Shown here one piece after another: positions 1-60,128 of a stretch of DNA of 60,128 bases; position 1 is the first letter of the stretch, and each line of letters opens with the position of its first letter. Origin of the DNA: Thiotrichaceae bacterium (GTDB lineage Bacteria > Pseudomonadota > Gammaproteobacteria > Thiotrichales > Thiotrichaceae). The DNA lies in contig JALSJU010000070.1 in NCBI GenBank assembly GCA_026989145.1, positions 1-60,128 of the forward strand, in the 5' to 3' direction. Under the pieces are notes generated by a model. It was given only the letters and a program-made list of their open reading frames with translations, made no database searches and was not told the origin of the DNA. The position numbers were made by a program, and so were the translations under genes.

Positions 1-122
1 TATAAAGAATCAGACACCACCAGAGCCTGATGATAATTTTGACGTGACTTAATCGTCTGGATAGACGATCACTTGGCTTTAGCCGAAAATACGAAGCCAC
101 CGGCTTGAGCCGGTGGTCGTTG
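1..122 (+). mobile_element. IS200/IS605-like element, right end only
   Basis: The window opens inside an insertion element. A transposase tail ends at 52, followed at once by a small hairpin (arms 52-58 and 63-69), a short GGCTTTAGCC palindrome (75-84) and a strong hairpin (arms 97-104 and 109-116, loop TTGA). The same order (transposase stop, small hairpin, strong GGTGG-type hairpin) is seen in the complete element at about 2.5-3.1 kb, so this is a relative of it. hsdM coding sequence starts immediately to the right. The exact right boundary, about 118-125, is inferred. Confidence 0.75.
2..52 (+). CDS. IS200-like transposase (TnpA), C-terminal tail
   Basis: Only 16 codons and a stop are inside the window. 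The frame ends in PPEPDDNFDVT, which resembles the tail of the full IS200-type transposase encoded further right (FEPKKDDGFDIEPD). It is read as the last part of a Y1 HUH transposase whose catalytic region lies upstream of the window. The identification rests on the tail similarity together with the shared downstream hairpins. Confidence 0.65.
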   Translation: MKNQTPPEPDDNFDVT

Positions 123-830
123 ACAATGGATTTTAGCGATTTTCGGGATGATCTGGATACTAAAGAAAACAAAGAACGATTCTTTGCAGGGATTCCTAAA
201 ACACCCAAAAAAGCCGTTGATAAAATGGCAATTTACTCGCTGTTTTTGCAACATATTATTTATTCGATGAATGAGTCATCAACGGGTAAAAATGGGGCTA
301 AGGCGGCAGTCGTTGTCCCCACAGGTTTTATTACTGCCCAAGCAGGCATTGACAAGAAAATCCGCCAAAAACTGGTCGATGACAAAATGCTCGCAGGTGT
401 GGTCTCCATGCCCAGCAATATCTTCGCTACCACAGGCACGAATGTCTCTATCTTGTTTCTGGATAAAAACAATCAACAAGACGTGGTACTGCTGGATGCC
501 TCCAACCTCGGCGAAACGGTTAAAGAAGGTAAAAACCAACGCACCGTATTAACCGAAGCAGAAGAACAGCAGATAATAAACACCTTTAACCAAAAACAAG
601 CGGTGGATGATTTTTCAGTCGTGGTCAGCTACGACGACATAAAAGCCAAAAACTACTCCTTTAGTGCAGGGCAGTATTTTGAAGTGAAGATAGAATATAT
701 GGATATAACGGCTGAGGAATTTGACGCTAAGATGAAAGGCTTTACGGATAATTTGGATGGCTTGTTTAAGGAATCGCGGGAGTTGGAAGAGGAGATTAAG
801 ACGCAGTTGGGTGGGTTGGGGTATGAGTGA
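120..830 (+). pseudogene. hsdM: Type I restriction-modification DNA methyltransferase HsdM, 3' part, disrupted by IS
   Basis: This is the C-terminal half of the modification subunit of a type I restriction-modification enzyme, which methylates adenine using S-adenosylmethionine. The frame starts with MDFSDFRDDL, then RFFAGIPKTPKKAVDKMA and VVPTGFITAQ, all typical of HsdM sequence just after the catalytic NPP[FY] motif; that motif and the SAM-binding half are absent. A TTG at 105 would open the frame, but it lies inside the IS hairpin and is not a credible start. The element therefore appears to have split hsdM right behind the active site. The 5' half may lie upstream of the window. Gene function is probably lost. 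Confidence 0.85.
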
Positions 831-851
831 AATATTATTGCTAATCTCTAT

Positions 852-884
852 TTCGTTCTCACGCTCCCGCGTGGGAATGAGAAT
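852..884. repeat. REP-like palindrome between hsdM and hsdS
   Basis: An imperfect inverted repeat built around CACGCTCCCGCGTGGGAATG, of the type often found dispersed in gammaproteobacterial genomes. It lies just after the hsdM stop. hsdM and hsdS are normally close or overlapping, so the palindrome and about 120 bp of spacer have probably been inserted here. Only this copy was seen in the window. Confidence 0.6.
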
Positions 885-955
885 AACAAAACTCACCCCC
901 CCCGTTTTTGGCTGTTTTGTACTGTTGGTTGAGGGGCTCTTAGGTGGATTGAGTA

Positions 956-2215
956 ATGAGTAAGTTTACTAAACCGCTAACATACTTTGCCGAGTATGCG
1001 AATGACAGAATTGATATTGATTCTGTATCTTTAGATACATTTGTTACTACAGATAACTTACTACAAAATAAGCTCGGATTAGAAGCGGCAATAAATTTAC
1101 CACCACAAAAAGGTAAAATCCCTGCATTCAAAGAAAAAGACATTTTGGTTGGGAATATACGACCGTATCTAAAAAAGATTTGGTTTGCAGACAGGGATGG
1201 CGGCTGTTCCGCTGATGTTTTGACTTTTCGCGTAAAAGAGAAGCATGAACCACTATTTGTTTATTATGGTTTATTTAGAGATGATTTTTTTAACCACATG
1301 ATGCGCGGCTCTAAGGGTACTAAAATGCCACGTGGTGATAAAAGTCAGATTTTGGATTTTGTACTCCCAAACTTTGAAAAAAACATCCAAGCAAAAATAG
1401 CCACCGTCCTCTCCACCCTAGACAAAAAAATAGCCCTCAATAATCGCATCAATACCGAGCTGGAGGCGATGGCTAAAACGCTGTATGACTACTGGTTTGT
1501 GCAGTTTGACTTTCCCATAAGCGAAGCACAGGCAAACGCCCTCGGCAAACCCGAACTCAAAGGCAAACCCTATAAAAGCTCAGGCGGAAAAATGGTGTTT
1601 AATGAAGCGTTGAAGCGGGAGATTCCTGAGGGGTGGGGGGTTGATGAAATTGTGAATGTAATCCCAGTCAAGGATGGCACGCATGATTCACCTAAGCCAA
1701 AGGAAGAAGGCTATCATTTAATAACATCAAAAAACTTAAAAAAAGAAGGTCTAGATTTTGAGAATGCGAATCTCATATCAGAAGAAGATTACATAAACAT
1801 CAATATGAGAAGCCAAGTAAATACAGGTGATATTTTATTTTCTATGATAGGAAGTATCGGTACTGTTTATAAAGTTGATGATGAAAATATTAATTTTGCA
1901 ATTAAAAATGTGGCTCTTTATAAAACATCTAATAAGACAGATATGATGAATTTTGTATATATGTACCTTCGGTCTTACGATATGCAATGCTATATGGGAA
2001 ATGTAATAGCGGGAAGTATTCAAAAGTTTATTGGGTTAGGTTCTCTAAGGTCAATGCCAATTCTTTTAGAAGAGGGTGTAATTAGTTCTTTTGAGGAAAA
2101 AACAAAAGACTTATTTAAACAAATGACTTTAATAAAACAAGAAAACCAACAACTAACCCAACTCCGAGACTGGCTACTGCCCATGCTTATGAACGGTCAA
2201 GTGACAGTGAAGTAA
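956..2215 (+). CDS. hsdS: Type I restriction-modification specificity subunit HsdS
   Basis: 419 residues, a normal length for HsdS, which recognises the two halves of the DNA target and docks HsdM and HsdR. Two target-recognition domains are visible, about residues 1-145 and 215-375. They are separated by the central conserved region (LSTLDKKIALNNRINTELEA, then LYDYWFVQFDFP) and followed by the distal conserved helix (QLTQLRDWLLPMLMNGQV). The frame is intact, but its partner hsdM is truncated by an IS, and no hsdR is in the window. The last 27 bases of the gene are part of a repeat that recurs twice downstream. The AT-rich second recognition domain differs in base use from the first, as is common after domain shuffling. 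Confidence 0.93.
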   Translation: MSKFTKPLTYFAEYANDRIDIDSVSLDTFVTTDNLLQNKLGLEAAINLPPQKGKIPAFKEKDILVGNIRPYLKKIWFADRDGGCSADVLTFRVKEKHEPLFVYYGLFRDDFFNHMMRGSKGTKMPRGDKSQILDFVLPNFEKNIQAKIATVLSTLDKKIALNNRINTELEAMAKTLYDYWFVQFDFPISEAQANALGKPELKGKPYKSSGGKMVFNEALKREIPEGWGVDEIVNVIPVKDGTHDSPKPKEEGYHLITSKNLKKEGLDFENANLISEEDYININMRSQVNTGDILFSMIGSIGTVYKVDDENINFAIKNVALYKTSNKTDMMNFVYMYLRSYDMQCYMGNVIAGSIQKFIGLGSLRSMPILLEEGVISSFEEKTKDLFKQMTLIKQENQQLTQLRDWLLPMLMNGQVTVK

Positions 2216-2290
2216 TTGCGTTTGACAGCATCCTTCGCTTCAACAAAGCACCATTTGACCTTGTGCGGTCAGCGTCCCTTGCTTCAACCA
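2189..2290 (+). repeat. hsdS-tail repeat, copy A
   Basis: A stretch of about 100 bp starting at ATGAACGGTCAAGTGACAG inside the 3' end of hsdS and running through the stop to GCTTCAACCA. It recurs almost unchanged at 2357 and 3159. This copy contains the functional hsdS stop codon and is likely the parent. An imperfect hairpin with arms near 2291-2304 and 2309-2324 separates it from copy B. Confidence 0.85.
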
Positions 2291-2323
2291 ACATCGACAC
2301 TTCCTTCGGAAGGTGTAGCGATG

Positions 2324-2473
2324 TACTTTTTAGCGCCTAGGGCGCTTTAAAAAGCAATGAACGGTCAAGTGACAGTGAAGTAGTTGCGTTTGATAGCATC
2401 CTTCGCTTCAACAAAGCACCATTTGACCTTGTGCAGTCAGTGTCCCTTGCTTCAACCATTACTCCGTCTCGCT
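2324..2473 (+). repeat. hsdS-tail repeat, copy B
   Basis: Consists of a 33-base leader with the palindrome AGCGCCTAGGGCGCT, then a near copy of copy A with a few substitutions, extended by CATTACTCCGTCTCGC. The same 33-base leader and extension are present in copy C, so B and C form direct repeats of about 150 bp flanking the IS200-like element. Confidence 0.85.
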
Positions 2474-3100
2474 TCGCGATACTATGCATACTTTATTTTC
2501 CACGCGCAAGGTTAAAACCTTCGCCTTTAGGCGAACAGATTTCATCTATGATTATGGTAGTACTTTCAAATTTAGGAGATGTCAAAGATGAAATATCGTT
2601 ATGGTAGTCACACAAAATATAACATAGAGTATCATTTTGTTTGGGTAACAAAGTACCGTTATAAAATTTTAACAGGAGGAGTTGGTGAACGACTTAGAGA
2701 TTTTGTTCGTCAGACATGTGTAGCCCATGAAATAGAAATATTGAGAGGAGTTGTGAGTAAAGAGCATGTTCATGTTTTAGTAAGCTCACCGCCCCAACTA
2801 GCTCCCAGTGAAATAATGAGAAGAATTAAAGGAAGAAGTGCCAGTAAATTGTTTGAGGAATTTCCAAGTTTAAAGAAACGATATTGGGGCAGGCATCTTT
2901 GGGCAAGAGGGTATTTTTGTGCAACGGTGGGTCAAATGACAGATGAAATGATAAAGGATTATTTGGCTCATCATTTTGAGCCTAAGAAAGATGATGGTTT
3001 TGATATTGAGCCAGACTAGACGCATCGTTTAGCCGATGCGTATCTTGGACTTTCAGTCCGTAATTCAAACCCACCAGCTTCTTTTAGCTGGTGGTTGTTT
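2474..3100 (+). mobile_element. IS200-family insertion sequence
   Basis: A single-gene IS200-type element. A left-end hairpin lies at 2520-2535 (TTCGCC TTTA GGCGAA) with an overlapping alternative stem at 2508-2521. The transposase gene follows, then a hairpin directly behind its stop (arms 3020-3027 and 3034-3041), then the strong right-end hairpin (arms 3071-3079 and 3086-3094). There is no tnpB gene, as expected for IS200 rather than IS605. It sits between two direct copies of the hsdS-tail repeat. The outer borders are approximate. Confidence 0.85.
2588..3019 (+). CDS. tnpA: IS200/IS605-family Y1 transposase TnpA
   Basis: About 143 residues, a normal size for the small HUH transposases that move single-stranded DNA using terminal hairpins. 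The HUH motif is seen as HVHVLVSSPP (near residue 58). The catalytic tyrosine lies in the C-terminal helix region, probably in the WARGYF or KDYLAHHF segments. Family signatures YHFVWVTKYRYKIL and IKGRSASKLF are present. A start at 2579 is possible, but AGGAG would then touch the start codon; ATG at 2588 gives a spacing of 9 and is preferred. The gene is intact, so the element may be active. Confidence 0.93.
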   Translation: MKYRYGSHTKYNIEYHFVWVTKYRYKILTGGVGERLRDFVRQTCVAHEIEILRGVVSKEHVHVLVSSPPQLAPSEIMRRIKGRSASKLFEEFPSLKKRYWGRHLWARGYFCATVGQMTDEMIKDYLAHHFEPKKDDGFDIEPD

Positions 3101-3126
3101 AGTGCGCCTAGGGCGCTACTAAAGCA

Positions 3127-3274
3127 ACTTTTTAGCGCCTAGGGCGCTTTAAAAAGCAATGAACGGTCAAGTGACAGTGAAGTAGTTGCGTTTGACAGCA
3201 TCCTTCGCTTTAACAAAGCACCATTTGACCTTGTGCAGTCAGCGTCCCTTGCTTCAACCATTACTCCGTCTCGC
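3127..3274 (+). repeat. hsdS-tail repeat, copy C
   Basis: Third copy, nearly identical to copy B over its whole length, including the leader palindrome AGCGCCTAGGGCGCT and the end TTACTCCGTCTCGC. A further isolated copy of the small palindrome (GCGCCTAGGGCGC) lies just left at about 3103-3115. The sequence diverges from copy B right after CTCGC. Confidence 0.85.
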
Positions 3275-3598
3275 AATATTCGAGTGGATTTTATGTTTAT
3301 GAACTTTTAAACCTGTTTAATTGTAAATACCTGCAAATATAAGTATTATTCCGCCTCATAAACAACAGGGCATCAATTTCAAATGCTGGTATAAAAGCTG
3401 GTATCATGTAAATTGCTAATTGGTATATTTTTAATATTATCAATGGCTTGTATTAACTGATATTAATCCGAGCGTGCCTACCACTTTTTACAAACACACG
3501 CTGTTGTTAGCTGTTGCTAACAAGCACACTTCACAATTATAACTTTATGGCTAATCACGTGATCTTTCGTACGGATCACCACTGACAAGGGGAAGAAT
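3275..3598. other. Gene-free leader region before thrS
   Basis: About 320 bases of AT-rich DNA with no convincing gene on either strand. It must hold the promoter of the translation operon, but I could not pick out a -35/-10 pair with confidence. The ribosome binding site of thrS (AAGGGGAAGA) closes the region. Confidence 0.5.
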
Positions 3599-5518
3599 AT
3601 GCCAACTATCACACTGCCTGACGGCTCTCAACGCTCTTTTGATCAATCTGTTTCTATCCTTGATGTTGCTAATGATATTGGTCCTGGCCTTGCTAAAGCA
3701 ACACTTGCTGGCACGATTGGCGGTAAACAATATGATGCTTCTCATCTAATTGAGGATGATATTGAGTTGAGCATTATCACGACTAATAGCCCTGAGGGTG
3801 TTGAAATTATTCGTCACTCCTCAGCACACTTAATGGCACAAGCGGTTAAGCAGTTGTTTCCTGAAGCGCAGGTGACTATTGGCCCTGTGATTGAAGATGG
3901 TTTTTTCTATGATTTTGCCTATGAACGTGCGTTTACACCAGAAGATGTAACGGCGATTGAAAAGCGCATGCAAGAAATTATCAAGCAGGATATTCCTGTT
4001 GAGCGCAGTGTTATGTCGCGTGATGAGGCAGTGAAATTTTTCAAAGGTATGGGAGAAGAATACAAAGCTGAAATAATCGAAAGTATCCCTTCTGATGAAG
4101 ATTTGTCGCTTTACAAGCAAGGTGAGTTTATTGACTTGTGTCGCGGTCCACATGTGCCGAGTACGGGCAAAATTCCAGCGGTCAAGCTGACTAAGTTAGC
4201 GGGTGCATATTGGCGTGGTGATTCAAATAACGAAATGTTGCAGCGTATTTACGGCACTGCGTGGGAAAACAAGAAAGCGCTGAAAGCGTATATCCGTCGT
4301 ATTGAAGAAGCGGAAAAACGTGATCACCGTAAAATTGCGCGTAAGCTGGATTTGTTTCATATTCAGGATGAGGCTCCGGGGCAGATTTTTTGGCACGATA
4401 AAGGCTGGACGATTTACCAGACGATTGAGCAATACATGCGTGAGCAACAACGTTTGCGTAATTATAAAGAGATTAACACACCAGAATTGGTTGATTTCTC
4501 GTTGTGGGAGCGCTCTGGTCACGCGGCTAAATATTCTGAAGATATGTTTTCACTCGAATCAGATGGTCGTCAGTTTGCCTTAAAGCCGATGAATTGTCCG
4601 TGTCACGTGCAAGTGTTTAATCAGGGTTTAAAAAGCTACCGTGATTTGCCCTTGCGTATCGCTGAGTTTGGTTCTTGCCATCGAAATGAAATGTCAGGTG
4701 CGCTACATGGTTTAATGCGGGTGCGTGGTTTTGTTCAGGACGACGGGCATATTTTCTGTACTGAGGATCAAATACAAACTGAAGTTGCGGATTTTATCGA
4801 CTTCTTGCACTTAGTTTATAAAGACTTTGGTTTTAATGATGTGATTTATCGTTTATCCACTCGGCCAGAAAATAGAGTGGGTAAAGAAGAGGATTGGGAT
4901 AAAGCAGAAAAAGCCTTGGCTGATGCCTTGGATGCGCAGAAATTAGAGTGGGAAGAGCTACCGGGTGAGGGTGCTTTCTATGGGCCAAAGATTGAGTTTT
5001 CATTTAAAGACTGCATCGGTCGTGTTTGGCAATTAGGCACAATTCAGGTTGATTTTTCCATGCCGGACCGGCTTGATGCGGAGTATGTCGCAGAGGATGG
5101 ATCGCGTAAAACGCCGGTGATGTTGCATCGTGCAATTTTAGGTTCATTTGAGCGATTTATCGGAATTTTGATTGAGCATCATGAGGGTCGCTTCCCGCTT
5201 TGGTTATCCCCTGAGCAAGCCGTTATAATGAATATAACGGATAAACAGTCTGGTTTTGTCAAAAATGTGGAAGAAAGACTGAAAAAAAGCGGTATTCGCG
5301 TCGTATCAGACTTGCGTAATGAGAAGATAGGTTTTAAAATCCGCGAGCATACTTTGCAACGTATCCCGTATTTATTAGTTGTGGGTGATCGTGAAGTTGA
5401 AAATGATTCAGTAGCAGTACGCACACGAGAAGGCGAAGACCTAGGTACATTAACAGTTGATGCGTTAATTGAACGAATTAATTATGAAGTGCATACGCGG
5501 GCTGACTCAATAAGTTAG
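3599..5518 (+). CDS. thrS: Threonine--tRNA ligase
   Basis: 639 residues, close to the E. coli enzyme. It charges tRNA(Thr) and edits mischarged serine in the cytoplasm. The N-terminal TGS domain spans about residues 1-61. The editing domain has H73 and H77 in HSSAHLMAQ and the CRGPH motif near residue 182. The class II catalytic domain carries the zinc ligand region MNCPCHV, motif 2 ([11 protein letters not shown]) and motif 3 ([12 protein letters not shown]), and an anticodon-binding domain ends the protein. It is the first gene of the conserved thrS-infC-rpmI-rplT-pheST cluster. A good Shine-Dalgarno sequence lies 5 to 12 bases upstream. Confidence 0.98.
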
Positions 5519-5582
5519 GCAGAATTATCAAAAATTTTACCTAAGAACGCTAGAAAGTAAATTAATAGTAGAGGATTTAAAT

Positions 5583-6161
5583 ATCGCTAAACCAAAGAAA
5601 AACCGGATTAATGAACAAATAACCGTAACCGAGGTTAGACTCATTGATAAGGATGGCGAAAATGTTGGTGTGAAATCAATGGATGAAGCCATGAGTATGG
5701 CTTCAGAAGATTCCTTGGACTTGGTAGAAATAGTACCTAATGCCAAGCCACCTGTTTGTCGCATTATGGATTATGGCAAGTTTAAATTCTCACAGAGTAA
5801 GCAGAAAGGCGCAAATAAAAAGAAACAAAAGAAAACCCAAGTTAAAGAAATAAAAATGCGACCGGGTACTGATATTGGTGATTACAATATCAAGCTAAAT
5901 AAACTGATTCAGTTTTTAGAAAATGGTGATAAGACCAAAGTAACGATTCGTTTTAGAGGTCGTGAGATGGCACACAGAGAGTTAGGCATGGAAATGCTAA
6001 AACGTGTTGAAAAGGATTTGGAAGAGTATGGTTTGGTTGAGCAATTCCCTAAGATGGAAGGCCGCCAAATGATTATGGTTCTAGGCCCTGTGAAACGCGA
6101 GAAGGGCGTTGCAGCACCAGTTAAGAAAGAAGAAGGTGAGTCTGAAGAAAAAGCAGACTAG
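5583..6161 (+). CDS. infC: Translation initiation factor IF-3, AUC start
   Basis: About 192 residues. IF-3 binds the 30S subunit and checks start-codon pairing. The conserved N-terminal domain begins [19 protein letters not shown] and includes [16 protein letters not shown]; the C-terminal domain has RPGTDIGDY and [15 protein letters not shown]. The first in-frame GTG at 5670 would remove about 29 conserved residues. The frame upstream instead reaches ATC at 5583, preceded by AGAGG with 8-base spacing. IF-3 genes are known to use AUU or AUC so that IF-3 represses its own synthesis, which fits. An acidic tail ([10 protein letters not shown]) extends beyond the usual C-terminus. Confidence 0.93.
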
Positions 6162-6243
6162 TGTTAAAGTATTTTAGCGCAGGTATGGTTAAACTGTGTT
6201 AGCATGCATGCCCTTTTATAAAACTTGAATATAACTCAGAGAT

Positions 6244-6315
6244 GTCGCCAAAACATGACGACATAATTGAGTTATCCCTTATTAAGCAATTAAAAGGGTA
6301 AGCTCACTAAATTTC
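6244..6315. repeat. Fixed-flank, variable-stem palindrome, copy 1
   Basis: The motif CGACATAATTGAGTT is followed by a stem (CCCTT ... AAGGG) and then GTAAGCTCACTAAATT. The same flanks, with different stem sequences, occur twice near 33.6 kb. Here it lies between infC and rpmI, so it may act in transcription or mRNA processing of the ribosomal-protein part of the operon. It is not the L20-binding site of other bacteria as far as I can see. Confidence 0.55.
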
Positions 6316-6339
6316 ATTAAGGAGAGGCACTCTTGTGAA

Positions 6340-6405
6340 ATGTTTGATAAACCTATCATCGAAGCTAAAGCTAAGATGATTTTAATGGAGAAAAAAGATG
6401 CCTAA
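6340..6405 (+). CDS. Possible 21-residue leader peptide overlapping rpmI start
   Basis: A short frame ([20 protein letters not shown] plus A) ends in a TAA that overlaps the rpmI start by 8 bases, an arrangement suited to translational coupling. An AAGGAG sequence lies 15 bases upstream, which is too far for a strong start. A competing GTG frame at 6335 has better spacing but ends before rpmI. No family is recognised and the call is speculative. Confidence 0.22.
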
Positions 6406-6595
6406 GATGAAAACCAATCGCGGTGCTGCAAAGCGCTTCCGCAAGCGTGCTAATGGTACGTTCAAGTGTAAGCAGTCACATCTGCGCCACATCCTCACCA
6501 AGAAGAGCAGTAAACGTAAGCGTCACCTACGCGCTGGCGATGTTGTCGAGAAAGTCGATACGCCAATGGTTCGTAGAATGTTACCGTACGTTTAA
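6398..6595 (+). CDS. rpmI: 50S ribosomal protein L35
   Basis: 65 residues, the normal length. The sequence is very basic and carries the family pattern [15 protein letters not shown], then a lysine/arginine-rich middle ([13 protein letters not shown]), ending in RRMLPYV. It lies between infC and rplT as in most bacteria. A GGAG sequence 8 bases upstream is the ribosome binding site. Confidence 0.98.
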
Positions 6596-6647
6596 GCATT
6601 AACACTGCATATATTACTGCAAATAAAAGAATTGAGGATTACAGAAA

Positions 6648-7004
6648 ATGGCTAGAGTAAAACGTGGTGTTACAGCCCGTGCAAAGCACAAAAAAGTATT
6701 AAAGAAAGCAAAAGGTTATTATGGTGCGCGAAGCAGAGTCTATCGCGTAGCAACACAGGCTGTTACAAAAGCTGGTCAGTACGCTTACCGTGACCGCCGT
6801 GTTAAAAAGCGTCAGTTCCGTCGTTTATGGATTGTACGAATCAACGCAGCAGCGCGTATGTTTGATATGTCGTACAGCCGTTTTATGGATGGCTTAAACA
6901 AAGCAGAAATTGAAGTAGATCGTAAAATGCTGGCTGATTTAGCCGTACACGATATTGATGCGTTTGGACAGTTAGCTGAAAAGGCAAAAGCTGCTCTGGC
7001 GTAA
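6648..7004 (+). CDS. rplT: 50S ribosomal protein L20
   Basis: 118 residues, the normal length. L20 is an early assembly protein of the 50S subunit and in several bacteria also represses its own operon. The conserved start [19 protein letters not shown], the segment [13 protein letters not shown] and the C-terminal domain ([29 protein letters not shown]) are all present. A GAGG ribosome binding site lies upstream. A strong terminator follows about 50 bases after the stop. Confidence 0.98.
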
Positions 7005-7056
7005 CTTTACTGCAAGCTTAATAAAGTATTAGGCTGGAAGAAATGTAAAACGAAAG

Positions 7057-7090
7057 CGAGGAGAAGCATTTGCTTCCCTCGTTTTTTTTT
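7057..7090 (+). terminator. Rho-independent terminator between rplT and pheS
   Basis: The stem CGAGG-A-GAAGCA / TGCTTC-CCTCG has a two-base loop and is followed by nine T. It separates the ribosomal-protein genes from pheST. In E. coli a pheM leader and attenuator occupy this place, but no phenylalanine-rich leader peptide precedes this stem, so it looks like a plain or partial terminator. Confidence 0.88.
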
Positions 7091-8246
<1,156 letters not shown>

Positions 8247-8267
8247 GGCTGGGATAGGAAATAAATA

Positions 8268-10670
8268 ATGAAAGTCAGTGAAAAGTGGTTACGTGAGTGG
8301 GTAAATTTAGACGGTAAAACCAGCGAAGAAATAGAGCATCAGTTAATTATGTCCGGCACCGAGCTAGATGGTGTTGACCCTGTCGCATCGGCATTTACGT
8401 ATGTGGTAATAGGGAAAATTAAATCTGTTGAGCAGCACCCAGATGCGGATCGTTTAACTGTTTGTCAAGTGGATGTGGGTGCTGATGAACTGATTCAAAT
8501 CGTAACGAATGCAAGTGTTGTTCAAGACCAGAAAGTACCGGTCGCTATGATTGGTGCAAATTTACCGGATGAACAAGGAAAGCCCTTTAAAATTAAAAAG
8601 AGCAAGCTGCGCGGTGTGTTATCTCAAGGTATGTTTTGTGGCGCTGATACCCTAGGTTTGAGTGGTTCAGTTGCAGAAAAGTCAGGTGAAGGCTTATTAA
8701 TTATTCCAGATGACGCCCCATTAGGTGCTGATTTGCGCGATATTTATGACATGAGCGATGTAGTGCTTGATTTAGATTCAACCCCAAACCGTGCGGATTT
8801 ATTATCTGTTTCCGGTATTGCCCGTGAGCTCGGTGTAATCATGCAAACAGCAGTTACGCAATGGCCGATTGAAGAAGCTGAGGTTAGCCATGATAGACTT
8901 TTCCCGGTGAAAATCTGCTGTGATGATTTATGTCAGCGCTATGCTGGTCGTATCATTCAAAATGTAAATACACAAGCGCAAACCCCTGATTGGATGGTAG
9001 ATAAGTTGGCTAGTTCAGGCATTCGTAGCCTTGGTCCGGTAGTTGATGTGACCAATTTTGTGATGCTCGAATTGGGTCAGCCTATGCATGGTTTTGACTT
9101 TGATAAGCTAGAAGGTGGGATTGAAGTAAGAAGGGCAATAGAAGGTGAGAAGCTTGCTTTATTGGATGGCAAAGAAGTCACCTTGCGCGCCGATACTATG
9201 GTGATTGCAGATGAGAGTAAAGCACTCGCACTGGCTGGAATTATGGGTGGCGAGAAAAGTGCTGTAGGTGATTTAACGACCAATATTTATTTAGAAAGCG
9301 CGTTTTTCACGCCCAATAAAATTATGGGTAAAGCACGTACTTACGGTTTGCATACGGACTCTTCGCATCGATTCGAACGTGGTGTTTCACCTGACTTACA
9401 AGTAACAGCATTAGAGCGTGCAACGAACTTAATCGTGAGCATTTGTGGAGGAAGCGCAGGGCCGATTACCGATGTGATTGCGAATGCTTCTTTGCAAAAT
9501 AAATCCACCATTGAATTTAAACGGTACAAGATTAAACGCCACTTAGGTGTTGAGGTAGATGATGCACGAGTGGTTGATATCCTTCAGCGCCTTGAATGTA
9601 AGCTTGAGGATGGAGAGGATGGCTGGAAAGTCACGCCACCAATATTCAGATTTGATTTAGCAACGCCAGAAGATCTTGTTGAAGAAATAGCGCGTATTTT
9701 TGGTTACGAGAATATTCCTGCAGTGTTGCGCCCTATGCAGCCGTTAATTGCATTGCCATCAGAAGAGCAGGTGAGGGAATCCATTCTGCAAAACATTTTA
9801 GTAGAGCGCGGTTACCAAGAAGCGATAACCTATAGTTTTGTGCCTTCTGAAGTTGAAAGTTTATTAGCGCCAGAGCAGGAGCAGATCAAATTATCCAATC
9901 CGATTTCTGAAGAGCTGTCTATTATGCGTAGCACGCTTTGGTCGGGTTTAATTCCTGCGCTTGATAAAAATGTTAAACGCCAACAATCACGGGTTCGTTT
10001 GTTTGAAAGTGGCTTAACATTTGTAAAATCAGATGCTGGTTTGCCAGAACAACGTAAAAAAATGGCGGGTGTGATTACAGGTGCATTGTATACAGAACAA
10101 TGGAATGAAACATCGCGTGATGTGGATTTTTATGACATAAAAGGAGATGTTGAAGCACTATTAGCAGAAGCCAGCGCACAAACATTTACCTTTCAAAAAG
10201 CTGATCATAATTCACTGCACCCGGGTCAATCTGCAAGCATTTTGTGTGAGGGGAAAGAGGTTGGGGTATTCGGAGCGTTACATCCAAGCCTTGAGAAAAA
10301 ACTCAACCTTGATCAAACTGTTTTTGTGTTTGAACTGGACTTAGATTTAATCTCAAAAAAGAAGCTGCCTGTCAATTCAGCTCTATCGCCTTATCCGTCG
10401 GTGAGAAGAGATCTGGCTCTTATGATAAAACAAGAGGTGAGTTATGCGCAGATAGATAAGGTATTGAAAAATAGCAAGATTGATGCTTTAGTGGAAAACT
10501 TTGTTTTTGATGTCTACGAAGGAGAAAATGTTGAATCAGGTCAAAAAAGTATTGCTTTAGGGTTGATTTTTCAAGACTTTTCGCGCACTCTAGAAGAGCA
10601 AGAAATAAGCACATATATAGAAAAGATAGTGAGTGCATTGAAACAACAAATTGGTGCTGTTCTAAGGTAA
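8268..10670 (+). CDS. pheT: Phenylalanine--tRNA ligase, beta subunit
   Basis: 800 residues, the normal length. The domains run in order: an OB-fold tRNA-binding domain (about 39-150, containing VEQHPDADRLTVCQVDVG), the B3/B4 editing domain with RYAGRIIQN and LGQPMHGFDFDKL, the B5 domain, the catalytic-like core, and a C-terminal ferredoxin-fold anticodon-binding domain that includes LSPYPSVRRDLALMI. It is co-transcribed with pheS. The long uninterrupted frame is a useful control for sequence quality in this region. Confidence 0.97.
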   Translation: MKVSEKWLREWVNLDGKTSEEIEHQLIMSGTELDGVDPVASAFTYVVIGKIKSVEQHPDADRLTVCQVDVGADELIQIVTNASVVQDQKVPVAMIGANLPDEQGKPFKIKKSKLRGVLSQGMFCGADTLGLSGSVAEKSGEGLLIIPDDAPLGADLRDIYDMSDVVLDLDSTPNRADLLSVSGIARELGVIMQTAVTQWPIEEAEVSHDRLFPVKICCDDLCQRYAGRIIQNVNTQAQTPDWMVDKLASSGIRSLGPVVDVTNFVMLELGQPMHGFDFDKLEGGIEVRRAIEGEKLALLDGKEVTLRADTMVIADESKALALAGIMGGEKSAVGDLTTNIYLESAFFTPNKIMGKARTYGLHTDSSHRFERGVSPDLQVTALERATNLIVSICGGSAGPITDVIANASLQNKSTIEFKRYKIKRHLGVEVDDARVVDILQRLECKLEDGEDGWKVTPPIFRFDLATPEDLVEEIARIFGYENIPAVLRPMQPLIALPSEEQVRESILQNILVERGYQEAITYSFVPSEVESLLAPEQEQIKLSNPISEELSIMRSTLWSGLIPALDKNVKRQQSRVRLFESGLTFVKSDAGLPEQRKKMAGVITGALYTEQWNETSRDVDFYDIKGDVEALLAEASAQTFTFQKADHNSLHPGQSASILCEGKEVGVFGALHPSLEKKLNLDQTVFVFELDLDLISKKKLPVNSALSPYPSVRRDLALMIKQEVSYAQIDKVLKNSKIDALVENFVFDVYEGENVESGQKSIALGLIFQDFSRTLEEQEISTYIEKIVSALKQQIGAVLR

Positions 10671-10794
10671 GCTTTAACAGCGAAGCCAACGCAGAACAAA
10701 CATACTAAACGTTAATCAGTCCCCCATTTATATTGATTAAGGTCTTAGTCAGCAAACCCGATAAAACGCTGAAAAAGAAAGGAGAGTCACTAAA

Positions 10795-11091
10795 ATGACA
10801 TTAACCAAGGCAGGTATGGTCGAGCATCTGTTTGATGAACTCGGCTTAAATAAGCGCGAAGCAAAAGAACTGGTAGAAATGTTTTTTGAAGAAATCCGAA
10901 CCGCTTTGGAAGAAGGTCAGAATATTAAACTCTCTGGTTTCGGTAATTTTATGTTACGTGATAAAGCAGCGCGTCCAGGTAGAAACCCTAAATCTGGCGA
11001 AACAATTCCGGTTAGTGCGCGTCGTGTAGTAACTTTTCGACCCGGTCAAAAACTTAAACAACGAGTAGAAAAATATGCTGGAACTGTCTAA
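10795..11091 (+). CDS. ihfA: Integration host factor alpha subunit
   Basis: 98 residues, the normal length. It forms the IHF heterodimer with IhfB, which bends DNA sharply at specific sites and acts in transcription, replication and recombination. The beta-arm signature [20 protein letters not shown] and the N-terminal helices ([18 protein letters not shown]) are clear. A strong AAAGGAGAG ribosome binding site precedes it. It lies in its usual place behind pheT, and its partner ihfB is at the other end of the window. Confidence 0.97.
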
Positions 11092-11434
11092 TAATAAAGA
11101 ATTACCGGCGATACCGAGTAAACGCTATTTCACCATTGGTGAGGTTAGTGAGCTTTGTGCTGTTAAAGCACATGTGTTGCGTTATTGGGAACAAGAATTT
11201 CCTAATTTAAAGCCGATGAAACGTCGCGGAAACCGTCGTTACTACCAACGTCAAGATGTTGTTTTAATTCGTCAAATCCGTAGTTTATTGCATGAGCAAG
11301 GCTATACCATTAACGGTGCCCGGCAAAAACTTTCCGGTGAAGAAGCCGTTGTTGATAGTACCCAGGCGAACCAGCTTTCACGCCAACTTATTACTGAACT
11401 TGAAGAGCTATTAAAAATTCTAAAAGGCAAATAA
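11075..11434 (+). CDS. MerR-family transcriptional regulator
   Basis: 119 residues. The N-terminal winged-helix domain is seen as [20 protein letters not shown] followed by [10 protein letters not shown] and [15 protein letters not shown]; a short C-terminal helix follows. The start overlaps ihfA by 17 bases, which indicates translational coupling. A MerR-type gene is found directly after ihfA in many gammaproteobacteria, and its ligand is not known to me. No metal-binding cysteine cluster is present in the C-terminal part. Confidence 0.9.
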
Positions 11435-11471
11435 GGACTACACAAAGATTTTTTACTAAAATTCTTTTAAG

Positions 11472-11496
11472 AAAGCGCCAGTGGCGCTTTTTTTTG
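11472..11496 (+). terminator. Rho-independent terminator after the ihfA operon
   Basis: Stem AAAGCGCC / GGCGCTTT with loop AGT, followed by a run of T. It ends the translation/IHF operon just before the convergent DUF1853 gene. Confidence 0.9.
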
Positions 11497-11502
11497 TGGC
11501 TA

Positions 11503-12375
11503 CTAATCCGGGAATTTGAAAGATTTAGGTAAGATAAAAACTCGGGTATCTTCCTCGTAGTTGTCGTTGAGCGTAATACAACACTGCGCTCGATTGAGCT
11601 TTAGTGACGGTACTAAGGGCTCTCTATCTTTAATATCAGATGCTTGCAGCAGTGATAACCACTCATGCTTTATTAACAGGTAAAGTGGCTGCTTGTTGCC
11701 AAAACCACGTTCAAATTTGTCACCTTGTGTTAGCCAAACTCCCTTGAGATGATTTTCAGTAGCACTAGCGGGTGGCGTTAATAGTTTTTCAAGTCTGAAA
11801 GGATAAAATAATCGCCCTTTAATTAAGCAATATTTTTGGTCAATTTTAGTGTTAATCAGTTCTGGATATTTAAGGCTTAATTGCGTTTGATGATCAATTA
11901 AGTGTTGTTGTTTTTTGCCGAGTTGATCGTTGGTGTTGGTACCAAACCAACGATAATCATCTTCAAAAGGTGCGCTGCCGAGGTAGAATTTCACGGCTAC
12001 TTCAAGGTGAATTACCTTTGAAGTTGCTAAGTCTTGAATAATAAAATCAATTTCACCTAAGGTCTGTTTGTCTTTAATTAGCTGAATATTGTGCGCTAAC
12101 AACGTGTAATTTGGGGATATTTGTAGCCAAAAGTTAATAAATGCTTCAAAGCGATAGCCGAGCCTTTTTGATTTTAGCTCTTCAATCTGTGAGAGCAGCG
12201 GTTGCGGGTCTAGATCTAATTTCATCAAGGCAGGTAGACAATCAGTGTATTCTTTTAAACAAAACTCATGATCCAGCCATAGGGTATTGTTTTTCATTCC
12301 TGATAAAAGAGGGGGGCTTTCAATTACCCATGCTAAATCTCTTACGATACGATGTTTGAATTGATTGGTCTGCAT
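11503..12375 (-). CDS. DUF1853 family protein, nuclease-like core
   Basis: 290 residues. The start pattern (HRIVRDLAWVIESPPLLSG) and overall layout match the DUF1853 family, which has no firmly known function. A segment GEID (residues 107-110) followed by HLEVAVKFYLG (123-133) resembles the acidic/lysine core of PD-(D/E)xK nuclease folds, although the lysine is four residues after the glutamate. It lies 6 bases downstream of the methyltransferase gene on the same strand and is probably co-transcribed with it. The nuclease idea is inference. Confidence 0.8.
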   Translation of the reverse strand: MQTNQFKHRIVRDLAWVIESPPLLSGMKNNTLWLDHEFCLKEYTDCLPALMKLDLDPQPLLSQIEELKSKRLGYRFEAFINFWLQISPNYTLLAHNIQLIKDKQTLGEIDFIIQDLATSKVIHLEVAVKFYLGSAPFEDDYRWFGTNTNDQLGKKQQHLIDHQTQLSLKYPELINTKIDQKYCLIKGRLFYPFRLEKLLTPPASATENHLKGVWLTQGDKFERGFGNKQPLYLLIKHEWLSLLQASDIKDREPLVPSLKLNRAQCCITLNDNYEEDTRVFILPKSFKFPD

Positions 12376-12381
12376 TAGCGG

Positions 12382-13008
12382 TTAAGCTTTTTGCCAACAT
12401 AAGATTCGATTATTAGCAGGCATTGCATAATCGTTTAATAGTTTTAAGTCTTGTTTTTCCGCTAGCTTATTAACCGCTTCAAAGTCTCGGATGGCACTTT
12501 GCGGGTTTTGTTGTTTTAACCAATCATCAAACTGTTTGTTACTTTCGCTGGTGTATTTTCCTGCGTAGTTAAAAGGGCCATACAAAATCAATAAACCCTT
12601 GGCTGCTAATAACTTGGGCGCGTTTTCAAGAAAGTCGATGACATTTTGCCACGACATAATATGTACCGCATTGGCTGAAAAAATCACGTCAACAATAATT
12701 TCTGGCCACTGATCGTTACTTACATCTAATGGAATGGGTGGTGGCGTGTTATTTAAACCTGCCTCATTTAACCAAAGCTTTATCCCTTCATGATATGCGA
12801 GTTGATCGCTAGTTTTCCAAATGAGATGAGGCATTTTTTGTGAGAAATAAACCGCGTGTTGGCCAGTGCCACTGCCAATTTCTAAGACGGTTTTTTTATC
12901 CTTTAGTAACGGCTGAATAAGCTCCAGTATTGGTTCACGGTTTTGATCACAAGATGCAGAATAGGGCTTTTGTGGATGTATTTTAACGTTTGAATTCATT
13001 TGATGCAT
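12382..13008 (-). CDS. DUF938 family SAM-dependent methyltransferase
   Basis: 208 residues. A class I methyltransferase fold is seen from the glycine-rich SAM motif TVLEIGSGTGQHAVYFS (near residues 40-56). It continues through the acidic strand and VDVIFSANAVHIMSWQN (motif IV region) to LLILYGPFNYAGKYTSESN. The N-terminal KPYSASCDQNREPILE is the DUF938 signature. The substrate is not known. Met1 and Met4 are both possible starts. It is followed closely by the DUF1853 gene. Confidence 0.88.
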   Translation of the reverse strand: MHQMNSNVKIHPQKPYSASCDQNREPILELIQPLLKDKKTVLEIGSGTGQHAVYFSQKMPHLIWKTSDQLAYHEGIKLWLNEAGLNNTPPPIPLDVSNDQWPEIIVDVIFSANAVHIMSWQNVIDFLENAPKLLAAKGLLILYGPFNYAGKYTSESNKQFDDWLKQQNPQSAIRDFEAVNKLAEKQDLKLLNDYAMPANNRILCWQKA

Positions 13009-13061
13009 AGGGATAGTGGAACGTCGCTTTTGTTGTCATGAGGAATGATTTGTGATGTGAT

Positions 13062-13457
13062 TTAGTCAACTTCAATTTCCTTGATTTCAGGATCAGATTC
13101 AAAGATTGATCTAAAGAACAACAAACAGGGATCATTTTTAGTCATTTTTTCTTTACCAAGTATTTTCTCAACCAGTGAACGTTGCTTTTCAACTTGAAAT
13201 ACCCATTCTAGTATATGGGGTGAATCATCCCCTTTTTCATAATGAACAGATGCTCCAATCATATAACCCCGGCTATTCCATTTTAGAAAACTGTACCAGC
13301 CCCAGTCTTCTGCATCTGGTGCAGTAATTTCAATATTATCTTTAGTCCTTTCACGCAGCCAATCCAACAAAGTATAACCATAAATAGGATTTGTTGGGTT
13401 TTTCTTTTCATTGGAAACATTAAATTTAGCTGTTTTGAATGAAATTATATGATGCAT
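13062..13457 (-). CDS. Hypothetical protein, 131 residues
   Basis: A soluble protein with no signal peptide or membrane segment. The features NPIYGYTLLDWLRER, DAEDWGWYSF and GYMIGASVHYE look like a conserved small family of unknown function that I recall from other proteobacteria but cannot name. It sits alone between the DUF938 gene and a decayed gene, on the same strand. The start is ATG, with the upstream AAGGGAAGC at suitable distance. Confidence 0.65.
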   Translation of the reverse strand: MHHIISFKTAKFNVSNEKKNPTNPIYGYTLLDWLRERTKDNIEITAPDAEDWGWYSFLKWNSRGYMIGASVHYEKGDDSPHILEWVFQVEKQRSLVEKILGKEKMTKNDPCLLFFRSIFESDPEIKEIEVD

Positions 13458-13547
13458 TAGTTTGCTTCCCTTGGTCTCTTTTCATAACCACCTAGCGTGA
13501 GTTGTCGTTTTGAAGTGTAGAAAAAAACTATCCACTTCACGTACTTG

Positions 13548-13936
13548 TTATATAGCGTCGCGCTCATTACTAAATGCTTCATACTTTTCACCAAATTCTA
13601 CCTCTAATGCATTGCGAATTAATGCTGGGTAGCAATACCAATATTGTCTTCTTATTGCGTCTAAATATTCTTCATTACCTAATTCTTCTCTAAATATTCG
13701 TTGATGAATTATGTCCATTAGCTCTTTGTCACATGCTAATAGCCATTTTCTATACTTTTTAAGAAAAAGGCGTAATTGTTTTTTTGTTAAAATTTACCAA
13801 CTCTTGTCTAACCTCGTCCAAATCTTCTTGTGATGCACAATCATTCTATTTTGGGGAATAGACTAGTCATCATCTTATGTAGATGGTGTAGGTCATAATC
13901 TTCGGAATCAATTAAAGTTCTTTTATTTAGTCGCAT
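13548..13936 (-). pseudogene. Small protein gene broken by two frameshifts
   Basis: Reading the minus strand, ATG at 13936 opens MRLNKRTLIDSEDYDLHHLH and continues to FPKIE, where a shift is needed. The next piece reads CASQEDLDEVRQELVNF up to an A7 run where a second shift is needed. The last piece runs from LRLFLKKYRKWLLACDKE through RRQYWYCYPALIRNALEV to the stop. Removing one A at each site would restore a protein of about 129 residues. The family is not recognised. It fills what would otherwise be a 490-base empty gap. Confidence 0.7.
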
Positions 13937-13951
13937 AGTTTATTTAGCTAT

Positions 13952-15091
13952 TTAACAATCCTTATAAGGTGATTTAAGTGATTGCATATACTGCGTAACC
14001 CCTTGCTTTTCATGCTGGGTGAACTGCTGAACCGAGTCAAAAAAAGGCGAGTTATTTAGCCAGTGACTGGAGCGGGTTAAGGTGGGTATAAAGCCTCTGG
14101 CAATTTTGTGTTCGCCTTGTGCGCCTGGCTCAAATACTTGTAATTTGTTATTAATACAAAACTCTATACCTTGATAATAACAGGCCTCAAAATGTAGCTT
14201 ATCAACTTGCTCAACACAGCCCCAGTGGCGACCATAAAGGGTTGTATTGCTGTGAAACATTAGCGAGCCAGCAATACATTCACCTTGTTCATTATCCGCT
14301 AAAATGAGTAATACTTGATCAGGTAGTTTGTGGGCGACTTCTTTAAAGAAGCCTTCATTAAGTGTTGCATGACCATGTTTTTCGGTAAATGTTTGTTGGT
14401 AAAAGTGTGTGAAGTCTTGCCAATCCTTATCGCTTGCGGTGTGTCCATTGAGTTGACGTAATTGAATGTTTTGTTGTGTGACCTTTTTTCTTTCTTGGCG
14501 GATATTTTTACGTTTCTTTTTATCCAGTTTTGCTAAAAATGAATCAAAGCTATTATAGTTTTGATTGTTCCAATGGAACTGGCAATCATGGCGGCTTAAG
14601 AGGTCAAACTCATTTTGTTGAGCTTCCATCCAGTCTTGCTCGATCTTAAGGGGGAAAAGGCAATGGAAACTACTGTAATTTTGCTGTTGAGCAAACTGTT
14701 GAATGGTTTTGATTAGTAATGGAAAAACCAGCTCTTGATCTCCCTCACGACATAACAGTCGTTGCCCACTAGCAGGTGTGTAAGGAATGCTAGAAACCAG
14801 TTTAGGAAAATAGGCTAATTGATTGCGCTGGTAGGCATCTGCCCAAGCATGATCAAACACAAATTCCCCATATGAATTAGTTTTGCTATAAAGTGGCATG
14901 GCACCAATCAATTTGCCATCCTGCTGGATGCTGATATGGCAGGGTCGCCAACCAAATGCATCACTCACACAGTCGTGGTTTTCTAATGCCGATAAAAACT
15001 CATGGCGCAGGAAAGGATTATTGTCTTTTACTAGGGCATTCCAATCCTTTGCGGGGATTTGTTTTATTTTAGAGTGAATATTAATCTGCAT
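13952..15091 (-). CDS. FemAB-like / GNAT-type protein (DUF482, COG3146)
   Basis: 379 residues, typical of this family, which is annotated as related to peptidoglycan biosynthesis or recognition through a double GNAT fold like FemA/B. The N-terminal half has NPFLRHEFLSALE and FGWRPCHISI. The middle carries the basic stretch KKKRKNIRQERKK, and the C-terminal GNAT part has GSLMFHSNTTLYGRHWG and HFEACYYQGIEFC. The substrate is not established. The neighbours mtgA and dacB-like also act on peptidoglycan, which fits loosely. Confidence 0.85.
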   Translation of the reverse strand: MQINIHSKIKQIPAKDWNALVKDNNPFLRHEFLSALENHDCVSDAFGWRPCHISIQQDGKLIGAMPLYSKTNSYGEFVFDHAWADAYQRNQLAYFPKLVSSIPYTPASGQRLLCREGDQELVFPLLIKTIQQFAQQQNYSSFHCLFPLKIEQDWMEAQQNEFDLLSRHDCQFHWNNQNYNSFDSFLAKLDKKKRKNIRQERKKVTQQNIQLRQLNGHTASDKDWQDFTHFYQQTFTEKHGHATLNEGFFKEVAHKLPDQVLLILADNEQGECIAGSLMFHSNTTLYGRHWGCVEQVDKLHFEACYYQGIEFCINNKLQVFEPGAQGEHKIARGFIPTLTRSSHWLNNSPFFDSVQQFTQHEKQGVTQYMQSLKSPYKDC

Positions 15092-15151
15092 TTTTTGGTA
15101 TGATAAAAAATCTTTAATGAGTAATTAAAACTAGTTAAACATAAGGTTACT

Positions 15152-15914
15152 ATGTATATGAAAAAAATGTTGATTCTTTCTGTTATAACGATTGTTATAC
15201 AAACAAATGCACTCGCAGGTATTTTTAAATGTTCGGGTAATGATGGCTCTACGTATTATAAGCGATAAGCCATGTCCTTCTGGTTTTAAGAGCAATAAGA
15301 TACATGTTAATAAAAAACCTCCCTTGAAAGAGCGATATAATCAATTCGGTAGTAATGACTCTAAAGTAACATCCATGATGTTGGATCAAGAAGAACAAAT
15401 ACGGAGCAAAGAAGAAAAAATTGATGATGGTACTTACAAGCCATCTGATAGTGAGGCTGCATTAATTAGCAAATTGAATAAACACAGGCAGACACAAATT
15501 GATAAGTCTGAAAGAGAGCGTCGCCGTAAAGAAATGCTTAGAATTGCTGAAAAAAAGGAATATGAATTACGAGCAAAAGCCTATCAAAAGAAGAAACATG
15601 CGCAAATGAATAGAGCACTTGTTAACAATGTCAGAAAGGAAAGAACACAAAAGTACAAAGATTGGATGGAGTCAAGAGAGCGTAGTGGAGCCATGATGGA
15701 TGAAGAAGAGAAAAGTTGGCGAAAGTGGGATGAGACAACTGTTAACAATAAGGCTATATATCAAGAGAAGTTAACAACAGTTGGAACTAAAGAGTATAAA
15801 GAGAGGAAGCAAACTGAGGCAGCTAATTATCACGCAGAACTTAAACAGCAGACAATTAATAATGAATTTAATAACACGCGTTACCAAGGAAATGATATAG
15901 ATATTGCTAACTAG
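15152..15914 (+). pseudogene. Exported DUF4124-like protein, frameshifted
   Basis: ATG at 15152 opens a signal peptide (KKMLILSVITIVIQTNALA) followed by GIFKCSGNDGSTYY, after which the frame closes. The neighbouring frame resumes with SDKPCPSGFKSNKIHV. Together they give the DUF4124 pattern (IYKW..DG...YSDKP), so an extra A near 15260 splits the gene. The long remainder (to 15914) is a highly charged, lysine/glutamate-rich helical region with repeated RKE and KKK segments. The ATG at 15192 in the second frame would give a meaningless N-terminus. The function is unknown. Confidence 0.75.
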
Positions 15915-15950
15915 TAGCTCTCAGTCACTGATAGCACCCTGAGTAAAATA

Positions 15951-16649
15951 ATGATTCAGATTAATTTTTCCTATATTGTGGTGCGTTTAATTAAGTTGAT
16001 AGCACAAGCAATTCTGTTATTAGGCGTTTTATTTTTTGCTGTTATATTCATTTATCGTTGGATGCCCATTCCTACTTCATCCTTCATGCTACAGTCAACA
16101 ACTGAAACGCATTATCAGTGGGTTAGTTGGGATAAAATTTCTCCACAATTAGCAATAGCGGTTATTGCCGCAGAAGATCAACGTTTCCCCCAACATTGGG
16201 GGCTTGATACCGTTGAGCTAAAAAAAGCATTTACAGAAAAGCGGCAACGCAAAGGCAAGGCTACACCACGCGGCGCGAGTACCATTACTCAGCAAGTTGC
16301 TAAAAATTTATTCTTGTGGAATGGGCGTAGCTATACGCGAAAAGCTATTGAAGCCATCCTTGCTGTAGCTATCGAATTAACCTGGCCTAAAAAACGTATT
16401 TTAGAAGTGTACTTAAATATTGCACAATTTGGTGATGGTATTTTTGGGGTGTCAGCTGCGAGCAATGCGTTTTATCAGCAACAGTCAGGTGAACTAACGC
16501 GCCAGCAGTCAGCAATGCTAGCGTCAGTATTACCGCGACCTGCAATCTCAAATGTGAATAAGCCTGATACGCGTTTAATTAGCAAACAACGATGGGTTTT
16601 AAAACAGATGAAGCAACTGGGTGGTTTGAATTATCTTAAAAAGCTATAA
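15951..16649 (+). CDS. mtgA: Monofunctional peptidoglycan glycosyltransferase
   Basis: 232 residues, the normal length. It polymerises lipid II into glycan strands at the cytoplasmic membrane. An N-terminal membrane segment spans about residues 10-36. The GT51 motifs are AAEDQRFPQHWGLD (catalytic E75), RGASTITQQVAKNLFLW, KKRILEVYLN and FGDGIFGVSAASNAFY. There is no transpeptidase domain, which separates it from class A PBPs. It starts 36 bases after the frameshifted upstream gene. Confidence 0.97.
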   Translation: MIQINFSYIVVRLIKLIAQAILLLGVLFFAVIFIYRWMPIPTSSFMLQSTTETHYQWVSWDKISPQLAIAVIAAEDQRFPQHWGLDTVELKKAFTEKRQRKGKATPRGASTITQQVAKNLFLWNGRSYTRKAIEAILAVAIELTWPKKRILEVYLNIAQFGDGIFGVSAASNAFYQQQSGELTRQQSAMLASVLPRPAISNVNKPDTRLISKQRWVLKQMKQLGGLNYLKKL

Positions 16650-16815
16650 ATGACGGTTAAATAGGTTTAATTTTTCAATATAGTAAAAGACTATTTTTTA
16701 CCATGCATTTCATGGTTAAACTGCTAACATGTAGAGTTTCTCATAAAACAATCATGTTGAGTTTGTTTGAAATATAAAATAGAGTGTCGTAATTAAGTTA
16801 ACAATAAGTCGGGCT

Positions 16816-17991
16816 ATGAAAAAACTAATTCCAACAATATTAGTGGCGTTAATGCTACAGCCTTTGTCTGTTCACGGTAAATCAAAAAGTGGCTTACAGC
16901 GTTTTTCGCAACTTCATAATGCTGGGCTACTGGTGGTTAATCAGCAGGGTGTAGCACGTATTTCTCGGCGTCCAAATCAGCCTTTTATTCCTGCGTCAAC
17001 CACAAAGCTGGTGACGGCTTGGTTGGCACTCACTCACTGGGGGGAGAATCATCGTTTTAAGACTGATTTTTATTGGTCGCCACAAACGCGTACTTTAAGC
17101 ATCAAGGGCAGTGGTGATCCGTTTTTAGTTTCTGAAGAAATTCAAAATATTGCTTATCAGTTAAAGCAACGTGGCATTAAACAGGTGGATACACTTGTTT
17201 TAGATAACTCTTTTTTCGCATCGCATTTGGTGATGCCGGGCACGGGTAAAACGAATAACCCTTATGATGCCGTACCCTCCGCATTATCGGCGAATTTTAA
17301 TACCGTCTACTTAAAAAAGAAGCGTGGTAAAATTATCTCGGCAGAACCGCAAACCCCGCTTACACCTTATGCTTTAAAAATGGCTAAGCGCTTTAAACGT
17401 GGTAAGTTACGGGTAAATACGGGGCGCAACCCGCGAGATGCTGAGCATTACTTTGGTGAAATATTTCGTGCCATTATGCATATTGAAAGCGCAAAGATAG
17501 TGGCAGGTAAAGTGCCTAATCAGCCACCGTTTTATACTCATAAGAATAGCAAAACTGTGGGTGAAATGATTCGTCCTATGCTTAAATATTCAACCAATTT
17601 TATTGCCAATCAACTTGCTTTGAAAATGAGTGCTGAAGCGTATCAACAGCCCGCTAATGCGAATGATGTGGCGCGTTATTATCAAGAAAAACTGAGTCAG
17701 CACTTTGCCTGGAAAAATTTCACCCTAAAAGATGGCGCTGGCTTATCGCGCGCCAACCAACTTTCACCACAGCAACTGATTGATCTTTTAAATGATTTTA
17801 AACAGTGGAAGCATCTACTTCCAGAAATTGAGAAACATGTTTTTGCGAAGTCGGGTACATTAAACAAAGTCAGTACCTTAGCAGGTTATATTGATCATAA
17901 AGGTCAACTAGAGTCATTCGCGTTGATGATGAACCAAAGTGTGCCACATAAACTTCGCAACCGTATAGCTAAAGAATTGGCTCGTCGGTAG
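16816..17991 (+). CDS. dacB: D-alanyl-D-alanine carboxypeptidase, S13 (PBP4) type
   Basis: 391 residues, shorter than E. coli PBP4 (about 477). It trims or opens peptidoglycan cross-links in the periplasm. There is a signal peptide (residues 1-21). The serine active-site motif S61-T-T-K64, the second motif S259-T-N261 and the third motif K345-S-G are all present. SGDPFLVSEE and FNTVYLKKK match the S13 family. The shorter length suggests a reduced insert domain. It lies downstream of mtgA but is separated by 166 bases. Confidence 0.88.
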   Translation: MKKLIPTILVALMLQPLSVHGKSKSGLQRFSQLHNAGLLVVNQQGVARISRRPNQPFIPASTTKLVTAWLALTHWGENHRFKTDFYWSPQTRTLSIKGSGDPFLVSEEIQNIAYQLKQRGIKQVDTLVLDNSFFASHLVMPGTGKTNNPYDAVPSALSANFNTVYLKKKRGKIISAEPQTPLTPYALKMAKRFKRGKLRVNTGRNPRDAEHYFGEIFRAIMHIESAKIVAGKVPNQPPFYTHKNSKTVGEMIRPMLKYSTNFIANQLALKMSAEAYQQPANANDVARYYQEKLSQHFAWKNFTLKDGAGLSRANQLSPQQLIDLLNDFKQWKHLLPEIEKHVFAKSGTLNKVSTLAGYIDHKGQLESFALMMNQSVPHKLRNRIAKELARR

Positions 17992-18085
17992 AATATTGCA
18001 CTTTTTAGCCATAAAAGTTGATTTTTAGCATATTTATTTGTTGCTTAGCACAGTATTATGCGCCCTTTAAATAGGAGCTTGTCAA

Positions 18086-19492
18086 ATGAGTGACTTTCCA
18101 ATTCCTGTTGTTGCAGAATCTGTCAATATACATCCTCGCTCTGTTAAAGGGCGTTTTCGTTCCTTTAAGTCACTTATTCTTTATGTAGGCTACGCTGTTT
18201 ATTTTCTTTTACCGTGGATTCCTTGGAGTCGTCCAATAGGTGCTAATCAAGCAGTGCTGTTTGATATGACTGCACGCAAATTTTATATTTTTGGCTTAAC
18301 TGTTTACGCTCAAGATATTTTTTGGCTCGCTGCGTTGCTATTTTTAGCGGCCGTTGTTTTATTTTTCTCGACAGCATTGGTTGGTCGCGCATTCTGTGGT
18401 TACTTTTGTTTTCAAACCTTATGGACAGATGCCTTTCGCGAAATAGAAAAATTTATTCAGGGTGATCGTGTTAAACGTGTCCGATTAGATAAGCAACCTT
18501 GGAACTCAGAAAAAATAACTAAAAAAGGCTTGACCCATTTTTCTTGGTTATTTTTATCATTATGGACAGGCTTAACCTTTGTTTTATATTGGGGGTACGC
18601 GCCAGAATTAACCAAGAACTTTTTTACCGGAAATGCGCCCTTCGTTGCCTACGGTACGGCGCTCGGTTTAATGGCGACTACTTATATTGCAGCTGGACTG
18701 ATGCGTGAGAAAGTCTGTCAGCACGTTTGTCCTTATGCTCGTTTCCAAAGCGTCATGATTGATAAAGATACATTGGTTCCTAGTTACGATCCTGAGCGAG
18801 GTGAAGGCAAACAAGGGCGCGCAAAGCCTGTTAAAACTTTAAAAACATTGGAAGCACGTAAAGATGCTGGGGTTGGAGATTGTGTTGATTGTGGTCTTTG
18901 TGTGCAAGTATGTCCGGTTGGTATTGATATCCGTGACGGTATGCAATATGCCTGTATTCAATGTGGATTATGTGTTGATGCTTGTGACACGATTATGGAT
19001 GCGCGGGGCTGGGACAGGGGCTTGATTCGCTATGAATCTGAAAATGGTTTAGAGCATGGTAAAACTCACTTTTTTAAACTTAGAACCTATGGTTATGGAT
19101 TAGCTACTTTGGGAGCTATTGGCTTTTTAGTCTGGAGCATGAGCGGTCATAAGATTATTGAAAGTACCGCGCGTCAAATTCGTAGCCCACTTTATGTGAC
19201 CTTGAGTGATGGCAGAATCATGAATAAATATGAGCTTAAGGTGGATAATAAATCAATGCTCAACTCAAGTTTTGATTTATCCTTACAAGGCTTAGATGGA
19301 GCAGAGCTTGATATGGGCGCGATTAGTGATGTTTCACTTCGCCCCGATGAAAAACAACGCCTATTGATAAAAATTCGTAGAACGCCAGTGAGTGGTACGT
19401 CTAAAAGTACTCATTTTAAATTTGTGCTCACGCCCAAAACAGGTGAAGTAAAGGAAAAAATATTTATAGACTCGCAATTCATCACTCCATAG
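18086..19492 (+). CDS. ccoG: Cytochrome c oxidase accessory protein CcoG
   Basis: 468 residues. CcoG (RdxA/FixG) is a membrane ferredoxin that reduces copper for the cbb3 oxidase. Several membrane helices surround the motifs FCGYFCFQT and CQHVCPYARF. Two 4Fe-4S binding sites follow, CVDCGLCVQVCP and CIQCGLCVDACD, and an Ig-like C-terminal domain lies outside. It heads the ccoG-fixH-ccoI gene set with short gaps. A GGAG sequence lies 10 bases before the ATG. Confidence 0.96.
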   Translation: MSDFPIPVVAESVNIHPRSVKGRFRSFKSLILYVGYAVYFLLPWIPWSRPIGANQAVLFDMTARKFYIFGLTVYAQDIFWLAALLFLAAVVLFFSTALVGRAFCGYFCFQTLWTDAFREIEKFIQGDRVKRVRLDKQPWNSEKITKKGLTHFSWLFLSLWTGLTFVLYWGYAPELTKNFFTGNAPFVAYGTALGLMATTYIAAGLMREKVCQHVCPYARFQSVMIDKDTLVPSYDPERGEGKQGRAKPVKTLKTLEARKDAGVGDCVDCGLCVQVCPVGIDIRDGMQYACIQCGLCVDACDTIMDARGWDRGLIRYESENGLEHGKTHFFKLRTYGYGLATLGAIGFLVWSMSGHKIIESTARQIRSPLYVTLSDGRIMNKYELKVDNKSMLNSSFDLSLQGLDGAELDMGAISDVSLRPDEKQRLLIKIRRTPVSGTSKSTHFKFVLTPKTGEVKEKIFIDSQFITP

Positions 19493-19506
19493 GTTAAGTT
19501 CTATCC

Positions 19507-20403
19507 ATGAATAATTACCCGTTAGTAACTACATTAGGTTTAGGCTCTTTACTGGCCTTTTTTCTATTTTTTGTTTTCTTTAAACTGATCCGTTTGGGTG
19601 GGAAAATGTCTGCGCTGGCAACAGCTGCTTGCATGCTTGTGGTCTATGTACCGTTAGCCGTTATTTACTGGGCCGGGATTGACGTATTTGCGATTCACTT
19701 TGCGTTTTATATGATGATTCCCTACGGTCTTGGCATTATTACTGGAGTGCATGAAGAGCGTCGTGAAAAAGAAGGTGAGCTTAAAAAAGGAGTGCATTGG
19801 ATACCCGCTTTAATTATTGTGTTTTTTCTTTCCATTTCGGTTGTGGATAGTTTTATTATTTCTTCAGCGACCAGTGGTTTAGATCATTCGCTGGCAAAGG
19901 TGTTGTTACCCAAAGCAAAAAGCGATGAGATCAGCGGCAATATTAGCTCACAGTTTACGGGTGCCGTTTCAAATAATAATCAAGATGAAGAAAAGCAGTT
20001 TGATGAATATGTGGATAAGCTGAATATCCAAAGAAAACGAGGATGGAAAATTACGGGTAAATGGGTAAACCCGCCACCGATGGTCAACCAGCCTGCAATA
20101 TTCACCTTTACGGCTAAAGATAAAGATGGTGTAGCAATCAAAGGTGCAACTGTAACGACTGATTTTAGACGTGCATCGGATATGAAAAAAGATACCTTCG
20201 TTACTTTTACAGAGGCAGCTAACGGCATCTACTCTGCTTCTATTACTTTACCGCTTGCAGGTTGTTGGGATATGAAAGTGTTAGTTAAAAAGGGCGGTGA
20301 TGAGCATGAAATTAAAGGCCAAACTGAAATTTCAACAATTGTTGATGGCAAGGTAGTGACGCCTGAATGTCTGGAAGGTGCACCTGAGTTAGACGACCGC
20401 TAG
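19507..20403 (+). CDS. ccoH: FixH-family protein with extra N-terminal membrane domain
   Basis: 298 residues, about twice the length of a usual FixH. The N-terminal part has three hydrophobic segments (about 5-28, 38-58 and 62-78) and another at 98-118. The C-terminal 120 residues carry the FixH pattern: FTAKDKDGVAIKGATVTTDF, then FVTFTEAANGIYSASITLPL and AGCWDMKVLVKKGGDEHEI. FixH/CcoH helps assemble cbb3 oxidase. Its position between ccoG and ccoI supports this. The domain fusion is worth noting; the function of the front part is unknown. Confidence 0.85.
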   Translation: MNNYPLVTTLGLGSLLAFFLFFVFFKLIRLGGKMSALATAACMLVVYVPLAVIYWAGIDVFAIHFAFYMMIPYGLGIITGVHEERREKEGELKKGVHWIPALIIVFFLSISVVDSFIISSATSGLDHSLAKVLLPKAKSDEISGNISSQFTGAVSNNNQDEEKQFDEYVDKLNIQRKRGWKITGKWVNPPPMVNQPAIFTFTAKDKDGVAIKGATVTTDFRRASDMKKDTFVTFTEAANGIYSASITLPLAGCWDMKVLVKKGGDEHEIKGQTEISTIVDGKVVTPECLEGAPELDDR

Positions 20404-20427
20404 TTTAATTTTGATGCATATTCTGCC

Positions 20428-22887
20428 ATGAGCCAAGATTGCTTTCATTGTGGCTTGCCGGTTCCCAAAGGCGCTACTTATAGTGTTGAGGTTGATAATA
20501 AAAAACAACCTATGTGTTGCACAGGTTGCCAAGCAGTAGCACAGACTATTGTCGATAATAATCTTACCGCTTTTTATAAGCATCGCACTGAAAAATCAAA
20601 TAAGCCAAGTGATCTAATCCCCGCTGAATTACAGGTGTATGACAACGACGCACTGCAACAAAGCTTTGTTACCTTTGATAAACATAATTCATCTGCTTCA
20701 ATCCGCGAGGCATCCTTAATTTTAGAAGGCATCGTCTGTGCTGCCTGTGTTTGGCTGAATGAGCATAATGTAAAGTCATTGGCAGGAGTACTTGATTTTC
20801 GCGTTAATTATTCAACCCACCGAGCTAGCCTAAAATGGGATAACGATAAAATAAAACTTAGCGATGTGCTTAAAGCCATAGCAGATACGGGCTATAACGC
20901 ACATCCGTTTGACCCAGCTCGCTTAGAAACCTTACACAAACAAGAAAAGTCAGCGGCGCTTCGGCGTATCGCGGTGGCAGGTATTGGCATGATGCAGGTG
21001 ATGATGCCAGCCATTGCTATATACATTGGTGAAGGTTCTGATATGTCAGAATCCATGTTGCATTTTTTGCGTTGGATAAGCCTTGTTGTTACAACGCCCG
21101 TGGTTATTTATTCAGCCAGTATCTTTTTTAAATCGGCTTATCGTGATTTAAAACGCGGTATTTTTGGTATGGATGTTCCTGTCTCGCTCGCCGTTGGCAG
21201 TGCTTATTTGGCCAGTGTTTGGGCAACCTTGACAAATACCGGAGAAGTTTATTTTGATTCTGTGGTGATGTTTACCTTCTTTTTATTACTAGGTCGTTTC
21301 CTTGAAATGGGTGCTCGCCACAAAGCAGGGCAAGTGGCCGATGCCTTAGTGAGGTTGCTACCTGCTACTGCAACCCGCCTTGATGAGACGCAAGATGGTC
21401 AAACAGTGCAGACAGTAATAGCTGCTAATGAGCTGGCTTTGGGTGACAAAGTATTAATTAAGCCCGGTGAAATTATCCCCGCAGACGGTGCTGTTATTGA
21501 AGGTACGAGCAGTGTCAATGAATCTTTATTAACAGGAGAGAGCTTGCCTTTAGCCAAACAAACGAACGATAAACTCATCGCAGGTACGGTTAATATCGAA
21601 AGCCCATTAACCCTACAAGTGAAGAAACTGGGCGATAGTACTCAACTATCGTCGATTATCCGATTATTAGATCGTGCCCAAAGTGAGAAGCCTAACTTGG
21701 CTAAATTTGCTGATAAAAGTGCCGGCTGGTTTGTACTGTTGTTGTTATTGATTGCGATATCTGTATTTGCTTATTGGTGGTTTGTTGAGCCGACTCAAGC
21801 ATGCTGGATCGCATTATCTGTACTCGTTATTACTTGCCCTTGTGCGCTATCGTTAGCCACACCGGCGGCATTAACGGCTTCCACCGGGAATCTTACAGAA
21901 AAAGGCGTGCTAACTACTCGTGGTCATGCCTTAGAAACTCTCGCTAAGGTCAGCCATATTATTTTTGATAAAACAGGCACGCTAACCCACGGCCGACTTA
22001 AAGTGATTGATACAAAAGTGTTGGGTGAAGAGAGCTTGCAACAATGCAGGTCATTAGCCGCAGGGCTTGAATCCTCTTCTGAGCACCCATTGGCGCAAGC
22101 ACTATCAAAGCTTTCTAACTCGCCCACACAAATGGAAAAGCTAACCACGCAGTCAGGACGTGGGGTTGAGGGTGAATTTCAAGGTAAGGTCTTTAGACTA
22201 GGCTCTTACGAATTTGTTAAAGCATTGAATGAGAAAAGTAATAAACTAGATAGTACCAGAGCAAGTATCACTAAGCCCCTGCTAGAGAAAGGCCAACAAG
22301 GCATAACTACCCAGATTTTTTTAGGCTCAAATAAAGGTTTTCTCGCAGAGTTTACTTTGCGAGATGAGGTTCGCGATGAAGCCAAACAAGCAGTTAAACA
22401 ATTACAAAAACAAGGCTTAAAAGTAAGCTTGTTAAGTGGTGACAATGCCCAATCAGTCGCCAGTGTTGCCGCTACGTTGGGTATTCAGCAAGCAAAGTCA
22501 CAGTTATTACCCGCTGATAAACTGAATTATGTGCAAAAGCTACAAGCACAAGGCGAGGTGGTTGCGATGATAGGTGACGGAGTTAATGATGCCCCAGTTC
22601 TTGCTGGCGCTGATGTATCCATTGCAATGGGGTCAGGCTCACAACTCGCCCAAGCTAGTGCCGATATGATATTGCTTTCAGAGAATTTATCCTTACTGCC
22701 ATCATCCATTACACTGTCTCGCCGTATGCAAGCGATAGTAAAACAAAACTTTGCTTGGGCGATTATTTATAATGTTCTCGCAATACCGCTTGCAGCGATG
22801 GGGTGGGTCGCACCTTGGATGGCAGCGATTGGCATGTCGATGAGTTCCTTGGTTGTGGTTATGAATGCCTTGCGACTAAAAAGATAG
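20428..22887 (+). CDS. ccoI: Copper-translocating P-type ATPase CcoI/FixI
   Basis: 819 residues. It exports copper toward the cbb3 oxidase. The N-terminal cysteine-rich domain (CFHCGLPVPKG, CCTGCQAV) is typical of CcoI rather than CopA. It is followed by a heavy-metal-associated domain with IVCAACVWL, eight membrane helices, the CPC ion-binding motif near residue 470, the phosphorylated D514-KTGT motif and GDGVNDAPVLAGADVSIAMG. It is the last gene of the set; no ccoS follows, although ccoS is usually next. Confidence 0.96.
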   Translation: MSQDCFHCGLPVPKGATYSVEVDNKKQPMCCTGCQAVAQTIVDNNLTAFYKHRTEKSNKPSDLIPAELQVYDNDALQQSFVTFDKHNSSASIREASLILEGIVCAACVWLNEHNVKSLAGVLDFRVNYSTHRASLKWDNDKIKLSDVLKAIADTGYNAHPFDPARLETLHKQEKSAALRRIAVAGIGMMQVMMPAIAIYIGEGSDMSESMLHFLRWISLVVTTPVVIYSASIFFKSAYRDLKRGIFGMDVPVSLAVGSAYLASVWATLTNTGEVYFDSVVMFTFFLLLGRFLEMGARHKAGQVADALVRLLPATATRLDETQDGQTVQTVIAANELALGDKVLIKPGEIIPADGAVIEGTSSVNESLLTGESLPLAKQTNDKLIAGTVNIESPLTLQVKKLGDSTQLSSIIRLLDRAQSEKPNLAKFADKSAGWFVLLLLLIAISVFAYWWFVEPTQACWIALSVLVITCPCALSLATPAALTASTGNLTEKGVLTTRGHALETLAKVSHIIFDKTGTLTHGRLKVIDTKVLGEESLQQCRSLAAGLESSSEHPLAQALSKLSNSPTQMEKLTTQSGRGVEGEFQGKVFRLGSYEFVKALNEKSNKLDSTRASITKPLLEKGQQGITTQIFLGSNKGFLAEFTLRDEVRDEAKQAVKQLQKQGLKVSLLSGDNAQSVASVAATLGIQQAKSQLLPADKLNYVQKLQAQGEVVAMIGDGVNDAPVLAGADVSIAMGSGSQLAQASADMILLSENLSLLPSSITLSRRMQAIVKQNFAWAIIYNVLAIPLAAMGWVAPWMAAIGMSMSSLVVVMNALRLKR

Positions 22888-22946
22888 AACAGTCACAATC
22901 CATTAAGGTATGATGATCTCAAAGAATCTGTTGAGAAATAAGTCAT

Positions 22947-23432
22947 ATGAATGATATTAGGAATACATCTGTTTTATTCGTCTGTATGGGCAATATCTGT
23001 AGATCACCTACGGCTGAAGGCGTATTTCGGCATGTTGTCAAGCAGCATAATTTGTACGATCAAATTAGTATAGATTCAGCCGGTACGCATGCTTACCATA
23101 TTGGGGAATCACCTGATTCCCGTTCCCAGTCTACCGCGCTTTCTCGGGGTGTGAATTTGTCAGCACAGCGTGCGCGTAAGGCAGTGGCTGAAGATTTTGA
23201 GCGCTTTGATTACGTGATTGCAATGGATCGTTCTAACTATGAAGATCTTAAAAATCTAGCCAGCGGATCTAACTTAACTAAGCTTCACCTATTCATGTCT
23301 TTTGCGAAGGATTGGGATAATGACGAGGTGCCTGACCCGTATTATGGTGGTGCAAATGGTTTTGAGGAAGTGTTCGATATGGTACAGTCTGCCTCAGAAG
23401 GCTTGCTTGAACATATTCTTAATCATGCCTAA
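22947..23432 (+). CDS. Low molecular weight protein-tyrosine phosphatase
   Basis: 161 residues. The signature CX5R phosphate loop is at residues 13-20 (CMGNICRS), followed by PTAEGVF. The general acid lies in the DPYYGGANGFEEVFDM segment. Such enzymes often dephosphorylate tyrosine kinases of exopolysaccharide synthesis, but no kinase is nearby. The gene starts 59 bases after ccoI and precedes yajQ by 32 bases, so an operon with yajQ-speD is possible. Confidence 0.95.
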   Translation: MNDIRNTSVLFVCMGNICRSPTAEGVFRHVVKQHNLYDQISIDSAGTHAYHIGESPDSRSQSTALSRGVNLSAQRARKAVAEDFERFDYVIAMDRSNYEDLKNLASGSNLTKLHLFMSFAKDWDNDEVPDPYYGGANGFEEVFDMVQSASEGLLEHILNHA

Positions 23433-23464
23433 ACTGTTAAAAAGTTAAAAACGGGGAGTTTTCT

Positions 23465-23947
23465 ATGCCATCATTTGATGTAGTTTCAGAAGTTGAAATG
23501 CACGAGTTGAAAAATGCCATCGACCAAGCGAATCGAGAGGTAAGTACACGCTTTGACTTTAAAGGTGCAGATTGTAGTTTTGAGCTTAATGACGAACAGA
23601 TCAGCTTAAAGGCGGAGGGTGATTTCCAGTTAAAACAGATGCGTGATGTGTTGCGTTCTAAACTGGTGAAACGAAAAATTGATACGGGCGCTTTGGATAT
23701 TCAAGATCCTGAAGGTTCGTTAAAAAATACTCGTCAGAAGATTTTATTAAAACAAGGTCTAGATGGTGATGCGGGGCGTAAAGTAACCAAATTAATTAAA
23801 GCCGGTAAGTTTAAAGTGCAAACCCAAATTCAAGGAAATCAAGTGCGTATTACTGGCAAAAAACGTGATGATTTACAAAAAGTCATGGCGATGCTACGCG
23901 AAGAAAATATTGGTGTGCCGGTACAATTCACCAATTTTAGAGATTAG
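23465..23947 (+). CDS. yajQ: YajQ-family nucleotide-binding protein
   Basis: 160 residues, the normal length. The family pattern MPSFDVVSEVEMHELKNAID and FDFKG(A)DCSFEL opens the protein, and VQTQIQGNQVRITGKKRDDL and VPVQFTNFRD close it. YajQ proteins bind nucleotides and in Xanthomonas bind cyclic di-GMP. A GGGGAG ribosome binding site precedes it. speD follows after 5 bases, so the two are likely co-transcribed. Confidence 0.96.
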   Translation: MPSFDVVSEVEMHELKNAIDQANREVSTRFDFKGADCSFELNDEQISLKAEGDFQLKQMRDVLRSKLVKRKIDTGALDIQDPEGSLKNTRQKILLKQGLDGDAGRKVTKLIKAGKFKVQTQIQGNQVRITGKKRDDLQKVMAMLREENIGVPVQFTNFRD

Positions 23948-23952
23948 TTATC

Positions 23953-24450
23953 ATGGTGAATGAAGTGCATAACAAACAGTGGCCATCATTCGTTGATAAG
24001 TCGTTGTTGAGTAAAACCAACGGCAATGAGCCGCAAGACCTGTTTACACAAAAAGACGGTTTAAGTTTTGCGGGCACGCATATTATTCTCGATTGCTGGG
24101 GTGCAAGTCGCTTAGATGATTTGGCGCATATTGAGTCAGCGTTACGCGAAGCTATTCAGGTTTCTGGCGCTACTTTACTGCATATCCATTTACACCATTT
24201 TACACCCAACGGAGGGGTATCGGGCGTTGCTGTTTTGGCTGAATCTCACATTAGCATTCATACCTGGCCAGAACGCGACTACGCAGCTCTGGATATTTTT
24301 ATGTGCGGCGAAACACACCCCGAAAAAGCGATTGCTGTTTTTGAAAAAGCCTTTAGTACGCATAGCACCACGGTTAGCACACACTTACGCGGTGTTGTGC
24401 CGCCAAGTCTTAACACTAAATTAAGCACTAATAAAGAGACTGAAAAATAA
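23953..24450 (+). CDS. speD: S-adenosylmethionine decarboxylase proenzyme
   Basis: 165 residues. It makes decarboxylated SAM, the aminopropyl donor for spermidine. The self-cleavage site is E97-S98 in VLAESHISIHTWPE, where serine becomes the pyruvoyl group; the catalytic H/C region is in ALDIFMCG. This is the prokaryotic class 1B type, with an N-terminal extension of about 40 residues compared with the short form. It is placed between yajQ (5-base gap) and a GNAT gene (1-base gap), which indicates one operon. Confidence 0.96.
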   Translation: MVNEVHNKQWPSFVDKSLLSKTNGNEPQDLFTQKDGLSFAGTHIILDCWGASRLDDLAHIESALREAIQVSGATLLHIHLHHFTPNGGVSGVAVLAESHISIHTWPERDYAALDIFMCGETHPEKAIAVFEKAFSTHSTTVSTHLRGVVPPSLNTKLSTNKETEK

Positions 24451-24451
24451 A

Positions 24452-25264
24452 ATGTCAACGCTGCTCGAAGAAATGCAAACAGAGGATATTGATGCGGTTT
24501 TGGCCGTTATCGAATCTCAAGATGACGATGATGCTGAAGAAGCCGAACCTGGTTATCGAGCAATCGGCGGTTGTCTTGATCAATTTGTGATTCGAGAAAA
24601 GGGTGAAATAATTGGTGTGACGGGTTATTTAACCCCCCCAGCCTGTGAACAAACTTACTGGCTATCGTGGACTTATGTTGATGCGGAATACGCTAATCAA
24701 GGCCATGGACGAAAAATGCTAACGGCACTGATTGAACATTTAAAAGAAAAAGACGCGCGCATGTTGTTTGTTAACGTCAGCGACTATGTAGATGATGCGC
24801 CAGAAGAGGGTGATGATGGCGCAATTTATGCGGCTGCTTTGCACTTGTATCAATCATTGGGCTTTAAAATTGAAATAATGCACCCAGATTATTATGATAA
24901 AGGCGAGTCACAAATTGTGCTTAGTTTACGTTTAAGCGACGTGCCAGCGATGATTATGGCAAGCGACATCCCACAAGAAAATGTTACGGTAAATTTTAAA
25001 GCAGTTTATGAAATTGCTGATACCGATGATGCGTACAGTTTTGCGTGGGATGATGAAGGTGAACAGCTATTTAGTATCGAAGATGTTAGAATAGGGCTTG
25101 ATGATGTTAGGGATAAAGGTGGTCGAGCTGTCTTTTTATCATTTCCGTCAAATTATTTAGGCGTTGCTGAAGTTTTAATTGCAGCAGGTTTTAAAAAATC
25201 AGGTGTACTACCAGACTATTATGAGGATGGTATACATGACCAACACTTTACGTATACGTTCTAA
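24452..25264 (+). CDS. GNAT-family N-acetyltransferase in polyamine operon
   Basis: 270 residues. The acetyl-CoA motif region is VDAEYANQGHGRKMLTALIE (residues about 76-95), followed by AALHLYQSLGFKIE, typical of GNAT enzymes. The C-terminal 110 residues form a second, less clear domain that also ends in a GNAT-like tail (VAEVLIAAGFKKSGVLPDYY), so a tandem GNAT is possible. The N-terminal half is very acidic. Tight linkage to speD suggests polyamine acetylation or a related modification; this is inference. Confidence 0.82.
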   Translation: MSTLLEEMQTEDIDAVLAVIESQDDDDAEEAEPGYRAIGGCLDQFVIREKGEIIGVTGYLTPPACEQTYWLSWTYVDAEYANQGHGRKMLTALIEHLKEKDARMLFVNVSDYVDDAPEEGDDGAIYAAALHLYQSLGFKIEIMHPDYYDKGESQIVLSLRLSDVPAMIMASDIPQENVTVNFKAVYEIADTDDAYSFAWDDEGEQLFSIEDVRIGLDDVRDKGGRAVFLSFPSNYLGVAEVLIAAGFKKSGVLPDYYEDGIHDQHFTYTF

Positions 25265-25296
25265 TGTTTAGAACAGTGCATTAAACAGGATTTACT

Positions 25297-25920
25297 ATGA
25301 AAAAATTAACCATTAGCTTAATCAGTATGACATTGAGTGTCGCTTTTCTAAGTGCTTGTAACGGCAATGATAGCCAAAATACCTCATCACTGGCTGCTAT
25401 GAATAGTGCCTTGGGCGTGGCATCAAACACCATGTCATCGATGGATAAGTCGGTAACTGCTGATAATAAGGCTGTTAATAAAGACAATGCGATGGATACA
25501 TTTTCAAAAAACTACGCGGAAAACCTAAACAAAGACCCATCATTAACTTCGGCTTATGGCCCAATGGGTGTTAAGGCAGAAAAAGATGGTTCATTCTCAA
25601 CCTTTGTCGATGCGAATAAAAACAACAAAAAAGATGCTGGAGAAAAAGACTTATTCAAAGTTGAAGCAGATGCGGAAAACAACCGTCTTGTTGCATCAAA
25701 TGAAGCGGGTGTAGTTGAGCAAGAGCATTCATTTTTAGGGTCAGGCTTCTTTATGGGTATGTTGCTAGGTAATATGCTTGGCGGGCAACGAAGTGCGGGG
25801 ATAAACCCTGCGAGCCGTAAGGCTACAGCAACTCGATCAGCGGGTAAATCTAGCTTTGGCAAGTCATCACCCAGTGCACGTTCTCGTGCTGGCTCTGGTA
25901 GTCACGCTTCAGGTAAGTAA
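25297..25920 (+). CDS. Predicted lipoprotein with EF-hand-like loop
   Basis: 207 residues. A lipoprotein signal ends at LSAC (cysteine 21). The middle carries DANKNNKKDAGE, a calcium-loop-like pattern, within an otherwise polar region. A short hydrophobic glycine-rich segment (FFMGMLLGNMLGG) is followed by a low-complexity Ser/Ala/Gly/Arg tail (ARSRAGSGSHASGK). No family is recognised. It lies between the GNAT gene and the membrane spermidine-synthase-like gene and is followed by a strong terminator. Confidence 0.8.
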   Translation: MKKLTISLISMTLSVAFLSACNGNDSQNTSSLAAMNSALGVASNTMSSMDKSVTADNKAVNKDNAMDTFSKNYAENLNKDPSLTSAYGPMGVKAEKDGSFSTFVDANKNNKKDAGEKDLFKVEADAENNRLVASNEAGVVEQEHSFLGSGFFMGMLLGNMLGGQRSAGINPASRKATATRSAGKSSFGKSSPSARSRAGSGSHASGK

Positions 25921-25941
25921 ACGATTAGACTATTTCTAAGC

Positions 25942-25980
25942 AGCCCACTGTTACTTTGTAACAGTGGGCTTTATTTTTTT
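25942..25980 (+). terminator. Strong Rho-independent terminator
   Basis: A perfect 13-bp stem (25942-25954 with 25958-25970) with loop TTT, then a T-rich tract. It separates the speD-GNAT-lipoprotein genes from the membrane spermidine-synthase-like gene, which therefore probably has its own promoter or depends on read-through. Confidence 0.93.
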
Positions 25981-26009
25981 AAGCGCTTTTTTTAACCGAA
26001 TTCTTTTTT

Positions 26010-27551
26010 ATGAATCAAGCAGTGCAGGATTATTCTCGACTTAGCAAAAAACAAACGGGCATTATTTTAATTTCTATCTTGGTGGTGGCGCTGTGCGGTA
26101 TTGCTTACCAGCTCATTATCAGTACCGTTTCAAGTTATTTACTGGGTAATAGTGTTTATCAGTTCTCGCTGACTATTGGTTTTTTCATGTTCTCGATGGG
26201 GGTGGGTTCCTACCTTTCTAAATTACTTCCAAATAATCTGGTACAAAACTTTATTCTTATAGAGGTTGCGATAGCCCTTGTTGGTGGCATCTGTAGTTTA
26301 CTGTTGTTGATGGCTTTCCCTATGTTGCGCGCCTTGTATGACGTAACCATGTATGGCCTAATTTTTATTATAGGGTCTTTAGTGGGCATGGAAATCCCCA
26401 TTATTATGGGAATCTTAGCCGATAAAAAAAGTACCCGCGACTCTATCGCTAATGTCATGTCGCTGGATTATATCGGTGCTTTGATAGGATCGGTGATGTT
26501 TCCGTTGTTTTTATTGCCGCAACTGGGTTTGATTCAATCATCTTTTGCGGTTGGCTTAATTACCATTTTAACGGCATTAACCAATATTTATTTTTTAAGA
26601 GAATATCTTAGCTCCCCACGTTTACTGACTTTTTTAAGTTTGGCAGTATTAGCATTGCTCGTCTCATTTACAATTTTTGGTACTCAGCTCACCAGCTACG
26701 CCGAAAAACATCTTTATTTTGATCAAATTATTTATAAAAAACAAACACCTTATCAAAAAATAATCGTCACAAAATCAGTTGCCACTAATGAACACCGCTT
26801 ATACATCGATGGGCATATTCAATTTTCATCACGGGATGAATATCGCTATCACGAATCGTTAGTGCACCCTTTAATGTCGGTGAGAGGGCCTCGGGAAAGG
26901 GTGCTGATTTTAGGCGGTGGGGATGGTCTAGCAGTTCGTGAATTATTAAAATACAAGGATGTTAAAGAGATACACTTAGTTGATATAGACCCTGAAATGA
27001 CCTCCATTAGTAAGCGCTTGAATATTTTATCTAAGCTCAACCAAAGAAGCTTAGAAGATTCGCGTTTAACCATTTTTAATCAAGATGCATTTACCTTCAT
27101 TAATCAAGCAGGTGTTCTCTATGATCGGGTAATTATTGATATGCCCGACCCGCATAATGAGGCGATCACCAAGCTTTACTCAAAAGAGTTTTACACGATG
27201 ATTCGTAAACGCATGTCAAAAAATGGCGTGCTTGTATCACAAAGTTCCTCCCCGTTTTTTACACGACGTACTTTTTGGTGTATTCAAACCACGCTGGCTG
27301 CTGTTTTTGATGATACTTTGAGTTACCACATTAATGTACCTTCGTTTGGCGACTGGGGTTTTAATCTAGCAAGGCGAGATATTGAATTGCCAAACACTTT
27401 TAACTTTGAGGTAGAGACGCGGTTTTTAGATGAGGCCACTATGGACTCCGCAATGGTGTTCGCTAAAGATATTCAGAAGCTGGATGTGCCGATTAATACA
27501 ATAATGATGCCAAGTTTGTATCAGCTGTATTTGGCAGATTTACGAGAGTAG
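26010..27551 (+). CDS. speE: Membrane-anchored spermidine synthase-like protein
   Basis: 513 residues. The first 220 form about seven membrane helices with glycine- and phenylalanine-rich ends. The rest is a spermidine synthase domain, with RLYIDGHIQFSSRDEYRYHE, the SAM-type loop ILGGGDGLAVREL near residue 300, VDIDPEM and IIDMPDPHNEA. This last replaces the usual DSxDP-type motif, so substrate use may differ. The partner speD is two genes upstream. Similar long forms are known in bacteria and are thought to act at the inner membrane. Confidence 0.88.
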   Translation: MNQAVQDYSRLSKKQTGIILISILVVALCGIAYQLIISTVSSYLLGNSVYQFSLTIGFFMFSMGVGSYLSKLLPNNLVQNFILIEVAIALVGGICSLLLLMAFPMLRALYDVTMYGLIFIIGSLVGMEIPIIMGILADKKSTRDSIANVMSLDYIGALIGSVMFPLFLLPQLGLIQSSFAVGLITILTALTNIYFLREYLSSPRLLTFLSLAVLALLVSFTIFGTQLTSYAEKHLYFDQIIYKKQTPYQKIIVTKSVATNEHRLYIDGHIQFSSRDEYRYHESLVHPLMSVRGPRERVLILGGGDGLAVRELLKYKDVKEIHLVDIDPEMTSISKRLNILSKLNQRSLEDSRLTIFNQDAFTFINQAGVLYDRVIIDMPDPHNEAITKLYSKEFYTMIRKRMSKNGVLVSQSSSPFFTRRTFWCIQTTLAAVFDDTLSYHINVPSFGDWGFNLARRDIELPNTFNFEVETRFLDEATMDSAMVFAKDIQKLDVPINTIMMPSLYQLYLADLRE

Positions 27552-27672
27552 CGGGTGGGGTAAAGATGGAAGTGAAACTTGCAGTAATGACGGATTTGTA
27601 CTAGGTATATGATGTAGTAGTTTTTTTAGCCGTACGACAAAACAAACAATTAGAATAGGATGGAATGTCACC

Positions 27673-28794
27673 ATGAAAGTCCTAAAGCGAACTCTGGTAA
27701 ATTCTCTTTATTTACTTATCCTTTTTCTTGGCTTTTCGGCTTGCCAATCGAATAGCAGCAAAAATTCATCAATAGCCAATGGTTCGTTTAGTATCTCAAA
27801 TGGAAGAATTATCGCGCCGGATGGCAGTGATTTTATCGCCAGAGGCATCAATATTTATAACGATACGTTCTATCCAAATGACACCCCCACCAAAGGGGCA
27901 GAAGCCGTCAAACAGATCGTAGAGCTATTTCCAAAAATCAATATGATTCGATACGCCTATCAAGACGATGTTCCTAATAATCTATTTTGGTCGTCAACCG
28001 CTGTTGATGACTCGTTTCTGTCTGCCTTTGTTAACGCTGCCACCTTACGCCGTATTGTTGTCTTGCTAGAAGATCATAGCACTATTGGTGAATTCAGTTG
28101 GACGCAGGGACAGATTAATACCTATAAAACGCTTGCAACGCGCTATAAGGATAACCCCTATGTGTGGTTTGGTACATTGAATGAGCCTGATGCTGCGCCA
28201 GGAGAAAAAATTGTACAAAATGTTAGGGCAACCTACGATGCAATTCGAAGTACCGGGAACAACAATATCGTTTGTATCTTGTCACGCAGCGGTGGTTTTA
28301 CGGATGAAATTCTCACTTATGCAAACTATATTCAGGGTGGTGTTGTTCCTAACTATCCAAATTCTGGTGCTGGTTCTGGCGGTTTAACTGTTACAGCGAT
28401 GCACAATGTTATCTGGGATATGCATTTTTACATGTGGCCAAATCCATCGGCAAGCGTCGCAGAAGTGGAGCAAGCACTGTGGAATGGCATCGACTCTCAA
28501 TGGGGGCCGGTTGGCGGTATTAATGTTTATCGAAGTGGCCCGAAAAGTGCTGATGGAATTATCCCCGTAATTATTGGCGAGTGGGGCAAAGATTGGGCGG
28601 GAGAGAATGTACAAGCGGTGATCTTAAAAACGCAATCATCCCCTTACCCCATCGGTAACTTAGCTTGGAACTGGAGCGCGGGTGAACCTGATATCCTGGT
28701 GTCGGGTAATGAGCGTACGGCTTATGGTGATGCGGTTAATGCTTTTATTGAAAGTGGCACGGGTGTGCCAAAGGCGGTTCGCCGCTCTTACTAG
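27673..28794 (+). CDS. Lipoprotein glycoside hydrolase, GH5-like cellulase
   Basis: 373 residues. A lipoprotein signal ends at FSAC (cysteine 24). The barrel has the GH5 pattern: RGINIYND near the start, the acid/base glutamate E171 in TLNEPDA, MHFYMW on a later strand, and the nucleophile E303 in IGEWGKD. It probably cleaves a beta-glycan at the outer membrane or periplasm. The frame is intact, unlike the three hydrolase genes that follow. An AGGATGGA sequence precedes the ATG. Confidence 0.88.
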   Translation: MKVLKRTLVNSLYLLILFLGFSACQSNSSKNSSIANGSFSISNGRIIAPDGSDFIARGINIYNDTFYPNDTPTKGAEAVKQIVELFPKINMIRYAYQDDVPNNLFWSSTAVDDSFLSAFVNAATLRRIVVLLEDHSTIGEFSWTQGQINTYKTLATRYKDNPYVWFGTLNEPDAAPGEKIVQNVRATYDAIRSTGNNNIVCILSRSGGFTDEILTYANYIQGGVVPNYPNSGAGSGGLTVTAMHNVIWDMHFYMWPNPSASVAEVEQALWNGIDSQWGPVGGINVYRSGPKSADGIIPVIIGEWGKDWAGENVQAVILKTQSSPYPIGNLAWNWSAGEPDILVSGNERTAYGDAVNAFIESGTGVPKAVRRSY

Positions 28795-29122
28795 CTCGCG
28801 CGATATTAGCTTGGGGATATTCGTCAAGTTTCTACTTCCTTTGCTACTTGTTTTTACCATAGGAATAACTATGCAAAAAAACAAATGCCTCGAACTTGAA
28901 AACTTGGCGTTTCCGGAACTCAGCTCGGTTATTCAAGTTTTAGAATAAATAACAGGCATATTAATTGCCCCGATATACAAGCATAGACTAATTTTTAATA
29001 AGCTTTAGGAGAATTTTACTTTTCATAGATTTATTTTATTTTTACAGAACTTATCGCCATTTTTATTGACTTAACGGTAATCAGCTCTCAATTTCTCGAA
29101 ATTAATTAAGGAAAATATACTT
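28795..29122. other. Gene-poor gap with a repeat fragment
   Basis: No convincing gene. It contains the MITE-related fragment at 28883-28945 and, around it, a 25-codon frame from ATG 28871 (MQKNKCLELENL...). An AAGGA sequence at 29108-29112 serves the next gene. The rest is AT-rich. Confidence 0.5.
28883..28945 (+). repeat. Fragment shared with the MITE at 59.0 kb
   Basis: TGCCTCGAACTTGAAAACTT and the following 35 bases match, with few changes, the reverse complement of 59013-59073 inside the MITE-like element near pyrF. The differences keep a reading frame (CLELENLAFPEL versus CLELENLALPEY), so both may descend from coding DNA. Confidence 0.75.
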
Positions 29123-30188
29123 ATGAGACTCACAAAGAAGTTGACCGACCTAACGCTAGTGTTGCTATTGACGTTTGGTGTTACGGGTAATTCCTATGCA
29201 ACAGAATATAGCGTTGATAAAAAAGGAGATGATGCAAATGTGGGAACTAGCGCTCAGTCCGCTAAACCTACTAAGACCCCACAAAAAAAATGAAGACGAA
29301 TGGTTTATGCCCAAGCCTTTGACAACATGGCAAATTCAATTACAAGGCGAGGTAAATACTAACTACGCTGAAGCTGAAATGTATGACATTGATTTGTATG
29401 ATTCATCAGAAGCCTTAATTGATCAATTACAAGCACATGGAAAAAATGTTATCTGTTATTTTTCAGCCGGTTCTTATGAAAACTGGCGAGTCGATGCTGA
29501 TCAATTTAATGAGTCTGATTTAGGTAATACACTTGACGGTTGGCAGGGTGAACGCTGGTTGGATATTCGATCCAATAATGTCCGCGAGATTATGAAACGC
29601 CGTTTAGACCTTGCCGAACAAAAAGGCTGTGGCGGGGTAGACCCAGATAATATGGACGGTTATTTAAATAAATCGGGTTTGCCAATAAGCGCACAAGATC
29701 AGCTTAATTATAATCGTTTTATTGCAAAAGAAGCACACAATAGAGGCTTATCCGTTGGCTTAAAAAATGACCTTGATCAGATTGAAGCATTGGTCGATCA
29801 CTTTGATTTTGCAGTGAATGAGCAATGTTTTCAATACAATGAATGTAAGCTGCTAGCTCCCTTTATCAACCAAGGAAAAGCAGTATTTAATCTTGAATAC
29901 GATGATAAGTATAAGACTGGAAAAAACGCCGAAACCCATCGAAATAAATTGTGTAAGGAAGCACGAAATATCAAGTTAAGTACCTTAATGATGCCCTTAT
30001 TACTTGATGACGAGTTTAGAGTAAGTTGTTTGGATGGCAGTGATTCAATTGGCAAAGAACAGCGGTCTGTTATTTCTAACGCAACCGGTGGTTCTTTCGG
30101 TTTAGGATGGCTTAGTATGTTATTACTGATTTTAATAAAAGCTAAGTACGACATCAAAAAAGGAGCTAAACATGAATATTCTCAATAA
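29123..30188 (+). pseudogene. GH114 endo-alpha-1,4-polygalactosaminidase-like, frameshifted
   Basis: ATG at 29123 with AAGGA upstream opens a signal peptide (TLVLLLTFGVTGNSYA) and a polar linker, then stops after an A8 run (29283-29290). The main domain resumes one frame over: EDEWFMPKPLTTWQIQLQGE, YDIDLYDSS, VICYFSAGSYENW, GGVDPDNMDGY and VGLKNDLDQ. This is the GH114 pattern for secreted enzymes cutting galactosamine polymers. Losing one A restores the full gene. The C-terminal GGSFGLGWLSMLLLILIKAK resembles a GlyGly-CTERM tail. The end overlaps the next gene. Confidence 0.82.
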
Positions 30189-31313
30189 GATTTTGCTTAT
30201 TCTGTTATTCCCAGTGATGGGGCTAAGCAGCGTATTTGCAGAAACGCAATACAAAGGCGTTAATCTTGCAGGAGCTGATTTTGGTTATGAAACTAGGCCA
30301 GGCACGTTCGGTACACACTACACTTATCCAACTCACGAAGAGGTTAATTATTTTGTTAGTAAAGGAATGAATATTTTTCGTCTACCGTTTCTCTGGGAGC
30401 GCTTACAAAATGATCAGAACGGTCCGTTAAATATGGAAGAATAGCTAGGATAAAAGACTTTGTAAACTATGCTAACTCAAAGCAGGCTACCGTTATTTTA
30501 GATCCACACAATAGTGCGCGTTATTATGATGAGATTATTGGCATTGATGGTGACTTAGGTGCGCTACCTGTAGGGGCATTTACAGACTTCTGGGCAAAGT
30601 TAGCCAATCAATTTAAAAATAATAATAAAGTTATTTTCGGTTTGATGAATGAACCTCATGACATGCCCTCAGAACTGTGGAGAGATAATGCCAATGCTGC
30701 AATTTCTGCAATCCGAGCGACAGGTTCAACGAATCTAATATTAGTTCCTGGCAATGCATGGACAGGGGCGCACTCTTGGAATGATAATAGTTACGGCACA
30801 CCCAATGGCATTGTGCTAAAAGATATTGTTGATCCTGCTAATAACTATGCTTTTGAAGTACACCAGTATCAAGATGTCGACTCATCTGGGACATCGGATC
30901 AATGTGTCAATGAAACTGTTGGTGCGGAGCGACTTGTTGAGTTTACAACATGGCTTCGTGAAAATAACCAACGTGGTTTTCTCGGTGAATTTTCTGGTGG
31001 GCGTAACACCACCTGTCTAAATGGTTTGGATAATATGCTTAAGTATTTAGATATAAATAAAGACCTGTGGTTAGGCTGGACATATTGGGCAGCTGGCCCT
31101 TGGTGGGGTGAGGATATTTTCACACTTGAACCTAAAAATGGTAATGACCGCCCTCAAATGGCAGTTTTAGCTGATCATATGAAGGATAATAAGCCAACTG
31201 ATAGTAATAGTGGAGGAGGAGTATTCGCAACTATCAGCTTACTTTTTCTTGGCGGGTTATTTATGAGGCGAAAATCTCTATTTAGAGTTTTGCATGAAAA
31301 AAATGAGATATGA
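30172..31313 (+). pseudogene. GH5 endoglucanase-like with GlyGly-CTERM-like tail, frameshifted
   Basis: A signal peptide ends at SVFA. The first part reads NLAGADFGYE and LPFLWERLQ, then hits TAG at about 30442. The frame continues shifted as ARIKDFVNYANSKQATVILD, FGLMNEPHD (acid/base E at 30651) and LGEFSGG (nucleophile E at 30987). Restoring one T near 30442 gives an intact GH5 protein of about 380 residues. The C-terminus SGGGVFATISLLFLGGLFMR plus RK is a good match to a GlyGly-CTERM-type sorting signal. A GGAG sequence precedes the start. Confidence 0.85.
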
Positions 31314-31340
31314 TGAATATGCTAGATAAAATTTAACATG

Positions 31341-31630
31341 TTCTTTAAGGAGAGACTGATCAAGTCCCATAAAATTCTGCTGGTTTACAAGGTATCAAAT
31401 CCTAGGCATGGTTTTTGAGAATGGTTGCTCCCTTCACAAAAATCATAACAACGGAGTTGATGCCTTGTAAACCAGCCCTAACGGGGCTTAGCCAAAAACC
31501 CAGACACTTTGTTATAGTTACTTACAAGGCAATAAGCATTCCGCGTAACTATGCCTTGATTCTGAGTTTTTGGCGTTGCCATAATTTATGGGACTTGATC
31601 AGGCTCTCCTTTAAGGAAAGCCTGATCAAG
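31341..31630. mobile_element. MITE-like element, copy 1, with an extra terminal repeat
   Basis: About 277 bp bounded by inverted repeats of some 35 bases (31341-31378 and 31578-31617), each of the form TTAAGG...CTGATCAAGTCCCATAA. Directly behind the right end is one more terminal repeat facing the other way, making a hairpin with arms 31594-31605 and 31619-31630. The interior (ACAACGGAG ... GGGGCTTAGCCAAA ... CCCAG) matches the element at 59.0 kb in the reverse orientation. No transposase is encoded. Confidence 0.85.
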
Positions 31631-31639
31631 TTTATAAAG

Positions 31640-32979
31640 GTGACGCTATTATTTGTTAGCATTCTATGGCTTTCTAGCTGTGGGGGTAGCAGCGGCTCTA
31701 ACGCTGAAATTACTCCTCCCAATACTAATGTCATTAAAATAAATATAGATTGGGAGAGAGTCGTTCGTAAAGTGCCTTTGTATGCTTATGGTATTAATAG
31801 TCCCGCAAATTTTATTCCTGCATATTCTAATAACTTAACATTCATGAGTAACCTGAAATCCATTACCCAAAAAAAGGGCTTCATTTGTTTGCACGGCTGG
31901 GGAATGCTTGGGGATAGCCCGGAAGCATGGCAAAAAAATGGTGTGTGGGATTCAACCAAAATTAACCAAGCATTGAGACCGCTCGTAGAGGATGGCTACA
32001 CTGTGATGATAAATGTCCCCAGTGGCCCACAAGGTGAAAATGATTACCGTGACCCAAAAGCTTTTGCCAAGTTTTGCGCTGACTTGGTTAGAACCGTCAA
32101 TATTGAACATGGGTTGGGGATAAAGTATTGGGAAATACCCAATGAGAGAGAGTCTGATTTTAGCTATCCAGGACTATCTGTTAGCCAAGTGGCAATACTC
32201 ATCAAAACAGCTTCAGTAGCAATGAAAGCAGTAGATCCAAGTATTAAAGTAGGTGGCCAGCAACAGCATGGGTTAATGTTGATTTTCTTGTTGCCTTAGT
32301 CGATAAAGCTTATCCCGATATTGATTTTATAACTGCACATACCTATGCAGGGGATGGTTCTAATAGTTTAGAGAATGCCTATGATATTGCTCAATTCGCC
32401 ACCACTGACCTAGCTGAACTTCGCACCAGAGTGAATGCGATTTTTGCCACGGCTATGTTTTCGGAGAATACATACTTACCCATCTATCTCACTGAATACA
32501 ATATTTCTCATCAAGGAAGCCCAAGGGTTCAATCTTATCAAGGTGCAGTTTATGATGCATTAATACTTACAGAGAGCATTAGCGCAGGTGCAGATGCTTC
32601 ACTGTATTGGGCGATGGCTCCTTACAGTGATATGTCACTGCTGGATGGGGATACACGCACTGGAAGCTCCTATCTCTATGAAATATTCAATCAATCATTT
32701 CATGGTGACTTGGTCAGCAGTCAGTCCCAACAAGCAAAAAAGGTAACGAGTTATGCCGTGTTTAATAAAACTAGGAGCGTGCATTCGTTTAGTTTAATCA
32801 ATCGTACAGCGAAGCCTCAAAGGGTTAAACTGTATTTTGAGCATTGGCTACCTTCTAAATTATCGTGGAATCTTTGGGATGCTGAAAATGACTTCATACA
32901 ACGAGAAACCAGTTGGGTTGAATTAGGGAAAGGCGATTTTGTGTTATCGCCTTATTCTGTTAATGTTTTTGTCGAGTAG
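31640..32979 (+). pseudogene. GH39-like lipoprotein glycosidase, 5'-truncated and frameshifted
   Basis: The hydrophobic segment VTLLFVSILWLSSC is a lipoprotein signal, but the DNA before it belongs to the MITE-like element, so the native start is lost; GTG at 31640 is the only nearby in-frame start and lacks a ribosome binding site. The domain shows LYAYGINSPANF, WEIPNERE (acid/base region) and KVGG, then a frameshift near 32262. It resumes as ATAWVNVDFLVALVDKAYPD, ITAHTYAGDG and YLTEYN (nucleophile region). An added C after KVGG would restore GGPATA, a GH39-type motif. Confidence 0.78.
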
Positions 32980-33399
32980 TTATTTTTGGGGGCGTGGGTT
33001 GCCTGACGATTTTGTAGCAGTTGTCTTTGAGGCAAACCATTCTTTGCTTGGCTTACTACTTGTAAAAATGTAAGTGATAACAAACATAAGGAACTCTATT
33101 ATATAAAAGAGTTGTGAATAGCTAAAATTAAACTCTATATAATTCCAAACAATTGAAGTAAGTTGAATTCCTCCGATTAGGATGAGTGACCACTTGATGC
33201 TTCTTGCTCTATATAAGTCCCAAATGATCCAGCCAATAACAATGGCCCAAACAATATTTATTACGAGCGTTATAGGGTCATCGAAACCAAGTTCTTCAAC
33301 TTCTATACCATCAAAATAAGCCCCAATGAGTGCTGCTATGAGAGAACTTAATAAAGCAACTGCAGCAGCTTTTATGGTTATTGGCATCTGTTTGTTCAT
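32980..33399 (-). CDS. Hypothetical membrane protein, four helices
   Basis: 139 residues. Four hydrophobic segments are seen at about residues 8-28, 43-65, 69-88 and 95-115, with a lysine/serine-rich C-terminal tail. The segment between helices 1 and 2 is acidic (DGIEVEELGFDD). The family is not recognised. It lies tail to tail with the GH39-like gene with no gap. It may be an accessory gene brought in with its surroundings. Confidence 0.65.
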   Translation of the reverse strand: MNKQMPITIKAAAVALLSSLIAALIGAYFDGIEVEELGFDDPITLVINIVWAIVIGWIIWDLYRARSIKWSLILIGGIQLTSIVWNYIEFNFSYSQLFYIIEFLMFVITYIFTSSKPSKEWFASKTTATKSSGNPRPQK

Positions 33400-33587
33400 T
33401 TATTAATCTCAGTGCAGGGTTTTGTAAGTTTTTTGAAAGATAAAGTGTAGTTTGGTTGTTATTACATACTTATTGCACAACATCGGCAAAGGGGTCTGGC
33501 CTAATTGAGTTATTTGTTGTAAATAGTACTAAGAATTGGGAGTCACTACGTAGTTTGGTTTAATGTGATCAAATACTTCATTGCACA

Positions 33588-33720
33588 CGTCGCAAGAAGA
33601 CGCCGACATAATTGAGTTCACCATCAGCTCTGCTGATGGGAAGCTCACTAACGACTCACTGCGTTCGTTCTAATAATTCAGTTCACCATTCATAAAACCG
33701 AATGGGAAGCTGACTAAATT
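33588..33720. repeat. Fixed-flank, variable-stem palindrome, two tandem units
   Basis: Unit a (33604-33652) has GACATAATTGAGTTCACC, a stem CATCAGC/GCTGATG and GGGAAGCTCACTAA. Unit b (33673-33720) has TAATTCAGTTCACC, a stem CCATTC/GAATGG and GGGAAGCTGACTAAATT. The flanks match the 6.25-kb copy, and the upstream GTCGC...CGACATAATTGAGTT spacing is also the same. The end of unit b overlaps the last codons and stop of livF, so it may serve as its 3' end or terminator. The remaining DNA between 33400 and 33588 shows no gene. Confidence 0.65.
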
Positions 33721-34472
33721 GCCAAGTACTCATGGCGTAGCTCTTCATTATCCAAAACTTCTTTAGCTGTTCCATCAAAAACAATCTGCCCCATATCTAA
33801 AATAAGTGCGCGGTCTGCTAGGCGTAATGCGGCTACGGCGTTTTGTTCGACGATAATGGTGGTAATGCCATGTTTTTTGATTTCATCTACGATGCTGGCA
33901 ATTTCTTGTACGATTACCGGTGCTAGTCCTTCGTAAGGTTCATCGAGCAATAGTAATTTAATATCACGGGCTAGGGCGCGTGCAACGGCAAGCATTTGTT
34001 GCTCGCCGCCGGATAGGGTGGTTCCCATTTGGTTACGGCGTTCGGCTAAGCGTGGGAAGTGTTCGTAAATGCGTTCGATGCTCCAGCCCATCGGTGGTGC
34101 TATTTGAGCCAGTTCTAGGTTTTCGTGTACGCTTAAGCCTGCGATGATTCGGCGGTCTTCTGGTACTAAGGCAACGCCATTTTGCGCTGCTTCATAAGCG
34201 GTCATTTTGTGTAGGGGCTTATGATCTAGCCAGATTTCACCGTGAGTGACGGCTGGGTCATCTAAGCGTGCGATTGAACGGAGCGTTGATGTTTTACCCG
34301 CACCATTTCGTCCCAGTAACGCGACTACTTCACCTTCGCGAATGTCAAAGCTAACACCTTGCACGATGTAACTTTCACCATAGTAGGAATGAATATCCCA
34401 ACATGAGAAAAACGCAGGGGCTGAGCCTTTGTTGGTAACAGGGGGTACTTGTTGGATGTTTTGTTTACTCAT
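33714..34472 (-). CDS. livF: ABC transporter ATP-binding protein, LivF type
   Basis: 252 residues from ATG 34472, which overlaps the livG stop by 8 bases; longer starts exist up to 34502 but would extend into livG. Walker A LLGRNGAGKTSTLR, the signature TLSGGEQQMLAVARAL, Walker B LLLLDEPYEGLAP and the switch histidine region (here IIVEQN) are present. It powers the import of branched-chain amino acids or similar amides, with LivG. It is the last gene of the five-gene operon. Confidence 0.92.
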   Translation of the reverse strand: MSKQNIQQVPPVTNKGSAPAFFSCWDIHSYYGESYIVQGVSFDIREGEVVALLGRNGAGKTSTLRSIARLDDPAVTHGEIWLDHKPLHKMTAYEAAQNGVALVPEDRRIIAGLSVHENLELAQIAPPMGWSIERIYEHFPRLAERRNQMGTTLSGGEQQMLAVARALARDIKLLLLDEPYEGLAPVIVQEIASIVDEIKKHGITTIIVEQNAVAALRLADRALILDMGQIVFDGTAKEVLDNEELRHEYLAI

Positions 34473-35241
34473 CTTCTGATTCTCCCTCATCAGATTCGCC
34501 AAGGTAGGCTTCTTTTACCTTTGGGTCATTTTTAATTTCTTCAGGCGTACCGGTGGTGATGATATTTCCGCGTACTAAAACGCTAATGCGATCAGCCAAA
34601 CTGAAAACCACGTGCATATCATGCTCAATAATAACCTTGGTCATATTTTGCATTTTGTCGCTGTTGAGCAAGTCAATGGTGCGATTCGTGTCATGCCGTG
34701 CCATACCCGCAGTGGGCTCATCTAGCAGTAATAGCTTAGGGTGCTGGATGATTCCCATTGCAAGCTCAAGCCTGCGTTTGTCTCCGCGAGATATGCTATT
34801 GGCGAGTTGGTCATGAAACTTATCCAGTTCAAAGTCAGCCAATGTTGCATGGGCTTCTTCAAGGATGGCTTTTTCGGCTGATAGACTTTTAAACGGGTTA
34901 AATTTAAAGGTGCCATCACGCTTTGCCAGAGCGGGAACCATTACGTTTTGTAATAAGGTTAAGTCAGGAAATATTTCAGGTGTTTGAAAAATTCGTACCA
35001 TACCGGCATGGTTGATATCATGAGGCTGCATGCCGATCATGTTTTGCCCGTTAAAGGTGACGGAACCACTGTCGGGGATTAAGCGTCCTATGCAGCAATT
35101 GAGTAAGGTTGACTTACCTGCGCCGTTCGGGCCGATGATTGCGTGAGTTTCACCTTCTTCGATTTTCAGGTTTACGTCGTTCAGCGCTTGCAATCCACCA
35201 AAGGTTTTATTAACACTGCTAATATCAAGAATGATGCTCAT
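34465..35241 (-). CDS. livG: ABC transporter ATP-binding protein, LivG type
   Basis: 258 residues. Walker A AIIGPNGAGKSTLLNCCIG, the signature region ISRGDKRRLELAMGI (a variant of LSGGQ), Walker B LLLLDEPTAGMA and VIIEHDMHVVFSLADRISVL are seen. The signature ISRGDKRR, where the usual form is LSxG, is seen in the urea/short-chain-amide branch of this family, so the substrate may be other than leucine. The start codon shares one base with the livM stop (TAATG). Confidence 0.92.
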   Translation of the reverse strand: MSIILDISSVNKTFGGLQALNDVNLKIEEGETHAIIGPNGAGKSTLLNCCIGRLIPDSGSVTFNGQNMIGMQPHDINHAGMVRIFQTPEIFPDLTLLQNVMVPALAKRDGTFKFNPFKSLSAEKAILEEAHATLADFELDKFHDQLANSISRGDKRRLELAMGIIQHPKLLLLDEPTAGMARHDTNRTIDLLNSDKMQNMTKVIIEHDMHVVFSLADRISVLVRGNIITTGTPEEIKNDPKVKEAYLGESDEGESEDE

Positions 35242-36440
35242 TAGGCTTCTCCCTTGTGTTTGTTAAGGGTGTTATTAGGAGTGTCATTGGCAGCCATATT
35301 GTCGATTACTTTGTTTGACCCACCAAGTCCAACGAGGCGTTTAACAAAATTAAATAGATGCGTTAAGCCTTGCATGATCCCGCCAGGTAAAAAGATAACG
35401 ACGATCATAAACACTAAACCTAAGGTTAAGTGCCAGCCTTCACCCACAAAGGGGCTTACGACTGTAACCATAATATTTTGTAGGCCTTCTGGCATAAAAC
35501 TAAACATCGAATGTAGCTCTGAGTCATTTAATGCGGAGAAAATATTTTCGAAGTATTTAATTAATGTAGTGCCAAGTAGTGGACCTATTAAAGTACCTAC
35601 GCCACCTAAAATAGTCATTAATACTACTTCGCCAGAGGCTGTCCACTGCATTCTTTCTGCCCCTGCCAAAGGGTCGATTGAAGCTAATAGCCCGCCTGCT
35701 AATCCGGCATACATGCCAGAGATAACAAAGGCAGTTAACAAGTAAGGTTTGGTATTAAAGCCGGTATATTTCATCCGTGTTTGATTAGATTTTATTGCCC
35801 GCAGCTTCATTCCAAACGGGGAACGGAAGATTTTTAATGAGATGTAAAAGGCAATAATCAACAAAACGGCGGCAACGTAAAAACCGTAATAGCCACCTTG
35901 GGATTTTATTAGCGCGCCAAAAAGGTTGGTGGAAGGGATTCCATCGGTAACTGCAATACCTGCCATAGCATCAAGCACACGTGGGTCCTGCTGGCTGACT
36001 TGCAAACCCGTCTCACCGTTAGTAATAGGTGTTAAAACAGAGTAGGCCAGACTGTACGCCATTTGCGCGAATGCTAAGGTTAGAATTGAAAAGTAAATTC
36101 CCGACCGGCGTAAACTTAAATAACCAATCACAACAGCAAACAAGCCTGAAACTATCATCGCTAATACGATTGCCGGCAAGATATTCATGGTGAGTAATTT
36201 AAACGACCAAACGGCGGTATAAGAGCCGATACCTAAAAAGGTAGCATGACCAAAAGACAGGTAGCCTGTCAGTCCAAAGAGGATGTTATAGCCGACCGCA
36301 AAAATACCAAAAATGGCAAATTTTTGTAATAAATCAGGGTAATTCGCACCAAATGGTGCAAGCCAAATAGGGGCAGATAAAACTACTGCTGAAAAAATTA
36401 GCATGATAAGTGGGTTACTGGCGAGTATTTTTTTAAACAT
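35241..36440 (-). CDS. livM: ABC transporter permease, LivM type
   Basis: 399 residues with about nine to ten membrane helices. The family motifs [19 protein letters not shown] and [17 protein letters not shown], and the ATPase-contact loop [19 protein letters not shown], are present. It has a longer polar C-terminal tail than usual. It forms the channel with LivH. Its stop overlaps livG and the gap to livH is 15 bases. Confidence 0.92.
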
Positions 36441-36455
36441 ATCTATGACCTTATC

Positions 36456-37472
36456 CTAATCTTCAAAGACGCCTTCGCGTCCCATTAACCCACGTGGCCT
36501 AACGAGTAGGATAACAACTGCAACGAGGTAAATAATAATTTGGTCGATGCCTGGTAGGATTGATTTGACTTCATTCATGGAAGCGAATGATTGTAATAAA
36601 CCCAGCATAAAACCAGCCAGTACGGCACCACCGAGGGAACCCATGCCACCTACCACAACGACGACAAATGAGAGTACTAAAAAGTCCATTCCCATATGGT
36701 AGTCAGGTGGCAGTATAGGGGCATACATCACCCCTGCAAGCCCTGCAACAACGGTAGCGATACCAAACACAATGGTGAAGCGTTTTTGTACATTAATACC
36801 GAGTAACTCAACCGTTTCTCGATCCGCCATTCCCGCACGTACCACCATGCCAAAGGTGGTGAATTTTAGAAAAGCAAATACAGCGCCAATAATAAGTAGA
36901 GAAAAGGCCAAATAAATTAATCGCCACCAAGGGTAAACGAGATTTTCATTTAAACCAAGCATGGCACCGAGTGGTGCACTACCTGAAACAATTTCAGGCG
37001 GTGGCATAGGAATCGGGTTGGCACCAAAAAAGTGGCGAATGATCTCTTGAATAACAATCGCCAAGCCAAATGTGACAAGAATTTGATCAGCATGTTCGCG
37101 TTTATAAAAGTGCTTGATTAAGCCACGTTCCATAATTACGCCAATCAATAGCATGACAGGGATAGCGAATAGAATTGAAAGTGGCACGGAATAGTCGATG
37201 ATTGTTGTTCCAAGGTCACCGAACCATAGCTCTAAATAAGGCTGTTCTTTGTAAGCGTCAAAAAAGGTAATGCTTTCATCTTTTACTTTCGTTGAGAATG
37301 TAAGTAATTTATTGAAGAGTACGGCACAAAAAGCACCGAGCATAAACAATGCGCCGTGCGCAAAATTGACTACGCCTAAAGTGCCGAAGGTCAGTGTTAG
37401 ACCTAAAGCAATTAAGGCATAAGCACCACCTTTATCAAGGCCGTTAAGTATTTGGATAAGGATAGCATCCAT
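36456..37472 (-). CDS. livH: ABC transporter permease, LivH type
   Basis: 338 residues, about eight membrane helices. The opening LNGLDKGGAYALIALGLTL plus TFGTLGVVNFAHGALFMLGA is the LivH signature, and the loop MVVRAGMADRETVELLGIN contacts the ATPases. An internal insertion of about 35 polar residues (around 60-90) is longer than in E. coli. It is the first gene after the structured gap behind the binding-protein gene. Confidence 0.92.
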   Translation of the reverse strand: MDAILIQILNGLDKGGAYALIALGLTLTFGTLGVVNFAHGALFMLGAFCAVLFNKLLTFSTKVKDESITFFDAYKEQPYLELWFGDLGTTIIDYSVPLSILFAIPVMLLIGVIMERGLIKHFYKREHADQILVTFGLAIVIQEIIRHFFGANPIPMPPPEIVSGSAPLGAMLGLNENLVYPWWRLIYLAFSLLIIGAVFAFLKFTTFGMVVRAGMADRETVELLGINVQKRFTIVFGIATVVAGLAGVMYAPILPPDYHMGMDFLVLSFVVVVVGGMGSLGGAVLAGFMLGLLQSFASMNEVKSILPGIDQIIIYLVAVVILLVRPRGLMGREGVFED

Positions 37473-37520
37473 AAGCAGTTTTCCTTTTTGAACGAGTATT
37501 ACATCGGGTTAAGCGAGTTC

Positions 37521-37611
37521 TTAAAAAAACATTCTAAGGTAATATATTTAAAGACTCTTTATAGAGTCTTAAGCATATTTATGTGTCATGGGGAAAGAAT
37601 GTTTTTTAAAA
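37521..37611 (-). promoter_or_regulatory. Structured intercistronic leader before livH
   Basis: A long-range inverted repeat (37521-37535 with 37596-37609, A/T-rich) encloses a perfect small hairpin (AAGACTCT TTAT AGAGTCTT, 37551-37570). It lies between the terminator-like hairpin behind the binding-protein gene and livH. Such structures can protect or limit the downstream message and set subunit ratio. The function is inferred. Confidence 0.5.
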
Positions 37612-37631
37612 AATTGTCTCAGTTTAAAGCA

Positions 37632-37671
37632 AAAGAAACCATATCGTCAGAGCTGACGATATGGTTTCTTT
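37632..37671 (-). terminator. Strong hairpin between binding-protein gene and livH
   Basis: A perfect 18-bp stem (37632-37649 with 37654-37671) with the four-base loop GAGC, followed on the minus strand by T-rich sequence. It sits 11 bases after the binding-protein stop. It probably acts as a partial terminator or mRNA stabiliser, so that more binding protein than permease is made, a usual arrangement in ABC operons. Confidence 0.8.
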
Positions 37672-37682
37672 AATGGCTAAGA

Positions 37683-39038
37683 TTAAACCTTGTAAGGGCC
37701 TAAATCACCACCAAAGATTTTTGCATCATACTCGACCGCAGAGCGAGGTACTTGCTTAACAATCTTTAGTAAGTCGAACTGTGATGTTGGTTTTTCATTA
37801 CCACGTACTACAAGAACATCTTTGAAACACTGATGATCTTCAGCGCGGTATTCTGTTTTACCATTACCCATGCCATCAAATTTAAAGCCTTCTAATGCTT
37901 TGATAACTTCAGGTGGGTAGAAGGTGCCAGCAACTTCACAGGCATTTGCGTAAAGTAGTGTCTGCACGTAACACGTATGCGCCGCCTGTGAAGGTGGGTT
38001 GCCGTACTCTTTACCGAATGATTTAACGAATGCTTTAGAGCCTTCATCAGTTAGCGCCCAGTTCCAGTTAGTAGTCCCTAAAATACCCTGTAGGTTTTTA
38101 CCCGCTCCCTGCGCCATTAAGCGAGAGTATAAAGGAACGATGATTTCAAAGTTTTTACCGTTGACTTGCTTATCACGTAGACCGAACTGAACTGACTGAG
38201 TCAGTGAGTTGATCATATCTTTACCGTAATGGTTAAGTATTAAAGTATCAGCACCTGAGTTTAAGATAGGGGTAATGTACTGTGAGAAGTCACCTGCGCC
38301 AACTGGCGTTTTAACGGTTTTAACAGTTTTCCAACCAAGGCCTTCAGTGGTCTCTTTGATTGACTCTTCCTGAGTCCAGCCCCATGTATAGTCAGAAGTT
38401 AGGTGGTACGCTTTACGGTCAGTACCCATCTCTTCTTTTAGTACTGGGCCAAGCGCAGAACCTGTCATTTTTGCGTTAAAGAAATGACGGAAGCCATAAC
38501 GACGTTTGTCTTTACCAGTTGTGTCATTTGAATGCGTTAAGCCTGCCATGAACATGGTGCCCATTTCCTGACATAAACCTTGTACCGCGATTGCTACACC
38601 TGATGATGAACCGCCAGAGATCATTAGAACGCCGTCTTTTTCGATCATACGTTTTGCTGATGCACGCGCTGCATCTGATTTTGTTTGTGTATCACCGGTT
38701 ACGAAAGCAACTTTTTTACCTAAAACGCCGTTGCCTTTTAATGCTGAAGGTTTAAAGGTATTCATCATACCACCGTCGCCTTCGCCGTTTAAGTGCTTAA
38801 CTGCCAATTTAAATGCACGAAGCTCATCTGCACCTTCATCTGCGTAAGCACCGGTTTGTGGTACGTTAAAGCCTAAGGTGATTGTTTTAGCGCCAGCTTT
38901 TGGGGCATTTCTAAAGGTCTCGCCTTTGGCAAATGCATTCTGAATGAAGAATGGGGATGATGCGGCCAGCCCTGTTGCTACAGAAGCTTTTAGGAAACCT
39001 CGACGGTCAAGCGTTGGGGTTTTGTTATCGTTTTTCAT
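37683..39038 (-). CDS. ABC transporter substrate-binding protein with twin-arginine signal
   Basis: 451 residues. The N-terminus carries a twin-arginine export signal (DRRGFLKASVATGLAA), so the protein is probably folded before export. The two-lobed periplasmic binding fold of the leucine/amide family follows, seen in TLGFNVPQTGAYADEGAD, GDTQTKSDAARASAKRM and MISGGSSSGVAIAVQ. It is longer than LivJ/LivK (about 370). The ligand cannot be read from the sequence. It is the first gene of the operon with livHMGF. Confidence 0.9.
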   Translation of the reverse strand: MKNDNKTPTLDRRGFLKASVATGLAASSPFFIQNAFAKGETFRNAPKAGAKTITLGFNVPQTGAYADEGADELRAFKLAVKHLNGEGDGGMMNTFKPSALKGNGVLGKKVAFVTGDTQTKSDAARASAKRMIEKDGVLMISGGSSSGVAIAVQGLCQEMGTMFMAGLTHSNDTTGKDKRRYGFRHFFNAKMTGSALGPVLKEEMGTDRKAYHLTSDYTWGWTQEESIKETTEGLGWKTVKTVKTPVGAGDFSQYITPILNSGADTLILNHYGKDMINSLTQSVQFGLRDKQVNGKNFEIIVPLYSRLMAQGAGKNLQGILGTTNWNWALTDEGSKAFVKSFGKEYGNPPSQAAHTCYVQTLLYANACEVAGTFYPPEVIKALEGFKFDGMGNGKTEYRAEDHQCFKDVLVVRGNEKPTSQFDLLKIVKQVPRSAVEYDAKIFGGDLGPYKV

Positions 39039-39264
39039 AATACCTTCCTTTGGTCGTTTATGTGTATGGTGAAACTGCGTTACAAGATCATGAGATGATT
39101 CATGTTTCTTGTGACATCACTTCTATATTTTAGACTATAAATAAATGATTGTATGGAGTTTTTTTAATCTTTTTTGGTTTTTTATATTTAATAAAACTAG
39201 GCGGTCGCATTTTATTAGCCTGATTTAGGGCTGCTAGGCTCTCGCTTATTGCATGACAGGCTTT

Positions 39265-42200
39265 CTAGGTAGCTTCATAGTGTGCAAATAAACCTCCCAT
39301 GATTAACTCGCTAATTGCTTCATATTCATCATTAAAAAGTTCGTCATTAGAATAAGCTCGGTATAGTAGCCAGTGTTCAAATTTTTGTGCCTCACTATTA
39401 CCAAAGTGGCTATTGTCCCAAGCTTTTAAAGCTTCAGAAACCCCGCTGTTTTCTTTTTTGTTAACGTATTGCTTAAATGCGGGTTTTGCATAAAAGTGCA
39501 ACGGATAATGTAAGCCTTGCCAGTAATAATCAATTAGCTGTTGTAAAATATGGTGTGCATTACCAACTTTGTTGAGTTTAAAATTGAGTTCGGGTGAATA
39601 AAAACGGGTTTCTGCAGGAGTACTATTTGTTTGTGTAGTATTATTGGTTTGCACGGCGTTGAGCGCTAAGTGATTTAACCATAAGTTGATGTAGTCACCT
39701 GCATAGGCTGTTGAAACTTGCTGGATCATCCGCCCTGCAGGTGACAAGTTAGTGAGTTCACCTTGCAGGGTAAAGTTATCATTAAATTCAAGTTTAAAGG
39801 GCTGGTTAGGTAAATCATCCGGTTCGGGTAACTGCTTAATATAGTGTTGGATAGTATTGAATTCACGTTCATAAAGCTGCTCACCAATATCGCCATAGGG
39901 TAATAGTCCTTTTGCTCGAAGGTTTAGCAAAGTATTATGGTGTAGGCTTTCTTCTGTACAGTCTTCAATTGCGTGGGCTTTCAAGTATGTTTTATCGAAA
40001 ATTTCTTGGCGAATATCACGGTCTTTAAATGCTTCGATTTCAAACGGTTCACGAATTGGTAGTACTAACTCTTTGTCAAAATTACTAATTGAAAAACGCT
40101 CTTTTAAAAATACCCGTGCAGGGCTCTGATAAAAGCGAATCAGCTCACTTAAATGTAGTTGTTTTTTGTCATCGCTTAAGTTTTCTAAGGGCTGGTTGAT
40201 AAAGACTTGGGATGGTACTTTTTTGGTGTTTTTTATTTTAGTATAGGCTGTGTTATATGAAAATAGCCGTGCATCACTGTTATCAAAATAGTGTTGACTA
40301 AATGCTTGCAAAGGATGCTTACAAATCCAGTCTTGTGTTTCAGAATTTGTATAAATGCAAACCTCATCCAGAAGCTCGCTAACCAAGGTTGATGGTGGTA
40401 CTGAAGTATTGTCTTTAACGCTTTGTCCAATATAACTGATGATTAGTTTTTCACGGGCAGCAAGTACTGACTCTAGAAATAAATAGCGATCTTCGTTACG
40501 CCGAGAGCGATCACCTTTACGCGGTGTTTGTGCGACTAAATCAAAACTCATGCTACGGTCTTGGCGTGGGTATTCACCATCATTCATGCCTAGCAGTGCG
40601 ACCACTTTAAACGGCACGCTACGCATCGGCACTAAAGCACAGAAAGTGATGCCGTAGCCCATAAAACTTTCGTTGCCGCTAATTTCTGTTAAAGATTGTT
40701 TGAGAATTTTACCAATAAGGCTAAAGGGCAGGGTGATGGCAGGTGGTGGGTTATCTTGTGGTGAACTGTCATTTTGCGAAGCATTTCCCTGCGAAAATTC
40801 AGCTAATTTCGTTTGTTGGCGTAATTTATCAAGGGCATTAAAAAGGAGTCTGTTTTGTGACTCATCCGCAAATAGAGAACGAATAAATTGATTAAACAAG
40901 TCCAGCCACTTATCCAAGCTTTGTTCATGTGCTGTAAACGTTTCAAGTTTAAAAAGGCAATTGGTAAACTGTATGAACCGCGAAATAGTTTGAGCTTGAT
41001 TACCCTCAATATCACTGAATGGCAGTACCGGTAAATCATCCAAAGGCTTAGAGGGATCAGCGATAAATAAATCATCACCTGCGAGGGTGTAACCCAATAG
41101 TAAACGGTCAAAGGCATAGCGCCAGGTATGTTCTTTTGTATCAGGCAGGTTGTTATTTTTGCGTGTTTTGGCGCTGATTCCCCAGCGTATATTGGTCGAC
41201 CTAGCGATTTCTCGGCAAAATAAAACGTCGTCTTGCGTTAGCTCAAACTTGTCACGAATTGAGTCATAGTCCAATAATTCAAAGACAGATTCAGCATCAA
41301 AACGCTTATCGATTAAATCTAAAATTTTAAGGAATGCTTCTATCGTCGGTTGAGCGTGAGCAGGGTTTTGATCAGCAATACTGAAAGGTAGCTTGAGGTG
41401 CTTTTTATTCGTGGAGTTTGTCTGTGACTGAGAATGTGCAGAAAAAACCGCATCAACATATGCTGCATACTTTTCAATATCTGGCGTCATCACAATAATA
41501 TCAGACGGTGCTAGTTCTGGATTATTTTGCAAGCAATTAAGCAGTTGATCATGTAACACTTCAACTTCACGCATGGCTGTGTGGCAGGCGTGAAACTGTA
41601 TTGAGTTATCATCTTTACTGCATTCTATATTGTGTTGCGCAGGAGTTAGATTAAAAATATCCTGTTGAATTTGTGTTAATAATGAGTTGGGTGCTTGCTC
41701 AAAATTGTTTTCTTCAAAATGGCATTCATCGAGATTTTGCAATTGATCGATAAAGTCACGTCCTTGTCTGCCCATCGATGCTAGTAGCGCATTACCAGAA
41801 TCAAAATAGGGTTGTTCTTCTATCGGCTTTTTGCTGATTGACTTTTCCGATTCAATATCGCCCCAATAAGCTTCAGGGCAGGGGTTAACGATAAATAAAT
41901 TTATCTCCATGACCTTGCCCATCTCACCGAGGAGGCGGATATAACCAGGGGAGAGTGCGGATAAGGAAAAGAATGAAACACGTTGCGGTAGCAGGTTTTT
42001 ATTTTGTGGCTGATGAATTGCTTGAACAAATTGATCTTGCAAAGATAACCAATGATCAATTTGCTGACCATTAAATAACTTCTGCCATAAACGGGCTTGC
42101 CACTTTTGGGTGGGCTGATTATTTAAGGCACTTTCGTGGTTTTCCCAGTCACGTACCCAATCATCCCGATAAAACAAAATTTTATCCAGCATCTCAGTAA

Positions 42201-42585
42201 GCACAAGCGATAAATCCCATGCCGATTCAGTGCTGTTGATGTAATGGGCAAGTTCTGGAAATGTTTTGTCATCTGCTGAAATCTCATTAAGTAATAGCTC
42301 CAGCAAACGCCAGCGGGTAACAGCGGGGGCAGAAGGGTCTTCATCTGAGAGGTTTGGCAATATACTTTTAAGCAACTGCCACATAAATTCGGCAGGAAAC
42401 AAAAAATCCATATTGGCACTAATGCCCTGCCTGTCAGCCAGTTGTAGCGATAAATAACGTGCCATGCCAGAGTTTTGGACGACGACCACTTCGGGTGCTA
42501 AAACATCGCCCAAAGGTGTTTGTATCGAATCAGAAAATTGCTGGCTGAGTTGTTCTAAGCGATTACTTGTGTGTAGGGTAAGCAT
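39265..42585 (-). CDS. recC: Exodeoxyribonuclease V gamma subunit RecC
   Basis: About 1106 residues starting at the Met of MLTLHTSNRLEQLSQQF; a longer frame starting at 42654 adds 23 unlikely residues. RecC recognises Chi and holds the RecB and RecD motors in the repair enzyme. The family patterns VVQNSGMARYLSLQLADRQG and FPAEFMWQLL open the protein. The inactive helicase-like core includes VVALLGMNDGEYPRQDRSMS and FDLVAQTPRKGDRSRRNEDR plus YLFLESVLAAREKLIISYIG. No recB or recD lies next to it, which is unusual. The next gene is divergent. Confidence 0.95.
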   Translation of the reverse strand: MLTLHTSNRLEQLSQQFSDSIQTPLGDVLAPEVVVVQNSGMARYLSLQLADRQGISANMDFLFPAEFMWQLLKSILPNLSDEDPSAPAVTRWRLLELLLNEISADDKTFPELAHYINSTESAWDLSLVLTEMLDKILFYRDDWVRDWENHESALNNQPTQKWQARLWQKLFNGQQIDHWLSLQDQFVQAIHQPQNKNLLPQRVSFFSLSALSPGYIRLLGEMGKVMEINLFIVNPCPEAYWGDIESEKSISKKPIEEQPYFDSGNALLASMGRQGRDFIDQLQNLDECHFEENNFEQAPNSLLTQIQQDIFNLTPAQHNIECSKDDNSIQFHACHTAMREVEVLHDQLLNCLQNNPELAPSDIIVMTPDIEKYAAYVDAVFSAHSQSQTNSTNKKHLKLPFSIADQNPAHAQPTIEAFLKILDLIDKRFDAESVFELLDYDSIRDKFELTQDDVLFCREIARSTNIRWGISAKTRKNNNLPDTKEHTWRYAFDRLLLGYTLAGDDLFIADPSKPLDDLPVLPFSDIEGNQAQTISRFIQFTNCLFKLETFTAHEQSLDKWLDLFNQFIRSLFADESQNRLLFNALDKLRQQTKLAEFSQGNASQNDSSPQDNPPPAITLPFSLIGKILKQSLTEISGNESFMGYGITFCALVPMRSVPFKVVALLGMNDGEYPRQDRSMSFDLVAQTPRKGDRSRRNEDRYLFLESVLAAREKLIISYIGQSVKDNTSVPPSTLVSELLDEVCIYTNSETQDWICKHPLQAFSQHYFDNSDARLFSYNTAYTKIKNTKKVPSQVFINQPLENLSDDKKQLHLSELIRFYQSPARVFLKERFSISNFDKELVLPIREPFEIEAFKDRDIRQEIFDKTYLKAHAIEDCTEESLHHNTLLNLRAKGLLPYGDIGEQLYEREFNTIQHYIKQLPEPDDLPNQPFKLEFNDNFTLQGELTNLSPAGRMIQQVSTAYAGDYINLWLNHLALNAVQTNNTTQTNSTPAETRFYSPELNFKLNKVGNAHHILQQLIDYYWQGLHYPLHFYAKPAFKQYVNKKENSGVSEALKAWDNSHFGNSEAQKFEHWLLYRAYSNDELFNDEYEAISELIMGGLFAHYEAT

Positions 42586-42711
42586 CGTTGGATAATAGCA
42601 TGAGAGTTTATTTGCAGATAAAAAAATAAGACGCATTTGAGTATGAAAAACCAAACAGGAAAACTCTATTTCCGATAAACTACAGCGATTGTTCTAGCCT
42701 TACTGCATATC

Positions 42712-44352
42712 ATGAAAAAACAAACTCAGCCCGACTTTTCTTCCCTAACCCTATCCTCAACTATTTATAGTGCGATTCAAGAAGCCGGCTATAAAAAACC
42801 CACCGATGTTCAGTTAGAAACTATACCTGCGGTCTTGGATGGGAAGGATGTTTTAGCGCGCGCCGAGACAGGCTCTGGGAAGACAGCCGCTTTTGTTTTA
42901 CCGCTATTAGAAAAAATCATTCGTCGTCGCAGTAAAAGTAAACCAAAGCAAAAAGGTAATGTCGTTGACTGCGTGGTGTTGGTGCCGACACGTGAACTGG
43001 CGATTCAAATTCGAGAAGAGTTTGACAAATTCTCAGCTGATTTTGAAGAGCGGGTACGATGTTTAAGTGTTTATGGTGGGGTTAAAATTAATCCGCAGAT
43101 GCTGGCGTTACGTGGTGGCGCGGATATTTTGGTTTCTACCCCAGGTCGCTTGTTAGACCTGGAAAAAAATAATGCAATTTTACTGCATCAAGTTAAAACC
43201 TTGGTTGTGGATGAAGTTGATCGCTTGATGAAGGGTGACTTTCAAGAAGAGATTGAATCTATTTTTAAGTTGATGCCAAGTAAGCGTCAAAACCTCATGT
43301 TTACCGCTACTTTTCCTGCCAGTATTCGAAAGCTGGTGCGTAAAGTTATGAATCAGCCTGAGATTATAAATGTCGATGATTTATATGATGATGTGACTAT
43401 TACCCAGCGCGTGATTACCGTAAATCATGATAAGAAAAATGATTTGCTCGCACATTTATTAAAACAAAATGATTGGAAGCAAGTACTGGTTTTTTGTAGC
43501 GCAAAACGTAGTTGTGATAATTTAGTTAAAAAGCTAGAAAAACGGGAAATTAGTGCGGTTGCCATGCACGGTAACTTACAACAAAACGCGCGTGCACGTG
43601 CCTTGAGTGAATTTAAGGAAGGCAAAACACGGGTATTAATTGCAACGGATGTGGCAGGGCGTGGTATTGATATAGGACAGCTTCCTTGTGTGATTAATTA
43701 CGAGCTTCCGCGTTCACCTAATGATTATATTCATCGTATCGGTCGAACTGGGCGAGCAGGTGAGGCGGGGATGGCGATTTCTTTAATTTCTCACAATGAT
43801 TATCAACACTTTACTGTGATTGAAAAACGTAACGGTATTCGTTTAGAACGTGAACAAATTAAAGGCTTTGAGGCCTCTATGAATGCGCCAGAGCCTTTGG
43901 TGCGAAGTAAAAATAAGAAAAAAGGAAAAGCTAAAAAGCGCCCTGCATTAATGAATAAAAAGGCCAAGCTAAAACAAACAAAACAAGAAGAAAAAATGCA
44001 GCAAGAAAGAGAAAAATCCAAGGCTAAAAAAGATAAATTTAAAGAAAAGGCGGTAGCCAAACGCAATAAAGAGAAACTAGAAAAACAGCAGAAACGAGTT
44101 GAAAATGCTCAGGGGTCTAGCTCCTATTACGGTAAGCCTACAGAGTTAAAAAAAGAAGCAACAGATAATAAGGCTCTTGGAAAGGATAAGCCTGTAAAAA
44201 GCGTACCGACAGGCAACGTTAAATCTAAAAAGATAGATTTTAATGAGTCTAGTCCTGCTGTTGTTAATAATAAGACAAATAAAGTGCCGCCCTCTGGTGC
44301 ATCACTGTATACGCGTAAGTTTCCTAAAACGGATGAAAGTAATGACGGATAA
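42712..44352 (+). CDS. DEAD-box-family RNA helicase with variant motif II
   Basis: 546 residues. The two-domain helicase core (about 1-370) has the Q-motif region, ARAETGSGKTAAF, PTRELAIQI, TPGR, DEVD in place of DEAD, TATFP in place of SAT, ATDVAGRGID and HRIGRTGRAG. It is followed by 170 residues rich in Lys, Glu and Ala, typical of an RNA-binding tail. It is close to RhlE-type enzymes. The stop overlaps the next gene by 11 bases. Confidence 0.93.
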   Translation: MKKQTQPDFSSLTLSSTIYSAIQEAGYKKPTDVQLETIPAVLDGKDVLARAETGSGKTAAFVLPLLEKIIRRRSKSKPKQKGNVVDCVVLVPTRELAIQIREEFDKFSADFEERVRCLSVYGGVKINPQMLALRGGADILVSTPGRLLDLEKNNAILLHQVKTLVVDEVDRLMKGDFQEEIESIFKLMPSKRQNLMFTATFPASIRKLVRKVMNQPEIINVDDLYDDVTITQRVITVNHDKKNDLLAHLLKQNDWKQVLVFCSAKRSCDNLVKKLEKREISAVAMHGNLQQNARARALSEFKEGKTRVLIATDVAGRGIDIGQLPCVINYELPRSPNDYIHRIGRTGRAGEAGMAISLISHNDYQHFTVIEKRNGIRLEREQIKGFEASMNAPEPLVRSKNKKKGKAKKRPALMNKKAKLKQTKQEEKMQQEREKSKAKKDKFKEKAVAKRNKEKLEKQQKRVENAQGSSSYYGKPTELKKEATDNKALGKDKPVKSVPTGNVKSKKIDFNESSPAVVNNKTNKVPPSGASLYTRKFPKTDESNDG

Positions 44353-45409
44353 AAATACATCAGGAAGCTCGTTTTATAAAAAGCTTAAAACTCCTGTTCA
44401 GCAATCGTCTCAAAAAACCTCGCAACCACTTTCTCATAACTCTATATCATCAAGAAAATCTGTAACAGATGGCTCTGAGTTAGTTGATGACATGGTAAGT
44501 AGCGCTGAACAGTCATTAGAAAAAGAGAGAAGTAACGATGTACTGCACCTTTTTAAACGGGTTAAAGTAGGGCGAACCAATGTACTAAGAGTGGTTAAAC
44601 GCCTGCCTTTCGGTGCATATTTATCGCCGGGTTCTAATAAGAAAAGCTTTGATTTGGAGGAAATATTATTACCTAAACGCTACGAACCAGAAAACCTTAA
44701 AGTCGATGACTTGTTAAAAGTGTTTATTTATTTCGACTCAGAAGACCGTATTATTGCAACCACCGAGAAACCGCTTGCTCAAGTTGATGAATGTGCCTTT
44801 CTTAAAGTGGTGGATGTGAATAAAGTTGGTGCTTTCTTAGATATGGGGCTAATGAAGGATTTATTTGTCCCCTATGCCGAGCAAGAAATGCCGATGAAAG
44901 TAGGTGAGTCGTATGTGGTGCATCTGTACCTAGATGAACACTCAGGCAGAATCATGGCGTCGTCAAAGTTGGACAAGTTTCTAATTGAAGAAAGCCATTA
45001 TCATAAGGAGGGTCAAGCCGTTGACTTATTGATTTATGCAGAATCTGAACTAGGTTATAAAGCTGTTATAGGCAGTACTTACCAAGGCTTGCTGTTTAAG
45101 AACGAGGTTTTTCAAACGCTAAAAATTGGCGATAAAATAAAAGGCTTTATAAAAGAAGTGCGTGGGGATAAAAAAATCAATCTAAGTTTACAGCTCGCTT
45201 CAGAAAAAACTCGTGGTTCATTGGCGAATCAGATACTACACTTTATAAAAAATCAAGGTGGAACGAGTAAATTAACCGATAAAAGCCCGCCTGAAGAGAT
45301 TTATCAGCAATTTAAGGTGAGTAAAAAAAGTTATAAAAAAGCGTTGGGTGCTTTGTATAAACGGAAATTGATTTTAATTGAAAAAGATAAAATCAGTTTA
45401 GTTGATTAA
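44342..45409 (+). CDS. cvfB: CvfB-like S1 RNA-binding protein
   Basis: 355 residues from ATG 44342, which overlaps the helicase stop; an upstream frame to 44243 reads helicase DNA out of phase and is not real. The first 80 residues are a Ser/Gln/Lys-rich extension. S1-type folds follow (NVLRVVKRLPFGAYLSPG, CAFLKVVDVNKVGAFLDMG, and IGDKIKGFIKEVRGDKKINL). A winged-helix end (DKSPPEEIYQQFKVSKKSYK, KALGALYKRKLILIEKD) completes the CvfB/YitL pattern. Coupling with a helicase suggests a joint RNA role. Confidence 0.88.
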   Translation: MTDKNTSGSSFYKKLKTPVQQSSQKTSQPLSHNSISSRKSVTDGSELVDDMVSSAEQSLEKERSNDVLHLFKRVKVGRTNVLRVVKRLPFGAYLSPGSNKKSFDLEEILLPKRYEPENLKVDDLLKVFIYFDSEDRIIATTEKPLAQVDECAFLKVVDVNKVGAFLDMGLMKDLFVPYAEQEMPMKVGESYVVHLYLDEHSGRIMASSKLDKFLIEESHYHKEGQAVDLLIYAESELGYKAVIGSTYQGLLFKNEVFQTLKIGDKIKGFIKEVRGDKKINLSLQLASEKTRGSLANQILHFIKNQGGTSKLTDKSPPEEIYQQFKVSKKSYKKALGALYKRKLILIEKDKISLVD

Positions 45410-45432
45410 TTGTAATTGAAAAGGGGAGCCAA

Positions 45433-45705
45433 ATGTATAAGAAGGTCTTGATGTTAGTTTTAATTAGCGTACTCACCATGGGGTGTAGTAATAAACAACT
45501 CACTGTTGGCTCGGCTGTCGGCGGTACAGCAGGTGCTTTAGTTGGTGGAATGATAGGGGGTATGTTTGGTCTATTGGCTTCGGGTGGTGGGGTTTCAGAT
45601 AATACGGATAGTTTAACATTCGGTGGGCTTGTTATAGGCGGTGTAACTGGCGGTGTTTTAGGTGCTAGTCTAGGTGGCGGTATTCAGAGCGCAGTTGAAA
45701 AGTAA
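45433..45705 (+). CDS. Small glycine-zipper lipoprotein
   Basis: 90 residues. A lipoprotein signal ends at LTMGC (cysteine 18). The rest is glycine-zipper sequence (VGGTAGALVGGMIGGMFGLL and VIGGVTGGVLGASLGGG). Such proteins sit in the outer membrane and may be stress-related, but no precise role can be given. A strong AAGGGGAG ribosome binding site lies 6 bases upstream. It is 23 bases after cvfB. Confidence 0.82.
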   Translation: MYKKVLMLVLISVLTMGCSNKQLTVGSAVGGTAGALVGGMIGGMFGLLASGGGVSDNTDSLTFGGLVIGGVTGGVLGASLGGGIQSAVEK

Positions 45706-45866
45706 AATAGATGCGTGGGGCTCTTTGGCTAACAGAATGTGTAGTATTAGACCGTTATGACTTTCACGATAGTTGCACATTCCTGTTATTATGGACTCTT
45801 CCAGATAATCCATTTTCTTCATGAAACACCTACGCTGGAGTAGAGTTAGAAATTAGTAGTAGGCGA

Positions 45867-46994
45867 CTAGGTGCCCAATAATTCTATTTTTTCTAAAAGA
45901 GGTTTAGTCAAAGGTAATAATCGTTTACGCATTACTGTTCCGACTGATTCATTACCGCTAAAAATAGGGATAAGCGTGTGTTCTCCCATTTGAGCTAAAA
46001 CTAGCATTGCTTCGACTAGAGTATGGTGATCTTTATCTAGTGTGTCGAGTAACGCTTTGAGTTGATCATTATCAGCGTGCTTACAAATTTCTTGGCTGTG
46101 TTCAATCGCAATATCTATAGATCGCGTACCACGGTTATCTAGCCGTAAGGTATGTAATGGTAAATCAAAATATTTGCCAATAGCGATAAACAATGAAATC
46201 ACGACATCTTGATCAACCGGTTTTTTTAGCGAGAGTTTAATCGTTTCTAGCCAGCGCTGGCCATGCTCGCTGAGCAAGTTAGATAACGTTTGTGCGTAAA
46301 TATTATTGCTTTGGATTAGCGGGTTTAGTGTTTCGCAGAGTTTTTCATAGTTTTCACAACAAGGCTTGTCGAGTGGGATTTGTTTAGGGTCGGCATGTAA
46401 AAAACCCACATAAAAAGGGTTACGACGTTTGGCGCGGGTCCAGAGTTTTTCTTTTTCATCTTGGGTGATTAACTCACCTTGCAAACACAGGCGTACCATA
46501 TTAACGATACTGACTTGTTTTTCTTCATAGGGAAGAAACTCCATCAAATAAGCGGCTAGCTCTCTGCCTAACTCACCTTCAGATACAACAGGATACTCCA
46601 TTAAACGAATAGCCACTTCTGTTGTCGGCAGCGCCCACCAAGCTCTTACACCGATGTCATGGGTGATCTCAGGTGAATGAACCACCGCGACCACAGCTTC
46701 TGGTTCACCGAGTAGCAACATATGTTCTAGAGTGTTATCGGCATGCCCCATGCGTGTCCAACGCTTTAAAAATATCGGGTAGCCACCGGGTGAACCGGTA
46801 ATTTTTAGTGAGAATAGCTCTTTAACAATTTTTAAGTATTGATCGTCACGGGTAGTCGGGTTGAGTTTAACTTTTGCCTCTCCTTGATCGGTGAGCGCAT
46901 GGACAGTCATCGTGCCTTCGTTAATGCGAATGGCTTTTAAGCCTTGCGCCAGAAGCACATTTAAACGCAGATTGTCTTCGTTGGAGAGCTCCAT
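45867..46994 (-). CDS. dsrS: DsrS-like sulfur metabolism protein
   Basis: About 375 residues from Met of MELSNEDNLRLNVLLAQGL; a longer start at 47033 would read the inverted repeat. I recognise the pattern LNVLLAQGLKAIRINEG, SPGGYPIFLKRWTRMGH and LLLGEPEAVVAVVHSPE, then RAWWALPTTEVAIRLME, as that of proteins annotated DsrS in sulfur-oxidising gammaproteobacteria. No other dsr gene is in the window. The biochemical role is not established. It is soluble, with no signal peptide. Placed next to aspS. Confidence 0.6.
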   Translation of the reverse strand: MELSNEDNLRLNVLLAQGLKAIRINEGTMTVHALTDQGEAKVKLNPTTRDDQYLKIVKELFSLKITGSPGGYPIFLKRWTRMGHADNTLEHMLLLGEPEAVVAVVHSPEITHDIGVRAWWALPTTEVAIRLMEYPVVSEGELGRELAAYLMEFLPYEEKQVSIVNMVRLCLQGELITQDEKEKLWTRAKRRNPFYVGFLHADPKQIPLDKPCCENYEKLCETLNPLIQSNNIYAQTLSNLLSEHGQRWLETIKLSLKKPVDQDVVISLFIAIGKYFDLPLHTLRLDNRGTRSIDIAIEHSQEICKHADNDQLKALLDTLDKDHHTLVEAMLVLAQMGEHTLIPIFSGNESVGTVMRKRLLPLTKPLLEKIELLGT

Positions 46995-47020
46995 GCTAAC
47001 AAGATAACAGAGGAGAGTTT

Positions 47021-47108
47021 GCCACGGAAGCACGCGGAAGTGCGCGGAAGGAGAAAAAAAGCAATAGTGCCTTCTTTTCTTCCGTAATCTTTCGCGTGTT
47101 TCCGTGGC
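47021..47108. repeat. Long palindromic repeat between aspS and dsrS
   Basis: The arms GCCACGGAAGCACGCG (47021-47036) and its complement with one mismatch (47093-47108) enclose further GCGGAAG and TTCCG units and a short A/T core. CACGGAA-rich palindromes of this kind are dispersed in many proteobacteria. It fills nearly all of the 85-to-120-base gap and could form a transcript hairpin behind aspS. Confidence 0.75.
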
Positions 47109-47119
47109 GAAAAATAGCC

Positions 47120-48892
47120 TTAAGTCTCAACGTCAGGAAGCTTTACTTGAATGCTTAGCTCACGTAGTTGTTTGCGGGGTACATCTGCGGGTGCCTCGGT
47201 AAGCATACAGGCGGCTGTTTGGGTTTTGGGGAAAGCGATAACGTCGCGGATAGATTCGGTGTTAGTCATCAGCATGACTAAACGATCTAAGCCAAAGGCT
47301 AAACCACCCAATGGTGGACAACCGAATTTAAGTGCTTTTAATAAGAAGCCAAACTTATCATCAGCTTCTTTTTCTGAAATACCTAAAACTTCAAAGGTTG
47401 CAGATTGCATCTCGCTGTTGTGAATACGAATAGAACCACCACCCACTTCGTAGCCATTAATTACCATATCGTAAGCATCGGATAGCGCATCAGCAGGGTT
47501 AGCCTTAAGTTCTTCAACTGAGCACGTCGGTGCCGTAAACGGATGATGTAAGGCTTGGAAGCGATTGTCTTTTTCATCCCATTCAAACATCGGGAAGTCG
47601 ATAATCCAAAGTGCTGCCCAATCTCCTTCTAATAGCTCAAGGTCTTTAGCGAGTTCTTCACGCAAAGCACCTAAGGCATCATTGACGATTTTGGTCTTAT
47701 CTGCGCCAAAGAATACTAGATCACCATCCTCAGCGCCGACTTTAGCCATAATATTCATTGCCACTTCGTCGGGCAAAAACTTTAAAATTGGCGATTGTAA
47801 GCCTTCAATGCCAGCAGCTATTTCATTGACTTTAATGTAGGCTAAACCGCGCGCGCCGTAACGGCTAACAAATTTGGTGTAGTTATCAATGTCTTTCCGT
47901 GAAAGCTTAGAGCCTTGCGGAACGCGTAATGCTGCAACACGACTTCCTTCATCATTGGCAGGTCCTGAAAAGACTTTAAAGTCGACGTCTTTCATTTGCT
48001 CGCCCACATCCACTAAAATCAGTGGGTTACGCATATCAGGTTTATCTGAGCCGTAGTTGTGCATTGCATCTGTATAGGTCATGCGTGGCAAGGGGGTGGG
48101 TAATTCAATATTACGGGTATCTTTGAAAAGTTTGCGAATCATACTTTCCATTAAGTCCATCACATCATCGCTTTTGACGAATGCCATTTCAATATCGACC
48201 TGAGTAAATTCTGGTTGGCGATCTGCGCGTAAATCTTCATCACGAAAACATCGTGCCATTTGATAGTAACGGTCGATACCACCCATCATCAACATTTGTT
48301 TAAATAACTGAGGTGACTGGGGAAGGGCAAAGAAATTTCCCGGATGTGTACGGCTGGGAACTAAATAATCACGCGCTCCCTCGGGTGTCGCCTTCGTCAT
48401 AATCGGTGTTTCAATTTCTAAAAACTCATTATCTTCAAGGTAGCGACGCATGATGGATGACATTTTTGCACGAGTTTTGATACGCTCTTGCATTTCGCTA
48501 CGGCGTAAATCGACGTAACGATATTTTAGGCGGATATCTTCATTGACGTCATCATCAAGTTGGAAAGGAGGAGTATCAGAGGCGCTGAGTGTTTCCAGTT
48601 CAAGTGCGAATACTTCAATTTTTCCACTGGTGATGTTGATATTGATCATTCCTTCTGGTCGATCACGAACACGCCCACGAATTCTTAAAATATGTTCATT
48701 ACGAATGGTTTCGGCTTGATCAAACATCGCCTTGTCATCGGGGTCAAAAACCACTTGAACGATGCCTTCAGCATCACGCAGGTCTACAAAAATCACGCCT
48801 CCATGGTCACGACGGCGGTTAACCCAACCACATAAGGTAACTTCTGTTTCTAGAAGTGATTCATCGACTAATCCACAACGGTGTGTGCGCAT
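47120..48892 (-). CDS. aspS: Aspartate--tRNA ligase
   Basis: 590 residues, the normal length for the bacterial type. The N-terminal OB-fold anticodon domain has [20 protein letters not shown]. The class II core has [27 protein letters not shown] and [20 protein letters not shown] (motif 2), an inserted GAD domain (about 290-415), [11 protein letters not shown] and motif 3 [13 protein letters not shown]. It starts at the ATG next to MRTHRCGLV. It stands alone here; dsrS-like follows on the same strand. Confidence 0.97.
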
Positions 48893-49016
48893 AATGTAAA
48901 CCCAAAACTAATAATTAAGGGCGGAATAGTAAGCTTTACGTAGGTTTGGCGCAAGTATTAGTGTGCCCTAAATCACCAGATCGTCTTTGAAAATATCGGT
49001 GATTGAACAAACGGGT

Positions 49017-49370
49017 TTAGGCAATTAGCTTTAACTCTGCGATTTTCGTGATTTCTATGGTGCGGTGAAAGTAATAAGTCTGTGTGATATTATAGGTGTG
49101 TTGTTTTAAAAACTGTCGTTGTTCAAACGTTTCTGCACCTTGCTGCAACAAAGTCCAATGAGCGGCCTAAGTTTATAATATTTTTTACCAACGTATAATA
49201 ACCATTATTGCCTGGTAGGTCTTCAATAAATCCTTTATCAGTTTTAAGTGTGGTAACGGGTAAGTCTTTTAGATCAACTAAAGAAGAATAATCAGTACCA
49301 AAATCATCTGTGACTATCTTCACTTCATACCTAGTTCGCGCATACCTTTCAACTCATCAATGGTATAATG
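49017..49370 (-). pseudogene. EAL-domain (c-di-GMP phosphodiesterase) remnant
   Basis: The minus strand reads ELKGMRELGMKIVTDDFGTD, then YSSLVDLKDLPVTTLKTDKG, FIEDLPG and NIINLGRSLDFVAA, which is the EAL core DDFGTGYSSL...LKIDRSFI. The frame breaks near 49146. It continues in another frame as GAETFEQRQFLKQHTYNITQ and TYYFHRTIEI, the EAL C-terminal end (GVET.EQ..FL...GYYF.RP). The N-terminal half with the EAL motif itself is missing. The remainder of the 48893-49421 gap shows no gene. Confidence 0.78.
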
Positions 49371-49421
49371 CTAGAAATTTGGCATTGCTAGAATTTACAG
49401 GAGCAGCTACTAGTTAGGAGT

Positions 49422-51233
49422 TTATTTGTTTTCTTTGCTTCCTGTAAATTTTCTGAGTTGTAGTTTTTCGCCCATCACGCGAACCCCTTTTAGATGCTTT
49501 TCAATTTCCTTTGGCATCCCATCGGGCAAATCGACAGTAGAAAAGTCTGCGTTGATATCTATATTTTGAATGTATTGACTTTCAACGCCTGCTTCATTGG
49601 CGATGGCTCCGACGATATGGCGTGGCTCTGTGCCATGTGTTTTGCCTACTGCCAGACGATATGTCACCATTCCAGGTTGAGTTTCACCTTTTTTGCGTTT
49701 ATTGCTACGGCTGTTTCTATCACTTCGATTATCTGACTTGCCTCTTTTATCTCGGTCTTGGTTGTCACGGTTGCGCCCATCACGACGACCGCGTTTGTTT
49801 CCATGTTCAGAGCTATCACCCAGTTTCGTTTCAGGAATATTATCGCGTGGTGTTACTAAAAGAGGGCGGTCACGTTGTACTAAGAATGCCAGTGTGGCGG
49901 TAATTTCTTCAAGGCTTAATTCGCTGTCTTTGGCAAGGTCGGTAATGATGTTTTGATAAAATTCTAGTTTTTGTGAAGCGGCTGTTTCTACAACCATTTC
50001 TTTAAAACGGTTGATGCGTGCCTCGCTAATATCTTGCGGCGACGGTAATTTTAATGGCTCTATCTTTTGCCCCGTGGCACGCTCGATACCAGCCAGAGCA
50101 CGCTTACCATTGGGAGGTACAAATAATATTGCAGTACCTTGACGGCCAGCACGACCGGTACGACCAATACGGTGAACGTAGGATTCATTATCTGCTGGCA
50201 TATCGTAGTTAATTACATGCGTAATGCGCTCAACATCTAAGCCACGTGCGACCACGTCTGTTGCGACAATAATATCGAGACTTCCTTTTTTAAGACGATT
50301 AACAATTTTTTCCCGCATGGATTGTTGCACATCACCGTTTAAAGGCAGGGCTGCATAACCACGTGCGGATAATTTCTCAGCCAGCTCTGTTGTCATATTT
50401 TTGGTGCGCACAAAAATAATAATGCCACCGAACTCTTCAGCCTCTAGCAAACGGGTAAGGGCATCTAACTTATGCCCAGTTTTACCCGACCAATAATATT
50501 GCGTTATCGTCGAAACGGTGCTGGTTTTTGTTTTAACCTTAATATCTACGGGATTGTTTAAGTATTTTTGAGTGATGCGTTTGATCGCATTAGGCATGGT
50601 AGCTGAAAACAAAACAGTCTGGCGTGATTCAGGTGTTTCTTTTAAAATGGTCTCGACATCATCTATAAAGCCCATGCGCAACATTTCATCAGCTTCATCT
50701 AACACCATCGCTTTGAGGTTGCCAAGTTTTAAGGTTTTACGACGTAAATGATCCATTACACGCCCCGGAGTACCTACTACAACTTGCGTGCCACGTTTAA
50801 GTTGCTTTAGCTGAATGCTAATGCTTTGTCCGCCGTAAATCGGCATCACATGAAAGCCTTTTAAGTGACGTGCATAGGTTTGCATGTTTTCTGCTACTTG
50901 AATGGCAAGTTCACGGGTGGGTGCTAAGACTAAAATTTGGGTGTCTTTTGATGACATATCTAAACGGCTCAACAGTGGTAATGCAAAAGCAGCTGTTTTA
51001 CCGGTGCCTGTTTGTGCTTGACCTATTAAATCATGCCCTTCAAGCAAATGCGGTATGGCTTCTGCTTGAATCGCTGAGGGAGCTTCATAGCCTGCTTCTT
51101 CAACGGCTTTTAAAACCTCTTTGGATAGGTCTAAATCAGTAAACTTAATGCTTGTTTGGTTGGAGTTATCGTTAGTTTTTACAGTTGTTTTATTGTCGGG
51201 TTTATCACTAGGCATGGTATTCACACTGGGCAA
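49422..51233 (-). CDS. deaD: ATP-dependent RNA helicase DeaD/CsdA
   Basis: 603 residues. The core has QTGTGKTAAFALPLL, APTRELAIQVAE, the DEAD motif (VLDEADEMLRMGF), SATMP, ATDVVARGLD and HRIGRTGRAG. A basic low-complexity linker (RDGRNRDNQDRDKRGKSDNR) leads to a C-terminal DbpA-type RNA-binding domain with YRLAVGKTHGTEPRHIVGAI plus ANEAG. This supports ribosome assembly at low temperature in relatives. A promoter is not recognised. Confidence 0.95.
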   Translation of the reverse strand: MPSVNTMPSDKPDNKTTVKTNDNSNQTSIKFTDLDLSKEVLKAVEEAGYEAPSAIQAEAIPHLLEGHDLIGQAQTGTGKTAAFALPLLSRLDMSSKDTQILVLAPTRELAIQVAENMQTYARHLKGFHVMPIYGGQSISIQLKQLKRGTQVVVGTPGRVMDHLRRKTLKLGNLKAMVLDEADEMLRMGFIDDVETILKETPESRQTVLFSATMPNAIKRITQKYLNNPVDIKVKTKTSTVSTITQYYWSGKTGHKLDALTRLLEAEEFGGIIIFVRTKNMTTELAEKLSARGYAALPLNGDVQQSMREKIVNRLKKGSLDIIVATDVVARGLDVERITHVINYDMPADNESYVHRIGRTGRAGRQGTAILFVPPNGKRALAGIERATGQKIEPLKLPSPQDISEARINRFKEMVVETAASQKLEFYQNIITDLAKDSELSLEEITATLAFLVQRDRPLLVTPRDNIPETKLGDSSEHGNKRGRRDGRNRDNQDRDKRGKSDNRSDRNSRSNKRKKGETQPGMVTYRLAVGKTHGTEPRHIVGAIANEAGVESQYIQNIDINADFSTVDLPDGMPKEIEKHLKGVRVMGEKLQLRKFTGSKENK

Positions 51234-51323
51234 GAGGGGCGCGGATTATACGTTTCATCGGTGTTTAAGCATACTCTTATTTTACTCTTTTGCGGTTAAT
51301 ATTTAACAACGAAAAATATGACT

Positions 51324-52559
51324 CTATTTTTTTAGAACATCTTGGACTAGTTGAATCCAATAACTTGCACCTAAAGGTAAAATATCATCATTAAAATCAT
51401 ATTTTGTATTGTGTAGCATGCAGGCGCTAGTCGGTTGATTTTCAAGGGCTTCGCCGTTACCAATCCAAATATATGCGCCTTCGCAGGCATTCAACAAAAA
51501 AGAAAAGTCTTCTGCTCCCATACTGGGTGGCATGTCGCGCAACACGTTAGTTTCGCCAACTAAGTTGCTTGAAGATTTGGCGCATTGTTGAGCATGCTTA
51601 GGTGTGTTGATGGTAGCGGGGTAGCCTTCTTCAAACCAAATCCTTCCTGTAGCTCCCATACTAGAGCAGGTATGATGAATAATTTCTTGCATTCGATCTT
51701 TAATTTTCTGTCCAATATCGGTATTAAAATAACGCAAGGTGCCGGTTAATTGCATTTCATTGGGAATCACATTATGGGTGAAGCCAGCGTTTGCCATGGT
51801 GATGCTGATAACGGCAGACTCAGTGGGGGCAAGGGTTCGTGACACGATAGATTGCAAAGCGGTTATAACGTGTGCCCCTGTTAAAATAGGATCAATAATT
51901 TGCTCGGGCATGGCAGCATGCCCGCCTTTGCCTGTGATGGTAATATTTATGGTTTCAACCGCTGCCATAACATGGGTGTTATGAACCGCAAATTTACCAA
52001 CACCCAAACCTGGCCAGTTGTGCATGCCATAAACAGCTTGGCAGGGAAATTTTTCGAATAAGCCTTCTTTGACCATCACTTGCCCACCTGCACCACCTTC
52101 TTCAGCAGGTTGAAAAATACAATGCACCGTACCGGCAAAGTCATTGTTTTGTTGTAAATAAACGGCTGCCCCAAGTAGCATGGTGGAGTGGCCATCATGC
52201 CCGCAGGCATGCATTTTTCCTTTGTGAGTAGATTTATGCGCGAATTCATTCATTTCTTGAATAGGTAAAGCGTCCATATCTGCGCGTAAGCCAATAGAGC
52301 TACCATTATGTTTGCCGTGAATTGTGGCAATAATTCCTGTGCTTGCAAAGCCTCTGTGCATTTCAATGCCATATTCTTCAAGCACTGAGGCAATGAAATC
52401 ACTACTTATGAACTCTTTAAAGCTGAGTTCAGGATGTTGGTGTAACCAATGTCGCCATTTAATCATTGGTTGATGTAGGTCTGATCCAGCATCGATTGTC
52501 ATTGTTTTGGTTTGTTTATTTATCATTAGAGTGGTACGGCTTGAATTTGTTGATAACAA
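51324..52559 (-). CDS. M20-family amidohydrolase, hippuricase-like
   Basis: 411 residues from the first ATG; a later Met (TIDAGSDLHQ) is an equally likely start. M20D metal-binding motifs are seen: RADMDALPIQE, HACGHDGHSTMLLGAA, FQPAEEGGAGG and MPPSMGAEDFSF. The proteins of this group hydrolyse N-acyl or amide bonds of amino acids. The lid domain has INITITGKGGHAAMPEQIID. No signal peptide is visible, so it is cytoplasmic. The exact substrate is unknown. Confidence 0.93.
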   Translation of the reverse strand: MLSTNSSRTTLMINKQTKTMTIDAGSDLHQPMIKWRHWLHQHPELSFKEFISSDFIASVLEEYGIEMHRGFASTGIIATIHGKHNGSSIGLRADMDALPIQEMNEFAHKSTHKGKMHACGHDGHSTMLLGAAVYLQQNNDFAGTVHCIFQPAEEGGAGGQVMVKEGLFEKFPCQAVYGMHNWPGLGVGKFAVHNTHVMAAVETINITITGKGGHAAMPEQIIDPILTGAHVITALQSIVSRTLAPTESAVISITMANAGFTHNVIPNEMQLTGTLRYFNTDIGQKIKDRMQEIIHHTCSSMGATGRIWFEEGYPATINTPKHAQQCAKSSSNLVGETNVLRDMPPSMGAEDFSFLLNACEGAYIWIGNGEALENQPTSACMLHNTKYDFNDDILPLGASYWIQLVQDVLKK

Positions 52560-52696
52560 CCATAGCTTATGTCAAACGTTTATCAAGAGTAAGCATAAAT
52601 ATCTCTTGGTAACTTATCCTTACTAATTATCCAGTTTTTGTGTGCAACAAGTTAGTGTAGAATGCGCGCCATACTACCTTTAGAGTGGAGAAACTC

Positions 52697-53788
52697 ATGT
52701 CAGAAATTACACGCGACCAAGTCGATGCCTTATTAAAAACCATTGAAGAGCGTTATGTAGGAACAGACCTACTAGCGACTAACTTTGTGAAAGATGTTGA
52801 TATCAAAAGTGATACCGTTTTTATTCATATTGAGCAAGGCTACCCGTCAGGTGCTTATCGTGAAGAGCTAGCGGCTGAAGTTAAAACGGTGTTAGAAGCT
52901 GATGCTGCAATTTCAAAAGCTGAAGTCACGGTTGATCAAAAAGTCAGTGCGCATACCGTGCAAAAAAGTTTAAAGCGTATTGAAGGTATTAAAAACATAG
53001 TAGCAGTTGCTTCAGGTAAGGGGGGAGTGGGAAAATCGACTACTTCGGTAAATATCGCATTAGCCCTAGCGGCAGACGGTGCGTCGGTTGGAATGCTTGA
53101 TGCTGATATTTACGGCCCAAGTCAGCCCCGCATGTTAGGCCTAAGTGGTCAGCCAGAGTCAACGGATGGTAAGACTTTAGAGCCGATGGTCAATTATGAT
53201 ATTAAGACTATGTCGATTGGCTTTTTGGTAGAAGAAGATACGCCAATGATCTGGCGTGGCCCAATGGTTACACAGGCGCTTGAGCAGTTGTTAAATGATA
53301 CTAACTGGGGTGATCTAGACTACTTGATAGTTGACCTTCCTCCAGGAACGGGCGATACACAGCTAACATTATCTCAAAAAATTCCTGTAAGTGGCGCGGT
53401 CATCGTAACAACACCTCAAGATATTGCTTTGCTTGATGCGCGTAAAGGGTTGAAAATGTTTGAAAAAGTAGAGGTTCCTGTATTGGGTGTTGTGGAAAAT
53501 ATGAGTATTCATATTTGTAGTGAATGTGGTCATGCCGAGCATATCTTTGGCGAAGGTGGTGGAAAACGCATGGCTGATGAGGCCGATGTTGATTACTTGG
53601 GTGCTTTGCCGCTTGATATTAGTATCTGTGAGTTAGCTGACGCAGGAACCCCTACGGTTGTTTCTCAGCCAGATAGTAAGAATACCGAATTGTATAAAGA
53701 TATTTCAAGAACGATGGCCGCAAGGTTAGCGGTAAAGGGTAAAGATTACAGTACTAAATTCCCTAATATTGTGATTCAAAATACTTAG
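52697..53788 (+). CDS. mrp: Iron-sulfur cluster carrier protein Mrp/ApbC
   Basis: 363 residues from ATG 52697, with GAGTGGAGA upstream; a GTG at 52685 is possible but unlikely. A DUF59 domain (about 1-85) is followed by the ATPase domain with the deviant Walker A loop SGKGGVGKST, DADIYGPSQPRMLGL, VDLPPGTGDTQLTL and the cluster-binding CSECG near residue 275. It scaffolds Fe-S cluster delivery. A terminator-like stem follows. Confidence 0.96.
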   Translation: MSEITRDQVDALLKTIEERYVGTDLLATNFVKDVDIKSDTVFIHIEQGYPSGAYREELAAEVKTVLEADAAISKAEVTVDQKVSAHTVQKSLKRIEGIKNIVAVASGKGGVGKSTTSVNIALALAADGASVGMLDADIYGPSQPRMLGLSGQPESTDGKTLEPMVNYDIKTMSIGFLVEEDTPMIWRGPMVTQALEQLLNDTNWGDLDYLIVDLPPGTGDTQLTLSQKIPVSGAVIVTTPQDIALLDARKGLKMFEKVEVPVLGVVENMSIHICSECGHAEHIFGEGGGKRMADEADVDYLGALPLDISICELADAGTPTVVSQPDSKNTELYKDISRTMAARLAVKGKDYSTKFPNIVIQNT

Positions 53789-53802
53789 GTTATTCGCGAA
53801 TG

Positions 53803-53833
53803 AAAACCATTGCATTGCTTGTGGTGGTTTTTT
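53803..53833 (+). terminator. Probable Rho-independent terminator after mrp
   Basis: AAAACCATTGC pairs, with some G-U pairs, with GTGGTGGTTTT across the loop ATTGCTT, followed by more T. Of moderate strength. It lies 15 bases after the mrp stop. Confidence 0.5.
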
Positions 53834-53950
53834 GTGATTAACCCAAATTCACACTTTATAAACACAGATTATAATGCTTGCATTTTATTTCGCTTTTCTA
53901 AGTGTGGGTTTGGATTAATTTATAGGTGGTGGTAGTTTGTTCTCGTGAAG

Positions 53951-54454
53951 TTATAATGATTCAATACTAATTAAGTCATCTTTGGATGAAATTATTTTTA
54001 TTTCTTCATCTACAATACCAAGCACTGTTTTTTTAGTAGAAACAAATTTAAAGTTATTCCCCATGTTTTTAGTAATGACTTTAACTCTTAAGGTTATTGT
54101 CGCTTGATTTCGACCTTCATTAATTGATAGAGAAATTAACTTCGTATCAATACCAGACGGCCCCATCTTTTCAATGGAACGCTTGGTAAAATCTATATAC
54201 TTTTCAAGGCTAAGCTCTTTCTCTCCTTTGCCTTTTTCCGGGTCTAAGTCGACGGTGATTTTTGTTCCATCATACATATACTTTCTTATGATGGATAAAT
54301 CCTTCGCTTTCATTGCTTCAATGAATTCGTTATTTATTTTTTGTGCTTGGTCTTTGTTTAAGAGCGTTTCAGCAGAAAGTGAAAACGAGATTAGAATCGG
54401 GGTCATAAATATGGCCACTGTTCTTAGTGAAAATGCGTTTGTTATCCATAACAT
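53951..54454 (-). CDS. Hypothetical exported protein, NTF2-like
   Basis: 167 residues. The hydrophobic stretch TVAIFMTPILISFSLSAE ends as a signal peptide, so the mature protein is periplasmic. The body (INNEFIEAMKAKDLSIIRKY, then a beta-rich half with ATITLRVKVITKN) looks like a small NTF2/SnoaL-type cup. No specific function is recognised. It is isolated between mrp and cmk, on the opposite strand. Confidence 0.7.
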   Translation of the reverse strand: MLWITNAFSLRTVAIFMTPILISFSLSAETLLNKDQAQKINNEFIEAMKAKDLSIIRKYMYDGTKITVDLDPEKGKGEKELSLEKYIDFTKRSIEKMGPSGIDTKLISLSINEGRNQATITLRVKVITKNMGNNFKFVSTKKTVLGIVDEEIKIISSKDDLISIESL

Positions 54455-54632
54455 AGCGTATTTATATCAGTTTATAAAACAATTCAAATAGATAAACTTT
54501 ATCAATAAACGTTAGTAAAGTGATCAAGAGGTAAGTTCTCTTTAGATATAACAACGAAATGATTTTAAGTGGGTCTTATAAGGATATGTGGTTATAATTA
54601 ATAGATAGAGTGCATTCATCATAGGACTAAAA

Positions 54633-55322
54633 ATGAAAAGCAAATCTGAAAACTTCCCTGTTATTACGATAGATGGCCCAGCAGGCTCTGGAAAGGGCAC
54701 CATCACAGAGCGTATAGCAAGTAATTTAGGTTGGGAAATTCTTGATAGTGGTGCTTTATATCGCTTGGTCGGCTTGGCAGCAATAAGAGAAGGTGTTGAT
54801 TTCAATGATGAAATTAGGCTCGCAAGAATTGCTGAGACATTGGATGTCAGTTTTGTTCCAAATGGTGATGGTGTCGATGTTTTTTTGAAAGGGGATAATG
54901 TTAGTGACCTAATCCGTAATGAAGAATGCGGAAGTTGTGCTTCAAAAGTGGCTGCAATTAACGGTGTGAGAAATGCGTTATTAGCGCGCCAGAGGAAGTT
55001 TTCAGGCCCTGATGGGTTAGTAGCTGATGGGCGAGATATGGGGACAGTTATCTTTCCTGAAGCTAAAGTGAAGGTTTATTTGACAGCAAGCGCCAAAATT
55101 CGTGCAGAGAGGCGCTTAAATCAGTTGAAAAATCAGGGCGTAAATGCTAATCTCGCGAGCTTGATTGAGGATATTGAAGAACGTGATAAGCGTGATACAA
55201 CGCGTAAAGTAGCGCCTTTAATACCTGCTGCTGATGCAATCATTATTGATACAGGTAAATCCAGTATTGATGAGGTTGTTTCACAAATCATGAAACTCGT
55301 TGAGAAAGTTTATAAATATTAG
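54633..55322 (+). CDS. cmk: Cytidylate kinase
   Basis: 229 residues, the normal length. It phosphorylates CMP and dCMP. The P-loop is DGPAGSGKGTITERIA (near residues 13-28). LDSGALYRLVGLAA, RQRKFSGPDGLVADGRDMGT, VFLKG and the lid segment RDKRDTTRKVAPLIPA are present. It precedes rpsA as in E. coli; the usual upstream aroA is not adjacent here. Confidence 0.97.
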   Translation: MKSKSENFPVITIDGPAGSGKGTITERIASNLGWEILDSGALYRLVGLAAIREGVDFNDEIRLARIAETLDVSFVPNGDGVDVFLKGDNVSDLIRNEECGSCASKVAAINGVRNALLARQRKFSGPDGLVADGRDMGTVIFPEAKVKVYLTASAKIRAERRLNQLKNQGVNANLASLIEDIEERDKRDTTRKVAPLIPAADAIIIDTGKSSIDEVVSQIMKLVEKVYKY

Positions 55323-55527
55323 TTTTTTTCAGTGAGTTAACTTAAGAAATACAGTGAATAATAAACAACCTGATGACTGCTTTAGTAATTAATATGGCTT
55401 AGTCGTCGTTATTGGGAGCTGTTAATGAACACTTTGCCTATTAGCAACTCAAAATGAGGATGTTGGGAAAGTTTAATCAGACCGTTAGCATAGGTTTGCT
55501 AGCGTTAAAAAATATAGGTTTTATACC

Positions 55528-57192
55528 ATGAGCGAAAGTTTTGCGGAGTTGTTTGAAGAAAGTTTAACGTACATTGAGATGAACCCAGGTTCATTGATCA
55601 GTGCAACTATTGTTGATGTAACTCCAGATTTTGTAACCGTAAGTGCTGGCCTTAAATCAGAAGGCGTTATTCCAGCAGAAGAATTTAAAAATGAAGCAGG
55701 TGAACTTACCGCCAAAGTTGGCGATATTGTTGAAGTTGCTTTAGAAAGTGTTGAAGATGGGTTTGGTGAAACCAAACTATCGCGCGAAAAAGCACGTCGT
55801 TTACGTGCGTGGGAAATCCTACAAGAAGCACTTGATAATGATGAGATCATTACCGGTATTATTACGGGTAAGGTTAAAGGTGGTTTCACCGTTGAGCTAG
55901 GTGATATTCGTGCATTTTTACCAGGTTCATTAGTTGATGTGCGTCCGGTACGTGATACGGCGTATCTTGAAGGTAAAGAGTTAGAATTCAAATTAATTAA
56001 GTTAGACCAAAAACGTAACAACGTGGTGGTATCTCGTCGTGCGGTGGTTGAAGACGAGTACAGCGTTGAGCGTGAAGCACTGCTAGAAAGTATTGAAGAA
56101 GGCAAGTCAATCAAAGGTATCGTTAAGAACCTTACCGACTACGGTGCTTTCATCGACTTAGGTGGTATTGATGGTTTATTGCATATCACTGATATGGCAT
56201 GGAAACGTGTTAAGCATCCATCTGAAGTACTAGAAATTGGTACTGAAATTGATGTCATGGTTCTGAAATTTGATAAAGAAAAGAGTCGCGTATCATTGGG
56301 CCTTAAGCAGATGGGTGATGATCCGTGGCAAGATCTTGTGCGTCGTTACCCTGTTAATACACGTCTACAGGGTAAGGTTAGCAACTTAACGGACTACGGC
56401 TGTTTTGTTGAAATTGAAGAAGGTGTTGAAGGTCTTGTGCATGTATCTGAAATGGATTGGACTAATAAAAACGTTAACCCTGCTAAAGTAGTAACACTAG
56501 GTGATGAAGTTGAAATCATGATTCTTGAGATTGACCCTGAGCGTCGTCGAATCTCGTTGGGTATGAAGCAATGTAAAGCGAATCCTTGGGATGAGTTTGC
56601 GAAGAGTGCGGTTAAAGGTGATCAAGTTAAAGGTATTATTAAATCAATTACTGATTTTGGTATCTTCATCGGTCTTGAAGGTGGGATTGATGGCTTAGTG
56701 CATCTTTCTGATATTTCTTGGAGTATTCCAGGAGAAGAGGCAGTACGTGAGTACAAAAAAGGTGATGATGTTGATGCAGTTATTTTAGCGGTTGACCCAG
56801 ATAGAGAACGTATTTCTTTGGGTATTAAGCAGCTAGATCAAGATCCATTCTCGTTATTTGTTGCTGCTAATGAAAAAGGTAGTATCGTTAAAGGTAAGAT
56901 TACAGAAGTAACCGCTAAGATGGCAAAAATTGATCTTGGTGAAAATATCGAAGGTATCTTACGTGCATCGGAAATTTCACGTGATCGTGTAGAAGATGCA
57001 AGCACGGTATTAAGTGTAGGTGATGAAGTTGAAGCTAAATTTATGGGTGTTGATCGAAAAACGCGCGCAATCAACCTCTCAATTAAAGCAAAAGACTACG
57101 CTGATGAAGCTGAAGTGCTTAAAGAGTACAGTGGAAGTGGAGCAACAACTGGTACTTTAGGTGATATTTTTAAAGAGCAACTAGATAAGTAA
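55528..57192 (+). CDS. rpsA: 30S ribosomal protein S1
   Basis: 554 residues. Six S1 repeats are seen (starts near residues 20, 105, 190, 275, 362 and 450), including [40 protein letters not shown], and repeated [10 protein letters not shown] / [10 protein letters not shown] / [10 protein letters not shown] ends. It binds mRNA for initiation. The leader has only a weak Shine-Dalgarno sequence (AGG), as is usual for rpsA. A clear terminator follows. Confidence 0.97.
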
Positions 57193-57240
57193 ATTATATC
57201 TGGATTGCAAATAGGGTTTAAAATTGTACCCTAAAGCAAA

Positions 57241-57275
57241 AAGCCGATTATGTTTTAACATAATCGGCTTTTTTA
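57241..57275 (+). terminator. Rho-independent terminator after rpsA
   Basis: A perfect 12-bp stem (57241-57252 with 57259-57270) with loop TTTTAA and T-rich end. It closes the cmk-rpsA unit; ihfB has a separate leader. Confidence 0.93.
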
Positions 57276-57458
57276 TGTAATATCAGTTGCTTATTCACGT
57301 ATTTATACTATTATTTGTGCGTAGCTGACTGAAATTTATAAAGAAAATTTACTTCTATATTCATTAGTAAACTTTCAATTTATTTATGCAATACTTAGTA
57401 ATTTACAATACTCGCTAAATTTCATACAGAATCCCCGTAGATGAAAAGAGAAGAAGAT

Positions 57459-57764
57459 ATGACAAAATCAGAAATTATTAATATTCTTTCGCGTAAGCAA
57501 AGTCATTTAAGCAGTAAAGATATTGAGTTATCCGTTAAAATATTACTGGAGCAAATGAGTGATACTTTAAGTGGTGGTGAAAGGATTGAAATTCGTGGTT
57601 TTGGAAGTTTTTCATTACATCATCGCTCTGCAAGAAAAGGGCGTAACCCTAAGACGGGAGAACAAGTGCTGTTAGCTGCAAAGCATGTGCCGCACTTTAA
57701 ACCTGGTAAAGAAATGCGTGAAAGGGTTAATGAATCTAAAGATAGTTTTGCAATACAAGAGTAA
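57459..57764 (+). CDS. ihfB: Integration host factor beta subunit
   Basis: 101 residues from ATG 57459 ([18 protein letters not shown]); an ATG at 57441 would add six residues but lacks a good ribosome binding site, whereas AAGAGAAGAAG lies before 57459. The arm motif [20 protein letters not shown] and GKEMRERV identify the beta subunit. It pairs with IhfA encoded at 10.8 kb. It lies behind rpsA as in relatives. Confidence 0.96.
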
Positions 57765-57818
57765 TAAGGGAAATATTTCAAACCTCTTCAAAATGAAAGA
57801 AAATGGGTTCAGTTTCTA

Positions 57819-59006
57819 ATGGTAGAACTGTTATATTTACTGCTTCCAGTTGCTTTCTATGCGGGCTGGAGAGCATCAAGAAAAAGTCTTTCTCAGAGTC
57901 AGAAACAACAACGAAAGCTTTCGGATAATTTTGTAAAAGGGATTAACTTTTTACTCAGTGAAGAGCCTGATAAAGCTTTAGAGGTCTTTTTAAATAATCA
58001 AGATATTGATGAATATACTGCTGAAACCTACCAACTTTTAGGTAATTTGTTTAGAGATCGCGGTGAAGTCGATCGCGCGTTACGAGTTCATCAAAATTTA
58101 ATTTCACGGCCCAGTTTAAATGCTGAGCAAAAGCAAAAAGCCATGTTTTTACTTGGTAAAGATTTTTTTTCTGCGGGTATGTTAGACCGTGCAGAAAGTG
58201 TGTTTCGAGAGCTGTTGAATGACTCATCATTATCGCGAAGAGTTTCAAAGGCCTTAATCTGTGCTGCTTTACGGACTATTTATGAGCAAACGCAAGAATG
58301 GCAAAAAGCAATTGAAGCAATAGAATGTTATAGTAAAAATAATACAGAAAACTCAAATACTGTAAAGTCTGAAAGCAAGAAGCTGATAGCACACTACTAT
58401 TGCGAATTAGCGGATGAGGCTTTACATCAAGGAAAGCTTAATAAAGTTGATGACTTACTCTTAAAAGCAAAAAAATCATTTAAACACTCGACCCGTTTAA
58501 TGACCTTGGAAGGGGATATTGCTTATCATCAAAAAAACTATAAAGGCGCTTTAAAATATTATTCAAAGGCTATTAAAGAAGATACGCGTTTATTAAGCAT
58601 GCTTTTTACTCAACTTGAAGAGTCTGCTAAATCTACAGCCAATATTGATATATTGAAGTCAGATCTACTTAAAATGTATCAGAAGAAAAAAGATAAAAGT
58701 GTTTTCGAGACGCTTTTAATTCTTGCTAAAAAGTATAATGGTTCAGCAGATATAGATGCGCTTATTGCGGCAGAGCTATCAACACAGCGGTTAAATATTG
58801 AATCTATCTATAGGGCATCTGACTATACAATTAATAGTGTTAATACGCTAGATGATAAACACGGGTTGTTGTTAGTGAACCAAGCGCTAGGAAGTTATTT
58901 AAATGGGGTGCCCGCTTTTAGATGTGAACACTGTGGCTATAAGATGCATGACTATCTTTGGCGTTGCCCTGCCTGCCATGAGTGGGATTCAATAGATCAT
59001 GCTTAA
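57819..59006 (+). CDS. lapB: LPS assembly regulator LapB
   Basis: 395 residues. LapB anchors FtsH-dependent control of LpxC at the inner membrane. The start MVELLYLLLPVAFYAGW is the membrane anchor. About six TPR repeats follow, with GNLFRDRGEVDRALRVHQNL and AGMLDRAESVFRELL. The C-terminal rubredoxin-like metal site is CEHCGYKMHDYLWRCPACHE. The usual lapA between ihfB and lapB is absent. The stop codon lies inside the left end of a MITE-like element, so a few terminal residues may have been replaced. Confidence 0.95.
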   Translation: MVELLYLLLPVAFYAGWRASRKSLSQSQKQQRKLSDNFVKGINFLLSEEPDKALEVFLNNQDIDEYTAETYQLLGNLFRDRGEVDRALRVHQNLISRPSLNAEQKQKAMFLLGKDFFSAGMLDRAESVFRELLNDSSLSRRVSKALICAALRTIYEQTQEWQKAIEAIECYSKNNTENSNTVKSESKKLIAHYYCELADEALHQGKLNKVDDLLLKAKKSFKHSTRLMTLEGDIAYHQKNYKGALKYYSKAIKEDTRLLSMLFTQLEESAKSTANIDILKSDLLKMYQKKKDKSVFETLLILAKKYNGSADIDALIAAELSTQRLNIESIYRASDYTINSVNTLDDKHGLLLVNQALGSYLNGVPAFRCEHCGYKMHDYLWRCPACHEWDSIDHA

Positions 59007-59333
59007 GGAGTCTCTGAATAACCTGGCTGTATTCTGGCAACGCCAAGTTTTCAAGTTCGAGGCATTGATTTTAAGTATAGTCATTCTGCAATTTCCAGCA
59101 TCAAGGCATCTGAGCTTTTAATGAACGCCTGTGGCATGGTGCAACGAGCCTTTAAAGTGAACATAACACAGAGGCTGGGAATTTGGCTAAGCCCCAAAGG
59201 GTAAGGCTCTAGGCAGCATCTCCGTTGTTGTATTTCTCATGAAGGCAATAAGCATTCATTTCAAAATACGCCTAGGATATACTGCCCTAGAGACTTACAG
59301 AATTTTATGGGACTTAATCAGGGTTTCCTTAAG
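59002..59333. mobile_element. MITE-like element, copy 2A
   Basis: About 332 bp between CTTAAGG-type ends. The right end (59294-59333) carries the AGAATTTTATGGGACTTAAT type repeat; the left end is more degenerate. Read in reverse, the interior matches copy 1 (CCATAAAATTCTG, TCCTAGGC, ACAACGGAG, GGGGCTTAGCCAAA, CCCAG). It has no transposase. The left end overlaps the lapB stop, and the right CTTAAG is shared with element 2B. Confidence 0.85.
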
Positions 59334-59493
59334 GAATTCCTGATTAAGTCGATTAGAATTTAGCGCAGAAAAATCTGTCGCTATTTTTCATGAAGTGAGA
59401 CGTAATAGTTATTCTATTGCGCCGATCTTCGTGGAAAATATCGACGGATTTGGCAAGCTAAAAATAATTGGACTTAATCAGGAATTCCTTAAG
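59328..59493. mobile_element. MITE-like element, copy 2B, perfect 23-bp TIRs
   Basis: 166 bp bounded by perfect inverted repeats (59328-59350 and 59471-59493) that start CTTAAGGAATTCCTGATTAA. The 120-bp interior differs from copies 1 and 2A, holds an inner inverted region (GCAGAAAAATCTGTCGC) and encodes nothing obvious. It abuts 2A head to head through a shared CTTAAG. Confidence 0.9.
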
Positions 59494-59553
59494 TGAGTGG
59501 TTGGTGTTTGAGAAAGTCTAATAATAGAATTTGAAATGGGTAAATACTGAATT

Positions 59554-60128
59554 ATGAGCAGTAAATTAATAATAGCACTTGATTACTCAACCGCTGATGA
59601 GGCTTTACGTTTTGTTCGTTTGTTGAGTCCAAATTTGTGCCGATTAAAAATTGGTTTTGAGTTGTTTATTGTTTCAGGGCCTGATCTTGTTAAAAAACTT
59701 GTTGATATGGGTTTTGATATTTTTTTGGATCTTAAGTTTCATGATATCCCAAATACAGTAGCATCTGCATGTCGTGCTGCATCAGGTTTAGGTGTGTGGA
59801 TGATGAATGTGCATGCGAGTGGCAGCGATGTCATGATGCGTACCGCCAAACAAGCCTTAATTGATTGCGACTCCTCTGTAAAACTCATTGCTGTAACAAT
59901 ACTTACCTCGATGGATGCTCAGCAATTATCTAAAGTTAATATTGCTTATCAACCTAATGAGCAAGTTAAACATCTAGCAACACTTACGCAGAAATCAGGT
60001 TTAGATGGTGTAGTCTGTTCGGCGCAAGAAGCTAAAATTTTAAGAAGGCAACATGGTAAGGAGTTTCTCCTGGTAACACCGGGTATTCGACCTGAAGGTT
60101 CGGAGAAAGGGGATCAAAAACGAATTAT
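59554..60128 (+). CDS. pyrF: Orotidine 5'-phosphate decarboxylase, 5' part
   Basis: The window ends inside the gene; 191 codons are present. It makes UMP, the last step of pyrimidine synthesis. The start MSSKLIIALDYSTADEALRF is typical, KIGFELF follows, and the catalytic motif DLKFHDIPNTVASA (Asp, Lys and Asp of the active site) is intact. GLDGVVCSAQEA and VTPGIRPEG show the phosphate-binding part. It follows lapB as in relatives, but after about 500 bases of MITE-like DNA. Confidence 0.96.
   Translation, partial: MSSKLIIALDYSTADEALRFVRLLSPNLCRLKIGFELFIVSGPDLVKKLVDMGFDIFLDLKFHDIPNTVASACRAASGLGVWMMNVHASGSDVMMRTAKQALIDCDSSVKLIAVTILTSMDAQQLSKVNIAYQPNEQVKHLATLTQKSGLDGVVCSAQEAKILRRQHGKEFLLVTPGIRPEGSEKGDQKRI

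Follow-up and report, generated by a model that had tools for sequence, protein, structure and literature searches.

Two short elements that lie back to back between lapB and pyrF in an uncultured Thiotrichaceae bacterium, here named 2A and 2B, are in our judgment (probability of about 0.9) non-autonomous miniature inverted-repeat transposable elements (MITEs) of a single IS5-type family. This family targets TTAA and also inserts next to its own copies, and 2A is a chimeric member. The window, i.e., the whole stretch of DNA analyzed, is 60,128 nt long, and its relevant features are listed in Table 1. In kind, the elements are ordinary, for IS5-type MITEs are already known. In the process that we propose, the transposase would be supplied by a separate insertion sequence (IS) of ~1.2 kb, would recognize the terminal inverted repeat (TIR) GGA-NNNN-CTGATYAAGTC, and would insert the element into TTAA with duplication of the TTAA. 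One element would have entered the TTAA overlapping the lapB stop codon, with the duplication restoring the stop, and a second would then have entered one of the resulting TTAA sites, such that both came to have one TTAA in common. Such abutment would recur because the preferred target, TTAA-G-n-A-A, resembles the TTAA-GGAA or similar sequence at element edges. The locus is a clean example, in a lineage without cultured members, of a way in which tandem arrays can be built: the target preferred by the transposon family resembles the sequence of its own ends.

Table 1. Positions in the window of the lapB-pyrF locus, its two MITEs, and related elements.
Feature	Position	Strand	Basis or remark
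lapB, 395 aa	57819..59006	+	Pfam TPR and Zn_ribbon_LapB, sequence
lapB TAA stop	59004-59006		inside target TTAA 59003-59006, sequence
2A left target duplication, TTAA	59003..59006	.	
2A, 322-bp chimeric MITE, X-type left end and Y-type right end	59007..59328	+	
2A left module, family X	59007..59089	+	94% over 81 to G000:C9:40739-40998
2A right module, family Y	59090..59328	+	98% over 240 to G000:C8:10578-10856
One TTAA common to 2A and 2B	59329..59332	.	
2B, 156-bp MITE, end-to-end hairpin	59333..59488	+	perfect 18-bp TIRs
2B right target duplication, TTAA	59489..59492	.	
pyrF (OMP decarboxylase)	59554..60128	+	gene interrupted by window end
Copy 1, 261 bp	31349..31609	-	Y-type ends around X-like interior
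TTTAA separating copy 1 from truncated neighbor	31610..31614	.	neighbor starts at 31615
X-type element remnant	28825..28935	-	83-85% over 111

The initial annotation credited 2B with perfect TIRs of 23 bp. Direct reading and a repeat search both recovered this perfect inverted repeat (CTTAAGGAATTCCTGATTAAGTC at 59328-59350, inverted at 59471-59493), but the TIR proper is the 18-bp GGAATTCCTGATTAAGTC (59333-59350 and 59471-59488). The rest consists of TTAA plus one base, which on the outer left is the final C of 2A (59328) and on the outer right a G of the flank (59493). Likewise, a single junction is indeed common to both elements, but the duplicated motif is TTAA rather than the CTTAAG given previously. 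2A starts with GGAGTCTCTGAATAACC, and its right end is GGAAACCCTGATTAAGTC in inverted form. No open reading frame of at least 80 aa exists inside either element, and their MITE-like nature was correctly recognized: they are 156 and 322 bp in length, non-coding, bounded by TIRs, and represented by many dispersed copies with target duplications.

The suggestion that the TTAA-containing ends reflect the target is borne out by a 4-bp target site duplication. Of 50 delimited elements in the same genome, 35 have the same 4 bp on either side, compared with a mean of 23.8 in shuffled sets, and none of 1000 shuffles reached 35. Lengths of 2, 3, 6, 7, and 8 bp showed no excess over shuffles, and a length of 5 bp gave two matches vs. 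0.2 expected (13 of 1000 shuffles). TTAA is the left flank of 33 and the right flank of 35 of the 50 MITE copies. Eight of the 35 matched duplications have other sequences (TTAT, TAAA, and TTTA twice each, TTAG and ATAA once each), and for this reason an artifact of the palindromic TTAA cannot explain the duplication. In the remaining 15 elements, the flanking 4 bp are not identical.

At the lapB-pyrF locus, the TAA stop makes up the final three bases of the first TTAA, and the insertion therefore left the lapB frame closed at an unchanged place. We could read this junction in 10 of the 11 relatives of the same genus, with G003 having no usable junction. The comparison with empty sites that had been proposed was borne out in part: a native and empty TTAA is present at the lapB stop in four of the 10 (G006, G007, G008, and G011), but five (G001, G002, G005, G009, and G010) have neither a TTAA nor a family element there. 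In G004, the same TTAA is occupied by a short truncated 2B-like element of its own in reversed orientation (score against 2B of 35.2 in reverse and 24.2 forward, vs. at most 16.4 in 200 shuffles). By eye, the lapB-pyrF gap of G010 (L099:1352-1472) contains a different inverted repeat of ~120 bp after lapB, with GTGTCT...AGACAC ends. On the other side of the locus, contig C118 (L025, G000:C118:1-1603) starts inside a 2B sequence identical to that of the window (100% over query 64-166) and then carries the beginning of pyrF again (stretch 164-736, 100% identity) in a frame of 230 codons. The right end of the window (60128) looks like an assembly overlap with C118 as its continuation; the 2B sequence on C118 is the window's own and cannot be counted as a second copy.

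The family is abundant in its host and extends to related genomes. Within the host assembly (G000, 2.63 Mb, 133 contigs), 25 places, including the window, match 150 or more of the 166 positions of the 2B query, with identities of 68-100%. The degenerate end TAAGGANNNNCTGATNAAGTC, with two mismatches allowed, was found 126 times in this genome compared with two for a reversed control pattern, and the family ends are not chance matches. At E ≤ 0.001, the 2B query was matched in 14 of 95 genomes, including the host itself, and thus in 13 of 94 relatives: seven of the 11 other genomes of the genus, six of 48 of the family, and none of 35 of the class. Some of these matches in relatives (e.g., in G031 and G001) are short and correspond to an end or a part only. 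Of 15 relatives tested for exact ends, 12 have them, and the control gave zero matches. One genome of the same genus (G009) contains 213 exact TIR ends together with short derivatives (66 and 105 bp) that adjoin 2B, which represents a burst of the MITE family; its assembly has no match at E ≤ 1e-5 to the partner transposase described below. We searched for the 2A and 2B DNA on phages and plasmids and for one exact 2B pattern in IMG/VR, found neither, and thus know of no vector for spread between genera.

2B can fold end to end into a hairpin (-77.6 kcal/mol, z -12.9). In 38 copies from nine genomes (of 58 delimited), 96.6% of cells pair, and the pairs changed on both sides number 13 vs. 7.3 when shuffled (cells: 79 vs. 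21.7; 0 of 500 shuffles reach either), although the copies are related and the structure is that of the window copy, a choice that favors it, such that these counts are not independent tests. Folded as RNA, the plus strand (GATTAAGTCG first) is the more stable one in all 38 copies, with a mean of -71.4 compared with -49.4 for the minus strand. Opposed G-T outnumbers opposed A-C by 39 to 19 over all opposed positions with wobble uncredited (p 0.012), and by 7 to 3 when majority states only are considered (p 0.34). Substitutions within genomes, considered for copies with at least three changes and without copy C83, preserve the plus-strand hairpin better than random substitutions of like type (mean z -1.50, p 1e-6, n = 23); for the minus strand z is -0.59 (p 0.013), and the paired comparison of strands gives p 4e-5, all values being inflated by shared ancestry.

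The strong fold, the compensatory changes, the pairing kept across copies, and the strand difference would all suit elements that are host-useful hairpin RNA repeats similar to ERIC (the enterobacterial repeat unit RU-1), with a present role in transcripts and transposition only in their history. We consider this rather unlikely. The relatedness of the copies and the use of one copy for the structure weigh against the fold statistics, and the TSD and TIR anatomy of the elements is complete. Moreover, 32 copies of 2B showed no orientation bias relative to the genes beside them (19:13 upstream, p 0.38; 18:13 downstream, p 0.47), and on that account we make no claim of a host function. In 58900-59700, Rfam gave no match above a gathering score, the two weak miRNA matches being far below, and a scan for promoters and terminators found no excess over shuffles. 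The strand difference is also not general. In ten long Y-type elements it has a median of 2.2 kcal/mol and the strand opposite to the orientation in 2A is stabler in nine, this opposite strand is stabler by 2-14 kcal/mol in four short Y-type elements, and it is so in two of three X-type elements.

A further feature concerns TIR positions 4-7, where variation is much greater than in the remaining TIR. In 21 pairs of 2B copies from the host genome with interiors that are <3% different, 37% of the positions in these tips differ, compared with 3% in the other TIR positions. Within an element, the left and right tips are more alike than expected from shuffling: 1.65 vs. 2.16 mismatches in 17 of the host's 2B copies (p 0.001), 1.24 vs. 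1.51 in 50 copies shuffled within genomes (0 of 5000), and 0.61 vs. 0.90 in 18 Y-type elements (p 0.015); nonetheless, many elements have mismatched tips, and the compared pairs are not independent. The copies in G006 have zero tip variation in 21 pairs (interior 4.7% different), and those in G009 have little (7%, interior 2.6%). Correction of one end by the other would result in matched tips, and so would the exchange of whole TIRs between elements. A tentative idea, which we are inclined to doubt, is that selection may act on 2B as a hairpin of one strand, either RNA or single-stranded DNA, with a rapidly changing four-base tip tag kept alike at both ends, such that the ends are mutually corrected or must match for joint use. 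If the matched tips and the strand-biased hairpin are real, the mutual correction of MITE ends would become testable, as would the selection of a MITE as RNA without benefit to the host.

The abutment of 2A and 2B is not an isolated case. In stretches from the host genome and eight relatives, outward-facing ends exactly 4 bp apart were found as 23 pairs from seven of the nine genomes, and any other single spacing from -5 to 150 bp accounts for at most two pairs; the motif used was loose, and its 485 "ends" include chance matches. The stretches of the relatives were chosen for holding a 2B copy and not for abutment. Exceptions to the 4-bp spacing include copy 1, which is separated from its neighbor by 5 bp (TTTAA), and a pair on C124 with 3 bp. 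Considering 83 elements that have TTAA or a sequence one mismatch from it on both sides, 33 of 165 flanks adjoin another end, compared with 13 of 2758 background TTAA half-sites; in the host genome alone, 11 of 79 flanks do so.

The target preference was tabulated from 124 isolated flanks, with the 33 abutting and eight remnant-like flanks of the 165 left out. TTAA is followed by G in 49% of these vs. 15% of the background (p 1e-18), and A is enriched at +3 (51% vs. 30%, p 1e-6) and at +4 (47% vs. 30%, p 4e-5). The element edge reads TTAA-GGA(A/G), and each insertion therefore supplies two favored half-sites. According to a rough estimate, the half-site preference probably explains part of the abutment but not all of it. 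Self-adjacent insertion is well supported as a family-wide habit. Insertion next to an element's own ends also occurs in IS30 and IS911. In a literature search on tandem, chimeric, or self-adjacent MITEs and ISs, we recognized no description of such arrays, which is weak evidence of absence, and a search for IS5 MITEs with TTAA returned no paper.

Abutting pairs could also be explained if clusters of elements were duplicated or recombined, without repeated insertion into an existing TTAA. Two X-type elements on contigs C89 and C96 of the host genome (G000) have interiors that look alike over the first 115 nt, and both adjoin 2B in the same orientation, which is the pattern that copying of an X-2B unit would give. 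However, the outer flanks of these two pairs are unlike, and the 23 pairs with 4-bp spacing are spread over seven of nine genomes and involve varied kinds of ends (X, Y, 2B, and short derivatives). Furthermore, self-adjacency is already predicted by the TTAA-GnAA preference of isolated insertions. We thus regard cluster duplication as very unlikely and repeated insertion as the probable source of the abutting pairs.

Judged by its sequence relationships, 2A is a chimera of two families, with X(1-83) joined to Y(40-279). Among the matches listed from 14 genomes searched, the whole of 2A occurs only at the window locus, and its two parts occur separately at many places. The reported resemblance between the interior of 2A and copy 1 does exist but is weak (70% over 182 aligned columns to 31356-31530), and both parts of 2A have closer relatives elsewhere in the genome (Table 1). 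Copy 1 itself has an X-like interior (87% over 122). X and Y have a common 16-bp block at positions 25-40, which is a possible aid to crossover. We infer that a composite formed from adjacent elements and was followed by internal loss. Arrays bring ends of different families together and may be the origin of chimeras such as 2A.

As noted in the initial annotation, the window has no transposase of this family; a tblastn search with the partner transposase gave only a 30-aa match with an E-value of 4.1. The recommended search for a full transposon with these ends was fruitful in a relative of the same family (G031, genus g3), where a complete IS occupies L076:94-1266, and the host assembly has a remnant only. 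The ends of this IS (94-111 and 1249-1266) have no mismatch, and both are bordered by TTAA with another element end beyond. Its open frame has 332 codons from stop to stop, with the first Met at residue 12. The protein scored 325.7 bits against the NCBIfam IS5 model NF033581 (cut-off 140) and 101.3 against PF01609 (cut-off 23), and PF05598 was also above its cut-off. Based on these profile scores, the partner transposase is of the IS5 family and the DDE type. A piggyBac-type or other non-IS5 TTAA-specific transposase, for which the TTAA target and its duplication might speak, is hardly credible as the mover of this family, given that a complete element with these TIRs encodes an IS5-family transposase and that an alphaproteobacterial MAG (L112:1419-2600) contains a transposase frame of 50% identity that also has TTAAGGAA-TCTGAA ends. 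The latter frame is flanked by TTAAGGAAAGTCTGAA and TTTAAGGAACGTCTGAA, which suggests that the group characterized by TTAA and GGAA-type ends may be wider than the family of 2A and 2B.

Further transposase frames, each with at least one such end beside it, were found in G025 (93% over residues 52-332, one in-frame TGA) and in two genomes of the same genus as the window, namely G010 (89% over 89-332, one TAG counted) and G004 (85% over 11-166). There was no match to the partner transposase at E ≤ 1e-5 in 11 of the 18 genomes searched. The sole match in the host genome is a fragment (C65:308-619) with 42% identity, and the intact cognate transposase may have been lost or may be missing from this fragmented assembly. 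The characterization of the family as active and moved in trans is therefore retained in part: the transposase lies outside of the window and would act in trans, but the host genome, with only that 42%-identical fragment, does not bear out present activity. A search of the host genome with PF01609 and PF05598 found, besides fragments on C65, a transposase on C44, which was rejected as the partner because it is unrelated; its locus (L061, G000:C44) has no family TIR end at up to three mismatches. This transposase of 384 aa (PF01609) lies in a complete-looking IS of an unrelated family (L061 ~367-1646) with inverted ends around CACTAGTGTCCGGTTAAAAACC, and we take it to be of the IS4 type.

The family shares several traits with known systems. 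The consensus duplication of IS5 is Py-T-A-Pu, with TTAA among its insertion sites (PMC5493358), and a YTAR target is also given for IS5 in PMC10359306. The present family agrees with the description of IS5 in PMC5493358 in its 4-bp duplication and in TTAA fitting Py-T-A-Pu. It differs from E. coli IS5, described there as using mostly CTAG, in using mostly TTAA with a preferred G-n-A-A extension, and its minority duplications TTAT, ATAA, TAAA, and TTTA depart from Py-T-A-Pu. By description only, 2B resembles MITEPsy1 of Pseudomonas syringae, which is short (100 nt), non-coding, bounded by an 18-nt inverted repeat, and tentatively assigned to IS5 ("IS5?"; PMC3189936). In contrast, MITEPsy1 has few copies (five chromosomal and one on a plasmid), and the passage describing it mentions no tandems that share a target duplication (PMC3189936). 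The enterobacterial repeat units RU-1 (127 bp) and RU-2 (168 bp) are, as described in PMC2759123, likewise intergenic, MITE-like, and similar in size. Among sulfur-oxidizing bacteria, MITEs are also described as common in Candidatus Thiomargarita nelsonii, but one of those has a 10-bp direct and a 19-bp inverted repeat and the other has TATAG repeats, and the account of them states that no parental IS was found (PMC4853749).

Several minor observations were made elsewhere in the window. A truncated element end adjoins copy 1 at 31615-31760, and directly downstream of it is a stretch with a GTG start that looks, by eye, like a lipoprotein signal. Two genes with GH5 cellulase domains and one GH114 gene are clustered at 27673-31313, beside the X-type remnant and copy 1. 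A segment of 30 bp at 49368-49397 has a 90% match to positions 22-51 of the Y element. Finally, a 148-nt repeat is present in three copies at 2157-3274, with 74% and 98% identity to the reference copy.
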